From contig CM055108.1 of NCBI GenBank assembly GCA_029204225.1, positions 23,470,749 to 23,534,748 on the forward strand: DNA of 64,000 bases, written 5' to 3'. The notes below the pieces were generated by a model. It was not told the DNA's origin. It was given only the letters and a program-made list of their open reading frames with translations, and ran no database searches. Made by a program: the position numbers and the translations under genes. This document shows positions 1-64,000 of the stretch, piece after piece (position 1 is the first letter of the stretch; every line of letters starts with the position of its first letter). The DNA comes from Diphasiastrum complanatum. Taxonomy: Eukaryota; Streptophyta; Lycopodiopsida; Lycopodiales; Lycopodiaceae.

Positions 1-344
1 CCCTCTTCAAAAGCTTATAACTTTTGATTGGCTCAACCAAATGGAATGAAACTGATTGCATCAAAAACTAGACAAAAATAGCTTCAAAACAAGCTATCAA
101 GCAAGATAAATGGATCAAGCATGAGAGAGAACTTCCAAACTGAAATTGGATGTTCCTCACACGTGTTTGAGCATCTGATTCCGTACAGTACCAAGTCAGA
201 CCCAATCAATGTCCTTTTGATCTCTTTTGAACCAAAAAGATAGCTAGGAAAATGGGCCTTGACAATTTCTAGCTCAAGATTGATGAATAGTTTTCACTTA
301 AATGGATCAAAATGCATGGTAATCTTAGGTAGGCTCTGATACCA
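1..344 (-). mobile_element. copia element, leader/internal part, cut by window edge
   Basis: This is the internal side of a minus-strand Ty1/copia element. Positions 333-344 read, on the minus strand, TGGTATCAGAGC, the primer-binding site for initiator-Met tRNA that plant copia elements use, and they abut the LTR that starts at 345. The rest of the stretch is untranslated leader or early gag. The body continues to the left of the window, so its completeness cannot be judged. Confidence 0.7.
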
Positions 345-1003
345 TGTTGATTTCACACGTGTGGATTGTCCACAACATGTACTTGTGATCTCCTAAGGTG
401 TGTAGATGCACCAAGATCAAGACTAGATTGAGATTCATGATCTATCTTTGATCCTATGGCAAAAACACACTACTACATGCATTCAATCACATCCAACTCT
501 CACTCACACGTGTGGGAAGTATTAAAAAATTATTCTAAGTAGAAACAAGCTGCTCTCCTCGAGTACAGAGAGAAAAACCATCATGAGCTCTCGGATAGAG
601 AGAGAAAGCTAGAAATTCAATGACACTCAAAATCCACACAATCACCAAATCAATTAGCTTCAAAATGAGGAGTACAATGATACTAGTAGATCCACGAGCT
701 ACCACTATGCTTAACTATGATTGGACCACACTTTGTCACCTCTTAATCTTATTGGACCATTGATCCATGCACCTCTTAATTCTATTGGACTATATTCAAG
801 CACACCTCAAATTCCTATTGGACCTCACATGGTCCCACCTCTAAATCCTATTGGACCTCTTAGAATTCATCAAACAAAGGCATTACACTTGTCTACACTC
901 TAATTGGCACGAGCTTAGTCTCTTACTCTATTTTGGCTCAATAGTGGCATTACAAGTGGAAATGCATAATTTGCCATCTATGCCAAATTTGTTCCTATCA
1001 ACA
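345..1003 (-). repeat. 5' LTR of the minus-strand copia element
   Basis: This 659-bp LTR has the inverted ends TGTTGAT and ATCAACA. Its inner edge touches the primer-binding site at 333-344, which fixes orientation and the inner boundary; the outer boundary is inferred from the matching inverted end. Within it, positions 721-870 hold a short imperfect repeat built on CCTATTGGACC-like units spaced about 40-50 bp apart. The partner LTR lies outside the window, so age cannot be estimated. Confidence 0.65.
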
Positions 1004-2000
1004 TCCTACACCTAGATGCTTGATGTAAAAAACATAAGACCCCTATATTTAACATAGATAATCTTTTTCAATTCTTCACAATCCTCACCTGCCAAGTAGA
1101 TGCTTGTGCCTAGGGAAAGTCCCAAATCGTCTCCCGCCATATCTATTTTCTCATTAGATGTGTCTATGGTCAAAAGTCCACAAAAAAGTTTCTTAATCCA
1201 CAAGAAAGATTTCATTGCTATCATACCAAAATTCTCCATTACTTTTAGAAACTAGTGTTGATAGGACTTGGTGGGCAGCACACTTTATTCCTCTACCAAT
1301 CTCTATTGAGTAGTGGGTATCGTAAGAATTTCCGCAGTCCAACTAGGAGTTCTACCATCTTGAGGTACGAGGTCTTCATTAGTTCTAGCAAGGGCTATGT
1401 GGTACCTCAGGCTCCCATCCTATGGCTACTGAAGAGCGGGTCGAATAAGTGCATGGCTTTCTAAACACACTAGTAGTGGGATCAACGCTTGCGCGATGCT
1501 AACCACCTTGTCTAGTGGCTGCATGGTAATCACATTAGTGTAGTAAAGTTGTTTGGTTTTAGTTCGTCGTGGTATCCCTATTATGTCCTATCTAGGGCGA
1601 TACTCCTTTCTATCGGGTAAAAGTCAACTGGTACAGTGTGCGAGATTTGTGTTTCTCCCAACTCATCCCATAGATCTCCCAAATCTCATTAACTAGTACT
1701 GCGTACGTCCTCACTAGCTCTACCAAGTCACTAGCCTATTGGATTCTAATTGGTCCATACCCATAGTTATGGACTCGGCTCATTACATTCGCCACATCCA
1801 TTTATAGTTACTTTACTTTATGCATAAGCAAACCTTGGGCCCTTTTTTATTCATTAGTGACACTTAGACTATATGGGTGGCCTTTGGCCTTATTATTCAT
1901 CAGTAGGCCATTTGGACATATTACTGGAGAGTGAGGGGCTTCTTGGAGGGCGCACTATTTTCCCTCCCAGTTGGGCCCTAGCCACTGGAAGCTTCTTTTT
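1004..2000. other. intergenic, nothing recognised
   Basis: No convincing gene, RNA or element end is visible. A 75-codon open frame on the minus strand (1012-1239) resembles no family I recognise and is short enough to be chance. Confidence 0.4.
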
Positions 2001-2432
2001 AGGGCTTCCTCTTGGCTATAAGTAGGAAAACTGTGTCATTTGTTATTCAGCTGATGATATTGATCTCTCTCTTTAGTCTCCTTAATCTCTCTCTTTCCTG
2101 CTTTCTAGTTGCTTATGTGTTGCTTTCATAGCTTAAGTCTTGCTTATGTGATGCTTTCATATTTAGAATTTGCTTTGCACAGGAACACAGATCATGCTAC
2201 ACAGTAACACAGACAGAAAACACTCTCCACAACAAGCTCACATAGCAACTGTATTTCTCAAAATGAAATTACAATGTACATATAGTTGTTCACTCAGGCA
2301 ACCCATGCATGACCCAGGTTGCCGTTGGCGGGACGCGTGTCCCGTTGACTTGCCTCGTGATGAGGCCAACTGATCCTTATCCACTGATAGGACCCACAGT
2401 ACAGTAACATAGTGATTCTACTTTAATTCTAA
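2001..2432. repeat. possible LTR remnant beside copia fragment
   Basis: The stretch lies just beyond the RNase H end of a minus-strand copia remnant, where its 3' LTR should be. Positions 2433-2447 read on the minus strand as CTTTAAGGGAGAGAG, a good polypurine tract. No clean TG...CA ends could be found, and a TATA-like motif near 2020 points the other way, so the region may be a mix of old LTR pieces. Confidence 0.3.
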
Positions 2433-3890
2433 CTCTCTCCCTTAAAGTAGAGTCTACTTTTTATACAGTCATATACATAGCTTTAAAGTCAACAAACTTT
2501 AAGTACAAAAAGCTTTGATCTAAATTTATCAAACTTTTCTCCAGTAAGTGGCTTAGTGAAAATATCAGCTAGTTGTTCTTCTGTGCTACAATGAACAACA
2601 TGAATTTCATGACTCAACAACCTCTCACATATAAAGTGATACTGAATATCAATGTGTTTAGTTCTCGCATGGAACACTGGATTCTTTGCTAGCTGAATGC
2701 CACTCTGACTGTCGCTATGTAAAGTTATGGGATTTTTTTGCTTCATGCCAATTTCTTCCAAGATTTGTCTCAACCATATAGCTTCATGTGCTGCACTACA
2801 CATTGCCTTATACTCTGCTTCTGTGGTGGAAAGAGCAATTGTACTTTGCTTCTTACTAGACTAGGAGAAGCAACTATCACAAAACTGGAATACATACCCT
2901 GTGGTGGATCTACGATCATCATAGTCAACTCCCCAATCTGCATCCACATAGCCACACAACTCAGGTAAACCATCATGCTTCCTGTAAATCAAGCCATACT
3001 CTGAAGTGCCTTTCACATAATGCAAAACGCGTTTAGCTGTCTTCCAATGCGTTTCCGTAGGTGTTGTCATAAACTGACTTACAATGCCAACAACATAGCA
3101 TATATCTGGTCTAGTCTTGGTAAGGTAAATCAAGCTCCCTACTAATTGTCTATACAGCGTAGCATCCAATGACTATGACTCATCAAGCTTAGAAAGCTTT
3201 TTACCTGGTTCAATAGGAGTGTTTATTGGTTTGCAATCCTGCAACCTAAACCTGTGCAACAACTCTTTGACATACTTCACCTGTGTTAAACCCACTTCAT
3301 GTCCTTTTTGCCACACTTCTACTCCAAGGCAATAATGCATCAGGCTGAGATCTGTCATCTCGAATTGTTCCATGAGGTCTTTCTTGATCATGTCTATCAT
3401 CTCTTGATTATTTTCCGTAATAATCAAGTCATCAACATAAAGAGAAATCAAAGCAACCATACCATCAAAGCATAAGACATATAGATTTGGATCAGAATGT
3501 GTTCTCACCATCCCCTTTGAATGAAAGTAGGCATCAATCCTACTATACCACGCATGTGGTGCTTGTTTAAGACCATAAAGTGCTCTCTTCAAGCGACATA
3601 CTTTATTTTCATGTCCCTTCGCTACAAAGCCTTCAGGTTGATCCATGAACACTTCTTCTTCTAACTCACCATTTATAAAAGCAGATTTCACATCCATCTG
3701 ATGCAAAGGCCAACCAAAATGTGAAGCTAAAGCAACAAGTAGACATAGAGTATTCCACTTACAAACCAGTGCAAAGGTCTCCTCATAGTCGATGCCTTTA
3801 CTTTGTGCGTACCCTTTGATCACCAATCTTGCCTTGTGCTTTGCTATACTGATTTTTAGATTGTACAAACATGCTAGTGTGGGGACTACG
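2433..3890 (-). mobile_element. Ty1/copia remnant: RT and RNase H
   Basis: On the minus strand the sequence encodes the second half of a copia polyprotein. Reading from about 3868 down, it has the start of reverse transcriptase (KHKARLVIKGYAQ), the MDVKSAFINGELEEEVFMDQP block, [18 protein letters not shown] and the catalytic LYVDDLIIT. The connection region follows, then RNase H to about 2490, ending in the usual LADIFTKPL motif. A polypurine tract follows at 2433-2447. Gag, protease and integrase are absent upstream, so this is a 5'-truncated fossil with a few breaks. It is close in sequence to the element at 19819-25139, so it belongs to a related family. Confidence 0.85.
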
Positions 3891-5511
3891 GTCTAAACCA
3901 TAGAATCGTTCTGAAGGCATGCAATCTGAGACACATCAAAATTTGTAGATCATTAGTAGTATGACTACCCTTCAAGCAATATTGTCTTATCAAGTGTCTC
4001 CTGGCAGACGCACCAATGTTAAGCGTATGGCATGTCAAATAACATAAGCAACCCGCAAATGACTAATCCGTACAATTCACAACCCTACGTATAGATAATC
4101 GTCCTTCAAATAATAGCCCATTATCAAATTCCTCCCGGCAGCACCAATGTTAGGGCCTATTTTGACGGGGGGTTGGTCCAACCAAAACGTTCTAAAAGGG
4201 TCAAGGGGCCCCACCTCTAATGGCGGTTTGGCCCTACGTGAGCAATAGAGGATTTGCCACTTCCAACCTTGATGGCCTTCTCTATTGTCCCATGCTCCCC
4301 AACCGATGAGGGTTTTCCAGGCTCTCAGAGATATGGTTGCAAAGAGGGGGTGCTGTCAATTTTGGTGCAATGATTCACTAGCTTTCTAGGGTTACGGTTC
4401 CGTAAAATTTCTGATCACTAATTCACATTAGGATCTTGCTAATGTCTCTTTCCCCATTGAATTCGGCTTACAGTTAGTAAAAATCTTACATGGGCTTGAA
4501 ACCGATTTATTGCCTATGATGTGCTCGTGGGGTGCAAGTTATACACACCGCTTTGTTTGATAAGCGGTGGTATTTTCGCCGACCGTTGGGTCTAGGTATT
4601 TTGCTAGACAGTACTGATGGTGGGTGTGACTAGTGTGACACTTAACCAAGGCGGTGTATTTCAACCGCGGATGGTGGACGGCCCGCTCTGGTGTTTCACA
4701 GAGGTCGGGTTCAGTTGATACGTTTCATAATTCACAAAACTTGAAAAAACGTTTCACAACTTGACGATTCTGTATAGTCATTTTACTAACCGAAAAATAT
4801 GCACGACGACTTAGTAAAACATCAAATTGTGAAAAAAATTTCTTCTTACTCTTCTCTAACACATGTACTCCAATGTGACATTAACAACACATGGCCCAAA
4901 TTTTTTCCAGTTTCATACATTGAAAACAACAACAAAGAGGTAAATCACTCATATATACCCACAGCCTAGCTATAATCTCAACCCAATTTTCGTACTCGTG
5001 ATAGTGCCAAATGCTTCAATATTGATATCAAAACTAATTATTCGGTTAAGGGAATGAGAATGTACGATTCAAATCACCCTAGGAACGATGGACTCAAACA
5101 TAATACACACCCAACAATGATGGTTTTATCGTTTTAAGAAAGTTACGATCAATTACGAAAATACTTCAAAAACTCTTCTTCAAACCAAAATTGTTTATGG
5201 CTACATACCACACTCTATTCCAACTGAAAGAAGACAGCGTACGGAAAAATGGCATCATGAAGATAAACTGATTGTGAAAAGTGTGAGTCTTACCTCAATG
5301 TGCCATTGGGTAGCCATTGCGTGGAAACTCTAGTCATGAACCTTGTAGCAAAAATCAGAATCAGGCATGTTGACGCAGTTTTATCCACTTTACGCGTGTC
5401 CGATAATTGGTGTAAAAAGAGAAAATGAAGAAAATTAAAGTTTCTAGAATATGAACGGTGCGATTGAAATGTTAATGGTTCATCTGAGAGAAAATTGAAC
5501 CGAAAGTCTGC
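3891..5511. other. intergenic, possible gypsy leader and LTR scraps
   Basis: No gene is recognised. Around 4128-4155 the minus strand reads TAACATTGGTGCTGCCGGGA, which resembles the LTR end plus primer-binding site of some gypsy elements, and a weaker copy of the same block lies near 4005-4020. No supporting coding sequence lies to the left, so this is tentative. Confidence 0.3.
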
Positions 5512-5532
5512 AAAAAAAAAAAAAAAAAAAAA
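5512..5532 (+). repeat. poly-A tract
   Basis: A run of 21 A residues. It could be a retroposition tail or simple slippage; no coding sequence of a retroposed gene is seen just upstream. Confidence 0.9.
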
Positions 5533-6085
5533 CAGGCCAGAAAGTACAATGGCTAAAAAAAATCAGCAACCCCAAGCCCTCAAGCAATCCATCCCACTCA
5601 TTCAAAATATAAGCCTACTAGTATGACAATGGACTACAATCAACCAACCAATTCTCACCATGAAATCACTCTCACCCATCAATCCTCTCAACAAAAGCAA
5701 GTAAACATCCTCTCCAAGTAATTTGAAGCACTCAACTATGAACTCACACTAGTAATGAGGTCCACGCAATCAACACAAACAACCACAATCTCTCAACTTC
5801 TCAATATAAGCAAGCAAGCATAGTAAGTAACATCACTCCCAAACCACAAGACAACTACAACTCTCAACTCTCAAACATACCCACTCCTAAAATCCTCACT
5901 CACAAAAGTATTAACATTTAAAATTACTAACTCTTCACATCATCTGATTATTATCCAACTATCATTGAGCTATTTCAAGCAACTCACAATCCTTCTAACC
6001 AACCCACCAACATTGAACTGCTTAAACAATTTAGAACCAAAAGTTCATCGTGAACATTTATATTGTGTTGGATTTGAAGAATGAA
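5533..6085. other. low-complexity intergenic stretch
   Basis: The stretch is rich in CTCTCAA/CAACT-type words and has no long open frame or recognised element. Confidence 0.4.
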
Positions 6086-6560
6086 ATGAAATCCTCAATA
6101 TAGGGGCATTATGAGAAAGTGAGCAACATATTATCACTTTTCAAATCAAGCACACACAATTTGATCATGAGACAATAGTGATTGATGTGGATCTAGAGTT
6201 GTCGATCTGAAGTTAATCTTATTACTTCCAAGTTCTATGAAAAATGGGGAGTTTCGACAGCTAAAACCTATAAATTTTGCAATAAAGTTGGCATCATTCA
6301 ATCAAGTGTCAAACCAAAAGGTGTCGTAGAAGATGTACCGATAAAACTGACAAGTGGTTAATTTTTTATTACCTTTTTGGTAATGGATTTACCGAATGCA
6401 CCATCAACCTATCTGATTTTGTTGGGCCATCCTTGGTTATGAGTCTCTCAAGTGATTCATAATTGGGGAATCTGCAAGATTATCTTTGAAAATTAGGAGC
6501 AAGAAGTCAAACTTGATCCAATTACATGGCCAGTCAAACAATTCCATAGAAAGCTGATGA
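6086..6560 (+). mobile_element. Ty3/gypsy protease-region remnant
   Basis: Conceptual reading of the plus strand gives scattered pieces typical of the retropepsin-like region of plant gypsy polyproteins, including VEDVPIKL, FLVMDLPNAPSTYLILLGHPWL-like wording and VIHNWGICKI. It is heavily decayed, with many breaks and no LTR attached. No reverse transcriptase follows, so it is an isolated old scrap. Confidence 0.5.
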
Positions 6561-7100
6561 TGATTTTTATAGATCACACAATAGATCATGAAGACAAAGC
6601 ATTGGAAATACATTACGATTCTAACAATGTAAATTAAGAATAGGCATTGGAAACAATCGATTGCACAACATGATATATGCGTCACTTGATTTCTTGTCTA
6701 TTTTTTTGATATTTTGTTTTACCATGTAAATGTGATGCTAATAAATGGATTCAATGTTAGGATGCTATGATTGGCACATGATATCATTGACTTTGAAAGG
6801 TCGATAATACTTAGCTTGTCATATAGCTTAATATTGCCCTTCTTTTTCATAGCCCTTGACTTCTTTAGGAAACTTAAACTTGCCTTTATGAGCATGGGCA
6901 TTGTAGAGCAAGTAAAGGCCACCCTTTGCCAAGTCCTTCAAGTATAAATTGCCATTGGATCATACTTTTTTCCCTTTTTTTTTCAACCATCGTTATTTGT
7001 ATGGACAAGAATCTCGTCTCAGGGAGTTTGGAGAGTTTCTCACACTATTTTTTAGTGAAATATCTTCATCTAGTCCATGCTCGACAAGGATCATGGCCTC
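6561..7100. other. intergenic, nothing firm
   Basis: No recognised gene. Weak gypsy-like wording can be read on the minus strand between 6719 and 6922, but not enough to call. Confidence 0.3.
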
Positions 7101-7105
7101 TTGAC
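7101..7105 (+). repeat. target-site duplication TTGAC, left copy
   Basis: TTGAC stands directly before the TGTTGGA start of the first LTR of the array, and the same five bases stand directly after the last LTR at 11650-11654. Five bases is the usual duplication length for copia elements. Confidence 0.7.
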
Positions 7106-7971
7106 TGTTGGAGTTCGATTCTCAGCCTCAAATCCATTCAGTAATGAGCATCTTGAAAGTTGTATAAAATCCATAAAAAGAAGGCTCGAATTTCTGAGTA
7201 GAAGATCAATAATTTTAAGATCAAATTTTTTTTATTCAATATCAAGCTTGGCAAAAAAAAGATTTTTGGACCCTGGATTGGATCGGATCGAGACAGAAAT
7301 TATCCAGGCGTCTTCGACCCTGGAGATCCGGTCTAATTTATCTAGGCGTGTTCGACTCCGGATCAGATTGGGTCTAATTTTTTCGACCCTAGAAAAATCC
7401 AACCTTGTGCATATTTTTGATCCAGTATAAAAATTCGACCCTTTGTATATTTTTCGACCTAGTGTAAAAATCCAACCCAGTGTAATTTTCTGACCCAGTG
7501 TAAAATTCTGACCCTTTGTATATTTTTGATACATTGTAAATTTCGATACTGTTGGTCAGAAAATCCGACCCAACGACCTCGCATTGACGTCCGCCTACTT
7601 TGTACATGCATTTACAACAATGAGACGGTTGTAATTAATGCAACAAATCAGTTATAGATATTTTTGTATATCAATCAACTGTGAATCAAAGTTATTTTAG
7701 TTTTTTTTACTCAATCCTTATCAACATATTTCCGTTGGCAACGTTATCATGCTCAATCAGCTAAAGTTTTTTTTTTTCAAGCCATTGTACTCCTTTGTTG
7801 ATATAAATTAGAGTGTCATTTTTCTGTCCCACTACTGTCATTGTTCATTGCACATTTGTCTGATATTTCTTTTGAATTATTCTGTTGTTGTCTGTTGTGC
7901 TTCCGATCCTACACACTGCCCACTCACTCAGTCTTCTGTTGATAATCTCACGATTTCTCTAATTTTCAATA
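7106..7971 (+). repeat. array LTR1
   Basis: This 866-bp copy starts TGTTGGAG and ends just before a primer-binding site (TGGTATCAAAGC at 7972). Its middle (7390-7560) is a tandem run of about 18-22-bp units of the form GACCCAGTGTAAAATTC and GACCCTTTGTATATTTTT. It is longer than LTR2, mostly because of extra copy-number or spacer sequence in the first 300 bp. Confidence 0.75.
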
Positions 7972-9452
7972 TGGTATCAAAGCGAGCAATTCAGTAATTT
8001 GCATTCTACTATGGATTAGTGGTCTTGTTTCCATCAAGTTATTGTTCTCACCAAGCGCGCAACCATCAATACTTTGAAAACATTGTCTCTACCAACGATC
8101 TCGCTCAACCAGAATGGATCCGCAAAAAGTGTTTCGAGTAACCTTAACACTTTAAAAATCTTATGGAGCAAATGACTGCATCTAGCTTAGTCATTGAAAA
8201 TTCTGATGCTGTTATGACTCTATCATTGAGTCTACCAGAAGCCTATGAAAATTGGGTCATCGCAATTTTGACCCAGGAGCCCCTCACTCTTCCAAGAGTA
8301 ATTTCGATGCTTCTACAAGAGGAAATCGGAAAATCTACATCCTCTTCAGACTCAAGCTCGGATCCTCTAGCTCTATATTCAAAAAATCAAAAGTTTAGAT
8401 CAAACAAATTTACACAGTCAGATTATCCTGACAAAAGGAACAACATGCAGTCTGGATCGAATTTTGACTCATGGTCAAATTTTGGCTCAAGGTCGAATTC
8501 TGGTCCAGGGTCGAATTTTGATTCTTCATCCTTCCAATCAAAGTAGAACCTAAACTGCAAATATTGTAAGAGAACTGCCATCTTATCAAGGACTGCAGAA
8601 TTTTAAAATTCAACAATGAGAAGAAGAAGCAATTTCAACAACAACAAGCAAATTCTACTTCCGCCAGTTACTCGATCTAGCAACAAGAGGAAGATGAAGC
8701 AGCCTTGTTGACCAAGGTCGGAGAACAACATGATATTAATTCCTAGTATCTAGACTCGGGAGCAACTCAACATATGACTCACCACAAGGACTGGTTCAAA
8801 AACTAGAAATCATACACCCACTCTCAAATTGTACAACTTGGAGACAACTCAACTCATTCTATTGAGAGTGAAAGAACAGTCAGGATCGAATTTCAGAGAG
8901 GTGAAGTCAAGTTGTTGTCCAACGTTCTCCACGTTCCGAATCTGACCAAAAATCTACTCTCAATTAGCAGAATCCTGATTTAGGTCGGAGGGTCGAATTT
9001 GACACAAATGGTTGCATCATCTTTGACAAGTCCCGGAAAGTTCTAGCTTTTGGGAGAAGAAGTGGCAATCTTTACAAACTCAGCCACTACAATTCTTCTA
9101 ATTGTCAAGCTCTTTATACAACCACTTCTGAATCAGCTGATATGCTTTGGCATTTCAGATTAGGCCATGTAAATTCCAATTGTATTAAGCAAATGTTCAA
9201 TCAGTGTTTAGTAACAAGATCTACCTTTCATTAGCAAATTGAATTCTCCATGTGAAAGCTGTATTACCAGCAAGCATGTTAGAAGTCCAATCACTTTAGA
9301 TTCAACACGTTCTTCTAAAGGTTTGCTAGATCTTGTACACATGGACATTTGTGGCCCTATGCAAACTATTTCCATAGGGGGAGCTGTTTATTTTTTGACT
9401 TTCATTGATGACTTCTCTCGGAGGACTACAACTTATTTTCTGAAGAACAAAT
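7972..9452 (+). mobile_element. array internal region 1: gag, protease, start of integrase
   Basis: After the primer-binding site come gag (about 8150-8600, with the MTLSLSLPEAYENWV and LPRVISMLLQEEI blocks of copia gag), a protease region near 8745-8900 (DSGATQHMTHHKDW), the GAG-pre-integrase block near 9140 (MLWHFRLGH) and the start of integrase ([26 protein letters not shown], about 9240-9450). It then runs straight into LTR2 with no RT, RNase H or polypurine tract. The gag C-terminus is a repeat of SNF/G-type residues. Confidence 0.8.
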
Positions 9453-10135
9453 TGTTGGATTTCAATGCTCAGTCTCAAATCCATTTATTAATGAGCATCC
9501 TGAAAAGTCATTCAAAACAGAGATTTTTTTAACCCTAGGTCGGGTTGGATCGGTTTGGATTTTTTCAACCCTTCACTAAATTCCCCAGGTATATTCTACC
9601 TTGGATTGGGTCGACGAATCGACCCCAAAAAATTTGACCCTCGGCATATTTTTTTGACCCAGTGTAAATTTTTTGATCCTTTGTATAAAATCCGATTCAT
9701 TGTAAATTTTGATACTATCGGTCAGAAATCCGACCCAACGACTTTGCGTTGACAATACGCCTATGTTATACATGTATTTACAATTATAAGGCAGTTGTAA
9801 TTAATATAGAAGATAACATTCAATGCGAGTTAGTTGTAGATATTTTTCAGTATATCTAATCCTAGAATCTTCATAAAAAAACTTTCAATATTCCAAGTCT
9901 GATAATTTATTAATCTGTATCAGCGTTATCACGCTCAACAAGCTGAAGTTATAACTTAATGCAATTGTACTCATTGTTGATAATAATCAGAGTGTGATTT
10001 GTCCTATTGATGTTATTGGTCATTGCACATTTGTTTGAATCCATTATTTGACCTATTTTGCTGCTAACTGTGGCGTTTCCAATCCACGCATCTAGCTCGC
10101 TCCCAACTTTCGCTAATTCCCATTAATTTTCGACA
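9453..10135 (+). repeat. array LTR2
   Basis: A 683-bp copy starting TGTTGGAT and ending TTCGACA, followed by the primer-binding site TGGTATCATAGC. It contains fewer of the GACCC-type units (9630-9730) than LTR1. LTR1 and LTR2 share the block from TCTCAAATCCATT to GAGCATC near their starts and the GTCAGAAATCCGACCCAACGA block near 9720. Confidence 0.75.
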
Positions 10136-11208
10136 TGGTATCATAGCGGGCATCCAAGTAATCTACTTCTCATTGCGGATTATTAGTCTTGTTTCTATCA
10201 AGACAATGAACTAGCAAGCGCGTAGCCAACAATATTTGAAAATCGTTGTTACTACCAATGATCTTGCTCAGCCAGAATGGATCCGTCTTCTATAATCAAA
10301 AGGCTCGATGGAGGGAACTATCATCTCTGGAAGTTCAAAATGAAGGTCATGCTATAAGCCAAGGAATTGTGGGACATTGTTGATGGCACATAACTCAAGC
10401 CAAAGGGTGAAGCAGCTACTATCACCAAGTGCAGACTGAAAGATGGGAAAGCTTTTGCCATGATCACTCTCAACATAAAAGACACCCAAATCAGTCACAT
10501 AAGAGCTTTTCAGACTGCCAAGGATGCATGGGACATCCTAACAACCCTCTATGATATCAAGGACCTCACCTCCAAACTCCATTTGAGGAAGAAATATTTC
10601 TCCCTGAGAATGTTTGAAGCAGTAAGTGTTTCGAGTCATCTCAATACTTTCCAAAATCTCATGCAGCAAATGACTGCAACTGGATAAAAAATATAAGACT
10701 CGGATGTTGTTATGACTCTATTATCGAGTCTGCCTGAAGCCTATAAAAGTTGGGTCATGGCAATTTCGATCCAGGAGCATCTAAATTTATCAAGAGTAAT
10801 CTCATTACTTCTACAAGAAGAAATCAGAAGATCAGCTTCCTCCTCAGGCTCAGGATCGGATCAACAAGCTATATTCAAAAAATCAGAAGTTTAGATCCAA
10901 AAAAAAAAATATACAGCCAGGGTTGAATTTTGACTCAAGGTCAAATTTTGGCTTTGGGTCGAATTTTAGCTCTGAGTCAAATTTTGACTCAGGGTCCTCG
11001 AATTCGAACTCTTCATCCTTCCAACCAAAGCAGATACTATAAGAAATATGGACATGAAATCAAGGACTACAAAACTTTGAAATATAATAATAAAATGAAG
11101 AAGTAGTACCAACAACAAGCACATAGTGCTTCAACCAGTTTTTCGACCCAACAACAAGAGGAAGATAAAGCAGCTTTTATGAATCCAACCCAACAGATTG
11201 ATATTCAT
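10136..11208 (+). mobile_element. array internal region 2: gag only
   Basis: After the primer-binding site the plus strand reads a copia gag start (IIKRLDGGNYHLWKFKMK near 10285), the DAWDILTTLYDIKDLTSKLHL block (10530) and the LPEAYKSWVMAI block (10725), then a repeat-rich C-terminus (10915-11010). Everything beyond the start of the protease region is missing before LTR3 begins. It is broken in a few places. Confidence 0.75.
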
Positions 11209-11649
11209 CAGTCTCGACCCTGGATAATCCGAACCTTGGCATATTTTCGATCCAGTATAAAAATTTGGCCCTTTGTATATTTTCTGACCCAGTGTAATTT
11301 TTCGACCCAGTGTAAAATTTTGACCGTTTGTATATTTTTCGATACCTTGTAACTTTCGATACTGTCGGTCAAAAAATCCGATCCAATGATCTCGCGTTGA
11401 CGTCCGCCTACTTTGTACATACATTTACAACAATGAGACGATTGTAATTAATGCAGCAAATCAATTATAGATATTTTTGTATATCAATCAGCTATGAATC
11501 AGAGTTATTTCAGTTTTTTTTACTTAATTCTTATCTGGATATTTTCGTTGCCAGTTATTCTGCTGCTATCTGTTGTGCTTCCAATCCTACACACTGCCCA
11601 CTCACTCAGTCTTTTGATGATAACCTCACGATTTCTCTGATTTCCGACA
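11209..11649 (+). repeat. array LTR3, 5' truncated
   Basis: The sequence matches LTR1 from about its position 7388 onward, including the GACCC-unit run (11235-11350) and the terminal TTCCGACA. It lacks the TGTTGGA start. The right target duplication TTGAC follows directly at 11650-11654. Confidence 0.7.
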
Positions 11650-11654
11650 TTGAC
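11650..11654 (+). repeat. target-site duplication TTGAC, right copy
   Basis: It matches 7101-7105 exactly and lies directly outside the terminal CA of LTR3. Confidence 0.7.
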
Positions 11655-13950
11655 CACATACAAGGTGGAAGGGAGTCTCACTTGTACTAGGCTTTATACA
11701 TAGTGTGAAATGTTCCTAATGAGGCTTGAATCTTATGTTTCCAATTTGTGCCACTCAATTTGACCATCTTTTTAAGAATCAACTATCTTGAATTTTGGGC
11801 CCGGGGCTTTGACTCATTTTTTTAGGTAGTCCTCTTACGTATTACTCTTGAAGAACCTCAATCTTGAGCCTTTTGAGAGGAGTCTCAATCATGAGTTGCA
11901 ACTTGTCTCGTGAGGCATGAGAGGAGGCTCAAGATTAAGGCTCCTCATGCCTCATAAGGAATCTCAATCTTTAACTTCATGAGTCTTGAACAATCTCAAT
12001 ATTGCATTTTGCATCTCTTGAGCCTCCTCTTGACATATGAAAGGAGTCTCAAGATTGAGGCTTCTCATGTTTGAAGAGAAAAGTTTAGTGTAGAATGTAG
12101 ATTAACAATATATGTGACATTGACAACGAGAACTATAAGCTTGTGAAGAATTGCCAAAAATTGGCAAATCTAGCTTGATCAAAGACCATGTAGAACATTG
12201 TGAATATTGTGTATAATTGGGTTCCACACATGTAAGGCCAAGATGCCACGTGGCAACCCACTCCTAATATAGGTTAGATCAAGTCAAGAGAGTTGGTCAT
12301 GTCTATTTGGTGGTCATCCCTACTTTATAGGACCTACACCTAAGTTTAAGGTGAAAATTTGACCAACTAGCTACCTACCAAGCATAACTCTAGGATCTAG
12401 GCTAGGGTTTCATTTTAGGTCAAGGAGAGTGAGGAAAGTGACTTAACTATATGTGGCATTGCAAGTGAACTTGCATGTTATAATTTGAATCAACACATTT
12501 GTTTATGTTTATGCACACCAACTTTGCTCCAATGAGTTGAATATTCTCTAATGTTAAGACCTGTGTAGCTACTCAGTTTCCATTCTTTTTGTTTTTGTGT
12601 GTCTGAATATCTTGGTAGCAAAATGGTATGGATCCTTTGGTTTCTCTTTATGACAATTGAGTGAGAACTTGCTTATTATTTCACCTTTGACTAGCTTACT
12701 CCATGAATGTAGCTTTCCAATTTATAGAAGGTCAGTTGAAGGTGGTGACAAACATTATGTTCCCATGATTTTATGAACATGTTATGTCATGCTACTTTTT
12801 ACAAATTGTTTTCAAAGGAGGCCATTTTTTGCAGTTTTGAATAATTTCTTCTACTTGGTAGAGCTCCATTTGTGATGTCCAAGGCAAAGTTGTTTTTTAT
12901 TTAGATTGGTAAACTTTAAGTATATATATATTTTTTATTATAATTGCTATTTGTTTTTTTAAAATATAGTTTGATTGCTACTAATGTTTGGCTTGATTGA
13001 CTAATTGTGGGTATAATATGTATTGCTAGTAGCTCTAATCTCTTTGATTTTTTGTGTGTCCTTACTTTGCTTGTCTAACTAGAAGTTGAGTCTACTTGCT
13101 AAAATTTTCCATCTATAATGTAAAATTTCAAATTTGAATGTCAATGTATTATTCTTGATTTTCATGCTTTTATGAGATTCATTGTTCCATTTTTTTCATT
13201 ATCATCTAGTTGAAATATCCTTAAAAAGTAGTAGATCCTAGTGAGGACATCACTATTTTGAATCATATACTTTTTTTTGTTGTGCATTTGTGCTAACTAA
13301 GCCCAATGGGGATGTACATGATAGAGTTAGAGCCATTCTTACTTCGTGTTTAATTTTCATTTTGCTTAGTAGATTCTAGTTCATTGAAGATGTTGCTATT
13401 GTGAATCAGTTGAGAAGTTGTTATACTTTTATGATTTGTGTTGGTCAAGACCAATGAGGATGTACATGGTAGAATTTGAGTCATCTTTAACTCGTTGAAT
13501 GAGTATTCTATATTTTTACAGTACTGTAGATAACATACATAAACTTCAAAATAAAATTGACTCTCTCCTTTTGTAGGAAATGTAGGTGTGCAATTCATAC
13601 TTTCTTGAAGGGATTTGTGCTATGTTGATAATGCACTATGATTTTAAACCTTTTTTTTTGTTGTAAATTTGTTATTACATGCACCTTCACATCCCGAACC
13701 TGCATATAAAAAATTTTGAAAAAAAAAACACGAGGCTCACAGATTCCGCTATGGAAGGTGCCCCTTTTTCCTTCATGGAAAAGGAAAAAATGATTTTAGG
13801 GAGTGACAAAATTTGGGGAGTATATGAAAATTAAAAAGTATCTCCTTCACACATCTGAAACTTGAAAAAGAGAAACTCCAGGCGCCACATGGCAAAAGTA
13901 AGATGTGTATTGGCCACTTGGGTGGATATTGGATTGACAAGTAGATGATT
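11655..13950. other. intergenic, with local repeats
   Basis: No gene is recognised. Two structures stand out. One is a nested inverted repeat at 11911-12030. The other is a degenerate direct duplication of about 145 bp, with copies starting near 13226 and 13370 (both containing TAGTAGAT(C/T)CTAGT and later GATGTACATG). The rest is AT-rich, unique-looking sequence. Confidence 0.5.
11911..12030. repeat. nested inverted repeat
   Basis: AGAGGAGGCTCAAGA at 11920-11934 is the exact reverse complement of 12016-12030. Inside it TGAGGCATGAG (11911-11921) pairs with CTCATGCCTCA (11944-11954). The arms could form alternative stem-loops. Further GAGGCTCAAGATT-type words follow to 12070. Confidence 0.7.
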
Positions 13951-14012
13951 GAATGTGCCCAAATTTGGAATTTCTATTTTTGATTCAAGCTATTCCTCTT
14001 CATTATTTCGCC

Positions 14013-14060
14013 GCCCCCCCCCCCCCCCCCCCCGCCCGCTCTCTCTCTCTCTCTCTCTCT
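14013..14060 (+). repeat. poly-C and CT tract upstream of the anoctamin-like gene
   Basis: A homopolymer C run of about 20 bases, interrupted by single G residues at its edges, is followed by about ten CT units. Pyrimidine tracts of this kind are common near plant transcription starts, and it lies about 1 kb before the start codon. Confidence 0.8.
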
Positions 14061-14218
14061 CGGCTTTCCGAGTACAGTACAAAGCTGCCGCAGCTGCGCC
14101 TCTTGTGTAGAATTGCAGCAATTGTGATTGCGTTTCCTGATTTCATTTCCTCCTTTTTCTTTCCAGTCGTGTATAGTTGTATCGCCATCACCAGAGCACG
14201 GCTGGATCACATAAGAGG
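14061..14218 (+). other. possible 5' UTR exon of the anoctamin-like gene
   Basis: The stretch is relatively GC-rich compared with its flanks and ends at a good donor site, AAGAG followed by GTACGAAG at 14219. The start codon at 15013 sits two bases after an acceptor (TTTTGCAG ending 15011), so at least one untranslated exon must lie upstream. This is inferred, not shown; transcript data are needed. Confidence 0.35.
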
Positions 14219-15012
14219 TACGAAGGTTTCTAGCAAAATTTGCCAACTCTGTTGCGTGTTGGAAAAAAGTCGAAAGAGAAGCAGCATAGTTCTAAACGTC
14301 GATGCTTTTGATTCAGATTGCCGTATTAGCAATTTTTTGTTGTTGTAGTGTTATAAATGTTCAGCAGTTTGAGGTCGAGCGATTGGTCTTAGGAAACTAC
14401 ACAGTGCGAGCGGTGAACTTGGATGATTGAGCTTAGAAATGTATTTCCTGAAAATCTGCTGAAAGCTCACCATATCTATTCAGCATAAGTCGAGCTTCTG
14501 TTCACTTAGCTATCATTATGTTGTTTGCTTATGTTATACTTAATGTTTGCAGAATTGAAGGGGTACGCATGGACAAAAGTTTCAAACATTATTTCCTGTT
14601 TCATCATACTACTAAATGAGCTATTCCCGTGGTTGCTGAATTTGAAAGGATAGAAGAGTCGATCCATTCATTTAGTAGGAATGCATCTTCTCGCTAGTAT
14701 GGACAGCTCTTATGCATAGTAGGTCTAATTAGTTCAAAAATGTTTCTTTCTTGTAAAAGCTGTCTAGATTTTCAGCTGCCTCGTTCTTAATCTCACAATA
14801 TCCTTTTACAAATAAAGGAGCATCATCTTGCTGCTTTTCTAGCTTCCAAGGATGTAAGAGATCCCATGGGAAATATATTAAGTATAAGATGAGACTTGCA
14901 CTTTCTTGTGAAACTTGTGTTTTTTCTTAATTATATTTATAGAAAATGCTCGTGTCTGATTTTACTTTGTGGCATGGCATGCAATGGAGGCAGGGTAACT
15001 TGGTTTTGCAGC

Positions 15013-15246
15013 ATGGAAGAATCCTGTAAAAGGGATGCAGGAGAAGCTTTCAAATTGTCAAATCACGTAAAGTTTGAAATATGCATTGTTTGTAAGGGGC
15101 CAAGTGCTGAGACACATCGGTCACAGATTTTGGATATGTTCAAGGGCAATGTGGGGGATGCAGTGCATAACCTCATCCAAAGGCTTCAGCAGTCTGGCCT
15201 TTTTGTGGAACAGGAAGATGGCTTGAACATGGAGACATTTATAAAG
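15013..15246 (+). CDS. anoctamin-like gene, coding exon 1
   Basis: Exactly 78 codons, from [10 protein letters not shown] to NMETFIK. The ATG follows an acceptor (TTTTGCAG, then C) and the exon ends before GTACATTG. The residues [11 protein letters not shown] and the helix around [16 protein letters not shown] match the N-terminal cytosolic domain of plant anoctamins. Confidence 0.85.
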
Positions 15247-16794
15247 GTACATTGTTAAAAAATGGAAAATGCTAGATTTAGTCTTCTTTTTTTCCAAGCT
15301 ATTTTAAGAATTTCTTTCTGAGATGCTTTTCAAGTGTAAGGGAAATTGTTGAATCTCGACATTCAGCCTGACATATGTTTGTTTTTGGCCTTATTACTGC
15401 AGATTGGAGCACCCGAAGAAGTCATTGGCCGTACAGCAGAAAAAGTTCAACTTAGAAAAGTGACTTATCTTGGTTGGTTACTTAATGATCATATTGGTTA
15501 AGAGCAAATGCTTGCATTCCTTATGATTCGGTTAAAAAATAAGTAGGCCTTTTAGTTAGTGAAAAAGGAAACTTTGTTTCCTTCAGAGTATTCTGTGATA
15601 TTCAGCAAAATGAATTTTTACCTCTAGCCCATTAAGGGAAGTGAGAAATGGGCTACTGGGTGTACTCTTTAGTTTCAACCAAATCATCTAGTGTATTATC
15701 ATGACTTTTAGCTTTGTGTCAGGTTTGGATGTTATATTTGATTGGCACCAACGGGACGCATTTACAAGGCAGCCATTTGAAAATTCCTTGTTCAGTTGGA
15801 CAGAGCGTTACCAGTGCTTACAGCATTTAATTCAGACGGTGGTATGTGGAGCAAGCTGAGAACCTTAGTTTATGTTATCTCTACCCTTCTGTTTTCCCTT
15901 AAATTTTCCTCTTGAACTTGGCAAGTTCTAGAATGCTTTTTTGCAAGATCTTACTACATCAATGATCAAATCATGGCCTTTGCTGCTCGCTCTGATGGAC
16001 CATGAACTTTGTTGCATGTATGCTACCTAATGACTTGTGCGGTAACAGAGAAGTGACAGTGATATAAAGCTTCCAAGTTTGCAAGGAGAGGCAAAGGATA
16101 TAGAGGTGAAATCTGGGGAAGCTCTGGTACCTGTTCTGAAATCTGCAGGAGTAATTGTGGATATTTTCCCTCTGCATGGTGATCCTTGACATTCTGTATT
16201 GCTCGTTTCTTGACATTCAAATATTGTTGAACTAGTCTGCTTTTGGCAGGGCATGATTCTCAATATTTGAATGCAGATGAGGAAATGCGCAAGGAGCTTT
16301 TAAGGAATTGGGCATTGAAATGGAAAGATGTAACATCACAGCCGATTGATGCTATCTATACCTATTTTGGTGCAAAGGTAAATCCTGTAGACACCTTCGA
16401 AGTACTAGAAGTAAAATGTATTTAGGTACTAGAAGTAAAATGTAAGTGTGTTGTTTCAACCCATCAATTTTGAAATCATAAAGAGACGGGGTATTCAGCT
16501 TTGCAATCTAAAATGCCAAATACTTGTAGAAAAGCTAGCCCATAAACCCATGAAATATATGGTCTTTATTTGTAAAGAATAAGAAAGTGCATGATGATCA
16601 CTCTCCGACCATTGGTAGATTCAATCAAATTGTTCATAATACTTTGCATGCTGTCTTAATCTCATGCATGGCCTCTATTGTTCCATGTGCTACCTCCATG
16701 GTCTGCATTATATGTATAGAGCTTAAGTTTTTCTCACAGTCTGCTTATGGGACCATAAGTCAAATATGTCGCATGGCACTTGAGGAAGAATCAG

Positions 16795-16864
<70 letters not shown>

Positions 16865-17890
16865 TGTCCTAGCAGCCGTTAAGAGAAGACCCATAAAGTG
16901 AGAGATTTTCAAAGACCTCGAGTCCGAATTACTAATCCATGCTATTGACTTACTCCCACCTACTTTGGCCATCCTACTTAATTATGATGATGTCTCCGGC
17001 TTCCCATCTTTCTGGTGTACCAACATCATCTACCCCATTCATAACCAAGAGATTGGATGAACTCACGCCAAAAGGCGCCTATGGAAGAATTATAAAGAAG
17101 ATCAACGAGGCGTTTCCCTTCTGAAACTTTGTAGGCACGCTTTTTACGGCAGAGCATATAGTGAAGAGAACGGCTGGTGTAATGGAGGTGTGGAGCATGT
17201 ATATGTGCATGTGTGACAAGATAGTGTTGGGAACGACATTCATCATCAAACCTGAGAGTGTATAGAGGTATAGATGAAATGAACATAGCTGATTTTTTTT
17301 GTGGGGTTTAGAAGGGCAGGCAAATGAGGCTGCAGAACGAAGTAACTTGATGAGGAAGGAGGCTTGTGACTCCAATGAACTATCATATGGGAAATGACAA
17401 AGTATGAGGGCAGAGACTCTTGGTAGACCCGCATACACCCATGGTCAAAGGTATATCTAGGTGCAAGATGAAGCGTGGGATGGGAAGACAATTGTGATGA
17501 AAAGATTGTGGGAAGACTATTGTAGTATGAGAGATATGAAAAGCAAATATCAGTGGAAGGGAGGATGGTGGCCCCATGAGATAATCAACAACACTCTGAT
17601 CTCTACTACGAGGATGAGAAGTATACCTGTCAGAATCAGGCCAGCAAGCTAGGCCATTATAAATGGCTAGCTCATGGGCTTCACCCTACTGCAACAAGTA
17701 CTCACCATATGTAGTAATAGGTCCCAATCTGTCATAAGATATCCTGGTAACTCCCAAGTCATCTCCGAAGGGAACGTATACGCAGCTAATTGGTAACATT
17801 GTGGCAATCATAATTCTTTAGACCCTAATATTAAAAGCCTTATGCTCTCGGGACTTTTTTTTGAAAGAGTATCTGAGGTAATGGATGAAA

Positions 17891-17959
<69 letters not shown>

Positions 17960-18852
17960 CTTATTAATGTCTTATAGGTACCCGAAGGTACAAAAGACCA
18001 AATAAGTACATCTCAAGTGTGTGATACACTAGGAGCGTATGAAAACGTCTCTGTAAAATAACATACTAAATAAAACTAGATCATAAACAGAACTAATCTG
18101 GTGCATATCTCTACTAAAATAGAACAACAGCTAGAAGCAAAGTCCAATCTCAGGCCTGGCGGGAGATTTAAAGTAAGATGCAATCAAACTCCTGGAATGC
18201 TCTAATCGTGATAAGTGATGCTGTCTTTGTCGGTGCCTGTGATGTGTGCCTTCCGGAAGTGATGATAAAGAAATACCAATGGAGTCCAATAGCCGTCCGG
18301 CTTGAGAATATTATGAGAAATGAGATCCCTGACTATGGAGTAATTGCGAAGAGGTAAGTGCTGCATACGAATATCTAGACTCTCTGCTTTGTATCTGTGT
18401 CAGCCTCTGGATAAAAGTGACGATCTGAAAAATAGCCTCAATTTGTAGTCGAGGAACTGGAAACTCTGCAAGTATATTCTGATGAGGAACAGAGGGTTTC
18501 GTCCGAATTCATAAGTGAAAGCATAATAATCTGCAGACTAGATATATTGCATCACGTATGTAACGCGTGAAGCAAGAGAGGGAGAGGGAGAAGGAAAGAG
18601 AGCTTTATTAATGTCTTTTCCATGCCAAGACGCATATAAGACAAACAATTACATGTCAAGTATGTGGCTCCAATAATAGTAAAGAAAAACATATATGAAG
18701 TAGAATCGCTAATAACAAAATGGATATGGAACAAGAGTAGCTGACTGCAGATGTAACTATGATGGTGATGATATGTATATGTACAATCCTGCTGCCACTG
18801 AAGAGAGATGTAATGGAGACTGGAGCCAGAGGTACATCCAATGTGTGCTCAC

Positions 18853-18908
<56 letters not shown>

Positions 18909-21900
18909 ATTAAATCCAAATGTTCTGCAGGTGGCTATATACTTCGCGTTCTTGGGGATGTACACACAGTGGCTTATGTTTCCAGCGATTTTGGCTATCT
19001 TCTTCTCTTTCATAAACCTGGGGTCTGTATGAATCCTTGCATGATCATGCCATTTACACCTATAGCGATTGTACTTATCATCTGCAAATCCTTAACGTCT
19101 TTGATAAGTAACCGATCGAATGCTTTCATCTGGAACATGCAGAAAATTTGAACCAGTGGTGCCTCTCATCTTTTCCTTTTTGGTAGTTGTTTGGGCTGTC
19201 CTTCTACTACAGTTTTGGAAACGAAAAAATGCCGCCATATTGACAAGGTACGGATTTGGGGTCTTCACAAATGTTATCTTTAGCTCTTTTTGTCCTTCTG
19301 AGTGCAGTCCTTTAAAACTTTACTGCCTTTATCTTAAAAGTGATTGCAAGATAAAGTATGGGTAAGAAATATCTAGGACCTTACTTTTAGCTACCAATTT
19401 CAACCGCATCGGGCATGTTAACTTCGCTTTAAGGCAACTAAGGTACAGGACCCAGATAAAAAGAAAGTTCGAACTAGCTAAACTTAGAGCTTTGAGCCAT
19501 GTTGTGGCTTTCCTGGAAAGAAGAACTCACAAAGAAAGAAAAATTGGCTATTGCAACAGTTTCTAGGTGAAGTTGGCCTTTGCATGATCTTGCCATGATG
19601 GATTTAGTAATGGGAAGAGTTGCTCAAAACACTTCATTTGATTGTTTAGCCCGAACTGTAAGAGAACACGATATTTGAGCGAGGAAGTACCAGATGCATT
19701 TTCATTTCAAATGTGTTCTGACCTGGAAAATCAAATCTCAAAACTAATGCTATACCTGAGACCGCATTGACAATCTCATGCTCGTGCTTTTAGGAAATGT
19801 TCAGAGTTGTGTTATTGGTGTTGAAATAAATGCCTATTTTGCCCCTTAAGGCTTGTATACTTGTAACTTGTAAGTTGTGCATAAGACATGGGGGTAAAAC
19901 ATTTATGTACATAGTACACCCCACTTGTGCTAATTAAGCAAGTAAATCAAGTAGGTTAAGGACCCATGTGGGTTCTAGAGCTAGAATTAGCAAGACACCA
20001 CCTCTATATATAACATGCTATATGTAGCCCAAACTTTGGAGGGGTTTCCACGCCCTACTACACTTTGAATATTTATTCATGTTGTGTGAGCTTTGAAGTC
20101 CTCTCTCTCTTGCTTTTGTGTTCTACTCCATAGCTGGTTTTCTGAAGCTTTCATAGTGTGCTTACTATGCTGTTATGATACTCCATAGCTAGGCCTTGGA
20201 ATTTGACATGGTATCAGAGCAGGTTATGTTGCCTGTGGTGTGGTGAAAGCTTGGACCTGTTTTTGATCAGATTCCTGCCATTCCTGGAGAGCAGCTTACC
20301 TTTGAGGAGGGAGCACTTTTTGTAGGGGCATCTGATCTCTGTGCTATCTGCATGGTTGGAGTACTGTTGGCAAGGGGAGTACAGGGAGCCAAAAAGTTTC
20401 TAATTTGAGACAAAATTTTTTGAGTCTTTTTGGACAGCCAGGACTGTAGGAGGGCGCTTTCTACAGTGGGGACTTCAGTGAAAGTTCTGAGTGGATCTTG
20501 GACAAGGGCTAGGACAGCCATACAGGGGGATAGTTTCAAATCCAGAAGCTGAGGGTTATTGAGCAAGTGGCTGCATACCCTAGTTGGGTGACAACCCCAG
20601 TTTGCCTTTTGTGTTTTATTTCTATCCAGCTATGTCTAGTCTTGCGGAGAGCATGCTGAGTGAAGCCAGCCGGCTTGATGGCACTAACTTTAGCATATGG
20701 AAATTCAAGATCAAGAACATTCTTGAAGACAAAGAATGTTGGAAGCTTGTGACAGGTGAGGAGCCTGTTCCAACATCTGAACTTGAACTTAAGGACTATA
20801 TCAAGAGAGGGGAAAAGGCACACATAATCATCAACATGTCAGTGAGGGATAATGTGATTCCTCTAATCAGGTCAGCCAAAGGGCCTGTGGATGCATGGCA
20901 CATTCTTTGTGCATTGTATGAGACAGCAAGTACAACCAGGTTTCTCTACTTGAAGAAAAAGTTGTATACTCTCAGAATGGAGACAGGGGAGACAGTTACT
21001 GATCATCTTACTAAGATTCAGGATATTGGATATCAGCTTTCTGTACTTGGAGAGTCTATTGCTGACAAAGACTTGGTGCCAATAGTTCTAAATAGCTTGT
21101 CATATGCTTATCAGAACTTTGTGATGATGATGTCAGTGAGAGAGAAGATCCCTACCTATGAAGAAGTCTATGGTCTCTTGTTACAGGAGGAGATGAGGAG
21201 AGTTAATCTCTCCAAGAGGGAAGATTTCCAAGAGCATGCCTTTGCTTCTAAGAAGAAGCAAAATCCAGCTAAGGATAAGAAGAAAGGTAAAGGCAAGAAC
21301 AAAGGAACACCACAAACACTTGAGCAAGGAATGGAGAACTTGCAGATGTCAGAAGCACAACCCTCCTCGAATACTTCTTCCACACCTCGAAGGAAGGGGA
21401 ATTGCAATTACTGTGGTAAATATGGACACTTTGCTTTTGAGTGCAGGAAGAAGCTTGCAGACCAAAAGAAGGGCACAAAGAAGCAAGGAGGAAATGTTGT
21501 TGAGAGTGTTGCAAGAGAGGAGCAGAGTGACATAAGGCAAGCTGAGTTATTCTCTGTTGCATTGGCTTCACAAGCTACAACAGGTGGTTGGTACATTGAC
21601 TCAGGTGCTTCAAAGCACATGACCTCTCATAGGGATTGGTTTGATATTTTTGTGGGGATTAGTGATGGACAAGAGGTGTGTCTAGGTGACAACTCAACAC
21701 ACAAGGTCAAGGGAAAGGGCACAGTACCTGTAAGGCTTTCATCAGGAGAAGTCAAAGTCATTAAGAATGTCTTATATGTACCAGGACTTGCTAAAAATCT
21801 TCTTTCAGTAGGAGCTATCACTCAACAAAATATGAAAGTAGAATTTGATGCTACTTCTTGTCTTGTGTTGGACTTGAGTGATAATATGAAGGTTGTGGCC

Positions 21901-24900
21901 AAAGGATTGCAGGAAGATAATCTATACAGGTTATACACTTCTATCCCTAGTCAGCATGCTTATACAGCAAAAGTAGGGGATGTGGATAGGTTGTGGCATG
22001 AGAGGTATGGACATCTTGGCTACCAAAGCATGCAGGTGTTGACCCAGCATCATATGGTGGAGGGGCTTCCAGTTGTTAAGCCAAGCTCTTCAGTTTGCGA
22101 GGCTTGCGCTATGGGAAAACAGCAAAGACATAAGTTTCCCAAGGAAAGCACACCAGGGCAGCAGGCATACTTGACTTGATACATTTAGATTTGTGGGGGC
22201 CAACCCAAACAAAATCTGCAGGGGGGGCATATTACTTTATGACCTTTATTGATGACTTCTCACGCAAGATTTGGATTTATTTCTTGAAGTTAAAATCTGA
22301 AGCATTCAAGTACTTCCTGCATTTCAAAGCTTTGGTAGAAGAACATTCAGGAAAGAAGATAAAGATGCTCAGGTCAGACGGTGGTGGAGAGTTCATTAAG
22401 ACAGAATTTGTGGAATTCTGCAAGGCCAATGGGATCAAAAGGCAGCTTACAGCTCCTCATACCCCTCAGCAAAACGGCGTAGCAGAGAGAAAGAACCAAA
22501 CTATTGTGGAGTGTGCAAGGTGCATGCTCAAGGCAAAGGGGTTGCCCAACTCTTTTTGGGGCGAGGCAATGCACACAACAGTGTTTCTGTTGAATAGAAG
22601 TCCAACAATAGCTGTGGAAGGCAAGACTTTAGAAGAGGCATTTAGCGGCATTAAGCCCAAGGTAGGCGCTTTGCGAGTGTTTGGTTGTACAGCCTATGCC
22701 CATATTCCCAAGGATAACAGGAAGAAGCTGGATGCAAAATCAGCAAAGAGTATTTTCTTGGGATACAGTGAAGAAAGCAAAGCTTACAGACTTTACGATC
22801 TTACTAGCAAGAAAAGGATCATAAGTCGAGATGTGATCTTTGAAGAAGATCAAACGCCTCCTATAGAGGAACTTGAGATGGAGGATGGTACAAGTGAATT
22901 TGTGCCAATACTTGATGACCCACATCCATATATTGGGGAGCCTCAGGATGATCATATGAGTGATCAAGAGGAAGAATCCGAGGAGGCTAGGAAGCGGAAG
23001 GAAAGGGGCAAATCAGTTGAGTCCTATTCACCGTCTTCATCACCAACTGCAAGGAAGAAGTTTCCCAAGTGGTATTGGCAAACTGTGCAGGATGGTTTGA
23101 TATTGGATGAGGGAGAGAGCAGCAATTCAGGGGCTAGGAGGTCTCAAAGGCAAGCCCAGCAGCATGAACACCAGGAGACAAACTATGCACTTATGACTAC
23201 TATTTTGGATTCACAAGATCCACATACATTCGTTGAGGCAGTAGATGAGAAGGTATGGCAACATGCTATGCAAGAGGAGTACGACTCCATTCTCAAGAAT
23301 GATACATGGGATTTGGTGAAGTTACCAAAAGGGAAGCGTCCTATTGGCTGTAAGTGGGTCTACAGGACCAAATACAAATCTGATGGGAGCATCGAAAAGC
23401 ATAAGGCAAGGCTGGTTGCTAAAGGCTATGCACAGAAGGAGGGCTTGGACTATGATGAGACGTTTGCACCGGTAGCTAAGATGACGTCTATCAGGTTGGT
23501 TTTAGCATTGGCTGCATTTTTTGGTTGGGAGGTCCATCAAATGGACGTGAAGAGTGCTTTTCTTAATGGACAGTTGGCTGAAGAAGTCTACATGGAACAG
23601 CCACAAGGTTTTGAGGCTAAGGGCAAGGAAAGTATAGTATGCAGGCTTAAGAAGGCCTTATATGGTTTGAAGCAGGCACCCAGGGCTTGGTATAGTCGTA
23701 TTGACGACTATTTTGCCAAGGAGCAATGCATAAAGAGTCAGTCGGATTGCAACCTGTTCGTGAAAAAGAAAGATGGGAACATTGTTTTGATAGTTCTCTA
23801 TGTGGATGACTTGGTCATCACGGGTAACGATGGGCAGCTTATTGAAAAGGTGAAGGCTCATTTATCAAATGAGTTTGAGATGAAGGATTTGGGCTTAATC
23901 CACTATTGTCTTGGTTTGGAGGTTTGGAAAAAGGAAAACTGTGTGTTTATTTCCCAAGCCAACTATGCATGTGAAGTCTTGAACAGGTTCAACATGCAGG
24001 ATTGCAAACCCGTTTCCACGCCCATTGATACCAGCAGTAAGCCATCCAGAGATGATGGCACTCCTTTTGTGGACGAGACTCTTTGGGTAGCCTGATTTAT
24101 CTTACCACTACGAGACCAGACATTTCCTATGTGGTTGGTGTAGCAAGCCAGTTCATGAGTTCTCCAACTGAAGCACATTGGAAAGCAGCCAAGAGGGTTT
24201 TGAGGTATGTCAAAGGGACAACCTGCTATGGGATTGAGTACACAGATGACGGAAAGCTTCAGCTTGGAGGGTTTACTGATTCGGATTGGGCAGGTGATAG
24301 GGATGATCGAAAGTCGACCACAGGTTACACTTTTAATCTTGGTTCAGGGGCCATTTCTTGGTGTAGCAAGAAACAGCCCATAGTTACCTTATCATCGACA
24401 GAGGCTGAGTACAAGGCATCGGCAAAAGCTACCTGCGAGGCAATATGGCTCAGGAGACTTCTTGGAAAGGTGCAGATTCCATAGGATGGTCCTACTATTC
24501 TTCAGTGTGACAGCCAGAGTTGCATCCAGCTTGCCAAAAATCCTGTGTACCATGCTCGTACGAAGCATATTGAGGTGGATCAACCCTTTTTTACGAGAGA
24601 AGATTTAAAGTGGAGAAATTCAGCTCGAGTATTGTGATACCAACGAACAAGCAGCATATATCTTTACTAAGGCACTTAGTAGAGAAAAATTTGAAAAGTT
24701 TCGTAGCATGCTAGGTGTTGGTATGAACAAAATAGCCATTGAGGGGGGGTGTTGAAATAAATGTCTATTTTGCCCCTTAAGGCTTGTATACTTGTAACTT
24801 GTAAGTTGTGCATAAGACATGGGGGTAAAACATTTATGTACATAGTACACCCCACTTGTGCTAATTAAGCAAGTAAATCAAGTAGGTTAAGGACCCATGT

Positions 24901-27900
24901 GGGTTCTAGAGCTAGAATTAGCAAGACACCACCTCTATACATAACATGCTATATGTAGCCCAAACTTTGGAGGGGTTTCCACGCCCTACTACACTTTGAA
25001 TATTCATTCATGTTGTGTGAGCTTTGAAGTCCTCTCTCTCTTGCTTTTGTGTTCTACTCCATAGCTGGTTTTCTGAAGCTTTCATAGTGTGCTTACTATG
25101 CTGTTATGATACTCCATAGCTAGGCCTTGGAATTTGACAATTGGATGGTTACATGTACTGTGATATGCTCTCAGTTGTGAAGTTTAAACCCTTTGTGGGA
25201 TCAAACCAGCTTGTGGATGTTATATTCTTTGCAGATGGGACATAATTATACCAAATGGTGAGAGTTGTGAGATGGAATTTTTCAATCATGTTGGTAAGCA
25301 GACACTTTCTGGAGAAGGAACTCAGAAAGACAGGCTCCCCTGGACAGAAGTGACCAAAAGCCAGAAACAAGTCATTCAAAAGCTGGAGTGGCTAGAGCAA
25401 CTCAAAACTTTCAGGAACATTGTGATTGTTGTGACAGGCATTCTGTGTTTCCAGCTGCCTTTTGAACTAACATACGTACACCTGAACGAAGTTCTTCCTT
25501 ACAACATTTTAAAGTGAGTTACTTTAAGGTTTTAACGTTTACTTTCAAGTATTTGATGGGCAATCTACATTTATATACATACTTACAGCTAAGCCTTAGG
25601 TATGTAGAGAGTTGAGCTGCAAGTTAAGAAGTGAAATATTGCTAGACATGTCTACTGTTTGATTTATGAGTTTTCTAATTAGGAGTACGACCATCTTCGT
25701 CAACAAAATGTATACTTGTTTAAATGATTCATGATTCTTGAATTCACTCAGATTGAAGCCAACATTACTGTCTCATACAACTTCTCATTTGCTCACTTTT
25801 GTCAATAACCTTAAAGTCTTTAGTTGCATTCATTTTAATAGGTATGAGATATGGCTTTTCTTCAATAATCAAAAGTAGCTGATCTAGTTTCTAGGGTAGT
25901 AAGAAGATGGTTAATGATCTATGATACTTGAACATATAGAAGACTTTGTTTGGGCTCTCCAGTAGGTATGTATCTTTGGCACGCCAATGTAAGTATTCCT
26001 AATGCCTATTCTTGAATGCGCCAATGTATCATAATTTTGAGTGAAAGGTAATACATGTGGGAAGCACAACTAATCGGGGGGATGTCCATTGCAGATATGC
26101 TCTCACAGGTTTATATCTTTCAGCCATCCGATATTTCACAAAAATTGGAGGTAAAATTGCTGTCAAGTTGACAAAAACAGAGCATTATTCAAACATGGAG
26201 GCTGAATCTGACAGCCTTATATATAAGGTCGAGTTTGACTGTTTTGATCACTTCTAGCATGACGTGGATCATTGTGTTTCTTTCTTTATTCAGACATTTC
26301 CTTTTATCCTTTCATAGAAAAACAAAGTGATGTGGAGTAGGCATTACTCTTTAGTTCTAATGGTTATATTTTATCGGTTGCAGGTTTTTGGAATATATTT
26401 TATGCAGTCTTACATAGGCTTGTTCTATCATGCTCTTCTTCACAGAGATTTTGGGATTCTGCGACAATTTTTGCTGGAACGCTTAGTTGTATCTGAGGTG
26501 TCAAGATTGGAAACATTATATCAGTTCTTTGTCAAAAGCCTCATGTGGTGATGGCCAGTGGGAATCATTGATGCACTGTTTAGAATCTGATTTTAATAGC
26601 ATTCTATTTCAATGTGCTGCTTTATTATGAAAGAGATTGGTTTGTTGAAAAAAATTATGGAAGATTTTGAACTGAACAGTGGTGCTTCAGGTTATGAACC
26701 TGGTAATGGAAAATTTGGTGCCGTATCTGTCATATCGCTGGGCAAAGCACAAGGCCTTGAGGTGTGTAGAAGGTTTTGTTTGAGTTGGCCATGAGTTTCA
26801 TTAGGCTACCAAAAGAGATAGCTTCCTTTTTTTGTAAACCAGTTGTTTTTTGAATATCAATATCTCTTGCTTTGAAAGATTAAATTGTGGTTTCTGGAAA
26901 GGTGGGAGAAAGAGCAGACCAAGTTATCAAAAGGCAGCATGAAGCCTCAAGCATCAAGGACTGAAAAAGAGTACTTGAAGCCATCATATGCTTCTAGCAT
27001 AGGGAACAATATTCTAGAGGATGGATTGTTTGATGGTATTATACCACCCTTGATCTCAAGTTGGTTCTTGTATAAGTTAGGCCCGTTCCCATCAAAAGAC
27101 AGTAAAAGGAGCAGTATAAATTAAAATGGAAAAATGATTTGCTACAGTGCATAAGATGGAAGTGCCAAAGATTAGAACACACAAACTGTCCGAGGAGAAC
27201 CTGACATAGTAGTTTGCAAACTAATTGGATAAGGCTGATTCTGGTTATGATTTTTACTCGTATGACGATTTCACCCATAAGGTTTGAGTATTACTTCGAA
27301 GCAAAACATGTAAGTTAAACATTAGATCATGTTTGGACCATAGTTGCAGCGAATCGCGATTTGCTGGGTCTGCGAATTGCGGGTCGCGATTCGCGACCCA
27401 GAATCGCAAAAAAAAAAAAAAATTTTTTTTTTTTTTGGTATTTTCAGTAGCTATCCGGTTGTCATTTGCTCTGGTTTTCAGTAAATGTTAATGCTACAGT
27501 TTGGACTATCAACTGTATGGATGATGATCACTTTTGCAATTGGTTCACTGGAGATGTGAGTGCAATGTACATACAGTTGGGGGCATAAATATTGGGCCCT
27601 TCTCGGCGCGCATTTGGACCCCATTTTTATCTACGGGGGGGCGGTAGCCCCCCGGTGGGGGGTTTGGGGGGCAACGCCCCCCAACGGCGGGGTCCGGGGG
27701 CTGCCGGTAGACCCCAGCCCCCACGGTAAGGCCTCTTCATGATTTGGCCTTCCAACTCCCCGAGTGAAAACACACTTTTTGGTGTTTCGCACCCGAAACA
27801 GTCGGCAAACTACACAATCATAATCCCCTCGATTAGAGCTTTCATCTGATACCCATATTGCCTAAATAAATTTAAAAAAAAAAAAAAATCGATTCTACAT

Positions 27901-29577
27901 ATTTTTGGAAAAATCCCGAATCGCGAATCGGAATCGCGATTCTGAATCGCGCTGCAACTATGGTTTGGACAGCGCACCTGGTGCTGTTCAAGGGGGAAAT
28001 TTGTGAGGGCACATAAACATGGAAGGTCCTTTGAAGTGTGGTGATCTTATGTTTGAACCCTTAGAAACTGATTGTTATCAGAGTAACTTCTAAATTATAG
28101 TGCATTGTCCAGATGTATTTGTGCAGCAATCACTTGCCTAATATGTTTAGGAGGGGTTGCAGCGTCTTGATGCTTCTCATTTGCCAGTACAATGCTGTGC
28201 AGACTTAAAGAACTAAAAATCTCAGTGAACAGTCTCAAGGGCCAAAAGACTCTGGTGCCTCCTGCTTCCAAAGAACTTATTATTAGAAGTATGTGAGGCT
28301 ATCTTAAAAATCTTCTTGTTTCACTCTTGACAAGCGTAGACTGAATGCCAGTCTTGAATACTATAAGATGCTCATAAAATAACTGAAAACTTAATTAGAT
28401 TAACAAATTTTAGAATTCCGAACGTAGATCAAATTATCAAAGGCTCTTTGTTAATGTTATGCAGAAGTGTGTAGGTCACCTCATAAGGCAGAGCATGTAT
28501 AGAAGATAAAAACAACTTAAGGAGGTCTACAATTTCAGCATCATCTGAGGCCTGGAATTCGAACTAGAATTTCAACTCAAATATGTCTTTTCAATTGACC
28601 AGTGCATTGGCAGTTGTTTCGAAGCAGAATGAACAAAAAATTGCAAAAACAGTAGCAAAATGGTACCGGATAGCACCAGCAATATCCAGAACTGTCAAGC
28701 AAAACCCTTGCCAAATTTCAGTAGACATTAAAATTCATAACCTTTCAAGAGATTGGCTCCCATATTTGTGACCTAGCTACCAAACAGGACTAAGTTTCAG
28801 GTCGTACTCAAATTTTATAGTTAAATGTTGTTGGCTTTTTGCTGCAGGCAAGAGAAAATGAGATTGCACTGGCTGAAACGTATTGAAAGGAGTTGTCTCT
28901 ATGAAATTCTTGGAGTTGGGGTTGCCATCAATCTCCAATTTACGTCCTCGACCATTTGTTAATCGTTGCCTTCATGCTAAAAGCAAATTTGACCTGCAAG
29001 CTGAAGTTGCTGTTGTTCCGTGTACCATGGAGCATTATTTCTATTGATTTCCTGTTGGATTTGTTTTTACAATTGAAATCTCGCCTAGTTAAGGTTAAGG
29101 TTAGGTTTGAAGTATGGCTAATATGGAGGAGTTAACACAATCAACCCTTAAAGCTTTTCTCACAAGGCAGGCAGTCATGTTGGGGGTGGGCTGAGAAAGC
29201 TCCTATAAACTTTTTTCAAGATTCAGTTCTTGATTTCTTAGAACGTGAATATGGATTAGACCCTGATGAGCTACGGGCAGCAAAAGAATAGCATTTCCTT
29301 CTAGTTGATAAAGTGTTAGACCGGCAACTTACAATTGTGAATGTGAAGAGTTACTGAAAACACTAATGGATGCTGTAATTCAGCTTGCGGTGAACAGTAC
29401 TCGTACAAGCCACTTTTCAGGCCCTTCATGTTTGCTGAGTGTACTTTCCACTGATCCCATGGGTACTCGTGAAAATTTTAGTGCCAAACAGAGGGAAATA
29501 TCTAGTTGGTGTAAGGACTTGAAACCCCTATCTTGAATCCCGAGGTTGAGATGTGTTACAAACCTTGACTAGAATGT

Positions 29578-29616
<39 letters not shown>

Positions 29617-32600
29617 ATGCCCATGACTGATCTCGGGTAGCGTGTCCACACTAGGGACCGGTAGACCAACAACCCGTAAGTTAATTGTGAGTATAAGGGA
29701 ATTGGGGCCCTTATTGTATATGGTCATAATTAATGGTTGTAGGCCTAAACACATGGTGGAGTTGGTATGGGTCTATCAGTGAGTCATTAGGGAACTGGAT
29801 GACGTGGCCCAGATAGGCTGCAGAGGTGTCCAATGAGGTGTCACAGTGCACTACTAGTGGTGCATGGGCCTTGGAAGGTATAAGTATACATGCTGGGCTC
29901 TCACTAGGGGATGCTTGATTTGTGATGAGTAGCTACATGTTGCTGGTGTGACTCCTCTTCCCATGACTCTGATTGATCCATAGCTTGGGGGCTAGATCCG
30001 TACGATCTAGGTTTGGTTGGGTTGTCCACCGGTTCCCATGTGTTGTTGCTTTGTATGGTATGCGTAGACTAGAATCGTGTTGTGAGGACTTTATATTGGT
30101 ATCAGAGCCAGTCTAAGCAGGATTTACCATCGAAAGTGCTGAGTGGAAATCTCGACGTTTCGTGTAGTAAGATGCTAGATTGTGTTTCTTCATGTCTACA
30201 ACAATGCCTATGCACATACGTCAAATTATGAATGTGATGCTTGCTTTTCGTGACTTTTTTAGCCCTATTTTGTGAATTGAGATGTAGGGATCTAATTGAT
30301 GTGCTGTAAGACGGTAGAGCGTTTTTTCATGCCTACAACAATGCCTATGTTGCTAGCTTTGGCCATTACAACATGTACGTCAAGTTATGATGGTGATGAT
30401 ATTTTTTGTGAACTCTATACAACAACGGTATTCCCTTCTTGGATAACAATTGCATTTTTTACTTCTCAAAGATGCTTGGCCTACAAGATTTAGCTCATGC
30501 AATAGCTCACCGTAGTACTCATCTTGATCGTCTTTTATTTATTGGCTTTAGTGTGCATGCAAGCTAGTATATGTGTGTGGATGTGTTCTAGTTAGCGACT
30601 ACAATAGAATCATGACGTTAGTTAGCTCACTCTTTGATAGGATGGTTTGGCCTTAAGACAATTCTTTATTTTACTTGACATTCTATTTGGGCTTCAAATA
30701 TCTTGCAATCAACATTGGAATAAAAAGTTTCAGCCCATTGATACCATGCCTAGATAACAACATCTTTGGAATATGGCTTTCAAGCATCAGCCCTTTCTAA
30801 CGCATGAGTCCCTAGCAGTTTACAACCCTCAACAATAATAAGTCTATGATCGATAATCTCATTATTGAAGTCTGTTGAGTATTGAAGAAGGGCTATTTGG
30901 ATTTTCTATATAAACTATAAAGACATTCATAGTTTTAGTATTTTGTGAAGTTGTCTCAAGTTCTTTCAAGAGCCCTTCTAGCAAAGGTCTTATATATCTT
31001 TGATGATTTAAAAGTAGCAAAACGTTCTAGAGCGTGCATTATTGTTCATCTTTGTGATATAACAATTGGATCTTTCTACTTATCAGGTTTGAAAAGTCTC
31101 CAACTTTGTGTTTGCCTTTCAATGTATTTCAGATTTTCTAGAGCTTGCACTACAGTTTGGGATGGTCACTATGTTTGCATGCTCATTCCCATTGGTTTTT
31201 GCCTTCATTGCAGTTGTGAGTATTTTTCCTCATTTCATTGGCTTTGGCAATTATTATTGATGGTGAAATTGCGAGTACAATTTGCTTAGGTAGTTGGACT
31301 TCGTGATTGTTCTTTGGCATGAAAAATCTTATGTCATATGTTTTTATTCAATTTGACTTTATTCTAGAATAGAGTTAAAAAATTATTCGAACCTTCACCT
31401 TAATCAAAGAATTTGGTTATATATCTATTGACACTTGTTTGCAGATTAATCTAATTGAAATTCGTTCAGACTCCTTGAAATTGCTAGCAATTCGTCGTAG
31501 ACCTATACCACACATTGCCTCATCTATTGGCGCTTGGCTAAACATTTTCCAGGTATGGTGTTACTCCTGTTAGAAGTTTGTGCCTAAAACTACAACCTTT
31601 TGAATGTGGTTTTCTACTCTTTTTCATAGGTTGAAGATTGCTAATCTTTGTGATCTTATTCTTGGAGATTCTAGCAAATTAGAAGGGCCTAACTAAAGTA
31701 TTTGAAAGTATATTCTTATAAGCAGTTAATGTCACTCACATCAAGCGTAAGGTTACGAAGGGGTCTGGGATGTTGTAAATTCCATGTTCACATTTGACAT
31801 TTTTAATCCAATATCATTTATGGTTTGAAGTTTATTTTCATTTCATGCTCATCTTCGATTTTCATTTATGCTAAATTTGATTTATGCTACTGGCTACCTC
31901 CAGCTTCTAGATAGATGTATAATGCATATCAAATTTCAACTTTCAATAGTCATATCAACATTGAGTCTAGTAACTTCAAACTAGTTAATTGTTAAAACTT
32001 AGTACTTCAAACTTGCAACTTTTGACCTAGCACTAAAGTGTAATACCCATCAAAGTCGGTTGAAGAAGAACTACTCACAAGAATACGGATTGTGACAAGA
32101 TCCACCCAACCAACGCCGCGGATGGTTAGAAACTCCTAAACTGATGATGTTTGTCATAAGTACTACGATAGCTAGAGCATGAAAGCAAAGATCTATCGAT
32201 CATTGATAGCCCTAAAGTGAGCGGTGAGGGTATAGATACACTCTTTCAAACCCTAGCCTACACCGGACATGCGAATTCTCCTTTTAGGATCATTCTCATC
32301 CGTGCATAGCTTCAATACCCAATATAGACATCATCCACAACCATTCATGCATGAGGCATTACTTTAGTCATGTAGAAACTATAACCTACTTTGGGAACTA
32401 ATTGTTGCCTTCCGATAGGCCTACTACCAACTATACATACTTAGGGACATAACATTTGTCCCCCTCCCTAATTTTAATTTTGACCTTAGAATGAAAAATG
32501 AGGAGTATTCTTCCTCAATGAATCAGCCTGCTCCCAAGAATAATCATATCCAGAACGTCCCTTCTAATGAACCAAAAGTTCATTCAACAAGTGATTTCTT

Positions 32601-35600
32601 GATTTCTTTGGATGGGTATTCAAAACCTTTTTGGGCTCTAAAGGAGTTTTTTGAGAAATATCTTTGAGGAGATTATCTTCGGATGCTAAGTTTTCCCTTC
32701 ATGTGAATTGAGTTTTAACTGACTCACACAAAATACTACATGTACATTAATACCATCAAGAAGATCTAACCATCCAATTCTCTTAAGAATCTTATATGGT
32801 CCATTAAAATGTCAATAGCTTATAATGTTTACTTGTACGCAAGACATCAAAATATTTGAGATTCTCAAATATATCCCTTGTCCAATGTAAAATTCTCAAG
32901 GATTTCATTTCAAGTTAGTATAATGGTTGGCCAATCCTAAGTTCTTAAAACGTTCTCACGTGCCAATTGCAACATCTCCTACGTATCATGTACAAAATTG
33001 GTTGCTTTCTGAATCTCAATAGTCCCAATCTCAACATTAACAAGTGAGCATGGTTGGAATATATACACAAGCATACATGGACCGTAACTAGTCATTGAAT
33101 GCCTATTACTATCATAAGTAAACTCAATCAACAAAAGATACATTTCCCACTAAGATTGCTTATGTGTGACAAATCTCTTGTCAAAAAAGGAGATGATGTA
33201 AGTATGCGTATGGTGAAAGGCCTTTGCTTACATATGAACAAGTTTGGAGGGAAATAGCGTGTGTCTCTCCAAACCAATATCTCTTCCCAAAAGCTCGAAC
33301 CATATATACCATGCATCCAATCACTGTGAGTGTCTATAAAACATGCAACATTACTTGATCCTATGCCACCCACCTATCTCATTTTCTCAAGATATATTGG
33401 CTTAAAACTTAGTTTATGTAGTGAGCCAACCATTCTGGTGGATGATTCAGTAAAGAAATGTTCGAATGTTGAGTATGAACTATTTTGTGTACGTATGATT
33501 TTTTTTTTTGAGTGATAATGTGAATGTTATTATAACAACATGAACGTAATTCCTTCTAGATTGTCGTGTGACAAAAAGCATGTGATGAAAAGCAAATTTT
33601 ACGTACGTTGATATGTAGATTCATTGATGTGTTCCTAGAAAATTTACGTTATGGAGTACCTCTCGTTTAGACTATAGACCATAAGCTAGATATGATTTCA
33701 AAAGCTTAGCCTGATCTTTTGACCGTCATATATGTTAGTCCAAAAGAGGAAGCTGAAATTATCAAACAAATTGATAACTATTTGAAAAAGGAGCATATTT
33801 GACCTATAAATTTCCATGGGGAGCTCTTGTTCTTCTTAAGGATAAGACAGTTGGTACTTTTGTAATATGTGTGAATTACAACGGGTTTAAAGAATTTACT
33901 ATTAAGAAACAAGTATCCATTATCAACCATGGATGATCTGGCAAATAGATTGAGCGGAGATAAACCATGGTTGGCCCTTACATCATTCAATGCCGAATGT
34001 AGGAATGGGACCCCTATAGGTGCAGTAAGGATGTGCCAACTGTGTCCATTAGTCATGAAGCTTAAGGATATCAAAATGAATGATATTTCTGTGCATAGAG
34101 CTCTTTGGATGATGTAAGTGCTAGCCATGGGTATCTTCCGCTAGCGACATTTGTCTCCCCAATTGACGTTACTCTTCGCAAATAGATGATCAACTTGACC
34201 TCTACCTATGTGGAAGGCACAACAAAGTTGGCTGGGATAATCTAGTTTGAATCTTTGTTTGTGCTGCTGCATACAAAGTTGTAGGTGTGACAAGAGTGTC
34301 AAAGAGACGACACTTACTATGTAGGTACGGGTCCGTATCGACTAGAAAAGATTATCCCTTCCTCAATCAAATGGTAACTACTTTTTTCATGCAAAATATA
34401 GGACTAATGAAGAGTGCCCATAGGTATATATATAGGAAGAGACAAAGTTTGAAGGCTTCTCATCTAATGTGAAATTTTGTCTCTACAAGGAGCAAGATGT
34501 ATTGAATACCATAAATTTGGACTTTACATTGACTTCAATTTCTACCTAAACAAAAGGAGCGATGTATGAAGATGTCACTCCGAACCCTCCCTAGGAGGAG
34601 AGACTAGGATCACATCATCTACATATAACATCAATATGCCACTTAGTATGCAACCTTGAACATTGTCTTGATAATAGTTCTCAGGAACAACAAATAGATT
34701 TGTCCTAGCAATGGTTCCGTATTGTTCCTAGGGCACCTAAGGAGCGGTTCTAAGGAACCATTCCTCAGGCACATTAAAAAAAAAAATTCTAACCCGTCCC
34801 CCTAAAATCCTCTTATGCCTGACTTTTTAGAGGGCAAAAACACGTTCACTAAAATGATTAAATTTTTTTGGAGGTTCCTGAAAAAGTGTTTCGTGTCTTT
34901 AAAAAAAAAAGTTTCTGTTCATGTTCCTATGTTCCTAAGTTCCTATTCCTGTTCAAGAGAACAGTCTGGTGCACAGCTAAGAGCTTATGTAATTAAAACG
35001 TTAATTTCTGAGAATTTTTTATTTTATTTTTATGAATGTGTGTGTCAGCTTTCTGCCATTTCCCAATTTGGAGGCTGGAAGTTGTTCAATTTCACATCCT
35101 GCAAAGAAAGGTCACCATAATTAAAGGCAACCATAATGAAAATGTTATTTCTCTCCTTAAATTTTGCAGTATGTGGAGTAAGCTTGAATGGTTAACATAA
35201 TCACTTCTGCAACTTAGAGGTGACTGGCTGTCAATATGGTATGCAGTATATTGGAGTGGTAGCAATCTGCACAAATTGTGCTCTCTTAGTGTGTCTGTAT
35301 GATCAAGCTGGAAGGTGGAAGATAGAACCCGGCTTAGCTGCCATTCTTATTGTTGAACACTTACTGCTCCTCGCCAAGTTTGGATTCTCATGCTTTGTAC
35401 CTGAGGTATTTCTCCTTGTGCAGATTAAAGCACAAGCACTAAAATATGTTGGCTGGAGCTATGGTATCTATTTCAACACACTGTTGCTTGTTTTCATTCA
35501 GATTTGTTCCAGAGCAAGTGGTTAGCTACTGATTGGTTCCCATGGGTGTTTCAGGAACCTGCATGGGTCAAAGCCAAGCGCATGAAACGTGCCCAAGTGC

Positions 35601-35659
35601 AAGATTATTGTTCCCTTCAGCTCCTACGCTCTTTAGATGCAAAAAGAAAAACTGCATAG
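15013..35659 (+). CDS. anoctamin-like (TMEM16 family) membrane protein, multi-exon gene
   Basis: TMEM16 proteins are ten-helix membrane proteins that act as calcium-activated chloride channels or phospholipid scramblases; plants carry one or few members of unclear role. Coding segments are 15013-15246, 15403-15472, 15723-15841, 16049-16178, 16250-16377, 18931-19022, 19143-19247, 25235-25513, 26095-26227, 26384-26497, an uncertain linker ending 27035, 31133-31215, 31445-31552, 35247-35405 and 35555-35659. Phases fit across all but the linker, giving about 670 residues, as in other plant anoctamins. Family landmarks are [122 protein letters not shown] and [20 protein letters not shown]. The first 230 residues form the cytosolic N-terminal domain; hydrophobic helices start in exon 6. 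The gene looks functional. The start was chosen as the first ATG after an acceptor, in frame with the conserved domain. Confidence 0.93.
15403..15472 (+). CDS. anoctamin-like gene, coding exon 2
   Basis: The exon encodes [20 protein letters not shown] and the first base of a glycine codon, between ...TTACTGCAG and GTTGGTTA. Its phase-1 end matches exon 3. Confidence 0.88.
15723..15841 (+). CDS. anoctamin-like gene, coding exon 3
   Basis: Encodes [20 protein letters not shown] and [19 protein letters not shown], the conserved cytosolic block with the SW.ER motif of plant anoctamins. It is bounded by GTGTCAG and GTATGTGG and ends on a full codon. Confidence 0.9.
16049..16178 (+). CDS. anoctamin-like gene, coding exon 4
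   Basis: Follows GGTAACAG and ends before GTGATCC. It encodes a variable stretch ([20 protein letters not shown]), then [18 protein letters not shown], the last part being conserved. Its phase-1 end fits exon 5. Confidence 0.88.
16250..16377 (+). CDS. anoctamin-like gene, coding exon 5
   Basis: Encodes the second half of a glycine codon, then [20 protein letters not shown] and [22 protein letters not shown]. The QPIDxIYxYFGxK motif precedes the first membrane helix in the family. Its intron upstream is only 71 bases; the next one is 2553 bases. Confidence 0.92.
16797..16856 (+). repeat. (CT)30 microsatellite
   Basis: A 60-bp uninterrupted CT run inside intron 5. Serine/leucine open frames through it are artefacts of the repeat. 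Confidence 0.98.
17890..17957 (+). repeat. (TG)n(AG)n compound microsatellite
   Basis: About nine TG units pass directly into about 24 AG units, inside intron 5. The AG tract leads straight into the dispersed repeat copy that starts near 17948. Confidence 0.98.
17948..18045 (+). repeat. dispersed repeat, copy A
   Basis: After the GA tract it reads AGCTTATTAATGTCTTATAG and then AAGTACATCTCAAGTGTGTG, matching copy B at about 18590-18690 at roughly two bases in three or better. The family is not recognised. Confidence 0.5.
18590..18690 (+). repeat. dispersed repeat, copy B
   Basis: It begins in a GA-rich stretch, then reads AGCTTTATTAATGTCTTTTC and AATTACATGTCAAGTATGTG, aligning with copy A in the same order and spacing. 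Confidence 0.5.
18855..18899 (+). repeat. (GA)n microsatellite
   Basis: About 45 bp of GA, about 30 bp before the acceptor of exon 6. Confidence 0.97.
18931..19022 (+). CDS. anoctamin-like gene, coding exon 6 (first membrane helix)
   Basis: Encodes [20 protein letters not shown] and [10 protein letters not shown] plus two bases of a glycine codon. The [13 protein letters not shown] wording is nearly invariant in plant anoctamins. Bounded by TTCTGCAG and GTCTGTAT. Confidence 0.93.
19143..19247 (+). CDS. anoctamin-like gene, coding exon 7
   Basis: Encodes [20 protein letters not shown] and [14 protein letters not shown], the second helix and the conserved QFWKRKN turn. It follows ACATGCAG and ends before GTACGGAT with two bases of an arginine codon, completed in exon 8. 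Confidence 0.92.
19814..19818 (+). repeat. target-site duplication ATTGG, left copy
   Basis: ATTGG stands directly before the 5' LTR and is repeated at 25140-25144 directly after the 3' LTR. Confidence 0.93.
19819..20208 (+). repeat. copia 5' LTR
   Basis: 390 bp, TGTTGAAATAAA...TTTGACA. A TATA-like CTCTATATATAACATG lies near position 180 of the LTR, and a TCTCTCTC tract follows, as usual for the R/U5 region. Confidence 0.96.
24750..25139 (+). repeat. copia 3' LTR
   Basis: 390 bp, the same length as the 5' LTR, with three C/T differences seen in a full side-by-side reading. It is preceded by GAGGGGGGG and followed by the ATTGG duplication at 25140-25144. Confidence 0.96.
25235..25513 (+). 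CDS. anoctamin-like gene, coding exon 8
   Basis: The longest exon. After completing arginine it encodes [20 protein letters not shown], a charged cytosolic loop ([11 protein letters not shown]), then a membrane helix, [20 protein letters not shown]. The [11 protein letters not shown] wording is a family landmark. It follows TTCTTTGCAG and ends before GTGAGTTA within a lysine codon. Confidence 0.92.
26095..26227 (+). CDS. anoctamin-like gene, coding exon 9
   Basis: Encodes [20 protein letters not shown], then [20 protein letters not shown] and LIYK. It matches the YAxTAxYLxAIQYFTxxGGK block of plant anoctamins. It ends at AAG before GTCGAG, a weak donor but the only one that keeps the conserved end SLIYK and phase. 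Confidence 0.9.
26384..26497 (+). CDS. anoctamin-like gene, coding exon 10
   Basis: 38 codons: [20 protein letters not shown], then [19 protein letters not shown] membrane helix and the start of an intracellular loop. Bounded by GGTTGCAG and GTGTCAAG. Confidence 0.92.
26918..27035 (+). CDS. anoctamin-like gene, coding exon 11 (5' edge uncertain)
   Basis: [20 protein letters not shown] and EDGLFD are certain matches to the family, ending before GTATTATA with one base of the next codon. The 5' edge at 26918 (after AGAGCAG) keeps frame, but the polypyrimidine tract is poor. About 25-40 residues of the linker between LLERLVVSE and this exon are not accounted for. An open stretch ending GKAQGLE before GTGTGTAG at 26762 is a candidate extra exon, start unknown. 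Confidence 0.7.
27331..27338 (+). repeat. target-site duplication GTTTGGAC, left copy
   Basis: An eight-base duplication, repeated exactly at 27963-27970. Eight bases is diagnostic of the hAT superfamily. Confidence 0.92.
27339..27962. mobile_element. non-autonomous hAT element (624 bp)
   Basis: Terminal inverted repeats CATAGTTGCAGCG (27339-27351) and its complement ending at 27962 are perfect for 13 bases, flanked by exact 8-bp duplications of GTTTGGAC. Both sub-terminal zones are packed with AATCGCGATT-type palindromes, probably transposase-binding sites. The core (27595-27730) is strikingly GC-rich, with runs of 5-7 G or C. It has no transposase frame, so it must have been moved by an autonomous hAT element elsewhere. 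Perfect ends and duplication suggest a fairly recent insertion. Confidence 0.92.
27963..27970 (+). repeat. target-site duplication GTTTGGAC, right copy
   Basis: Identical to 27331-27338. Confidence 0.92.
29080..29300 (+). pseudogene. possible decayed coding fragment with SAP-like motif
   Basis: Broken plus-strand frames read [17 protein letters not shown], then, after a frame change, [20 protein letters not shown]. The first part resembles the start of a SAP DNA-binding motif, but the parent protein was not identified. It lies inside intron 11 and has stops, so if real it is a dead gene copy. Confidence is low. Confidence 0.25.
29578..29612 (+). repeat. (TG)n microsatellite
   Basis: About 17 TG units with one early interruption, passing directly into the TGTCATGCCC start of the following LTR. 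Confidence 0.95.
29613..30096 (+). repeat. LTR with primer-binding site, probably gypsy-type
   Basis: It starts TGTCATGCCC, close to the TGTCACGCCC start of many plant gypsy LTRs. A TATA-like GGTATAAGTATACATG lies near 29877. It ends directly before TGGTATCAGAGC (30097-30108), a tRNA-Met primer-binding site. No gag or pol and no second LTR was found before exon 12, so it is the 5' end of a truncated element. The right end lacks the usual CA, so it may be off by a few bases. Confidence 0.65.
31133..31215 (+). CDS. anoctamin-like gene, coding exon 12
   Basis: Encodes the second aspartate of LEDGLFDD, then [20 protein letters not shown] and VFAFIAV, a membrane helix of the ion/lipid path. Bounded by TATTTCAG and GTGAGTAT; ends on a full codon. 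Confidence 0.93.
31445..31552 (+). CDS. anoctamin-like gene, coding exon 13
   Basis: 36 codons: [20 protein letters not shown] and [16 protein letters not shown]. The E and D of EIRSD sit where animal TMEM16 proteins have the NxxEIRxDA calcium-site helix. The position of the aspartate in the animal KDIGxW motif is serine here (SSIGAW), and other plant members also lack it as far as I recall. Confidence 0.93.
32480..33400 (-). mobile_element. Ty3/gypsy remnant: integrase C-terminal and chromodomain-side region
   Basis: Conceptual minus-strand reading gives [20 protein letters not shown]-type wording and, further on, [17 protein letters not shown], typical of the integrase C-terminus and following region of plant gypsy elements. 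It is heavily decayed with many breaks. No LTR was found next to it. Confidence 0.5.
33660..33980 (+). mobile_element. Ty3/gypsy remnant: RT N-terminal region
   Basis: Plus-strand reading gives [15 protein letters not shown] and, after breaks, [17 protein letters not shown], matching the RT start of plant gypsy elements (QIDxLLxKGxIRPS, then KNRYPLPRIDDLLDxLxG). Opposite in strand to the neighbouring gypsy scrap, so they are separate pieces or an inverted rearrangement. Confidence 0.65.
34560..34680 (-). mobile_element. copia RT scrap with YVDD box
   Basis: The minus strand reads [14 protein letters not shown], the catalytic box of copia-type RT, with little else preserved around it. A small isolated fossil. 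Confidence 0.4.
35247..35405 (+). CDS. anoctamin-like gene, coding exon 14
   Basis: 53 codons: [20 protein letters not shown], then [20 protein letters not shown] and [13 protein letters not shown]. These are the last two membrane helices. Bounded by GGTATGCAG and GTATTTCT. Confidence 0.94.
35555..35659 (+). CDS. anoctamin-like gene, last coding exon
   Basis: 34 codons and [23 protein letters not shown], then [14 protein letters not shown]. The EEPAWVxAxR...QAQ...LLRS tail is shared with plant anoctamins. The stop at 35657-35659 is in phase. Confidence 0.93.
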   Translation, partial: EPAWVKAKRMKRAQVQDYCSLQLLRSLDAKRKTA

Positions 35660-36500
35660 TCCAATTACCTACGATTACAGTCAATAGTTTACAATGTAGC
35701 AGTTGACTCTATTCCTAATAGATCCACAATTGCTGTCAAGACATTGTATGCAAGTAAAATTGGAAGTCAACTCCTATGAATCATTGTTTTCTATGGAACG
35801 TATTTGTGTATTTAGTGTTTGCACCACATTATTGTGAGCTGTGATTGCTGAGTGGTATGTGATAGTAGAAGTGGAAAACGTTTGTAACTATGAGTAGTTT
35901 AAACTTGAGTTGACTTTTTTTAGAAGATTTTTTGCTTGTTAATTTGACCCACAGTAGAATGACTTTGTGTTTTAGTGATCCAGCAATTCACAGTCCTTGT
36001 TGTCATTGATAACCCTCAACCCATATTCACACTCAGGTGAACATTTGGGACACACATGAACTTGATACTTTGCTTTAAGTAAAAGAAATTTAAATGTTTG
36101 TAAAAGAACTATTTGCTGCATTTATGCCCTCACTTTTGTGTTGTAGAGCAATGTCTAAAATTAGAGACTTAACAGGCAAACCTTGCAGAAATAGCACTTT
36201 GCTTTAGCTAACCTGAATCCGAGTACTTGTAAGGCAAAACAAGTACGCCCAGGTCTAGCTTATTAAGGACATAGTGAGTGTACAAGTTACAACATAATGA
36301 TGAGCATGATGTTTTGGACATGCCATGTGCTGTCAAACTTTCCTTGGTTGGGAATGATCATGGGAACATGAGCAGGCAATGCGTTCCCTGGTCACAGCTT
36401 TTCTACATACCTAAAAACTAGAAAAATAAGGGAGAAAAAAGATTCACGAGGCACTGACATACTTAAATAGTAGTACCCTAAATTTCTTGGTCACAGTTTT
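35660..36500 (+). other. 3' flank of the anoctamin-like gene
   Basis: Probably 3' UTR for the first few hundred bases; no clear AATAAA signal was pinned down. Nothing else is recognised. Confidence 0.4.
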
Positions 36501-36592
36501 TGCAGACCTAGAGACCAGAAAAGCAAGAGGTATTTTACGTATATTCTGTTTATATAGCAGTGCCCTTGCATAATTACGTACTCATGCTCTTT

Positions 36593-36840
36593 TGTTTGTA
36601 CAGTGTGTAACTTCAAGTTAAAAATTTCTGTAGATGTGAGTATCTTGTTATTATGTCACTATGATGACATGGCATTCCAGTTCCCACTTCTTGAGGATGT
36701 TCTTGTTCCCCTATTTTGTTTATACAATGTTTAACTTCAAGGTATCAATTTCTATAAATGTCAAGTTTTTCTGTGTTTGAGTATCTTGTTATTATATGTC
36801 AGTATGATGACATGGTGTTCCAGTTCCCACTTTGTTCTTG
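36593..36840 (+). repeat. tandem duplication, unit about 125 bp
   Basis: Two adjacent copies share, in order, TACA(G/A)TGT..AACTTCAAG, ATTTCT(G/A)TA(G/A)ATGT, GAGTATCTTGTTATTAT, ATGATGACATGG and TTCCAGTTCCCACTT. The second copy starts near 36717. Confidence 0.75.
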
Positions 36841-36895
36841 TTCCTCATTCCTATTTCCGTTCCTGTTCTTGTTCCCTGGTCATTATTCTGTGCAG

Positions 36896-37020
36896 CCATT
36901 ACAGTTGTGGAGGGATAGTGGATTGACACACAAATTATTGTGCCTACAATATTATTCTCCCACACCTCTTCATAGGAAAGTGATGAGTATCAACAAGAGA
37001 GGTCGTCATGAACTTGCAAG
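36896..37020 (+). CDS. orphan exon-like open stretch, unknown
   Basis: Not recognised. It is an open stretch of 41 codons plus two bases (PLQLWRDSGLTHKLLCLQYY, then SPTPLHRKVMSINKRGRHEL and AR) set exactly between an acceptor-like TTCTGTGCAG and a donor-like GTATGTTT. No partner exon was found to either side. It may be a single exon left from a decayed or shuffled gene, or chance. Confidence 0.25.
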
Positions 37021-38550
37021 GTATGTTTATCATTTTTTCAAATCCATGTGTGTGAAAAATTAATTTTTTCCATGCTTGAATCTAAGTAGTTAAACACCTT
37101 AACATAGAGCCATGAATATAGTAAGATATGCAACACCTGAGACTACATTAGATATTGGTTTTGTGTCCCTAAGCTATTGTTCACATATGCTTGCAATAGG
37201 CTTTGTCATTTGTTAGTCCTCATGGCTTGTTATTTTGGCATAAGAATTCAATCATAGACTGGTACATATTTGTGTGTTCCAAAGCTTTTTAAGTTATCAA
37301 AATGAGAACTTCACATTATTTGGTCTACATTTTGAACACTCGCCCATTACTCTACAAGATGTTAATAGAATGTTTTCAATCAAGGATATTGGATATTGAA
37401 GGTTGGGTAATGGATTTGACAAGGTTATGGCCTATTGCAATGGTTTAATATCATCTGCAAAGTTTTAAGTTGGAGTTATATTTGTTGGAAATTTGTAGAG
37501 TCTAAACCGTAGCTACTGGTGGAAGCTGCTTATATCAATGATAGTTTGTGAGACAGAACAATGTGATAGAGAGCAACTTGAAACAAACCACATGCAAGAA
37601 TCTTGTAATTTGTCTTCCAATTATGCTCTTTAGGCCAATTGTTGAATATTAGATTTGTTGTTGGTGCTCGAGCGGTCATGCTGATTATAGAAAATCATCG
37701 CCGGGTTCAAGCATTCAACATGAGATTATGGTGATGGTTTTATAAATTTCCTTACAAGCATCCACATGGCACAATTTCTTTTCGACATAATCTATTTATT
37801 CATGATGGATAATCAATTTGACTTTTCCATACACATAATGTAAATGAATGCTAGCACCTATTTTTGACTACTTTGTTAACTCAAAGGCAATTGTTTCAAG
37901 ATTCGAATAAGCTCGAATTGGAATGAAGTGCTGAAAGCAAAACCACGTTAGTTCTATTGAGTTCTTTATCAAGGTCTAATGATATTTTTTCAACAATCAC
38001 ATAGAATAACCAAAACCAAGAGATTTTGTAGCACTCTCTTGGAAAGCAAATCTACTATCAAGCATTCAAGTTTCACTCGAGATAAGCACTCCAAAGACTA
38101 TAGCACAAATTTGTACTTATCTTAATTTTGACCATAGATACAAGCACAAATATGTAAAAATGAATGGTCCTTCGTATTTGACATCTAGTAAGGTTCATTG
38201 CTTAATGTAGTGAAGCGAAAATGCTATTCTTCATGTTAGAAGCATACATTTGTTAACAAATGTATAATTTGAGTGGATGTTGCGAGATGGAAGTTTGCAC
38301 TTCGATATGCTCATTTGATATTATACTGTGTTGTCAAAAGCTTGTTGTATGTCTATGGTTAAAACATATTTAGTGTCAACATCTTCCATGTTACAACCTT
38401 ATAGTGGTTACTTGTATTGAATCCATTCTCTAGAATGGTTGCATCTACAGAAAAGGTTTTTGAATGTCATGACTAGCTTGCCACATGGTTGCAAATGTCA
38501 TGACAAACTCTCATATTTTACATCTCTTCTTTGAGACGACCGGTTAGATC
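37021..38550. other. intergenic, nothing recognised
   Basis: AT-rich sequence without credible long frames or element ends. Confidence 0.4.
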
Positions 38551-38579
38551 TCCTGACTCAGGAAAATAAGAGACTAATT

Positions 38580-39560
38580 GATGCGAAGACGATGATTAAG
38601 CAACCAATAATACCAGAAGATATCAACGCATCAGTTCCATCTTCAAGAGCGACAATAAAAATGGAGAAGTATATCTCCTTGATCCAAAAACACGAAGCCT
38701 TGAAGAGGAACCAACAAATTCCAGAAGAAGAGAATAACAAGAAGCTATCAACACTCCGAAAAAGCGTCAATAAAATCCAAGATGAATTTCTCATGTCAAA
38801 ACAACAAATAGATCTCATTTGAAATACGTCCTATAAACTCGACGCAAAAAAAGGACGACCACAACAATGATGCCGGAGCACCTGAGAAAAGCCGATCCAT
38901 CAACCAACAAGGTGCTGGTCTCTCTTCACAAACCTGCCGTGGACTTCACATATACTCAGTTGCCCCATTCATCTTCTTATTTTTATGAACCATTTTCATC
39001 CTTCCAACCTTCATTTGTTCCATTTAATTATTCAACCACTTCCACATCCACTTCTAACACCATACCCACCACATCCTCTCTAAGATATGATGACCATTTT
39101 TTAAAACAATTCGTTTCGCCAACAGCTCAGCATAACCTCATAACTATCTACTCGTAAATCATTCTCACCTCCTTCACCACTCGATTTTAATTCTTTCGAT
39201 CAAGATCCACTTGATGAGACAGTGCAGCCTTCTATGGGACTTTCTCCATTTCCTCCGAAGAGTAAGAGCGATACCTTCGCTGGATCAAAGTCCGAGGGTT
39301 CTACACCAAGGGTTCTTGGCAAGGCCCTCAAGGAAGCTGCTCGAAAAATCCATAGAGAAGATCAAAAGGCGATTCGATGATCGCAAAGAGTTTGATGAAT
39401 TTCAGAAGACCTACAAGAAGGGAGAGCGAGGGGTGGCAAAGAAAGTGACGGTTGAAGAGTATCCCAAACTCAGCAGCCTTGTGAACGCCTTATGCCCACA
39501 ACCCTCATGGAGGATCGTGATGTTGTTGAATAACGACGAGCAACTACAAGAGTAAGGGTC
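38580..39560 (+). other. cluster of unrecognised open stretches
   Basis: Three plus-strand open stretches follow one another in changing frames (38592-38822, 38867-39157, 39211-39555). The first is lysine/glutamate rich and may be coiled coil (EKYISLIQKHEALKRNQQIP); the second is Ser/Thr/Pro/Phe rich; the third is basic (IEKIKRRFDDRKEFDEFQKT). The composition looks protein-like rather than random, suggesting a broken gene or the front of an unknown element. No family is recognised. Confidence 0.25.
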
Positions 39561-39688
39561 GATCTCTACTACGTGCCAACCAAGAGAAGAGATCCTTGGA
39601 AGAGAACAAAGCCAACCAAGCGACAAGTCAATTGGCCTATTATTCTAGGGATTGACTCAAGCTCAACGTTTGACAAGTATCGAGACAT

Positions 39689-40029
39689 GCTATTAAAGTT
39701 TGGATATGCTTATAGGGGAAGCGCAGATACTGTAGTCCAAGATAGTGCAAACTATTGCTTATCTATAGGTTGAATATGCTTATCTATTGCTATTAAAGTT
39801 TGGATATGCTTATAGGGGAAGCGCAGATACTATAGTCCAAGAAAGTGCAAAATATTGCTTATCTATAGTTTGGATATGCTTATAGTATATTGCAGTCCAA
39901 GAAAGTGCAAACTATTGCTTATCTATAGTTTGGATATGCTTATCTATTGCTATTAAAGTTTGGATATGCTTATAGGGGAAGCGCATATATTGTAGTCCAA
40001 GAAAGTGCAAACTTTTGCTTATCTATAGT
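39689..40029 (+). repeat. tandem repeat, alternating about 100- and 60-bp units
   Basis: Four units end in TTGCTTATCTATAG. Long units carry GCTATTAAAGTTTGGATATG, CTTATAGGGGAAGCGCA and TAGTCCAAGA(T/A)AGTGCAAA; one unit is shorter and lacks the middle. The array abuts the 3' end of the hAT transposase remnant. Confidence 0.85.
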
Positions 40030-41860
40030 CTTTCTCGCACTGATGGAGTGTTGATCTCTTGATAACCATAATCTTTCATTTCTCTCATGCATCTTGGTAT
40101 GTTGGTAGGAGATAGTGCCTTGAAAGAACTCAAATGGCCTTTATCTTCGAACTGATTTGACAAACTCTCAACTACAGCACGAGAAAAGGACTTTTGGAAG
40201 TCAATCGCCTCTTCTAAGTCATCACCCACAGCAAATCTATTGATTTCTATACCATAATACATATTTCCTTGTAGGGAATTTTGTAACCTTCGGATATAAC
40301 CATTTTCAGGTCCATAATCTGGTAAGATTGCATACCCTTTACTGTCATATGTTCCAACATTCAGATTTGTAGGAGGGTCTTCAATAAACTCGTCTTCAAT
40401 CAAAGCAATTTCATTAGAAACAATTCCTAAGATTGCTCCAACTTCCACATAGTCTCGTTGAAATATCAAACTCAAAATTGACAACTTATTAAGTATGTCC
40501 ACTAGAAAATGTAGAACGTATATACACTTGAAGTCGCATAACCTTTTTAGAAGCTTTTTGGTTGCAGCAGCCTGAACTGCCTTCTTCGACTTACTTGTAG
40601 ATGCCAAGGCTGCTTCCAAATCGTCTTCAACATCTTGGGCATCCTCGTCGATGAGAACAACATCTTTTTGCGAACTTGATTTTTTTTTTTGACATTTTGT
40701 TAAATTCAATTTTTATAGCATGAATCAGGTTGCAGAACATCACATATGCGTTTTATCGCATTGTGACGACTCAACCATCTTGTGGCATTTAATCCTATTC
40801 AACTTCAATATATCATTGGCCAGTTCTTCTTGTAACCACCGCAAAAGAGATTGCCTTTTGCAACTATTGGCAAAAAAAGAAACTGTTGCATTAACTAGTG
40901 AATCAATAAACTTGGAATACGACAATTTGGAGGCTGAACCTGAACACGCTAAATTGCACCTTATAGCGATGCAATGTATACCTGATAGAAAAGGGCATGA
41001 ATTTTTTAGCCTCATCACAACTCCCGTGTTCGACCCTATCATGACACTTGCTCCATCAGATCCAAACCCTACAAACTTTCTAATGTCTAGGTTCGACTCA
41101 CTAAAAACAGCCATGATTGCATCATAAATTGATTCGGCATTCTCATTTTCTAAAGAAATAAGACAAAAATAAGAAGTTACAAGATTGAAGTTCTCAATGT
41201 AAGACAAATACATAATCAAGGACTTCTTGTCAGATATGTCCGTGGACTCATCCACCATTAATCCAAAGAAAGGACTTTGCTTTACTTTTTTTCAGAATAC
41301 TTTCTTGTAATGATTCGCCAATGTACTTTATAAATTCAGCATAGGCCATATCATGTTGATAGAGACTTTTTGTCATTATTTTCAATCCAAGGGATCGTAA
41401 CAAACATAGTTCAGATTGGAACTTGGTGTAGGGAAGATCCTCTTTTGCAATAAAGTATGCCACCTTAAACAAGGCCCACAACGCCCCTTCTTTTCTGTCG
41501 CGATTAGTAGCATTCGCTTCTTGTATTGCCTCTTTCTCAGCTTCAGTATGATCTCTATATATATCTCTATGGACTTTGGACCTACCATGATCCAACCATG
41601 CAGTAGCACGAATGTTAGTGCTCCCCAAAGTTCCAAATACATTTTTGTAACAGTTTGGCTGTTGCTTGCATACTTTACAATACACCCTTCCTAATTATTT
41701 GTTGAACTCTAGCCACGGGTAATCGATGATCCATTGATCTTGCCACATGTTACAAGCTTCTGCAATTCTAAGAGCTTCGAGATTCTTTTGGAGGTTGGCT
41801 GATTGAATCTTTTCTTGTTCTGCATCAACTTTTTCCTCCTCGTTGCACCCATCACAACCA
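40023..41860 (-). pseudogene. hAT-type transposase remnant (TTF zinc finger, DUF4371-like)
   Basis: A transposase-like protein of the group that also gave rise to ZNF862/KIAA1586-type host proteins. From about 41860 down the minus strand encodes WIIDYPWLEF, a TTF-type zinc finger (YCKVCKQQPN...ATAWLDHGRSKVHRDI), then MVDESTDISDKKSLIMYLSY, the hAT core GFGSDGASVMIGSNTGVVMR with CPFLSGIHCIAIRCNLA, then LNRI...LSRHNAIKRICDVLQP. A further stretch runs to 40023 with acidic and linker sequence. It is a dead copy: an in-frame stop lies near 41693 and frame changes near 41280 and 40790. The C-terminal hATC dimerisation block is missing, cut off where the tandem repeat begins. No terminal inverted repeats were found. 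Confidence 0.85.
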
Positions 41861-41879
41861 TATTTCTCGCTTTATCTTA

Positions 41880-42690
41880 TTAGCTCCAAACATTACAAGA
41901 ATGCTAGATTGTTTTCTCTTAGTGTATTTAAGTACATGTTTTTCACCGACATCTTTGGAAGTTTCCATTGAAGCTTGTGAGTATAATCCAATGAGTTTTC
42001 TAATTTGTGTAAATATTCACACCTCCAACAATAACTGACTATAGAGACAATATTGAAGCAACAAGAAGCTTCAGACCTGCAATAGTAAAAAATCCATTTT
42101 TTGTAAGAGGTTGTTCGATATATTTCAATGAAAAGCTAGCTGATCTAGAAACTATGATTCATGAATGCATACTACCAAAATTTGCCTACAACTCCTACAA
42201 CTATACTAGTAATACATCCAAACTGTCACAATAATGAAAGTTATCTGTTGAAACAAAAGACCAATACTTAAAAGTCCAAAAAGATTTGAATATCGAATAA
42301 GCTGAAAAATTGAACTCTATGTAATTGGCCATGATAGTCACCAAGATATACTATGCCAATCATTGTATATAAGAAATAGTTTGAAGGGAGGTAAGAGCAT
42401 TTGGCATGTAAGGTGTTGACTTGCAAAAATTCTACAAGACATTCCTAATTCACAGATGATCTAAGCTGCAAGTTTGATGCTGAAAGCTCTTTACTTGCTT
42501 TTACATGAAATGACATTCTAGATCACCATCCTAGCATACACATGGTTTTAGTTCACTACATGTAAACTATAGTGCTAAGAGTAGTCCTCACCAGCTAATC
42601 CTGATATGCAGGTAGCACAAGCGCAAAAAGCTATGTTGCACATACGCAAAAGCTTTAAGACAATCATAAGAGCAACTACTAAAGGCCAAA
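41880..42690. other. intergenic, nothing recognised
   Basis: No gene or element end could be supported. Confidence 0.4.
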
Positions 42691-42699
42691 CTATTTCTC

Positions 42700-43100
42700 C
42701 ATAGTGCATTGCAATTTTATTTGAGCACCTGTTAGAAACTACCACGAGTTTTTTCTATTATAAATTCTGTGACTAATAGGCCTTGGACATGTATGATATT
42801 CTATGCAAAAGTACTAGATACAATTGTTTTTGAGAATTATTACCATTGAAAAACATATGCCAAGAACAACTTCAAGTTGTGAATCTACAACATATAATTT
42901 AATCCTTAATTTCTATTTGAGAACCTATTAGAAACAGCCACTAGTTTTCTCATTATTATAAGTTATGCGACAAATAGGCCTTGGTCCTCATATGATGTTC
43001 CTATGCATAGTAGATATAATGTTGATGAAAGTCACCACCATCCGACATCGAAAAACTTTCAGGCTTTGAATCTACAACATATAATTTAATCTGGACTTGG
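42700..43100 (+). repeat. degenerate tandem repeat, unit about 190 bp
   Basis: Two and a half copies share TTTGAG(C/A)ACCT(G/A)TTAGAAAC, ATAGGCCTTGG and GAATCTACAACATATAATTTAATC. Copies begin near 42718 and 42911, and a third starts near 43060. Confidence 0.7.
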
Positions 43101-43119
43101 ATTTCGAGACAGTAGTGGG

Positions 43120-45130
43120 CTTCATCTTGTATTCCTAGGCCAGCATGTATTTTGTTTCCTTCATCAGATTCAGATCATTATTGAATAGGAGTGTATCATC
43201 TACATAGAGAGTGATGATGAGGAAGTAATCTGATACAGACTTGAAGTAGACATTCGAGTCTGCCGAGTTTGGAATAAAACCATTCTCGATCAAAAAAATG
43301 TTGATTTTTTGGAACCAAGCTCTGGGTGACTGTTTTAGCCCATAGAGTGTCTTGTGGATTTTGCATACAAGGTGCCGTTGCTTGCTGTTGAGTTTGTATC
43401 CCTCTGGCTGAGTCATATAAATTTCCTCTTCGATGGTTCCATTGAAAAAATGTCTGGACATCCATCTGGTGGACTTCAAGATCTGCTGCAGTTGCAAAGG
43501 AGAGAGTAGGTGGATCAAAGCATGTTTGACAATTGGGCTGAAGGTTCTAGAATAGTCCAGATCTGGAATCTAGAAAAAGCCTTTGGCAACTAGCCTGGCC
43601 TTGTAACGATTTAGCCTTCCTTTAGCGTCATACTTCATCTTGAATATCCATCTACATGGAATTGGATTTCGGTCCCTTGACAGCTCAGTGATTGTCCATG
43701 TTTGATTCTCCATCAGAGAATCGAACTCAGTGTCCATTACTACTTTCCACTGGTCAGCATCAGGAGTAGACATAGCCTCAGAAATGGTGGTTGGTTCCTG
43801 CACAAAGTAGCAGGCCGGATCATCCATAAATCTGGATGGAGGCTGTCTGGACCTGTTCGATCTTCTGGGTTAAACTTCGGCTCGTTGAGGTTCCGACTCA
43901 TTGTCTGAGTCAGTGTCGCTATTCTGCAGTTGAATCCTTGGATCAGAATTTAGTTGTTCAATCCTTGGGTCAGATTTGTCAGAAGCTTTCCCTTTGTGGT
44001 CGATGAACTGGTCTTCCACAAAAATGACATCTCTAGTGGTGAATGCCTTCTCGGTATCCAGGCTATAGAGCTTGTACACCTTGTGGTATGGGGAATAGCT
44101 GATGAAAAGTGTTTTCTTGCTTTTGTCATCCAGCTTTCTTCTTAGATCTTCAGGGATCTGAGCGAAAGCGATGCATCCAAACACTCGAATATTTTTGAGT
44201 GATGGTTTTGATCATGTCCATACCTCATAAGGTGACTTGCCATTCAGGGCTTTGGTGATAGATCGATTCTGCAAATAGGTAGCTGTAATAATAGCTTCTG
44301 TCCAGAATTTCTTTGGAAGAGAGGCATGGGCTAGCATGCTCTTGGCACTTTCGATGAGTGTCTGATTCTATCGTTCAGCTACACCATTGGACTAAGGTGA
44401 GTAGCTGGTTGTAAATTGATGATGTATTCCACTGGCCTTGCATAGCTCCTTGAATTATGTGGAGATATACTCTCTCCCTCCATCTGTGCATAGAGACTTA
44501 ATCTTCCTCTGGGTCTGGTTTTCTATAGACACTTTGAACTGCTTCAAGAACTTAAATGCTTCAAATTCGTTCTTTAAAAAGTAAGTAGCAGTCCTTCGTG
44601 AGAAGTCATCGATGAAGGTTAGAAAATAGAGAGCTCCCCCTGTCGAAGCAGTCTACATCGGGCCACAAATGTCGCTATGTACAAGGTCAAGCAAGCCTTT
44701 CGAAGTATGAAAATAAAAAATGAAGGGACTTCTAGCATGCTTGTTGATAATACAGCTTTCGCATGGAGAAGTTGGCTTGCTGACAGAAGGCAAATCTTGT
44801 ACTAGACTCTGAACAAACATTCGCTGAATGCTGTTGAAATTAAGATGGCCAAGTCTAAAATGCCACATCATATCAGTTGATTCAGAGTGGCTATGTGAAA
44901 AGCTTGACTGTTAGAAGAGTAGCAGTGACTGAGTTTGTAAAGATAGCCGCTTCTTCTTCTGAAGGCTAGAACCTTCCTAGATTTGTCAAGATTGTGTAGT
45001 CTTCTGTATCAAATTCGAACCTCCAACCTAAATCGGTGATTCTACTAACTGAGAGCAGATTCTTGGTCAGATTTGAGATGTGGAGAACGTTGGATAGCAA
45101 CTTGACTTCTCCTTTCTGGAATAAAAAATG
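43120..45130 (-). mobile_element. Ty1/copia remnant: protease edge, integrase and RT
   Basis: Minus-strand order, from high to low coordinates: end of protease (about 45125), GAG-pre-integrase (MMWHFRLGHLNFNSIQRMFV, 44870), integrase start (CESCIINKHARSPF, DICGPM) through about 44250, post-integrase linker (MFGCIAFAQIPEDLRRKLDD), then RT ([40 protein letters not shown]) to about 43140. Gag, RNase H and both LTRs are missing. It is a broken fossil with several breaks. Its integrase start is close to that of the three-LTR array at 7106-11649, so the two are related families. Confidence 0.85.
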
Positions 45131-45820
<690 letters not shown>

Positions 45821-45903
45821 CTCTATTCTAGTGATTACAAAATGATGTCACATCCCTACTTATAGACAAAGTTAGGGTTAGAATTTTTGGTTCACCCAAA
45901 ACC

Positions 45904-48900
45904 ATGTGCCATAATAACGCATGTATTGATGAAAGCATTAAGGAGGTAGAACTTGTTCAAGTTATACTTAATGGCTTGTTGGATGATCATGCTAATCTTG
46001 TTCAAAGTTTTGCTATTCAAAAGACTTTGCCAAGTATTGTGGATTTGCAAGAGATCTTGGTGAATGAGGATTATAGGCTTCAATCAAGAGGAGGTGGATC
46101 TACATCGACATCTCATTATGAAGAGGATGTTATGTTCATCAAAGGCAAGTTTAAGGGCAAAGGAAAAGGCAAGTGGTCTAAAGGGCAAGATCAAGGTGAG
46201 ACTTCTTCTTTTGGCAAAAAGAAAGATAAGTCTAAGTTGAAATGCTTTTATTGTGGAATCAAAGAGCATTTTGCAAATGAATGTTTGAAGAAGCAAAGAG
46301 ATGAAGGTAGCAAGCAAATCAACTTTACTACTAATGGTGAGGATCTAGGTGGTGGTGATTCTCTTTTGATGTGTTCTTCAAGTCTAAAATCAAGTGAAGG
46401 TGACAAAGATTCATGGTGGATTGATAGTGGAGCTAGTTCACACATGACTAGTCACAAGGAGTTCTTTACTTCTTTGGTCACTTATGATGGAGCCAAGAAA
46501 GCAATTCACATGGCCAATGGTGGTGAGTGTGTGATTGAAGGTATTGGTTCTATTCCTATTTGTCTCTCTACTAATAGGAAAGCAAGACTTGATGGTGTTC
46601 TTTACATTCCTTCACTTTCAAAGAATTTGTTGAGTGTTGGTCAGATGATAGAGAAAGGATACATGGTAAAGTTTGGTGGTGATGCTTGTTTCATTACAAA
46701 GGAAGAAATCTTGGTTGCTAGGGGCAATAGACAAGGTAGACTTTTCAAGCTTGATGCTTTTGTTATGGCTAACAAAAAGGATGGAATGGAAAAGGAGATT
46801 GGTCTCAACTTTCCAAAGTTACCTTTTAGCATCAATAAGATTGGTGGATCTTATGCAAAGTCTAAAAAGCTTCCTTATGCTAGATCTAGGTCAAGATCTA
46901 ATATGCTTCTTGGAAATGTTCATCTTTGTGTTAACTTGGCTAGTCTTGAGGATATTGATGGTGTTTCAAAGGTTCTTCATGGCAAGTGCAAGCATGCAAA
47001 AGGTAAGGAAAGAGCTAATTTCATCAATGGAGGTGAAGGTTCTTCCTTGGAAAAGATTGTTGCTAATGATTTCTTTGATCATATGGGAAAAGATGTTGCT
47101 AGGTGCATTCATGAAGGAGGTGGTTCTTCTACATTTTTTTGTTATGATTCCAACAAATTCATTTTTCCAGCAAGTGGAGTCACATGTCTTCATAAAGAGA
47201 GTAGATCAAATGGTTCTATCAAGAGACTTAGTGAGGGAGATAGTCACAAATCAAGAAGAAGAGAAGTATGTGAAGAGTTCAAAGTAGGATGTACTTTGAA
47301 TGATGTCATTGTGAATGATAGTGAGGAAGAATCATTATCATATGATTCATTACCTAAAACATTGAGTAGAAGTCCTTGTTTGAAAAAAGAGAGTACTTCA
47401 ATCATCCTTATGTTGAAGGTACTAATCATTTTTTTCATGGCTTCTAATGTTTTTGAGATTTCTACTTCTTATGATGCAATCATTAAGAGGGAGTCTTATG
47501 AAGGAAAGAGCAATGGAAGATTGGTTTTTGGGAAGATCCAAGGCATGGATCTCACATCTCTTCATCAACTGAAAGGATTCTATGATTATGAATTGATCAC
47601 TCATGGTCGAGATGGCAAAAGGTTGGTTGGAGAAGACTACATGGAACAAATCGAGAGGCAATTTCTTCAAGGCAAGGGAGACTTCATTAGTGAGCTTATT
47701 GAGGTTTGTTATGGACTCAAGAAGGCTGGATTTATTAGGTTTGATACTCATATTCACCTACTCTACTTCATGTTGGATGGAAAGTTTAAAATCTATCTTT
47801 TGATTTATGATGGTGACATTGGTGTTTCACTAACCTTTGTGGAAATTTGAGATCAAGCATTGATGAGATCTTGTTGGATATAGATCATATGTTTGAGAAG
47901 GGAGTATATCCAAAGGTTCAGGTATGAAGTATTCATATCTTTGATATCTTTGATGATCAAGAGAAAGGTAAGCAAGTGGAAGCGACTCACTTTGCTTTAC
48001 TCACATGTTTTGGAGAATCTTCTTGTGTAGATGATGCTATGCAAGTGAATATTGGTTCTCATGGTTTTCATACTGGAAAAGCAAGTAATGGATCTGGAAA
48101 ACAAAGTTTGTTCAATGACTTTGATGGTCAAGAGGAAGATCAAGAGGTTGGTCTCAAAGGGCTTCAACAACACAAAAGGAAAGGTGGCAATTTGGAGCTA
48201 GTCAAGAGCATCAAAGGAAGGGTATTTGGCAAAGATGTTTTGGATCTGTTTTTGCAGCTTATTTAAGACTCAAGTAAGGTCAAAGGAGCAGCAATGAAGT
48301 GGACTTTACTTGTTCTATCTCATGTTTGAGTTATTTCATGTGGATGTGTGCAAATTGTCAAGATATGGACAAACTAGCTACATTGTCTTGCAATATTTTA
48401 TTGTTGGAGTTGTACTAGCATTCTTGGCTGGTTTGCTGATGGAAATGAAGCTATTGGAGGTTCATTATGTCACTCATCCATGGCTAAGTTCTCAAGTGTT
48501 GAGCTACATGGTGCCAATACTTGGAGATTGTCAATTTTTGGTGAATTCATGGTCATTTTCTTGTGTCAAGTAGATCTTGAAGATAGACTAGTGCGAACTA
48601 CTTGGCTTATGGAGTCATGTGGTGCTAGATTTGCATCATGTATGTACTCACCTACTCATGGATTTCCAAGTTTTGATGATTTCTTGTGGCAAGATGGAGA
48701 TGGAGGCTCATTCATGGAGTTTTATGGTGGAAACATATCAAGAAAGGACAAAGTTGGAGGAGACAAGCAAGCAAATGGTCATCACTCACATTTATTGTTT
48801 GATTGCTGTAATTTTCCAGAGAGTTCAAAGTTTGAAGTATGGAGGAATCATTTCATTTACATTCTATTTGGTTCTTCATGTTCTAGTTATATCTTGATGT

Positions 48901-49540
48901 GTAAAATTGATGTAAGAAATAGTGAAGCATCCAATTTGGACACTATTCTCTATATCAATTATGAGAGATACTTTAGAACCTTAGAAAAGAGATCTATACT
49001 TAGGATGGAGATCATTCTAAAGTTGGATCAAAGTTCTATTGTCAAAACTATGCCAAAACTAGTTGAAGAGGGAGTGTGAGAGGTTTCAACTAGTTTAGTC
49101 TAGTTTAGTCATATTTTGGTAAATTGTCAATAAGAGGCCAAAACTCATTTTAGACTTAGAGATAAACTTTTTGAAGTTATATTGGTTTAAAATATATTCA
49201 ATAAACACTTTTTGAAAGTGTGGGAAAGTTGGTAGTCGAGTTTGAGGGAGATTCAAATTTGAACTTTGGGTACATTGAATCTAGACCCAAAAATAGTAGG
49301 GTTTACATTTTGGAGGGAAAGCCAAGTGGACAAATAGGGTTTGGAAACTCTATAAAAGGATGTAAGTCATGGAGAGACACATCTTCTCTCTTCTCTCTCT
49401 CATTTCATCATTATACATGGTTATCTTTGGGTTCTACTACTCATTGGTGCACTATCTTGGTGTTATCTTGCAATCTTGTGTGTAGAATGATCATTTATTG
49501 CTATTTTCGGTTCCACATGTGTGAAATATAGTAGGGTACT
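45904..49540 (+). mobile_element. copia-derived non-autonomous element with long gag-protease frame
   Basis: A single 648-codon open frame (45904-47850) begins in the copia gag domain (ELVQVILNGLLDDHANLVQS, VDLQEILVNEDYRL). It has a basic linker, a zinc knuckle (CFYCGIKEHFANEC, about 46243-46284), then protease (WWIDSGASSHMTSH, near 46413; LDGVLYIPSLSKNLLSVGQM). After residue about 300 the expected integrase is absent. In its place is lysine/serine-rich sequence of unknown kind, and only near the end do weak RT-like echoes appear (ECYGLKK-like, LDGKFKIYLL). Untranslated-looking sequence follows to a purine tract and an LTR-like end at about 49076-49540. No 5' LTR was found. It looks like an internally rearranged, defective element whose front part stayed open. 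Confidence 0.7.
49076..49540 (+). repeat. LTR-like segment A
   Basis: Follows the purine tract GAAGAGGGAG (about 49062-49073), starts TGAGAGGTTTCAAC and has a TATA box (CTCTATAAAAGGATG, near 49348) followed by CTTCTCTCTTCTCTC, a usual plant LTR promoter layout. The right boundary is not fixed. Confidence 0.5.
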
Positions 49541-49729
49541 GTAATTTTATGGACATCAAACATATTTTATGTTTTGGTTCATGTTTGATCAGTATCTCTT
49601 AGAGTTTGCATCTCATTTTGTATGTAGTTGCTGATTTTCCTACATTGGCAGGATTGTTGGTTTGCTCCTTATTGTAACCAAAGATTTGGACATGGATTGG
49701 ATCTTGAATGATCTGAAATCCTTCACATG

Positions 49730-50518
49730 ATGTCCTTAACGGAAGATCATGAGGTTGGCCTTAGTTTGCTTCATCAACACGAAGAGAAAATTGGCAATTT
49801 GGAGCTAGAAAGAGGCATCAAGATGGAATCCAAAATTTAAAAGTATTAAGGATCTATTTTTGAAGGTTCTTGAAAACTTGAATTGAGGTCAAAGGAACAG
49901 CAAAGAAATGCACTTCTATCCTACCTTACTCATCTTATTTCATGTTTGAACAATATCACGTCAATGCATGAAAATTGCCAAGTTTTGTTGAAACTAGTTT
50001 CATTGTTTTACATCTTTTGGATCTTAAAGATGAACTGGTGTTCTTTGCTGATTTTGATGATGGAAATGGAGTTGAGGAAGCTTCATTATGAGACTCATTC
50101 ACTCATAGGTTTTCAAGGGTTGGAGATCTTTTATGGCAAGATGGCGATGGCGACTCGTTTATGGTGTTTCATGTTACATACACCTCAAATGAGGTGCAAT
50201 ATGGAGAAAACAAACAAGCACTCATTCATATGCTCCATCTTAAACATGTGTGCTACTATTTTACAAAGATATCAAAGGTGGAAGCATGGAGGAACCCATT
50301 CATTATGATTCTAAGTTCTAGTTCATGTAGTATTTTCATCTTGTTAAGTAAAATTGGTATAAGTGATAGTGAAGCATCCAATTTGGACACAATTCTCTAT
50401 ATCAATTATGAAATCTTTCCATTTACTTATAAGATCAGAGAGGGAAGATATATTTTTAAGAAAGAGTTAGTTTTTAAAAGTAATGTTGTCAAAATAACAA
50501 GTTACATTTAAGAGGAAA
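49730..50518 (+). repeat. second copy of the element tail
   Basis: Repeats, with divergence, the tail seen at about 48110-49075. Shared in order are GATCA(A/T)GAGGTTGG, GGCAATTTGGAGCTAG, ATGGAGG(A/-)A and GTGAAGCATCCAATTTGGAC followed by TCTCTATATCAATTATGA. It ends in a purine tract, AAGAGGAAATG, as copy A does. Confidence 0.65.
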
Positions 50519-51040
50519 TGTGAAAAATAGTAAATAGTAACTTGACTATTTGGAGGACTATTTGGTTTTTCACACTTCAATACGTGTCTAAATGTCAAGG
50601 GAGGCACAAATATTTGTCCCTTATTGGTCTAATATGTAGGATAAACATAGACCCTTGAAACTAGTTAGATTGCCTTATTACCATTGATCTTGATCAAGGG
50701 GCGGTGATTGGATAGGGTAGATGCATTCGGGCCAAGTGACATTGGGGTAGCCTATTAGTATATATAGGAGTTGTTTGTACTCATTTCACATTGAGTAATT
50801 GAGAGCTGGTGCCTTTGAGGTTCTATCTCCTCTTTTTGTGTTGTTGTGAGATAATGCTAGATTGTAGATGTATTGTTCATATGTGTATTTCTAGGATATT
50901 GGAGCAACTTGGCCTACTTCAAGAGGATTTTGGATTAGATCCATAGCTATGTTCAAGATCCATTTTAGGCTTATTCTATTTGTGTTGGCTATTTTATCGT
51001 TTATGTTAAATTGAAAGTGCTCTTGCCTAACATTGTCTTG
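50519..51040 (+). repeat. LTR-like segment B
   Basis: Starts TGTGAAAAATAG after a purine tract, has a TATA box (AGTATATATAGGAG, near 50757) and a CT-rich leader. The layout matches segment A, but the sequences have diverged strongly or belong to different subfamilies. The right end is not fixed. Confidence 0.45.
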
Positions 51041-51829
51041 TAGGTGTTTGTGCAGTCACTTAGGTCAAAGATCTCTCAAATTAAATGAATGTTTTTCATT
51101 TTCTTTCACAAATTTGATTGCACCTAAAAAAAACTCAAAAGAAGTATGAAGAAGTGAGGCTTGAGCAAGTTGCATAATTCTTCACCAAGAACTTTTAAGG
51201 ATTAGAAACCTAATGAACGTAGTTGCTTTGCTTTTAATCATTATTACATATGTTAGCAACTTTATTACTTTAAGAGCTGTTGTACTTTTAGTTTTTCCAC
51301 AACTCTCAGATTGTCATAGGGCCTCTTTGAATGTTGTATTTGCTTATATACATATGTATCAATAATGAAAGCAATTACCTTTGATGATGAAAAGATAGTA
51401 AGTATGATGTTCAAAATAGATGAAAAGAAACAAATAATGTAACTCTTAGAAACAAGAGAAAAAAAATCAGTAAGGCGCAAACACTTTTTTTTTTTTTTAA
51501 ATTTTGAATTCTTCGTAAAAAAATGTCAATGTTTGAAATGTTTAACAAATATATATTGTCGCATTAAATAAAAAATTCAATTTGTTAAAAATTGTGACAA
51601 TACTAATAAGAAAATATAAATTATTTTTTACATACTCAAATTTGTATCTACGAAGGAAAATTTAAAACTAAATACATTATTAAATTGAAATTCTAAAAAT
51701 AATTAAAACGAGTCGTCACAAAATGCACACAAAAGTGTTCAAGCACTTATTCAAAGAAAAAATTTTGAGACCTTCATTTCGAGCGACTTATGTGTAAGAT
51801 ATGATGTGCCAAATATGTGGGGGTACTGA

Positions 51830-52395
51830 TGAAACTTCGATATTTTCATATATGGGACTACATTATTGCGAATTTTACATTCAATTTTTAGCCTGTCTAC
51901 TCTTTAAAATCATGTATAATTATAGAAACATGCCTATTAATTTTTTTTTGAATTTGGAGATCTATAGAAATAGATACGTGCATTCAAAGTTACCCTTTTA
52001 AGTGTTGATAAAAATCACCACAATTGAAAATATCATATATGAGTATATAATACCATGATTTTAACAATTTGTTTTTGGTTTGTCTACTTTGAAAAGTATT
52101 ATATAATCATAGAAACATGTATCTCAATTTTTTTTTTTCAATTTGGAGTTATGTAGAAATAGATACGTGCATCTAAAGTTACCCATGTCAAGTGCTGAAA
52201 AGTATTGAAAATTACTGAAAGGTGCTAGAAAGTTTCAGCTCTTTTGGAGGTACTTTTTACAACTCTTTCTTTGGGGTCTACTTTCAAAAATCCTTTATGA
52301 CCATAGAAACATGTCTATAAAAAAAAAATTCAAATTTGGAGTCCTACAGAGGTATATACGTGACCTAAAGTTACCCATGTGAAGTGCTGAAACGT
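51830..52395 (+). repeat. three-copy degenerate tandem repeat, unit about 185 bp
   Basis: Each unit contains (A/C)ATAGAAACATG, then a T- or A-rich run, (C/G)AATTTGGAG, ATA(G/T)ATACGTG, AAAGTTACCC and AAGTG(C/T)TGA in the same order. Units start near 51830, 52020 and 52200. Confidence 0.8.
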
Positions 52396-52560
52396 GCTAA
52401 AAATTGAAGTTTTTTGGGGGCAAATTGCCATCAAGAGAAAAAATAATAATTTAAGTCTTCCAATAACACAGTGAAGGGTCAAGTCTAGTTCCACATACAA
52501 TTGAAAGATTGAAATTTCAATTATTTGATGGCATGTTATGTCTCGTCAAGTAACCAAGGG

Positions 52561-52592
52561 CACATTTTTGTGCGCACGCGCACAAAAATGTG
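52561..52592. repeat. 15-bp perfect palindrome arms, 2-nt centre
   Basis: CACATTTTTGTGCGC at 52561-52575 and its exact reverse complement at 52578-52592 are separated only by AC. In such AT-rich surroundings it could extrude as a cruciform or mark a foldback element end. Confidence 0.9.
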
Positions 52593-54269
52593 CTGAAAAC
52601 AACTCGTGTTAAAAGATGTATATTCTAATGTTGATATTTTAACCTTTTTGAAAATTTTGAAATTAAGTCGTTTCCTACAGAAATAAAATATATATATTTG
52701 CAATATTAACAATCTATTTCATTTGTAAAAATCATAAAATACTTGAAAATAAATATTTTTAAAAATGTACAAAATATATGAAATGTAATTTTCTAAATAA
52801 CTGCTAATAGAATATTAAGTTTCATATGCATATTAAGATTTTAGAATACTTTAAAACCTCTTAATTTAAAATGCATAAGATTTTACAAATTGCATTATCT
52901 TCCTTAAGAAAATTTTCGAGAGTTTCATTTGCAAGAGCGATGTCCCAGTTATTGTGGATACTATCATTTTGCAAGAGAAGTGTCTCAAATACATTGTTGT
53001 TTTTGTAGTCTCTTTATAAGAATGAAGAAAATAAAAAATTTGATGTTTTCCATCTACGTTCATCATCTTCAAAATTTACAATATTAAAAAATTTATAACG
53101 TTCAATACAAATGCCCAAAATAGAAATAATATATATACATTTTTAATTCCAACAAATTTAGATACAAAAGAGATAATGACATAAATCTCAAATAGATATC
53201 AAGAACTAGATAACGTGGTGTTTTTTATTATAATAAAAATGAGGAATATATGTTATGCAAATGTTCAAAAGTCATTAAGCTATAGTAGGGTCCTGCTTTT
53301 CAGTAGGCTCAATACGTCGACAAAGGAACAATAGAGTCTTTGTCGTCAATAAATTTCCCTACCTTTCCTACCTCATTTGGCAAAACTAAAGGAGATTTCA
53401 TCCGCGTGTTACTAAATTCTACTAGTTCGTTATCGACCTATGTTGCAACACCATGCTTACCTTTTTTAATAGCACATGTGTTGGTCATACCACTATTGCT
53501 AAAAAGATATAATACCCAATCAATAAGGTGTGAAAATTCTCAATTAAATTCTTTACTAATTGTTGTGGCTTTTGATACAAACAAGCCACAAAATCGCTCA
53601 TTGGGTTTAAAAGTTTCTTTGTCACAACTGAGTATTCAAGAGATTGCCAAAACTTGTTTGGCCTACTATGTTGTAATGTAGCATGAAGCGTTCCGTGTAC
53701 TTAAATGGATATTCATCGTTCAAAGAATGTTTTATTTGAAAACAATAAGGAATGTCAACTATGCAAAGCATATAAGACCTTTTTTTTTTTTCAAAAAATT
53801 TGGCAATTCCTTATAGTTTTTTCAATCAATGGTATAAAATAACAGCTGATCTTCAACATTTTTTTGGAATATAGGTCTCTATTTAATCCTCTTTGGCCAC
53901 TATTTCACCACATGCTACTCTTTCCTACTCCTTTTTCAGCCTTTGCTTTTAAGATATGTCTTTAAAATTTTTCAAGCAAAACACTATTCTTTCTATCCTC
54001 ATAACTCTGAAACAAAAAAAGCTACACTCAGCATGAAAAAAAAAAAAAAAAGTCATCGAAAATCTTAATACACAAGTCCCAAATTTACTAGATTTTATGC
54101 TCAACATAGAGAGAACAACTTATCATGTCTCTAAACAAAATTAAAAATGGGCTAAGGGCCTCATTCTTCGAGCTCAGAGGATAAAGCCTCTGACATTCTT
54201 CAAAATCTTTGCAATTGAGCCCAACAATTCACGAGAAGCAGCAGTTGCGTGAGTATCTTTACCATTCTA

Positions 54270-56091
54270 TTATAGGATCTCTTGTGTACACATGATCTAT
54301 ACCATGCCAGACATTGCTTTTGTAGTTAGCTCTCTCAGTCAGTTTATGACTAATCCTGGTGTAACACATTGGAAGGCTCTCATCAGAGTCATGAGATATC
54401 TTCGAGCTACTATGGACTTTTGCATTTGTTATGGAGCAGTCGGCAATGACAAACTCAATTTCCTCAGTGCTTACACAGATGCGAGCTGGGCAGGAGATGT
54501 AGACACTCGTATATCTACTTTCGGATTTACATTCTTCCTCAACAATGATCCAATTTCCTGGAATAGTCGCAAACAATCTTCGACAGCTCTATCTTCCACT
54601 GAATCAGAGTATATCGCAGCCTCTCAAGCTACAAATGAAGCAATTTGATTGAGAAACGTACTTTCAAATATCGGTCTGAATCAATATGCTTCGACGACAT
54701 TATTTTGTGATAATCAAAGTGCCAACGCTTTATCAGCCAACCCTAGATTCCATTTCAGAAGTAAGCAAAGTTTTGAAGTATCATTTCGTCAGAAGCAAAG
54801 TTCTCAACGAAGAGGTCTGATTGCAGTACTGTAGAATGCAAGATATGACAGCTGATATTTTTACCAAAGTATTAAGTTTGGATACACACAGAAGATTATG
54901 TGTAGAACTAGTTTGAAGGTCAAGGCATTCAAGGATTCAGATTAAGGGGGAGTGTTGGATTATTCTCCTTCTTACCAATCGACTAATCGATTTTAATCTT
55001 CATCCATTGTTTTATCCGGTTCTGCGGTTTTTCTCCTTACATTCTGCAGTTTTACAAATGTTTTTACACAATCTACATAATTACACAGAGTTTCACCACA
55101 GTGTCACATTTCATGTTCTCTCACTTCAGCTTTCTCACCTGCCAAGAAATACACGGAGTTTTACCTTGGTGCCGCTTCAGTTTTTCATTTTTGGCAAAGT
55201 TGTCGCCTGTCAGGAATCTCGTGTAAAAATGCAGTGTCGCTTTTCGTATTTTTTCGTCTGTCGGGATTCGCAAGCAAATATGCAGAGTCGCATTTTTAAC
55301 TTGACAAAATGTCGCACTTTTTGCTTTCTCCAAAGAGCCTCAAAAGTTAAGGAAATGACTCTGGCAAAGTGTAGGAAAACCCTAAATCAGTTTTTAAGGC
55401 ACTGTCATGTTTTTCGCAAAATCTTGATACTGTTGCCTTTTGCGATAGTGTTGCCTGTGGCTGTTTTAGTTCATTTTTGTAGAAGTGACAATTTGGTTCA
55501 TTTATGCAGACAGAACATTTACGACCAATTTCACCGCTTATCAACAATCAATGACAAGGAACCGGATGGATGCCAGCGGATACCAACCAACTGGCAATCA
55601 CAATTGATGACCTAATTTCTTGGTATAAATAGCCGATCATATTCATACAGTTTCAATGTAAGCAGTTTAATATCAGCAAGTATTGCAAGTTAGCTCTCCA
55701 TCAAGATTTTAAGCTTGAACTCTCCTGAGCATTCTAGCTCAGTTTTAGAGTTATTAGAGTTGCTATTGCGCTATTGCTTATCAGCATAGCTACTTGTTAT
55801 CAGACTTTTTCTCAGTTACTCAGAGACAGCTTAGAGTGTGCGGTTTCTATCCGCTAATGTTTTGCGCTCATTGGCATCTGATTTTGTTTTTCTGAATCAG
55901 TGTCAGAATGCATGCATCTCTATATTTACTTCATGTTTGACTACGTAATCACTTAGTATCTAGCGATTTCAAAGTTTGTTGCTAAAGATGAATGTGATTC
56001 CCATCACTACTGCTTTGTTCAATTTTTGATAGGCGTAGTCATGCACTAAAGTAGAAAGTTTCTACTACGATTATCTAACCTATTTTCGACA
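54270..56091 (+). mobile_element. Ty1/copia remnant: RNase H and 3' LTR
   Basis: Plus-strand RT-tail and RNase H sequence (TMPDIAFVVSSLSQFM, FLSAYTDASWAGDVDTR, SSTESEYIAASQATNEA, DNQSAN) spans about 54290-54890. A polypurine tract AAGGGGGAG (54944-54952) and a 3' LTR (54953-56091) follow. Everything upstream of the end of RT is missing. It has a few breaks. The LTR starts TGTTGGAT and ends TTTTCGACA, the same termini as the array at 7106-11649. Confidence 0.85.
54953..56091 (+). repeat. copia 3' LTR, 1139 bp
   Basis: The left edge is fixed by the polypurine tract; the right edge is set at TTTTCGACA by analogy with the related LTRs. A TATA box (GGTATAAATAGCC, near 55622) fits a promoter two-thirds along. 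The first half contains loose repeats of GCAG(T/A)GTCGC(T/A)TTT. Confidence 0.7.
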
Positions 56092-58460
56092 GATAGTTCC
56101 CTCCATCAAGTCTTTATGTACATCAGACAACATATGATTGAAGCTGTCGTTGAACTTTCCGTTAACCCTACTACCAAACTTCTTGCACACCTCGGTAATG
56201 CCGAAAATATACGAGAAATAGAACACCTTCTTAAAAAACCCAGCTTCTCTATCTTACAAGATAAATACTTCCAAAATACAAGTAGAAAAACAGGGTCCTT
56301 CAATTTGAATAATCCAAGTTCAGTCATTTCAGACAGTGGCAACAAGAGGAGGAAATACTTTCCTAACAAAGGCAATGAGGGGCAAAGTAGTCGCGGGAAA
56401 GGTGATCTTCATATCAAAAAACTTAATTTTTACCGTGATTGATCCTAGTGCATGAAGATATTGAAGATATTAGAGTATTGGAAGTCAATATAGTTGGTAG
56501 GCGAAGACTTATTGTTAGAAGAGATAAAGGAAAGATGTTTTTACATTTACATTATTACAATAGGTGCTTTGAGAGTATAAACATTAAGCAACTTTATTAT
56601 GAGACTTTACTCCAAGTTTTTGGTTACATTGATGAGATCTTTGAGCATATTGTGTTCGGTTAGACCTTTTTTCCACATTTGAAGCGTGAATGGTATAAGC
56701 CTTTTCAGGTTTTTTGCGAGTTCGACATTGATAACATTCCACCTTGTACTTGCTTGAATTTTAAACGTTTTAAAGAGTTTATTGATGAAAATTTTGGGCA
56801 TGTTATCTCTATGAGCACTAAAATTGTAGACAGTAAGATTTTAAAAAACAACTTGAATAAAGAGCTCAATCATATTCCTCTACGCCAATCCAATATTAAT
56901 GAGGTCTCTTTGGAACTGTACCATGGTTGGTTTAAATTGGCTGATTTTTACCCTGTTATCAAAATATAGATCATGATAGTATTGTGGAACATGCCCATAT
57001 TTGCAAGGTTGCTGTTTTGAACTTTCTAAAGAAAAATAGATGGCTTCATGGTAAAAACACCACTAGAAAAGATTTAAAGAATGTTGGTGATGAACGTGAC
57101 TGGATCACTACTTATCTATTATTGTGAATGGCGTAGATAAGGCCCAACATAATCCTTGTTTCATGTGCATAATTTTTGTTAGAAACTTGGCGCTACAAAG
57201 ATTATCTAGTTTGGATTTTGCTCCTTTTCCAAAAAATGGTAACAATGACACTGATTATGCTATTATAATTACTAAGCATAAGTTTTCTAGTATATTGCCA
57301 GAGTACCTTTTAGGGAAAGATGAATTACCTTATCTACTTTGTACATAAGAATACCTTCAGATGGATTACGAATGCACATGACTGCTACTTTTCAAAGGTG
57401 GCCACATTTCTTTCTGGGGTTCTTGGTATTCTGTCTCCAATCCTTATGGAGGGGGCAGGCCTTAAGGCGAATTCATACCGGAGCTACCTAAATGTGGATA
57501 CCAACCTATTTTGGTAGTGCAACTCATCCACTGATTTCTATCTTAACGTGCCAAGTAAGATTACTTCTATGTGGTCTACTGACATCTCCAAATGTTATGA
57601 AAACACCCCTCTTAGTGGCTCTGATGGACTTAAGACTATTATACGAAAATTGAGACTGTATGCTTTCAAATTCCACAAAGATGATTTTCTTGTCTATAAT
57701 GGAAACCTGGACATGAGGAATGTAAATGGAGATGGGTAAATAAACCTACTGAAAAATGGACTCATATGGACAAACTACTACTTTGCCAATGGAATGATTT
57801 ATTGATTGACCACTGCATTGTGAGACTTGGAAACAAAGCTTGGAGACAAGTGTGTGGTATACCTATGGGCTTTGCTTGTTTCCCTAGTTGGTGTAACTGG
57901 TATCTGTCATTTTATGAATTGCATTTTATGAAAAGACTTGCTAGGCTTGGAGAAATTGAATACTTATGGGCATTCAAAAATACTTTTCGATATATAGATG
58001 ACACGTGTTTTGTAAACAACCCGGTTGCACTTTTATCTTTGGATAAAGAACTACCTCGTACCCTCGAGAATGCCAAATGGATTTATCCTCTGGAATACTT
58101 GACCATAAAAAATGACGAGTCTAATGACAATACGATAAACTTCTTGAATATTACTACTACCTTTGATTCTGAGTCGGGTAATTTTCATATGAAAAAGTTC
58201 GATAAAAGAAAGGAACTACCTTTTCACTTGTTACAGTTCATGCATTTAGCTTCAAATAGACCTACCATGAACTGTTATAAGGTTATCATTGCACAGAATA
58301 TCGCTGTTATGTATTGTTGTAGTGATCAAAATGCTTTTATTAATGAGGTCAATGACATTGCTATGGCATTTCAAAGGAATGGCTTCATGAAAGAAAGATT
58401 GTAATGTATCGTGAACAAGATATTTTTACACAACATGTTCCCTGGTTTGATGTTTACATT
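56092..58460 (+). mobile_element. Penelope-like reverse transcriptase element remnant
   Basis: Plus-strand coding pieces, in family order: an N-terminal region with LNHIPLRQSNINEV and a Cys-rich PPCTCLNFKRFKEF; a VDKAQHNPCFMC block where Penelope-like RTs have DKG; PYLLCT...HTFRWITNAHDC; the RT motif A region SMWSTDISKCYENTPLSG; GIPMGFACFPSWCNWYLSFY; the catalytic box FRYIDDTCFVNN; WIYPLEYLTIK, INFLNITTTF, KFDKRKELPF; and a C-terminal thumb. The FRYIDD, IYPxELxIK, xLD/N and YDKRDDF order matches RTs known from animals and some plants. No GIY-YIG endonuclease follows before the (CT)n tract at 58565. It is broken, with several breaks. The 5' side abuts a copia LTR, which may have removed its front. 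Confidence 0.7.
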
Positions 58461-58487
58461 ACCAAAAAATGTGGAGTTTCTCTTGGT

Positions 58488-58525
58488 GGGCAGTTAGCAC
58501 TCCGTCTCAAGGGTGCTAACTGCCC
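58488..58525 (+). other. perfect 13-bp hairpin behind the RT frame
   Basis: GGGCAGTTAGCAC (58488-58500) and GTGCTAACTGCCC (58513-58525) pair perfectly around a 12-base loop. It lies just after the last RT-coding segment and before the (CT)n tract, so it may belong to the 3' end of the Penelope-like element. Confidence 0.9.
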
Positions 58526-58562
58526 CCTGAGATACCTTGCTAGCTGTGGGTATGGTTGGTGG

Positions 58563-58700
<138 letters not shown>

Positions 58701-58990
58701 GCACTTTACGATATGGGTATTATACTTTATTTGCTTTCCGAAATGACATGAAATGTATTTTTATGATACTAAAACAGCTAAAAAAAGCCTTACCTTGCTG
58801 AACTTAGGAACATGGCCCAAATGGTTTTTTAAATTCCTAGTCTTTTGGTGGGAAACTTGATTTTCATTGAAAGGCCTGGATCAGTGCACAAGATAAGGAG
58901 CTAATCTAACGGTGGGCATCTATAGACAATTGATGCACCTAGAGGTGTTGAATCCTCTATAAAAGAAAATATCGCTACAACCCTGAGGTT

Positions 58991-59729
<739 letters not shown>

Positions 59730-60518
59730 GCATTAGAGGAGTTCTAAATCCAAAAAAGACCCTTTGTAAAGATACTTTTTATATTTTTTCTCAAATTTTG
59801 CTTACACATAGACCAACCAAAACACTCAAATTTGAAATCTACGTAACATAGCTCATTAGAATTGAAAAAAAAAAAAAGTTTTGTTAATAATGCTATAATT
59901 CGGCGTCGGGGGCAGCCTACAAGCATGACATGTTATTCATAGTATGATATGCAATTATCATTAGAAATAGCATAACCTCTTAATCGTAGCTCCGATTGAG
60001 ACGAAAATTATACCATTGGAAAGCGTCGACAAGAGCTTTCCAATGGTACCCTACATGACCTACTTCTCAAATTTTGCTTACACATGGACCAACCAAAACA
60101 CTCAAATTTGAAATCTACGTAACATAGCTCATTAGAATTGAAAAAAAACAAGTACTCCATCCGCGCACAAGAGAGGTACTTGGACTTTAAAAAAAAAAAA
60201 CTTTGACCGGCCATAACTTTTGAAAGGTAGCTCAGAAGTAGGGGCCATGTAGGATACCGTTGAAAAGCTCTCGTTGAGCACTTTCCAATGGTTAATTTTT
60301 GTCTCAATCAGAGCTACAGTTAAAAAGTTATGCTATTTTCAATGAACTACAAACGATAATGTACATAGAATGGTTAAGCATTGAAAATAGTGCGGGCAGA
60401 AATGAAAAAGAACTTGGGCATAAAATGAATTTATTTTGGTAGTTTACATTAATAAACTTTGTCAATCTATCTGGCATTCCTTAAAGGGTCTTTTTTGGAT
60501 TCAGAAATCCTCTAATGC
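59730..60518. mobile_element. foldback/MITE-like element with long inverted repeats (789 bp)
   Basis: The ends GCATTAGAGGA(G/T)TTCT(A/G)AATCC (left) and its complement (right end 60518) are inverted, continuing through AAAAAAGACCCTTT. A second inverted pair lies inside, about 59955-60070 against 60225-60345, both reading ATAGCATAAC, GTAGCTC(C/T)GATTGAGAC and CCATTGGAAAG in opposite senses. In addition a block of about 85 bp is directly repeated at 59786-59872 and 60065-60150 (TCTCAAATTTTGCTTACACA). No transposase frame and no clear target duplication. Confidence 0.75.
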
Positions 60519-62600
60519 TTGTTGTGTATACATGATACTATCACCATGTGTTGCTACGTGCAAGCTACCGCCTCATCTGACTTTTGCCTGGCTCAGTATC
60601 AACTTATCACTTCGATAAGTAAAGAAGAACATAATATATGTATGCCCATAATGACTGCTATGCAAACAATGTTATCAAATATATATTTACGAGATGTGGT
60701 ATGAAGCTTTTTTGATAGTATCCACCTATATACAGGGATAACTCAAAGTGCTATGCTAATTTCCCAGACTTGCTACTATTCGAATGCTAAAATATGAAAG
60801 GATTGATGCTTTTATGTTGTGATATGTGTATGATAGCTGAAACATTGGATCACATGTGATTACTTACGATATTATATAAAGAAATTGCACTTCTTCTAAA
60901 TTGAATCCTTTCGGTTTGGAATCAGTAGTACATAAAATAGGGATTTGCTTGAAGCTGTGGAAGATGGGTAGCTCACAAGATATTACCTCACCTCGCATTC
61001 AGGTATGAGGCTGTATAAAACTACGGTGAAAGTTAGTATCACCAAAAACCATTATACAGTTCTCTTATGTGTATGGAACTTCATGGCTTACGTGAACTGA
61101 ATGTGGCTTGAGACTAGAATTGTTATAAATGCTTACTTCCCATGCGTGCAAGTTTATATATGATTGGTTTTCTGTATAGTTCCGGTTTTTTTTTAAAAAG
61201 CAAGAGCTGAGAGGCAGCCTGTATAAGTAAGCTTTGAATATATGCTGAGATTGGTTTTGACGAGCTTGAATGGCATGGATTTGCCCAAGCTTTTAGGTGC
61301 TAGGAATCCTAAATATTTTGCATAGGATGTCCTTGGGGCTGGTATGGCACGTATTTGCCCAAGTACTCAGCACTTGGCCAAAATCATATCTCGTTTTCTT
61401 TGTGTATTAAAACACTGCTTCTTACATGTGTATTTTTATGAGTGAACTGAATACATTCTCTATGCTCTTATACTGATCAGTATGGCATCTGCCTTAATAC
61501 GGTTTCGTGAAAGGGCAGAATGTATTGCTAATTTTGAAACGCATGATTGGGAAGATTGGACGTATTGTTCGTAATTGCAATCAAGCTAATAAAGTAGTGA
61601 ATCTTGTTTCGGACATGGATGACAACTGATGCTCAGCTATGACACCTGTCTTTCTCAAGTAATTAACTTGTGCGGTTTTCTTGTGTGGGATGGTGGCAGG
61701 TGGGTGTCCTAAAACTTGTTTCGCTTTATGGTACTATGTACTTTAAGACTTTATACAGCTATATTAAAACCTGTTCAAAGACTTTGGTCTTGACTTGTCA
61801 AGAGGGACTATGTAATATCTTGTTACTCTCTCTCTCTCTCGCGTATGGTATATAAATCCAAATCTATTGAAAAAAAACAGAGGACACCATGTGCATACAA
61901 TTTTTGAATATCCACTACATTTAACGGTGTGTAATACGTCCTCTCCTTGAACCCTTAAACTCGCTAAAATCAGCAAATAATTACTCGCAAAATGCCAAGG
62001 CCCTACTAACCATTTTCTTTGACAAGTTATTTCAAGTACCAATCCGCTTCCAAATACTCAAACCGGCGGGTATGAGAAATTTCAAGAGTTGCATGGTATG
62101 TAGAACCAGCTGATATGGGTTTTTGTAGAAACCGTCCAAGGTTGAGAATGGTTGGTTCCCTTTAAGCCTTGGATTGATATTAAGAAGCAGACAAATTTGT
62201 GGGGGGAATAACCCTACCATCAATTGATCCTATAAAGCATAAGAAAGTTGAAATATTTTTACGAGCTTATAAAGGGACACGTAATCTTGCTTTCAAAACT
62301 CGGGCCATTATCAATCTTCTAACCTCTACTTTTTTGTGCACAAGAAGTGTTGGCCACACTGTTCAAATTTTATTCTTTTTATGGAATTTTTCTAACCTAC
62401 GTATGTATGATTCCTATTACTATATACTTGAATAATATTTATTGAGCACTTCTTGATAAGGGAATAAGCATCATATTTAAAACCACCAAAGAAGAAAATT
62501 TTAAATGTAAAGCGATATCTTGAATGAGATTCCTTGATAGAATAAAGACAATGCATGGAATCCTTAATACATGGGAACCGCAACTTGATACTAAGGCACA
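60519..62600. other. intergenic, nothing recognised
   Basis: No credible gene or element. Short frames have no recognisable domain; one short CT tract lies at 61826-61841. Confidence 0.4.
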
Positions 62601-62614
62601 TAGCTATGAAATTC

Positions 62615-62860
62615 CATTCACATGGCTTGCTCAACTAGTCCCCTTAAAAAGTTATACTCAAGAGCAAATGTTGTTGAGCCCGGGTTCAAACCCTACACCA
62701 CTTTTGGTAAACAAGGGAATGATGTACCAGTTGGTAGTTTATGTCTTGTATGTAATTGTGTGTGGGGTGGATTGGTGTTTTTAACTCACCTCGAGTAGAG
62801 GACCAAAGTCGCAAACAAGCTCACCACTTTTTGGAGAACATAAGTTTTGTTTTTTTTACC
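62615..62860 (+). mobile_element. possible SINE-like, tRNA-derived segment
   Basis: GGTTCAAACCC (62683-62693) within CCCGGGTTCAAACCCTACACC is a good pol III B box/T-arm. About 55 bases upstream ATGGCTTGCTCAACTAGT (62621-62638) loosely resembles an A box, and a T-rich run at 62847-62857 could be the tail or terminator. It is not a functional tRNA: no acceptor stem pairs around it. Target duplications were not found. Confidence 0.4.
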
Positions 62861-63053
62861 AATTAATCTAATGAGCCTCAAAATGTGTTCTTTGGTTCAA
62901 TAGTTTAATTGGTAACAAAATTAAATAAACAGATTAGTATAAAAATTAATAAAAATGATATCTAATAAAATTAAAACATATAATACAAAATACACACACA
63001 AAGGCGAGGTAGGATTTAATTGTCTAAATTTATATTGTTGGGCGCCGCCAAAA

Positions 63054-63070
63054 GTTAGGGTTAGGGTTTG
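63054..63070 (-). promoter_or_regulatory. telo-box-like motif (AAACCCTAACCCTAAC)
   Basis: The minus strand reads AAACCCTAACCCTAAC. Single or double AAACCCTA boxes near transcription starts are typical of plant translation and cell-growth genes. Here it precedes a less AT-rich stretch with ATG codons, in keeping with a promoter or 5' UTR of a gene running off the right edge. Confidence 0.45.
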
Positions 63071-64000
63071 GCAATTCCAGGGTTAGAAAGATCAGAACCT
63101 TCTGTTAATGTTATTTTAACAGCCTCCCGCTACTCATCAATCCAGAAAGCTTTGGATTGTAGATCTCAACTTGCAACAGCGATCATCCGAAGGCGGCAAC
63201 AGCAATGGATATTTACTCTTTGCATCCCCCATAGGCTATATGCATTCGATTTTCTCAATGGCAAATTTTTTTGTTTATCTTCATGGTTTGGTTGATAAGG
63301 AAATCTGCCAGTATGTCAGGGTTTTTTCTTTGTTTTGTCAGTTTTTCTCGCTTTGTAAGGCTGCAGATGGTGCTTGTGAACACAATCGCCGAATTTGCTA
63401 ATGAACTAGGAGGTCGTATCTTTGCTGAATACTGTCTGATTTTGTAAACATCTAGGAAGCGTTTGCCTCTCTCTTTCGGCGGAAGAAAACTTTGATGTTT
63501 CTCGCCAGCCTTGTTCTGGAGGCATATATAGGAATTTCAAGGCTCATTGGCAAAGTTTCGGATTGGAACGTTTTCGAAATTGTGCCTGATTCTTGGGGAC
63601 ACTTTTCTTTTAAGATTTTTGTTCGTAATAGATCTCAATTATAGCTGGCTTGACATTCTTGGAGTAGCTTTGATCTTTTTGTTGTAGTTTGCATTTTTTA
63701 ACTGGATCACATGATGGCTTATTTGCACTACATACATGACGAGAACATAGACAGAAATTGAGATCTCCAATAAGCTTTTACCAGAGCAGGAAATGATGTC
63801 AACAAGCTTTGCTGTAAAATACGCACATACTTAGTTTAAAACAGCATAGGAGAAACGATGCCCCAACGAAAACTTGCTGCTATAAGGAAAAATTTGGGTG
63901 CAACTTTTGAGATATTCTAACTCTTGGTTTTTCATAGAAGTTGATGGTCCTCTCCTTTGTACTTGTGTTTAAGCTGTCGTCATCTTTTGGTGAGAACATT
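63071..64000 (+). other. possible 5' region of another gene, unrecognised
   Basis: Base composition rises and two overlapping plus-strand frames of about 75 codons occur (63068-63295 and 63171-63401). Neither has a recognisable domain. A donor-like GTATGTC at 63311 after ATCTGCCA is possible. This could be the 5' UTR and first exon of a gene continuing outside the window. Confidence 0.25.

Follow-up and report, generated by a model that had tools for sequence, protein, structure and literature searches.

Among Penelope-like elements (PLEs), the Naiad/Chlamys clade reportedly carries an N-terminal endonuclease, a CxC motif before the reverse transcriptase (RT), pseudo-LTRs, and a bias toward microsatellites, with no hammerhead ribozyme, features attributed to a 2021 study. 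An insertion in the RT fingers domain is also said to mark this clade, and Chlamys is reportedly known, from the same 2021 study, from algae and spike mosses. In PLEs at large, a hammerhead ribozyme in the pseudo-LTR is common, not universal. The preliminary description of the locus treated here called such elements sparsely described in plants, which is fair, yet endonuclease-less PLEs have already been reported from Selaginella and conifers (PMC9033089, PMC12477314). In the rotifer Terminons, which are devoid of an endonuclease, a short repeat beside a ribozyme fold is thought to pair with telomeric overhangs, and stand-alone GIY-YIG frames occur in these elements (PMC6431247). For Poseidon of Anolis, reverse transcription by the purified protein is reported to begin at an internal position, close to where pseudo-LTR and ORF meet, and hammerhead ribozymes can be present in PLE pseudo-LTRs (PMC11167929).

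The locus lies in the 1.74-Gb genome of the lycophyte Diphasiastrum complanatum, within a stretch of 64,000 nucleotides that was analyzed as a whole (C17:23470749-23534748, hereafter the window). The element found there is probably a decayed copy of a very numerous, endonuclease-less Penelope-like family, and its parts are collected in Table 1 together with neighboring features. Its 5' border is the end of a Copia 3' LTR (56094), present in the window as a single copy, and blastn rows of 13 other copies of the family begin at window positions 56110-56128. ORF2 is interrupted by stops and frame shifts, and because the copy is broken, the RT motifs are scattered over several frames. The motifs named in the preliminary description are present and real; the 152 matches in the same genome and the excess of third-codon-position mismatches in ORF2, both detailed below, argue against chance. 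The element had been taken to end at 58525, which is too short by 3.3 kb, as a (TC)n tract and a pseudo-LTR follow up to ~61,840. The block noticed before the RT does exist, but it consists of the last part of a distinct ORF1, which reaches 56442, and the N-terminal part of ORF2 with its CxC motif. A foldback sequence within the pseudo-LTR is probably a later insertion; a clear target duplication was not seen around it by eye.

Table 1. Features of the window, in window coordinates.
Feature	Position	Strand	Remarks
Copia-like element	20584-24095		by eye; fairly well preserved, with long open frames of 531 and 653 aa
Fragment resembling a hAT/DUF4371-type transposase	40740-41291	-	presumed assignment
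Open frame of 671 aa	45835-47850		gag-like zinc knuckle recognized by eye; L081, L032, and L026 hold related DNA
Copia-like RNase H frame	54253-54648		named by eye
Copia 3' LTR	54953-56094	+	limits TGTTGG...CGACA, by eye; abuts the 5' side of the PLE copy
PLE ORF1, C-terminal remnant	56095-56442	+	ends ..LNFYRD-TGA; homology to other copies from 56110
ORF2, N-terminal part	56439-56969	+	-1 frame; in-frame stop 56661-56663
CxC motif (PPCTC), upstream of RT	56745-56753	+
ORF2 piece carrying the DKA motif	57100-57348	+	DKA at 57136-57144
RT motif A, DISKCYENTPL	57581-57613	+	same stretch present in A1 (family sequence)
RT core frame	57700-58404	+	GIPMG (57856-57870), FRYIDD (57985-58002), IYPLEYLTIK, FLNI, KFDKRKE (KFDKRK 58195-58212)
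(TC)67 tract	58565-58698	+	between ORF2 end and next unit
Second unit start (pseudo-LTR)	58699-59431	+	inner (CT)49 at 58993-59090
Foldback sequence within pseudo-LTR	59730-60518	.	789 nt; 36-nt terminal inverted repeats, 94% complementary
Remaining pseudo-LTR, up to internal CT tract	60864-61835	+
CT tract, 3' terminus of the window insertion	61826-61840	+

For the 234-aa frame at 57700-58401, 152 matches were reported in the same genome (4425 first-look candidates, 150 scored), with 53-100% identity to the window frame among the matches listed; the family is therefore very numerous. Twenty copies were fetched with 9.9 kb each, which together with the window gives 21 sequences. Two pairs of copies are near-identical (L022/L025 and L034/L035). 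Relative to L022, the RT is 85-88% identical in group A (L023, L027, L030), 65-70% in the window's own group (window, L021, L039), and 54-56% in group B (L034, L036, L037, L038). Horizontal arrival, which had been considered for the element, finds no support in anything tested, the family being diverse as well as very numerous (54-70% identity among RT groups).

In the aligned copies, the unit runs from a 5' region of ~1.6-2 kb through ORF1 and ORF2 to (CT)n, after which the 5' region appears again in many copies. Units can stand head to tail, and pseudo-LTRs arise in this way; in L024, for example, positions 260-1909 are mostly repeated within 5619-7582. Behind ORF2, 18 of 20 rows carry a CT tract of at least 11 repeats, located 34 nt further downstream in L038; the row of L040 represents another place in that locus, and the sequence breaks off earlier in the remaining two, L022 and L031. 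Directly after this tract, ATGG(G/A)CTC is found in 10 of those 18 rows.

ORF1 has no known domain. It closes with LNFY(R/H)D and a stop in 15 of the 21 sequences; as a stop was part of the search pattern, copies lacking one would be missed. ORF2 continues from ORF1 in the -1 frame and terminates soon after the RT, closing on ..VGS in several copies. At window positions 56422-56460, and at the same place in 15 of the 21 sequences, ORF1 stops at the same TGA, and the -1 frame of ORF2 is open without a clear start codon. The arrangement of this junction suggests frameshifting or reinitiation. Mismatches at codon positions 1, 2, and 3 number 1920, 1621, and 3368 in ORF2 (10468 codons), 295, 253, and 630 in ORF1b (2317 codons), and 470, 375, and 615 in ORF1a (2291 codons). 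Judged from the sequences, this pattern suggests past selection on both ORFs; the signal in ORF1a is weak, the close copies L022, L025, and L031 being without a third-position excess. The CxC motif before the RT occurs in 11 of 15 pattern-matched sequences and in one of the four B-type ones, with FxC in the other three (L034-L036) and CxS in L031. The replacement of DKG by DKA, pointed out earlier for the window, proved to be family-wide: DKA is present in 14 of 16 pattern-matched copies, the others having DKV (L032) or NKV (L029), and DKG in none of the 16. GIPMG and YIDD are kept in most pattern-matched sequences.

Profile searches identify the RT as an RT only. Pfam RVT_1 matched nine of 13 family members, weakly (best E 4.8e-6), and no other Pfam family was found, hence no RVT_2. 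General RT models gave similarly weak matches: in NCBIfam, group II RT in 7 of 11 members (best E 0.005) and Drt3a in 2 of 11, and in PHROGs, phrog_1423 in 9 of 11. Neither family profile matched the PDB. Two PDB matches of the window frame to PINK1 (E 0.26) were set aside as chance, and NUMOD4 in ORF2 (E 0.16-0.18) was dropped as below the cut-off. The TERT RNA-binding domain has a single match in the genome (C5:19212968-19213498) against a very numerous family, so host telomerase was rejected as the source of the RT; as a separate observation, this match points to an apparently ordinary TERT in the host. Outside this genome, profile A3 returned 35 pattern stretches in viral contigs and 27 in genome contigs, an animal protein used as query returned two and 25, respectively, and neither set contained a relative; patterns based on animal proteins had no match in viral contigs. 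A coral-like animal protein sequence, composed without a database record and after the window family was known, gave 1.6e-25 against profile A2 (0.026 for the best shuffle) and is treated as a lead only.

On the best reading, the family is filed as a PLE from the structure of its unit. The order of RT motifs had already been taken to favor a Penelope-like element over LINE and LTR retroelements, and this placement is supported by the tandem units and pseudo-LTRs, by the fixed internal position, close to the junction of pseudo-LTR and ORF, at which copies end, and by RVT_1 without RVT_2. A hammerhead ribozyme in the pseudo-LTR was not found, Rfam giving no match. With the endonuclease-less PLEs the family shares two ORFs and the failure to find an endonuclease. 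A telomeric location was not observed: copies lie along the contigs, all 20 that were fetched at length being at least 1 Mb from contig ends, and two listed copies being within 1 Mb of one (C9:771877 and C23:42214566, the latter 0.28 Mb from its contig end). No telomere repeats were seen by eye at the printed junctions. With a Terminon-like 3' end but no telomeric location, the family is therefore not filed as a Terminon. The idea of a LINE, or another retroelement outside the PLEs, with a CT tail is scarcely plausible. The units of L025 and L039 do resemble a tailed non-LTR element in closing after ORF2 with (TC)n and flank instead of at the internal tract, and the best NCBIfam match is to the general group II RT model. 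However, the pseudo-LTR terminates internally, upstream of ORF1, as many copies show, no endonuclease family, AP and RLE types included, was found by Pfam in the pieces scanned, and RVT_1 itself is matched weakly.

The absence of a GIY-YIG domain, first noticed in the window, extends to the family and is not a matter of one decayed copy. Pfam at E values up to 10, a range in which HMMER filters drop most matches above 0.1, found no such domain in ten ORF1 and ORF2 pieces of groups A and B. Likewise, tblastn with one host GIY-YIG protein as query gave no match in the window or in L021-L080. A C-terminal domain of the Penelope/Poseidon/Dryad type was not encountered, ORF2 ending shortly after the RT, nor was an N-terminal one of the Naiad/Chlamys type in the ORF1 and ORF2 N-terminal pieces scanned. 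The GIY-YIG model does work in the host genome: among 471 candidates, all 150 scored stretches exceed the Pfam cut-off, so that at least 150 host stretches exist, with open frames of at most 202 aa. These results bear on two alternatives. The family could be a degenerate member of the Naiad/Chlamys clade whose GIY-YIG has diverged too far for Pfam, and the CxC linker, microsatellite bias, pseudo-LTRs, and lack of a hammerhead fit the features reportedly found in that clade. This is nevertheless very doubtful, given that no GIY-YIG appeared before CxC or in the ORF1 pieces up to E 10 (with the same filter effect above 0.1), while the same model finds 150 stretches in the host.

Alternatively, an endonuclease might be supplied in trans by the short stand-alone GIY-YIG frames of the host, a proposal made conceivable by the abundance and small size of these frames and by the stand-alone GIY-YIG frames described in rotifer Terminons (PMC6431247). 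We consider it distinctly improbable: when 134 GIY-YIG places were compared with 118 RT places on the chromosomes, among the matches listed, none of the former lay within 198 kb of an RT, and one frame viewed closely has a second GIY-YIG frame within the next 571 bases and no RT, by eye, in ~2 kb downstream. A cluster near the end of C8 (C8:0.64-3.16 Mb) holds 28 of the 134 compared places as short stand-alone frames, and neighboring C8 frames (L081 2063-2416 and L082 90-500, both on the minus strand) do not look by eye like part of a retroelement.

The distinctive feature of the family is its 3' end. In a 360-nt test stretch aligned over 21 rows, 12 rows reach within 4 nt of its end; of the nine that leave the element, seven exit in the CT tract upstream of ORF1 and two elsewhere (L021, L033). 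In uncut units, this internal tract has 4-6 repeats in most cases, with nine in L049 and a broken tract in L040. A second sample comprised 20 junctions fetched among the 40 matches listed for the preceding 401 bases, out of 3644 first-look candidates. Fourteen exit in the CT tract or within ~5 nt of it, and six continue. As flanks are shared by L064/L067 and by L068/L071, the 14 tract ends represent 12 distinct flanks. At least 20 CT repeats stand directly at six of these 12. Seven of the 14 tract ends have 4.5-7.5 CT repeats only, and four of the 12 flanks (L072, L074, L075, L078) show no long CT tract at the junction; a CT target is therefore a bias and not a rule. The end in L062 runs into (AC)n, and that in L068/L071 lies 9 nt from a TC-rich tract. 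No AG tract was found within 30 nt of any of the 14 ends, whereas the window outside the element has three CT and two GA runs of at least 10 repeats, which together cover 274 of 58,244 bases. Genome-wide, exact patterns gave 160 long-tract cases (at least 10 CT repeats) against 95 uncut ones, with 0 and 0 for reversed controls; these exact-match counts are only roughly comparable, and an uncut unit grown to 10 repeats would be counted among the 160. That copies of this family tend to end inside a short CT tract is new. Among the matches listed for the Penelope literature on lycophytes and for PLEs with dinucleotide repeats, titles and the beginnings of abstracts name no such element, a weak negative, with subscription journals mostly outside the search.

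Some copies have landed in the CT tracts of others. The L069 flank resembles that of an L038 end (84%) as well as the L038 unit start (76%), the flank of that L038 end in turn resembles the L038 unit start (74%), and the L033 unit is preceded by a B-like ORF2 end (89% to L034/L035) and (TC)98; these matches together point to nesting. A further case read by eye, L061, had no BLAST support and was withdrawn. At the left side, the three 5'-complete units that border non-PLE DNA (L023, L024, L029) all start directly after (TC)33-61. At the nine left alignment limits of L021, L026, L027, L032, L033, L036, L038, L039, and L040, no CT tract was found. A simple insertion in the middle of a CT tract would leave such a tract at the left, and its absence could be explained by later damage or simply by alignment limits.

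The sequence around the internal tract is predicted to fold. In 17 full uncut stretches among 40 loci (L021-L060), the consensus comprises four helices: an 11-pair outer stem encloses three hairpins of 5, 5, and 8 pairs, and the CU tract stays unpaired; in the minimum-energy fold of L024, the tract is partly paired. Over the 29 pairs, 96.6% of 493 cells are paired and eight pairs have changed on both sides, none of 500 shuffles matching the fold on paired cells, double changes, or covariation and six of 500 doing so on pair types, figures to be read in the knowledge that related sequences inflate covariation and that the structure was derived from the same sequences. Sliding the partner by 1-3 columns as a control left 37-47% paired. 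Single folds gave z values of -4.35 (L024), -2.21 (L033), -4.44 (L028), -0.89 (L040), and -2.82 (L037). The weakest, L040, belongs to the window's own group and is the nearest of the five to the window copy; 37 of 200 shuffles were as good. The modeled RNA fold is supported at the level of the group. No Rfam family reached the gathering score in eight copies or the window, and none appeared at E up to 5 in the L024 fold region.

The same PLE might also acquire its ends at the RNA level, if a self-cleaving or processed fold cut the RNA at the CU tract, any primer were used, and long (CT)n arose by slippage. Hammerheads are possible in PLE pseudo-LTRs (PMC11167929), the fold surrounds the tract, and half of the 14 tract ends are short; slippage could indeed account for the long CT tracts at junctions. 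Against this stand the negative Rfam searches, the lack of any end entering AG, and the ends that sit in native (CT)n of other copies. RNA cleavage is worth weighing as an explanation, but unlikely.

As no endonuclease was detected and copies end in a CT repeat, the family may prime by pairing with CT-rich repeats. We assign a probability of about 0.6 to the joint reading that the window element belongs to an endonuclease-less PLE family and that this family primes by homology, its CU tract pairing with an (AG)n 3' end; the pairing and the order of events are what we infer. The RT would bind the folded RNA, leaving the CU tract free to pair with the (AG)n 3' end where a CT microsatellite is nicked or broken. 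Reverse transcription would then begin at the CU tract and run back through the upstream unit, so that homology-guided priming replaces the missing endonuclease. Tandem arrays would be built when copies insert into the (CT)n of others. A tentative extension, to which we give a low probability, is that endonuclease-free spread through the chromosome arms relies on the CU tract displayed by the fold and on (AG)n, and that the tract may be copied repeatedly in a telomerase-like manner, building (CT)n landing sites.

The joint reading bears on how endonuclease-less PLEs may integrate away from chromosome ends. The sharp 3' rule, a CU tract within an RNA fold, combined with the size of the family makes homology-guided priming directly testable. 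The family would also connect PLEs with a telomerase-like use of the template and be one source of the long CT microsatellites in this genome.

With Naiad/Chlamys, going by the features reported for that clade, the family shares CxC before the RT, pseudo-LTRs, a microsatellite bias, and the lack of a hammerhead; unlike them, it has a separate ORF1 and no GIY-YIG was found. Tandem units, pseudo-LTRs, and an internal start near the junction of pseudo-LTR and ORF are common to the Poseidon/Penelope/Dryad elements with their C-terminal GIY-YIG (PMC11167929). In Poseidon, however, the start site shares no homology with the cut DNA and the element has an endonuclease (PMC11167929), whereas the start tract of this family matches (CT)n at six of 12 distinct flanks and no endonuclease was found. 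Athena and the Terminons likewise have no endonuclease fused to the RT, two ORFs, and units of ~5-6 kb, and in Terminons, too, a folded RNA adjoins a short repeat thought to pair with the 3' end of the target (PMC6431247). Terminons dock (ACACCC)n beside a hammerhead on G-rich telomeric overhangs, whereas here a CU tract adjoins a fold without an Rfam match, in copies of which the 20 fetched at length lie at least 1 Mb from contig ends. Overall, the family looks like the Terminon case shifted to CT microsatellites away from chromosome ends.
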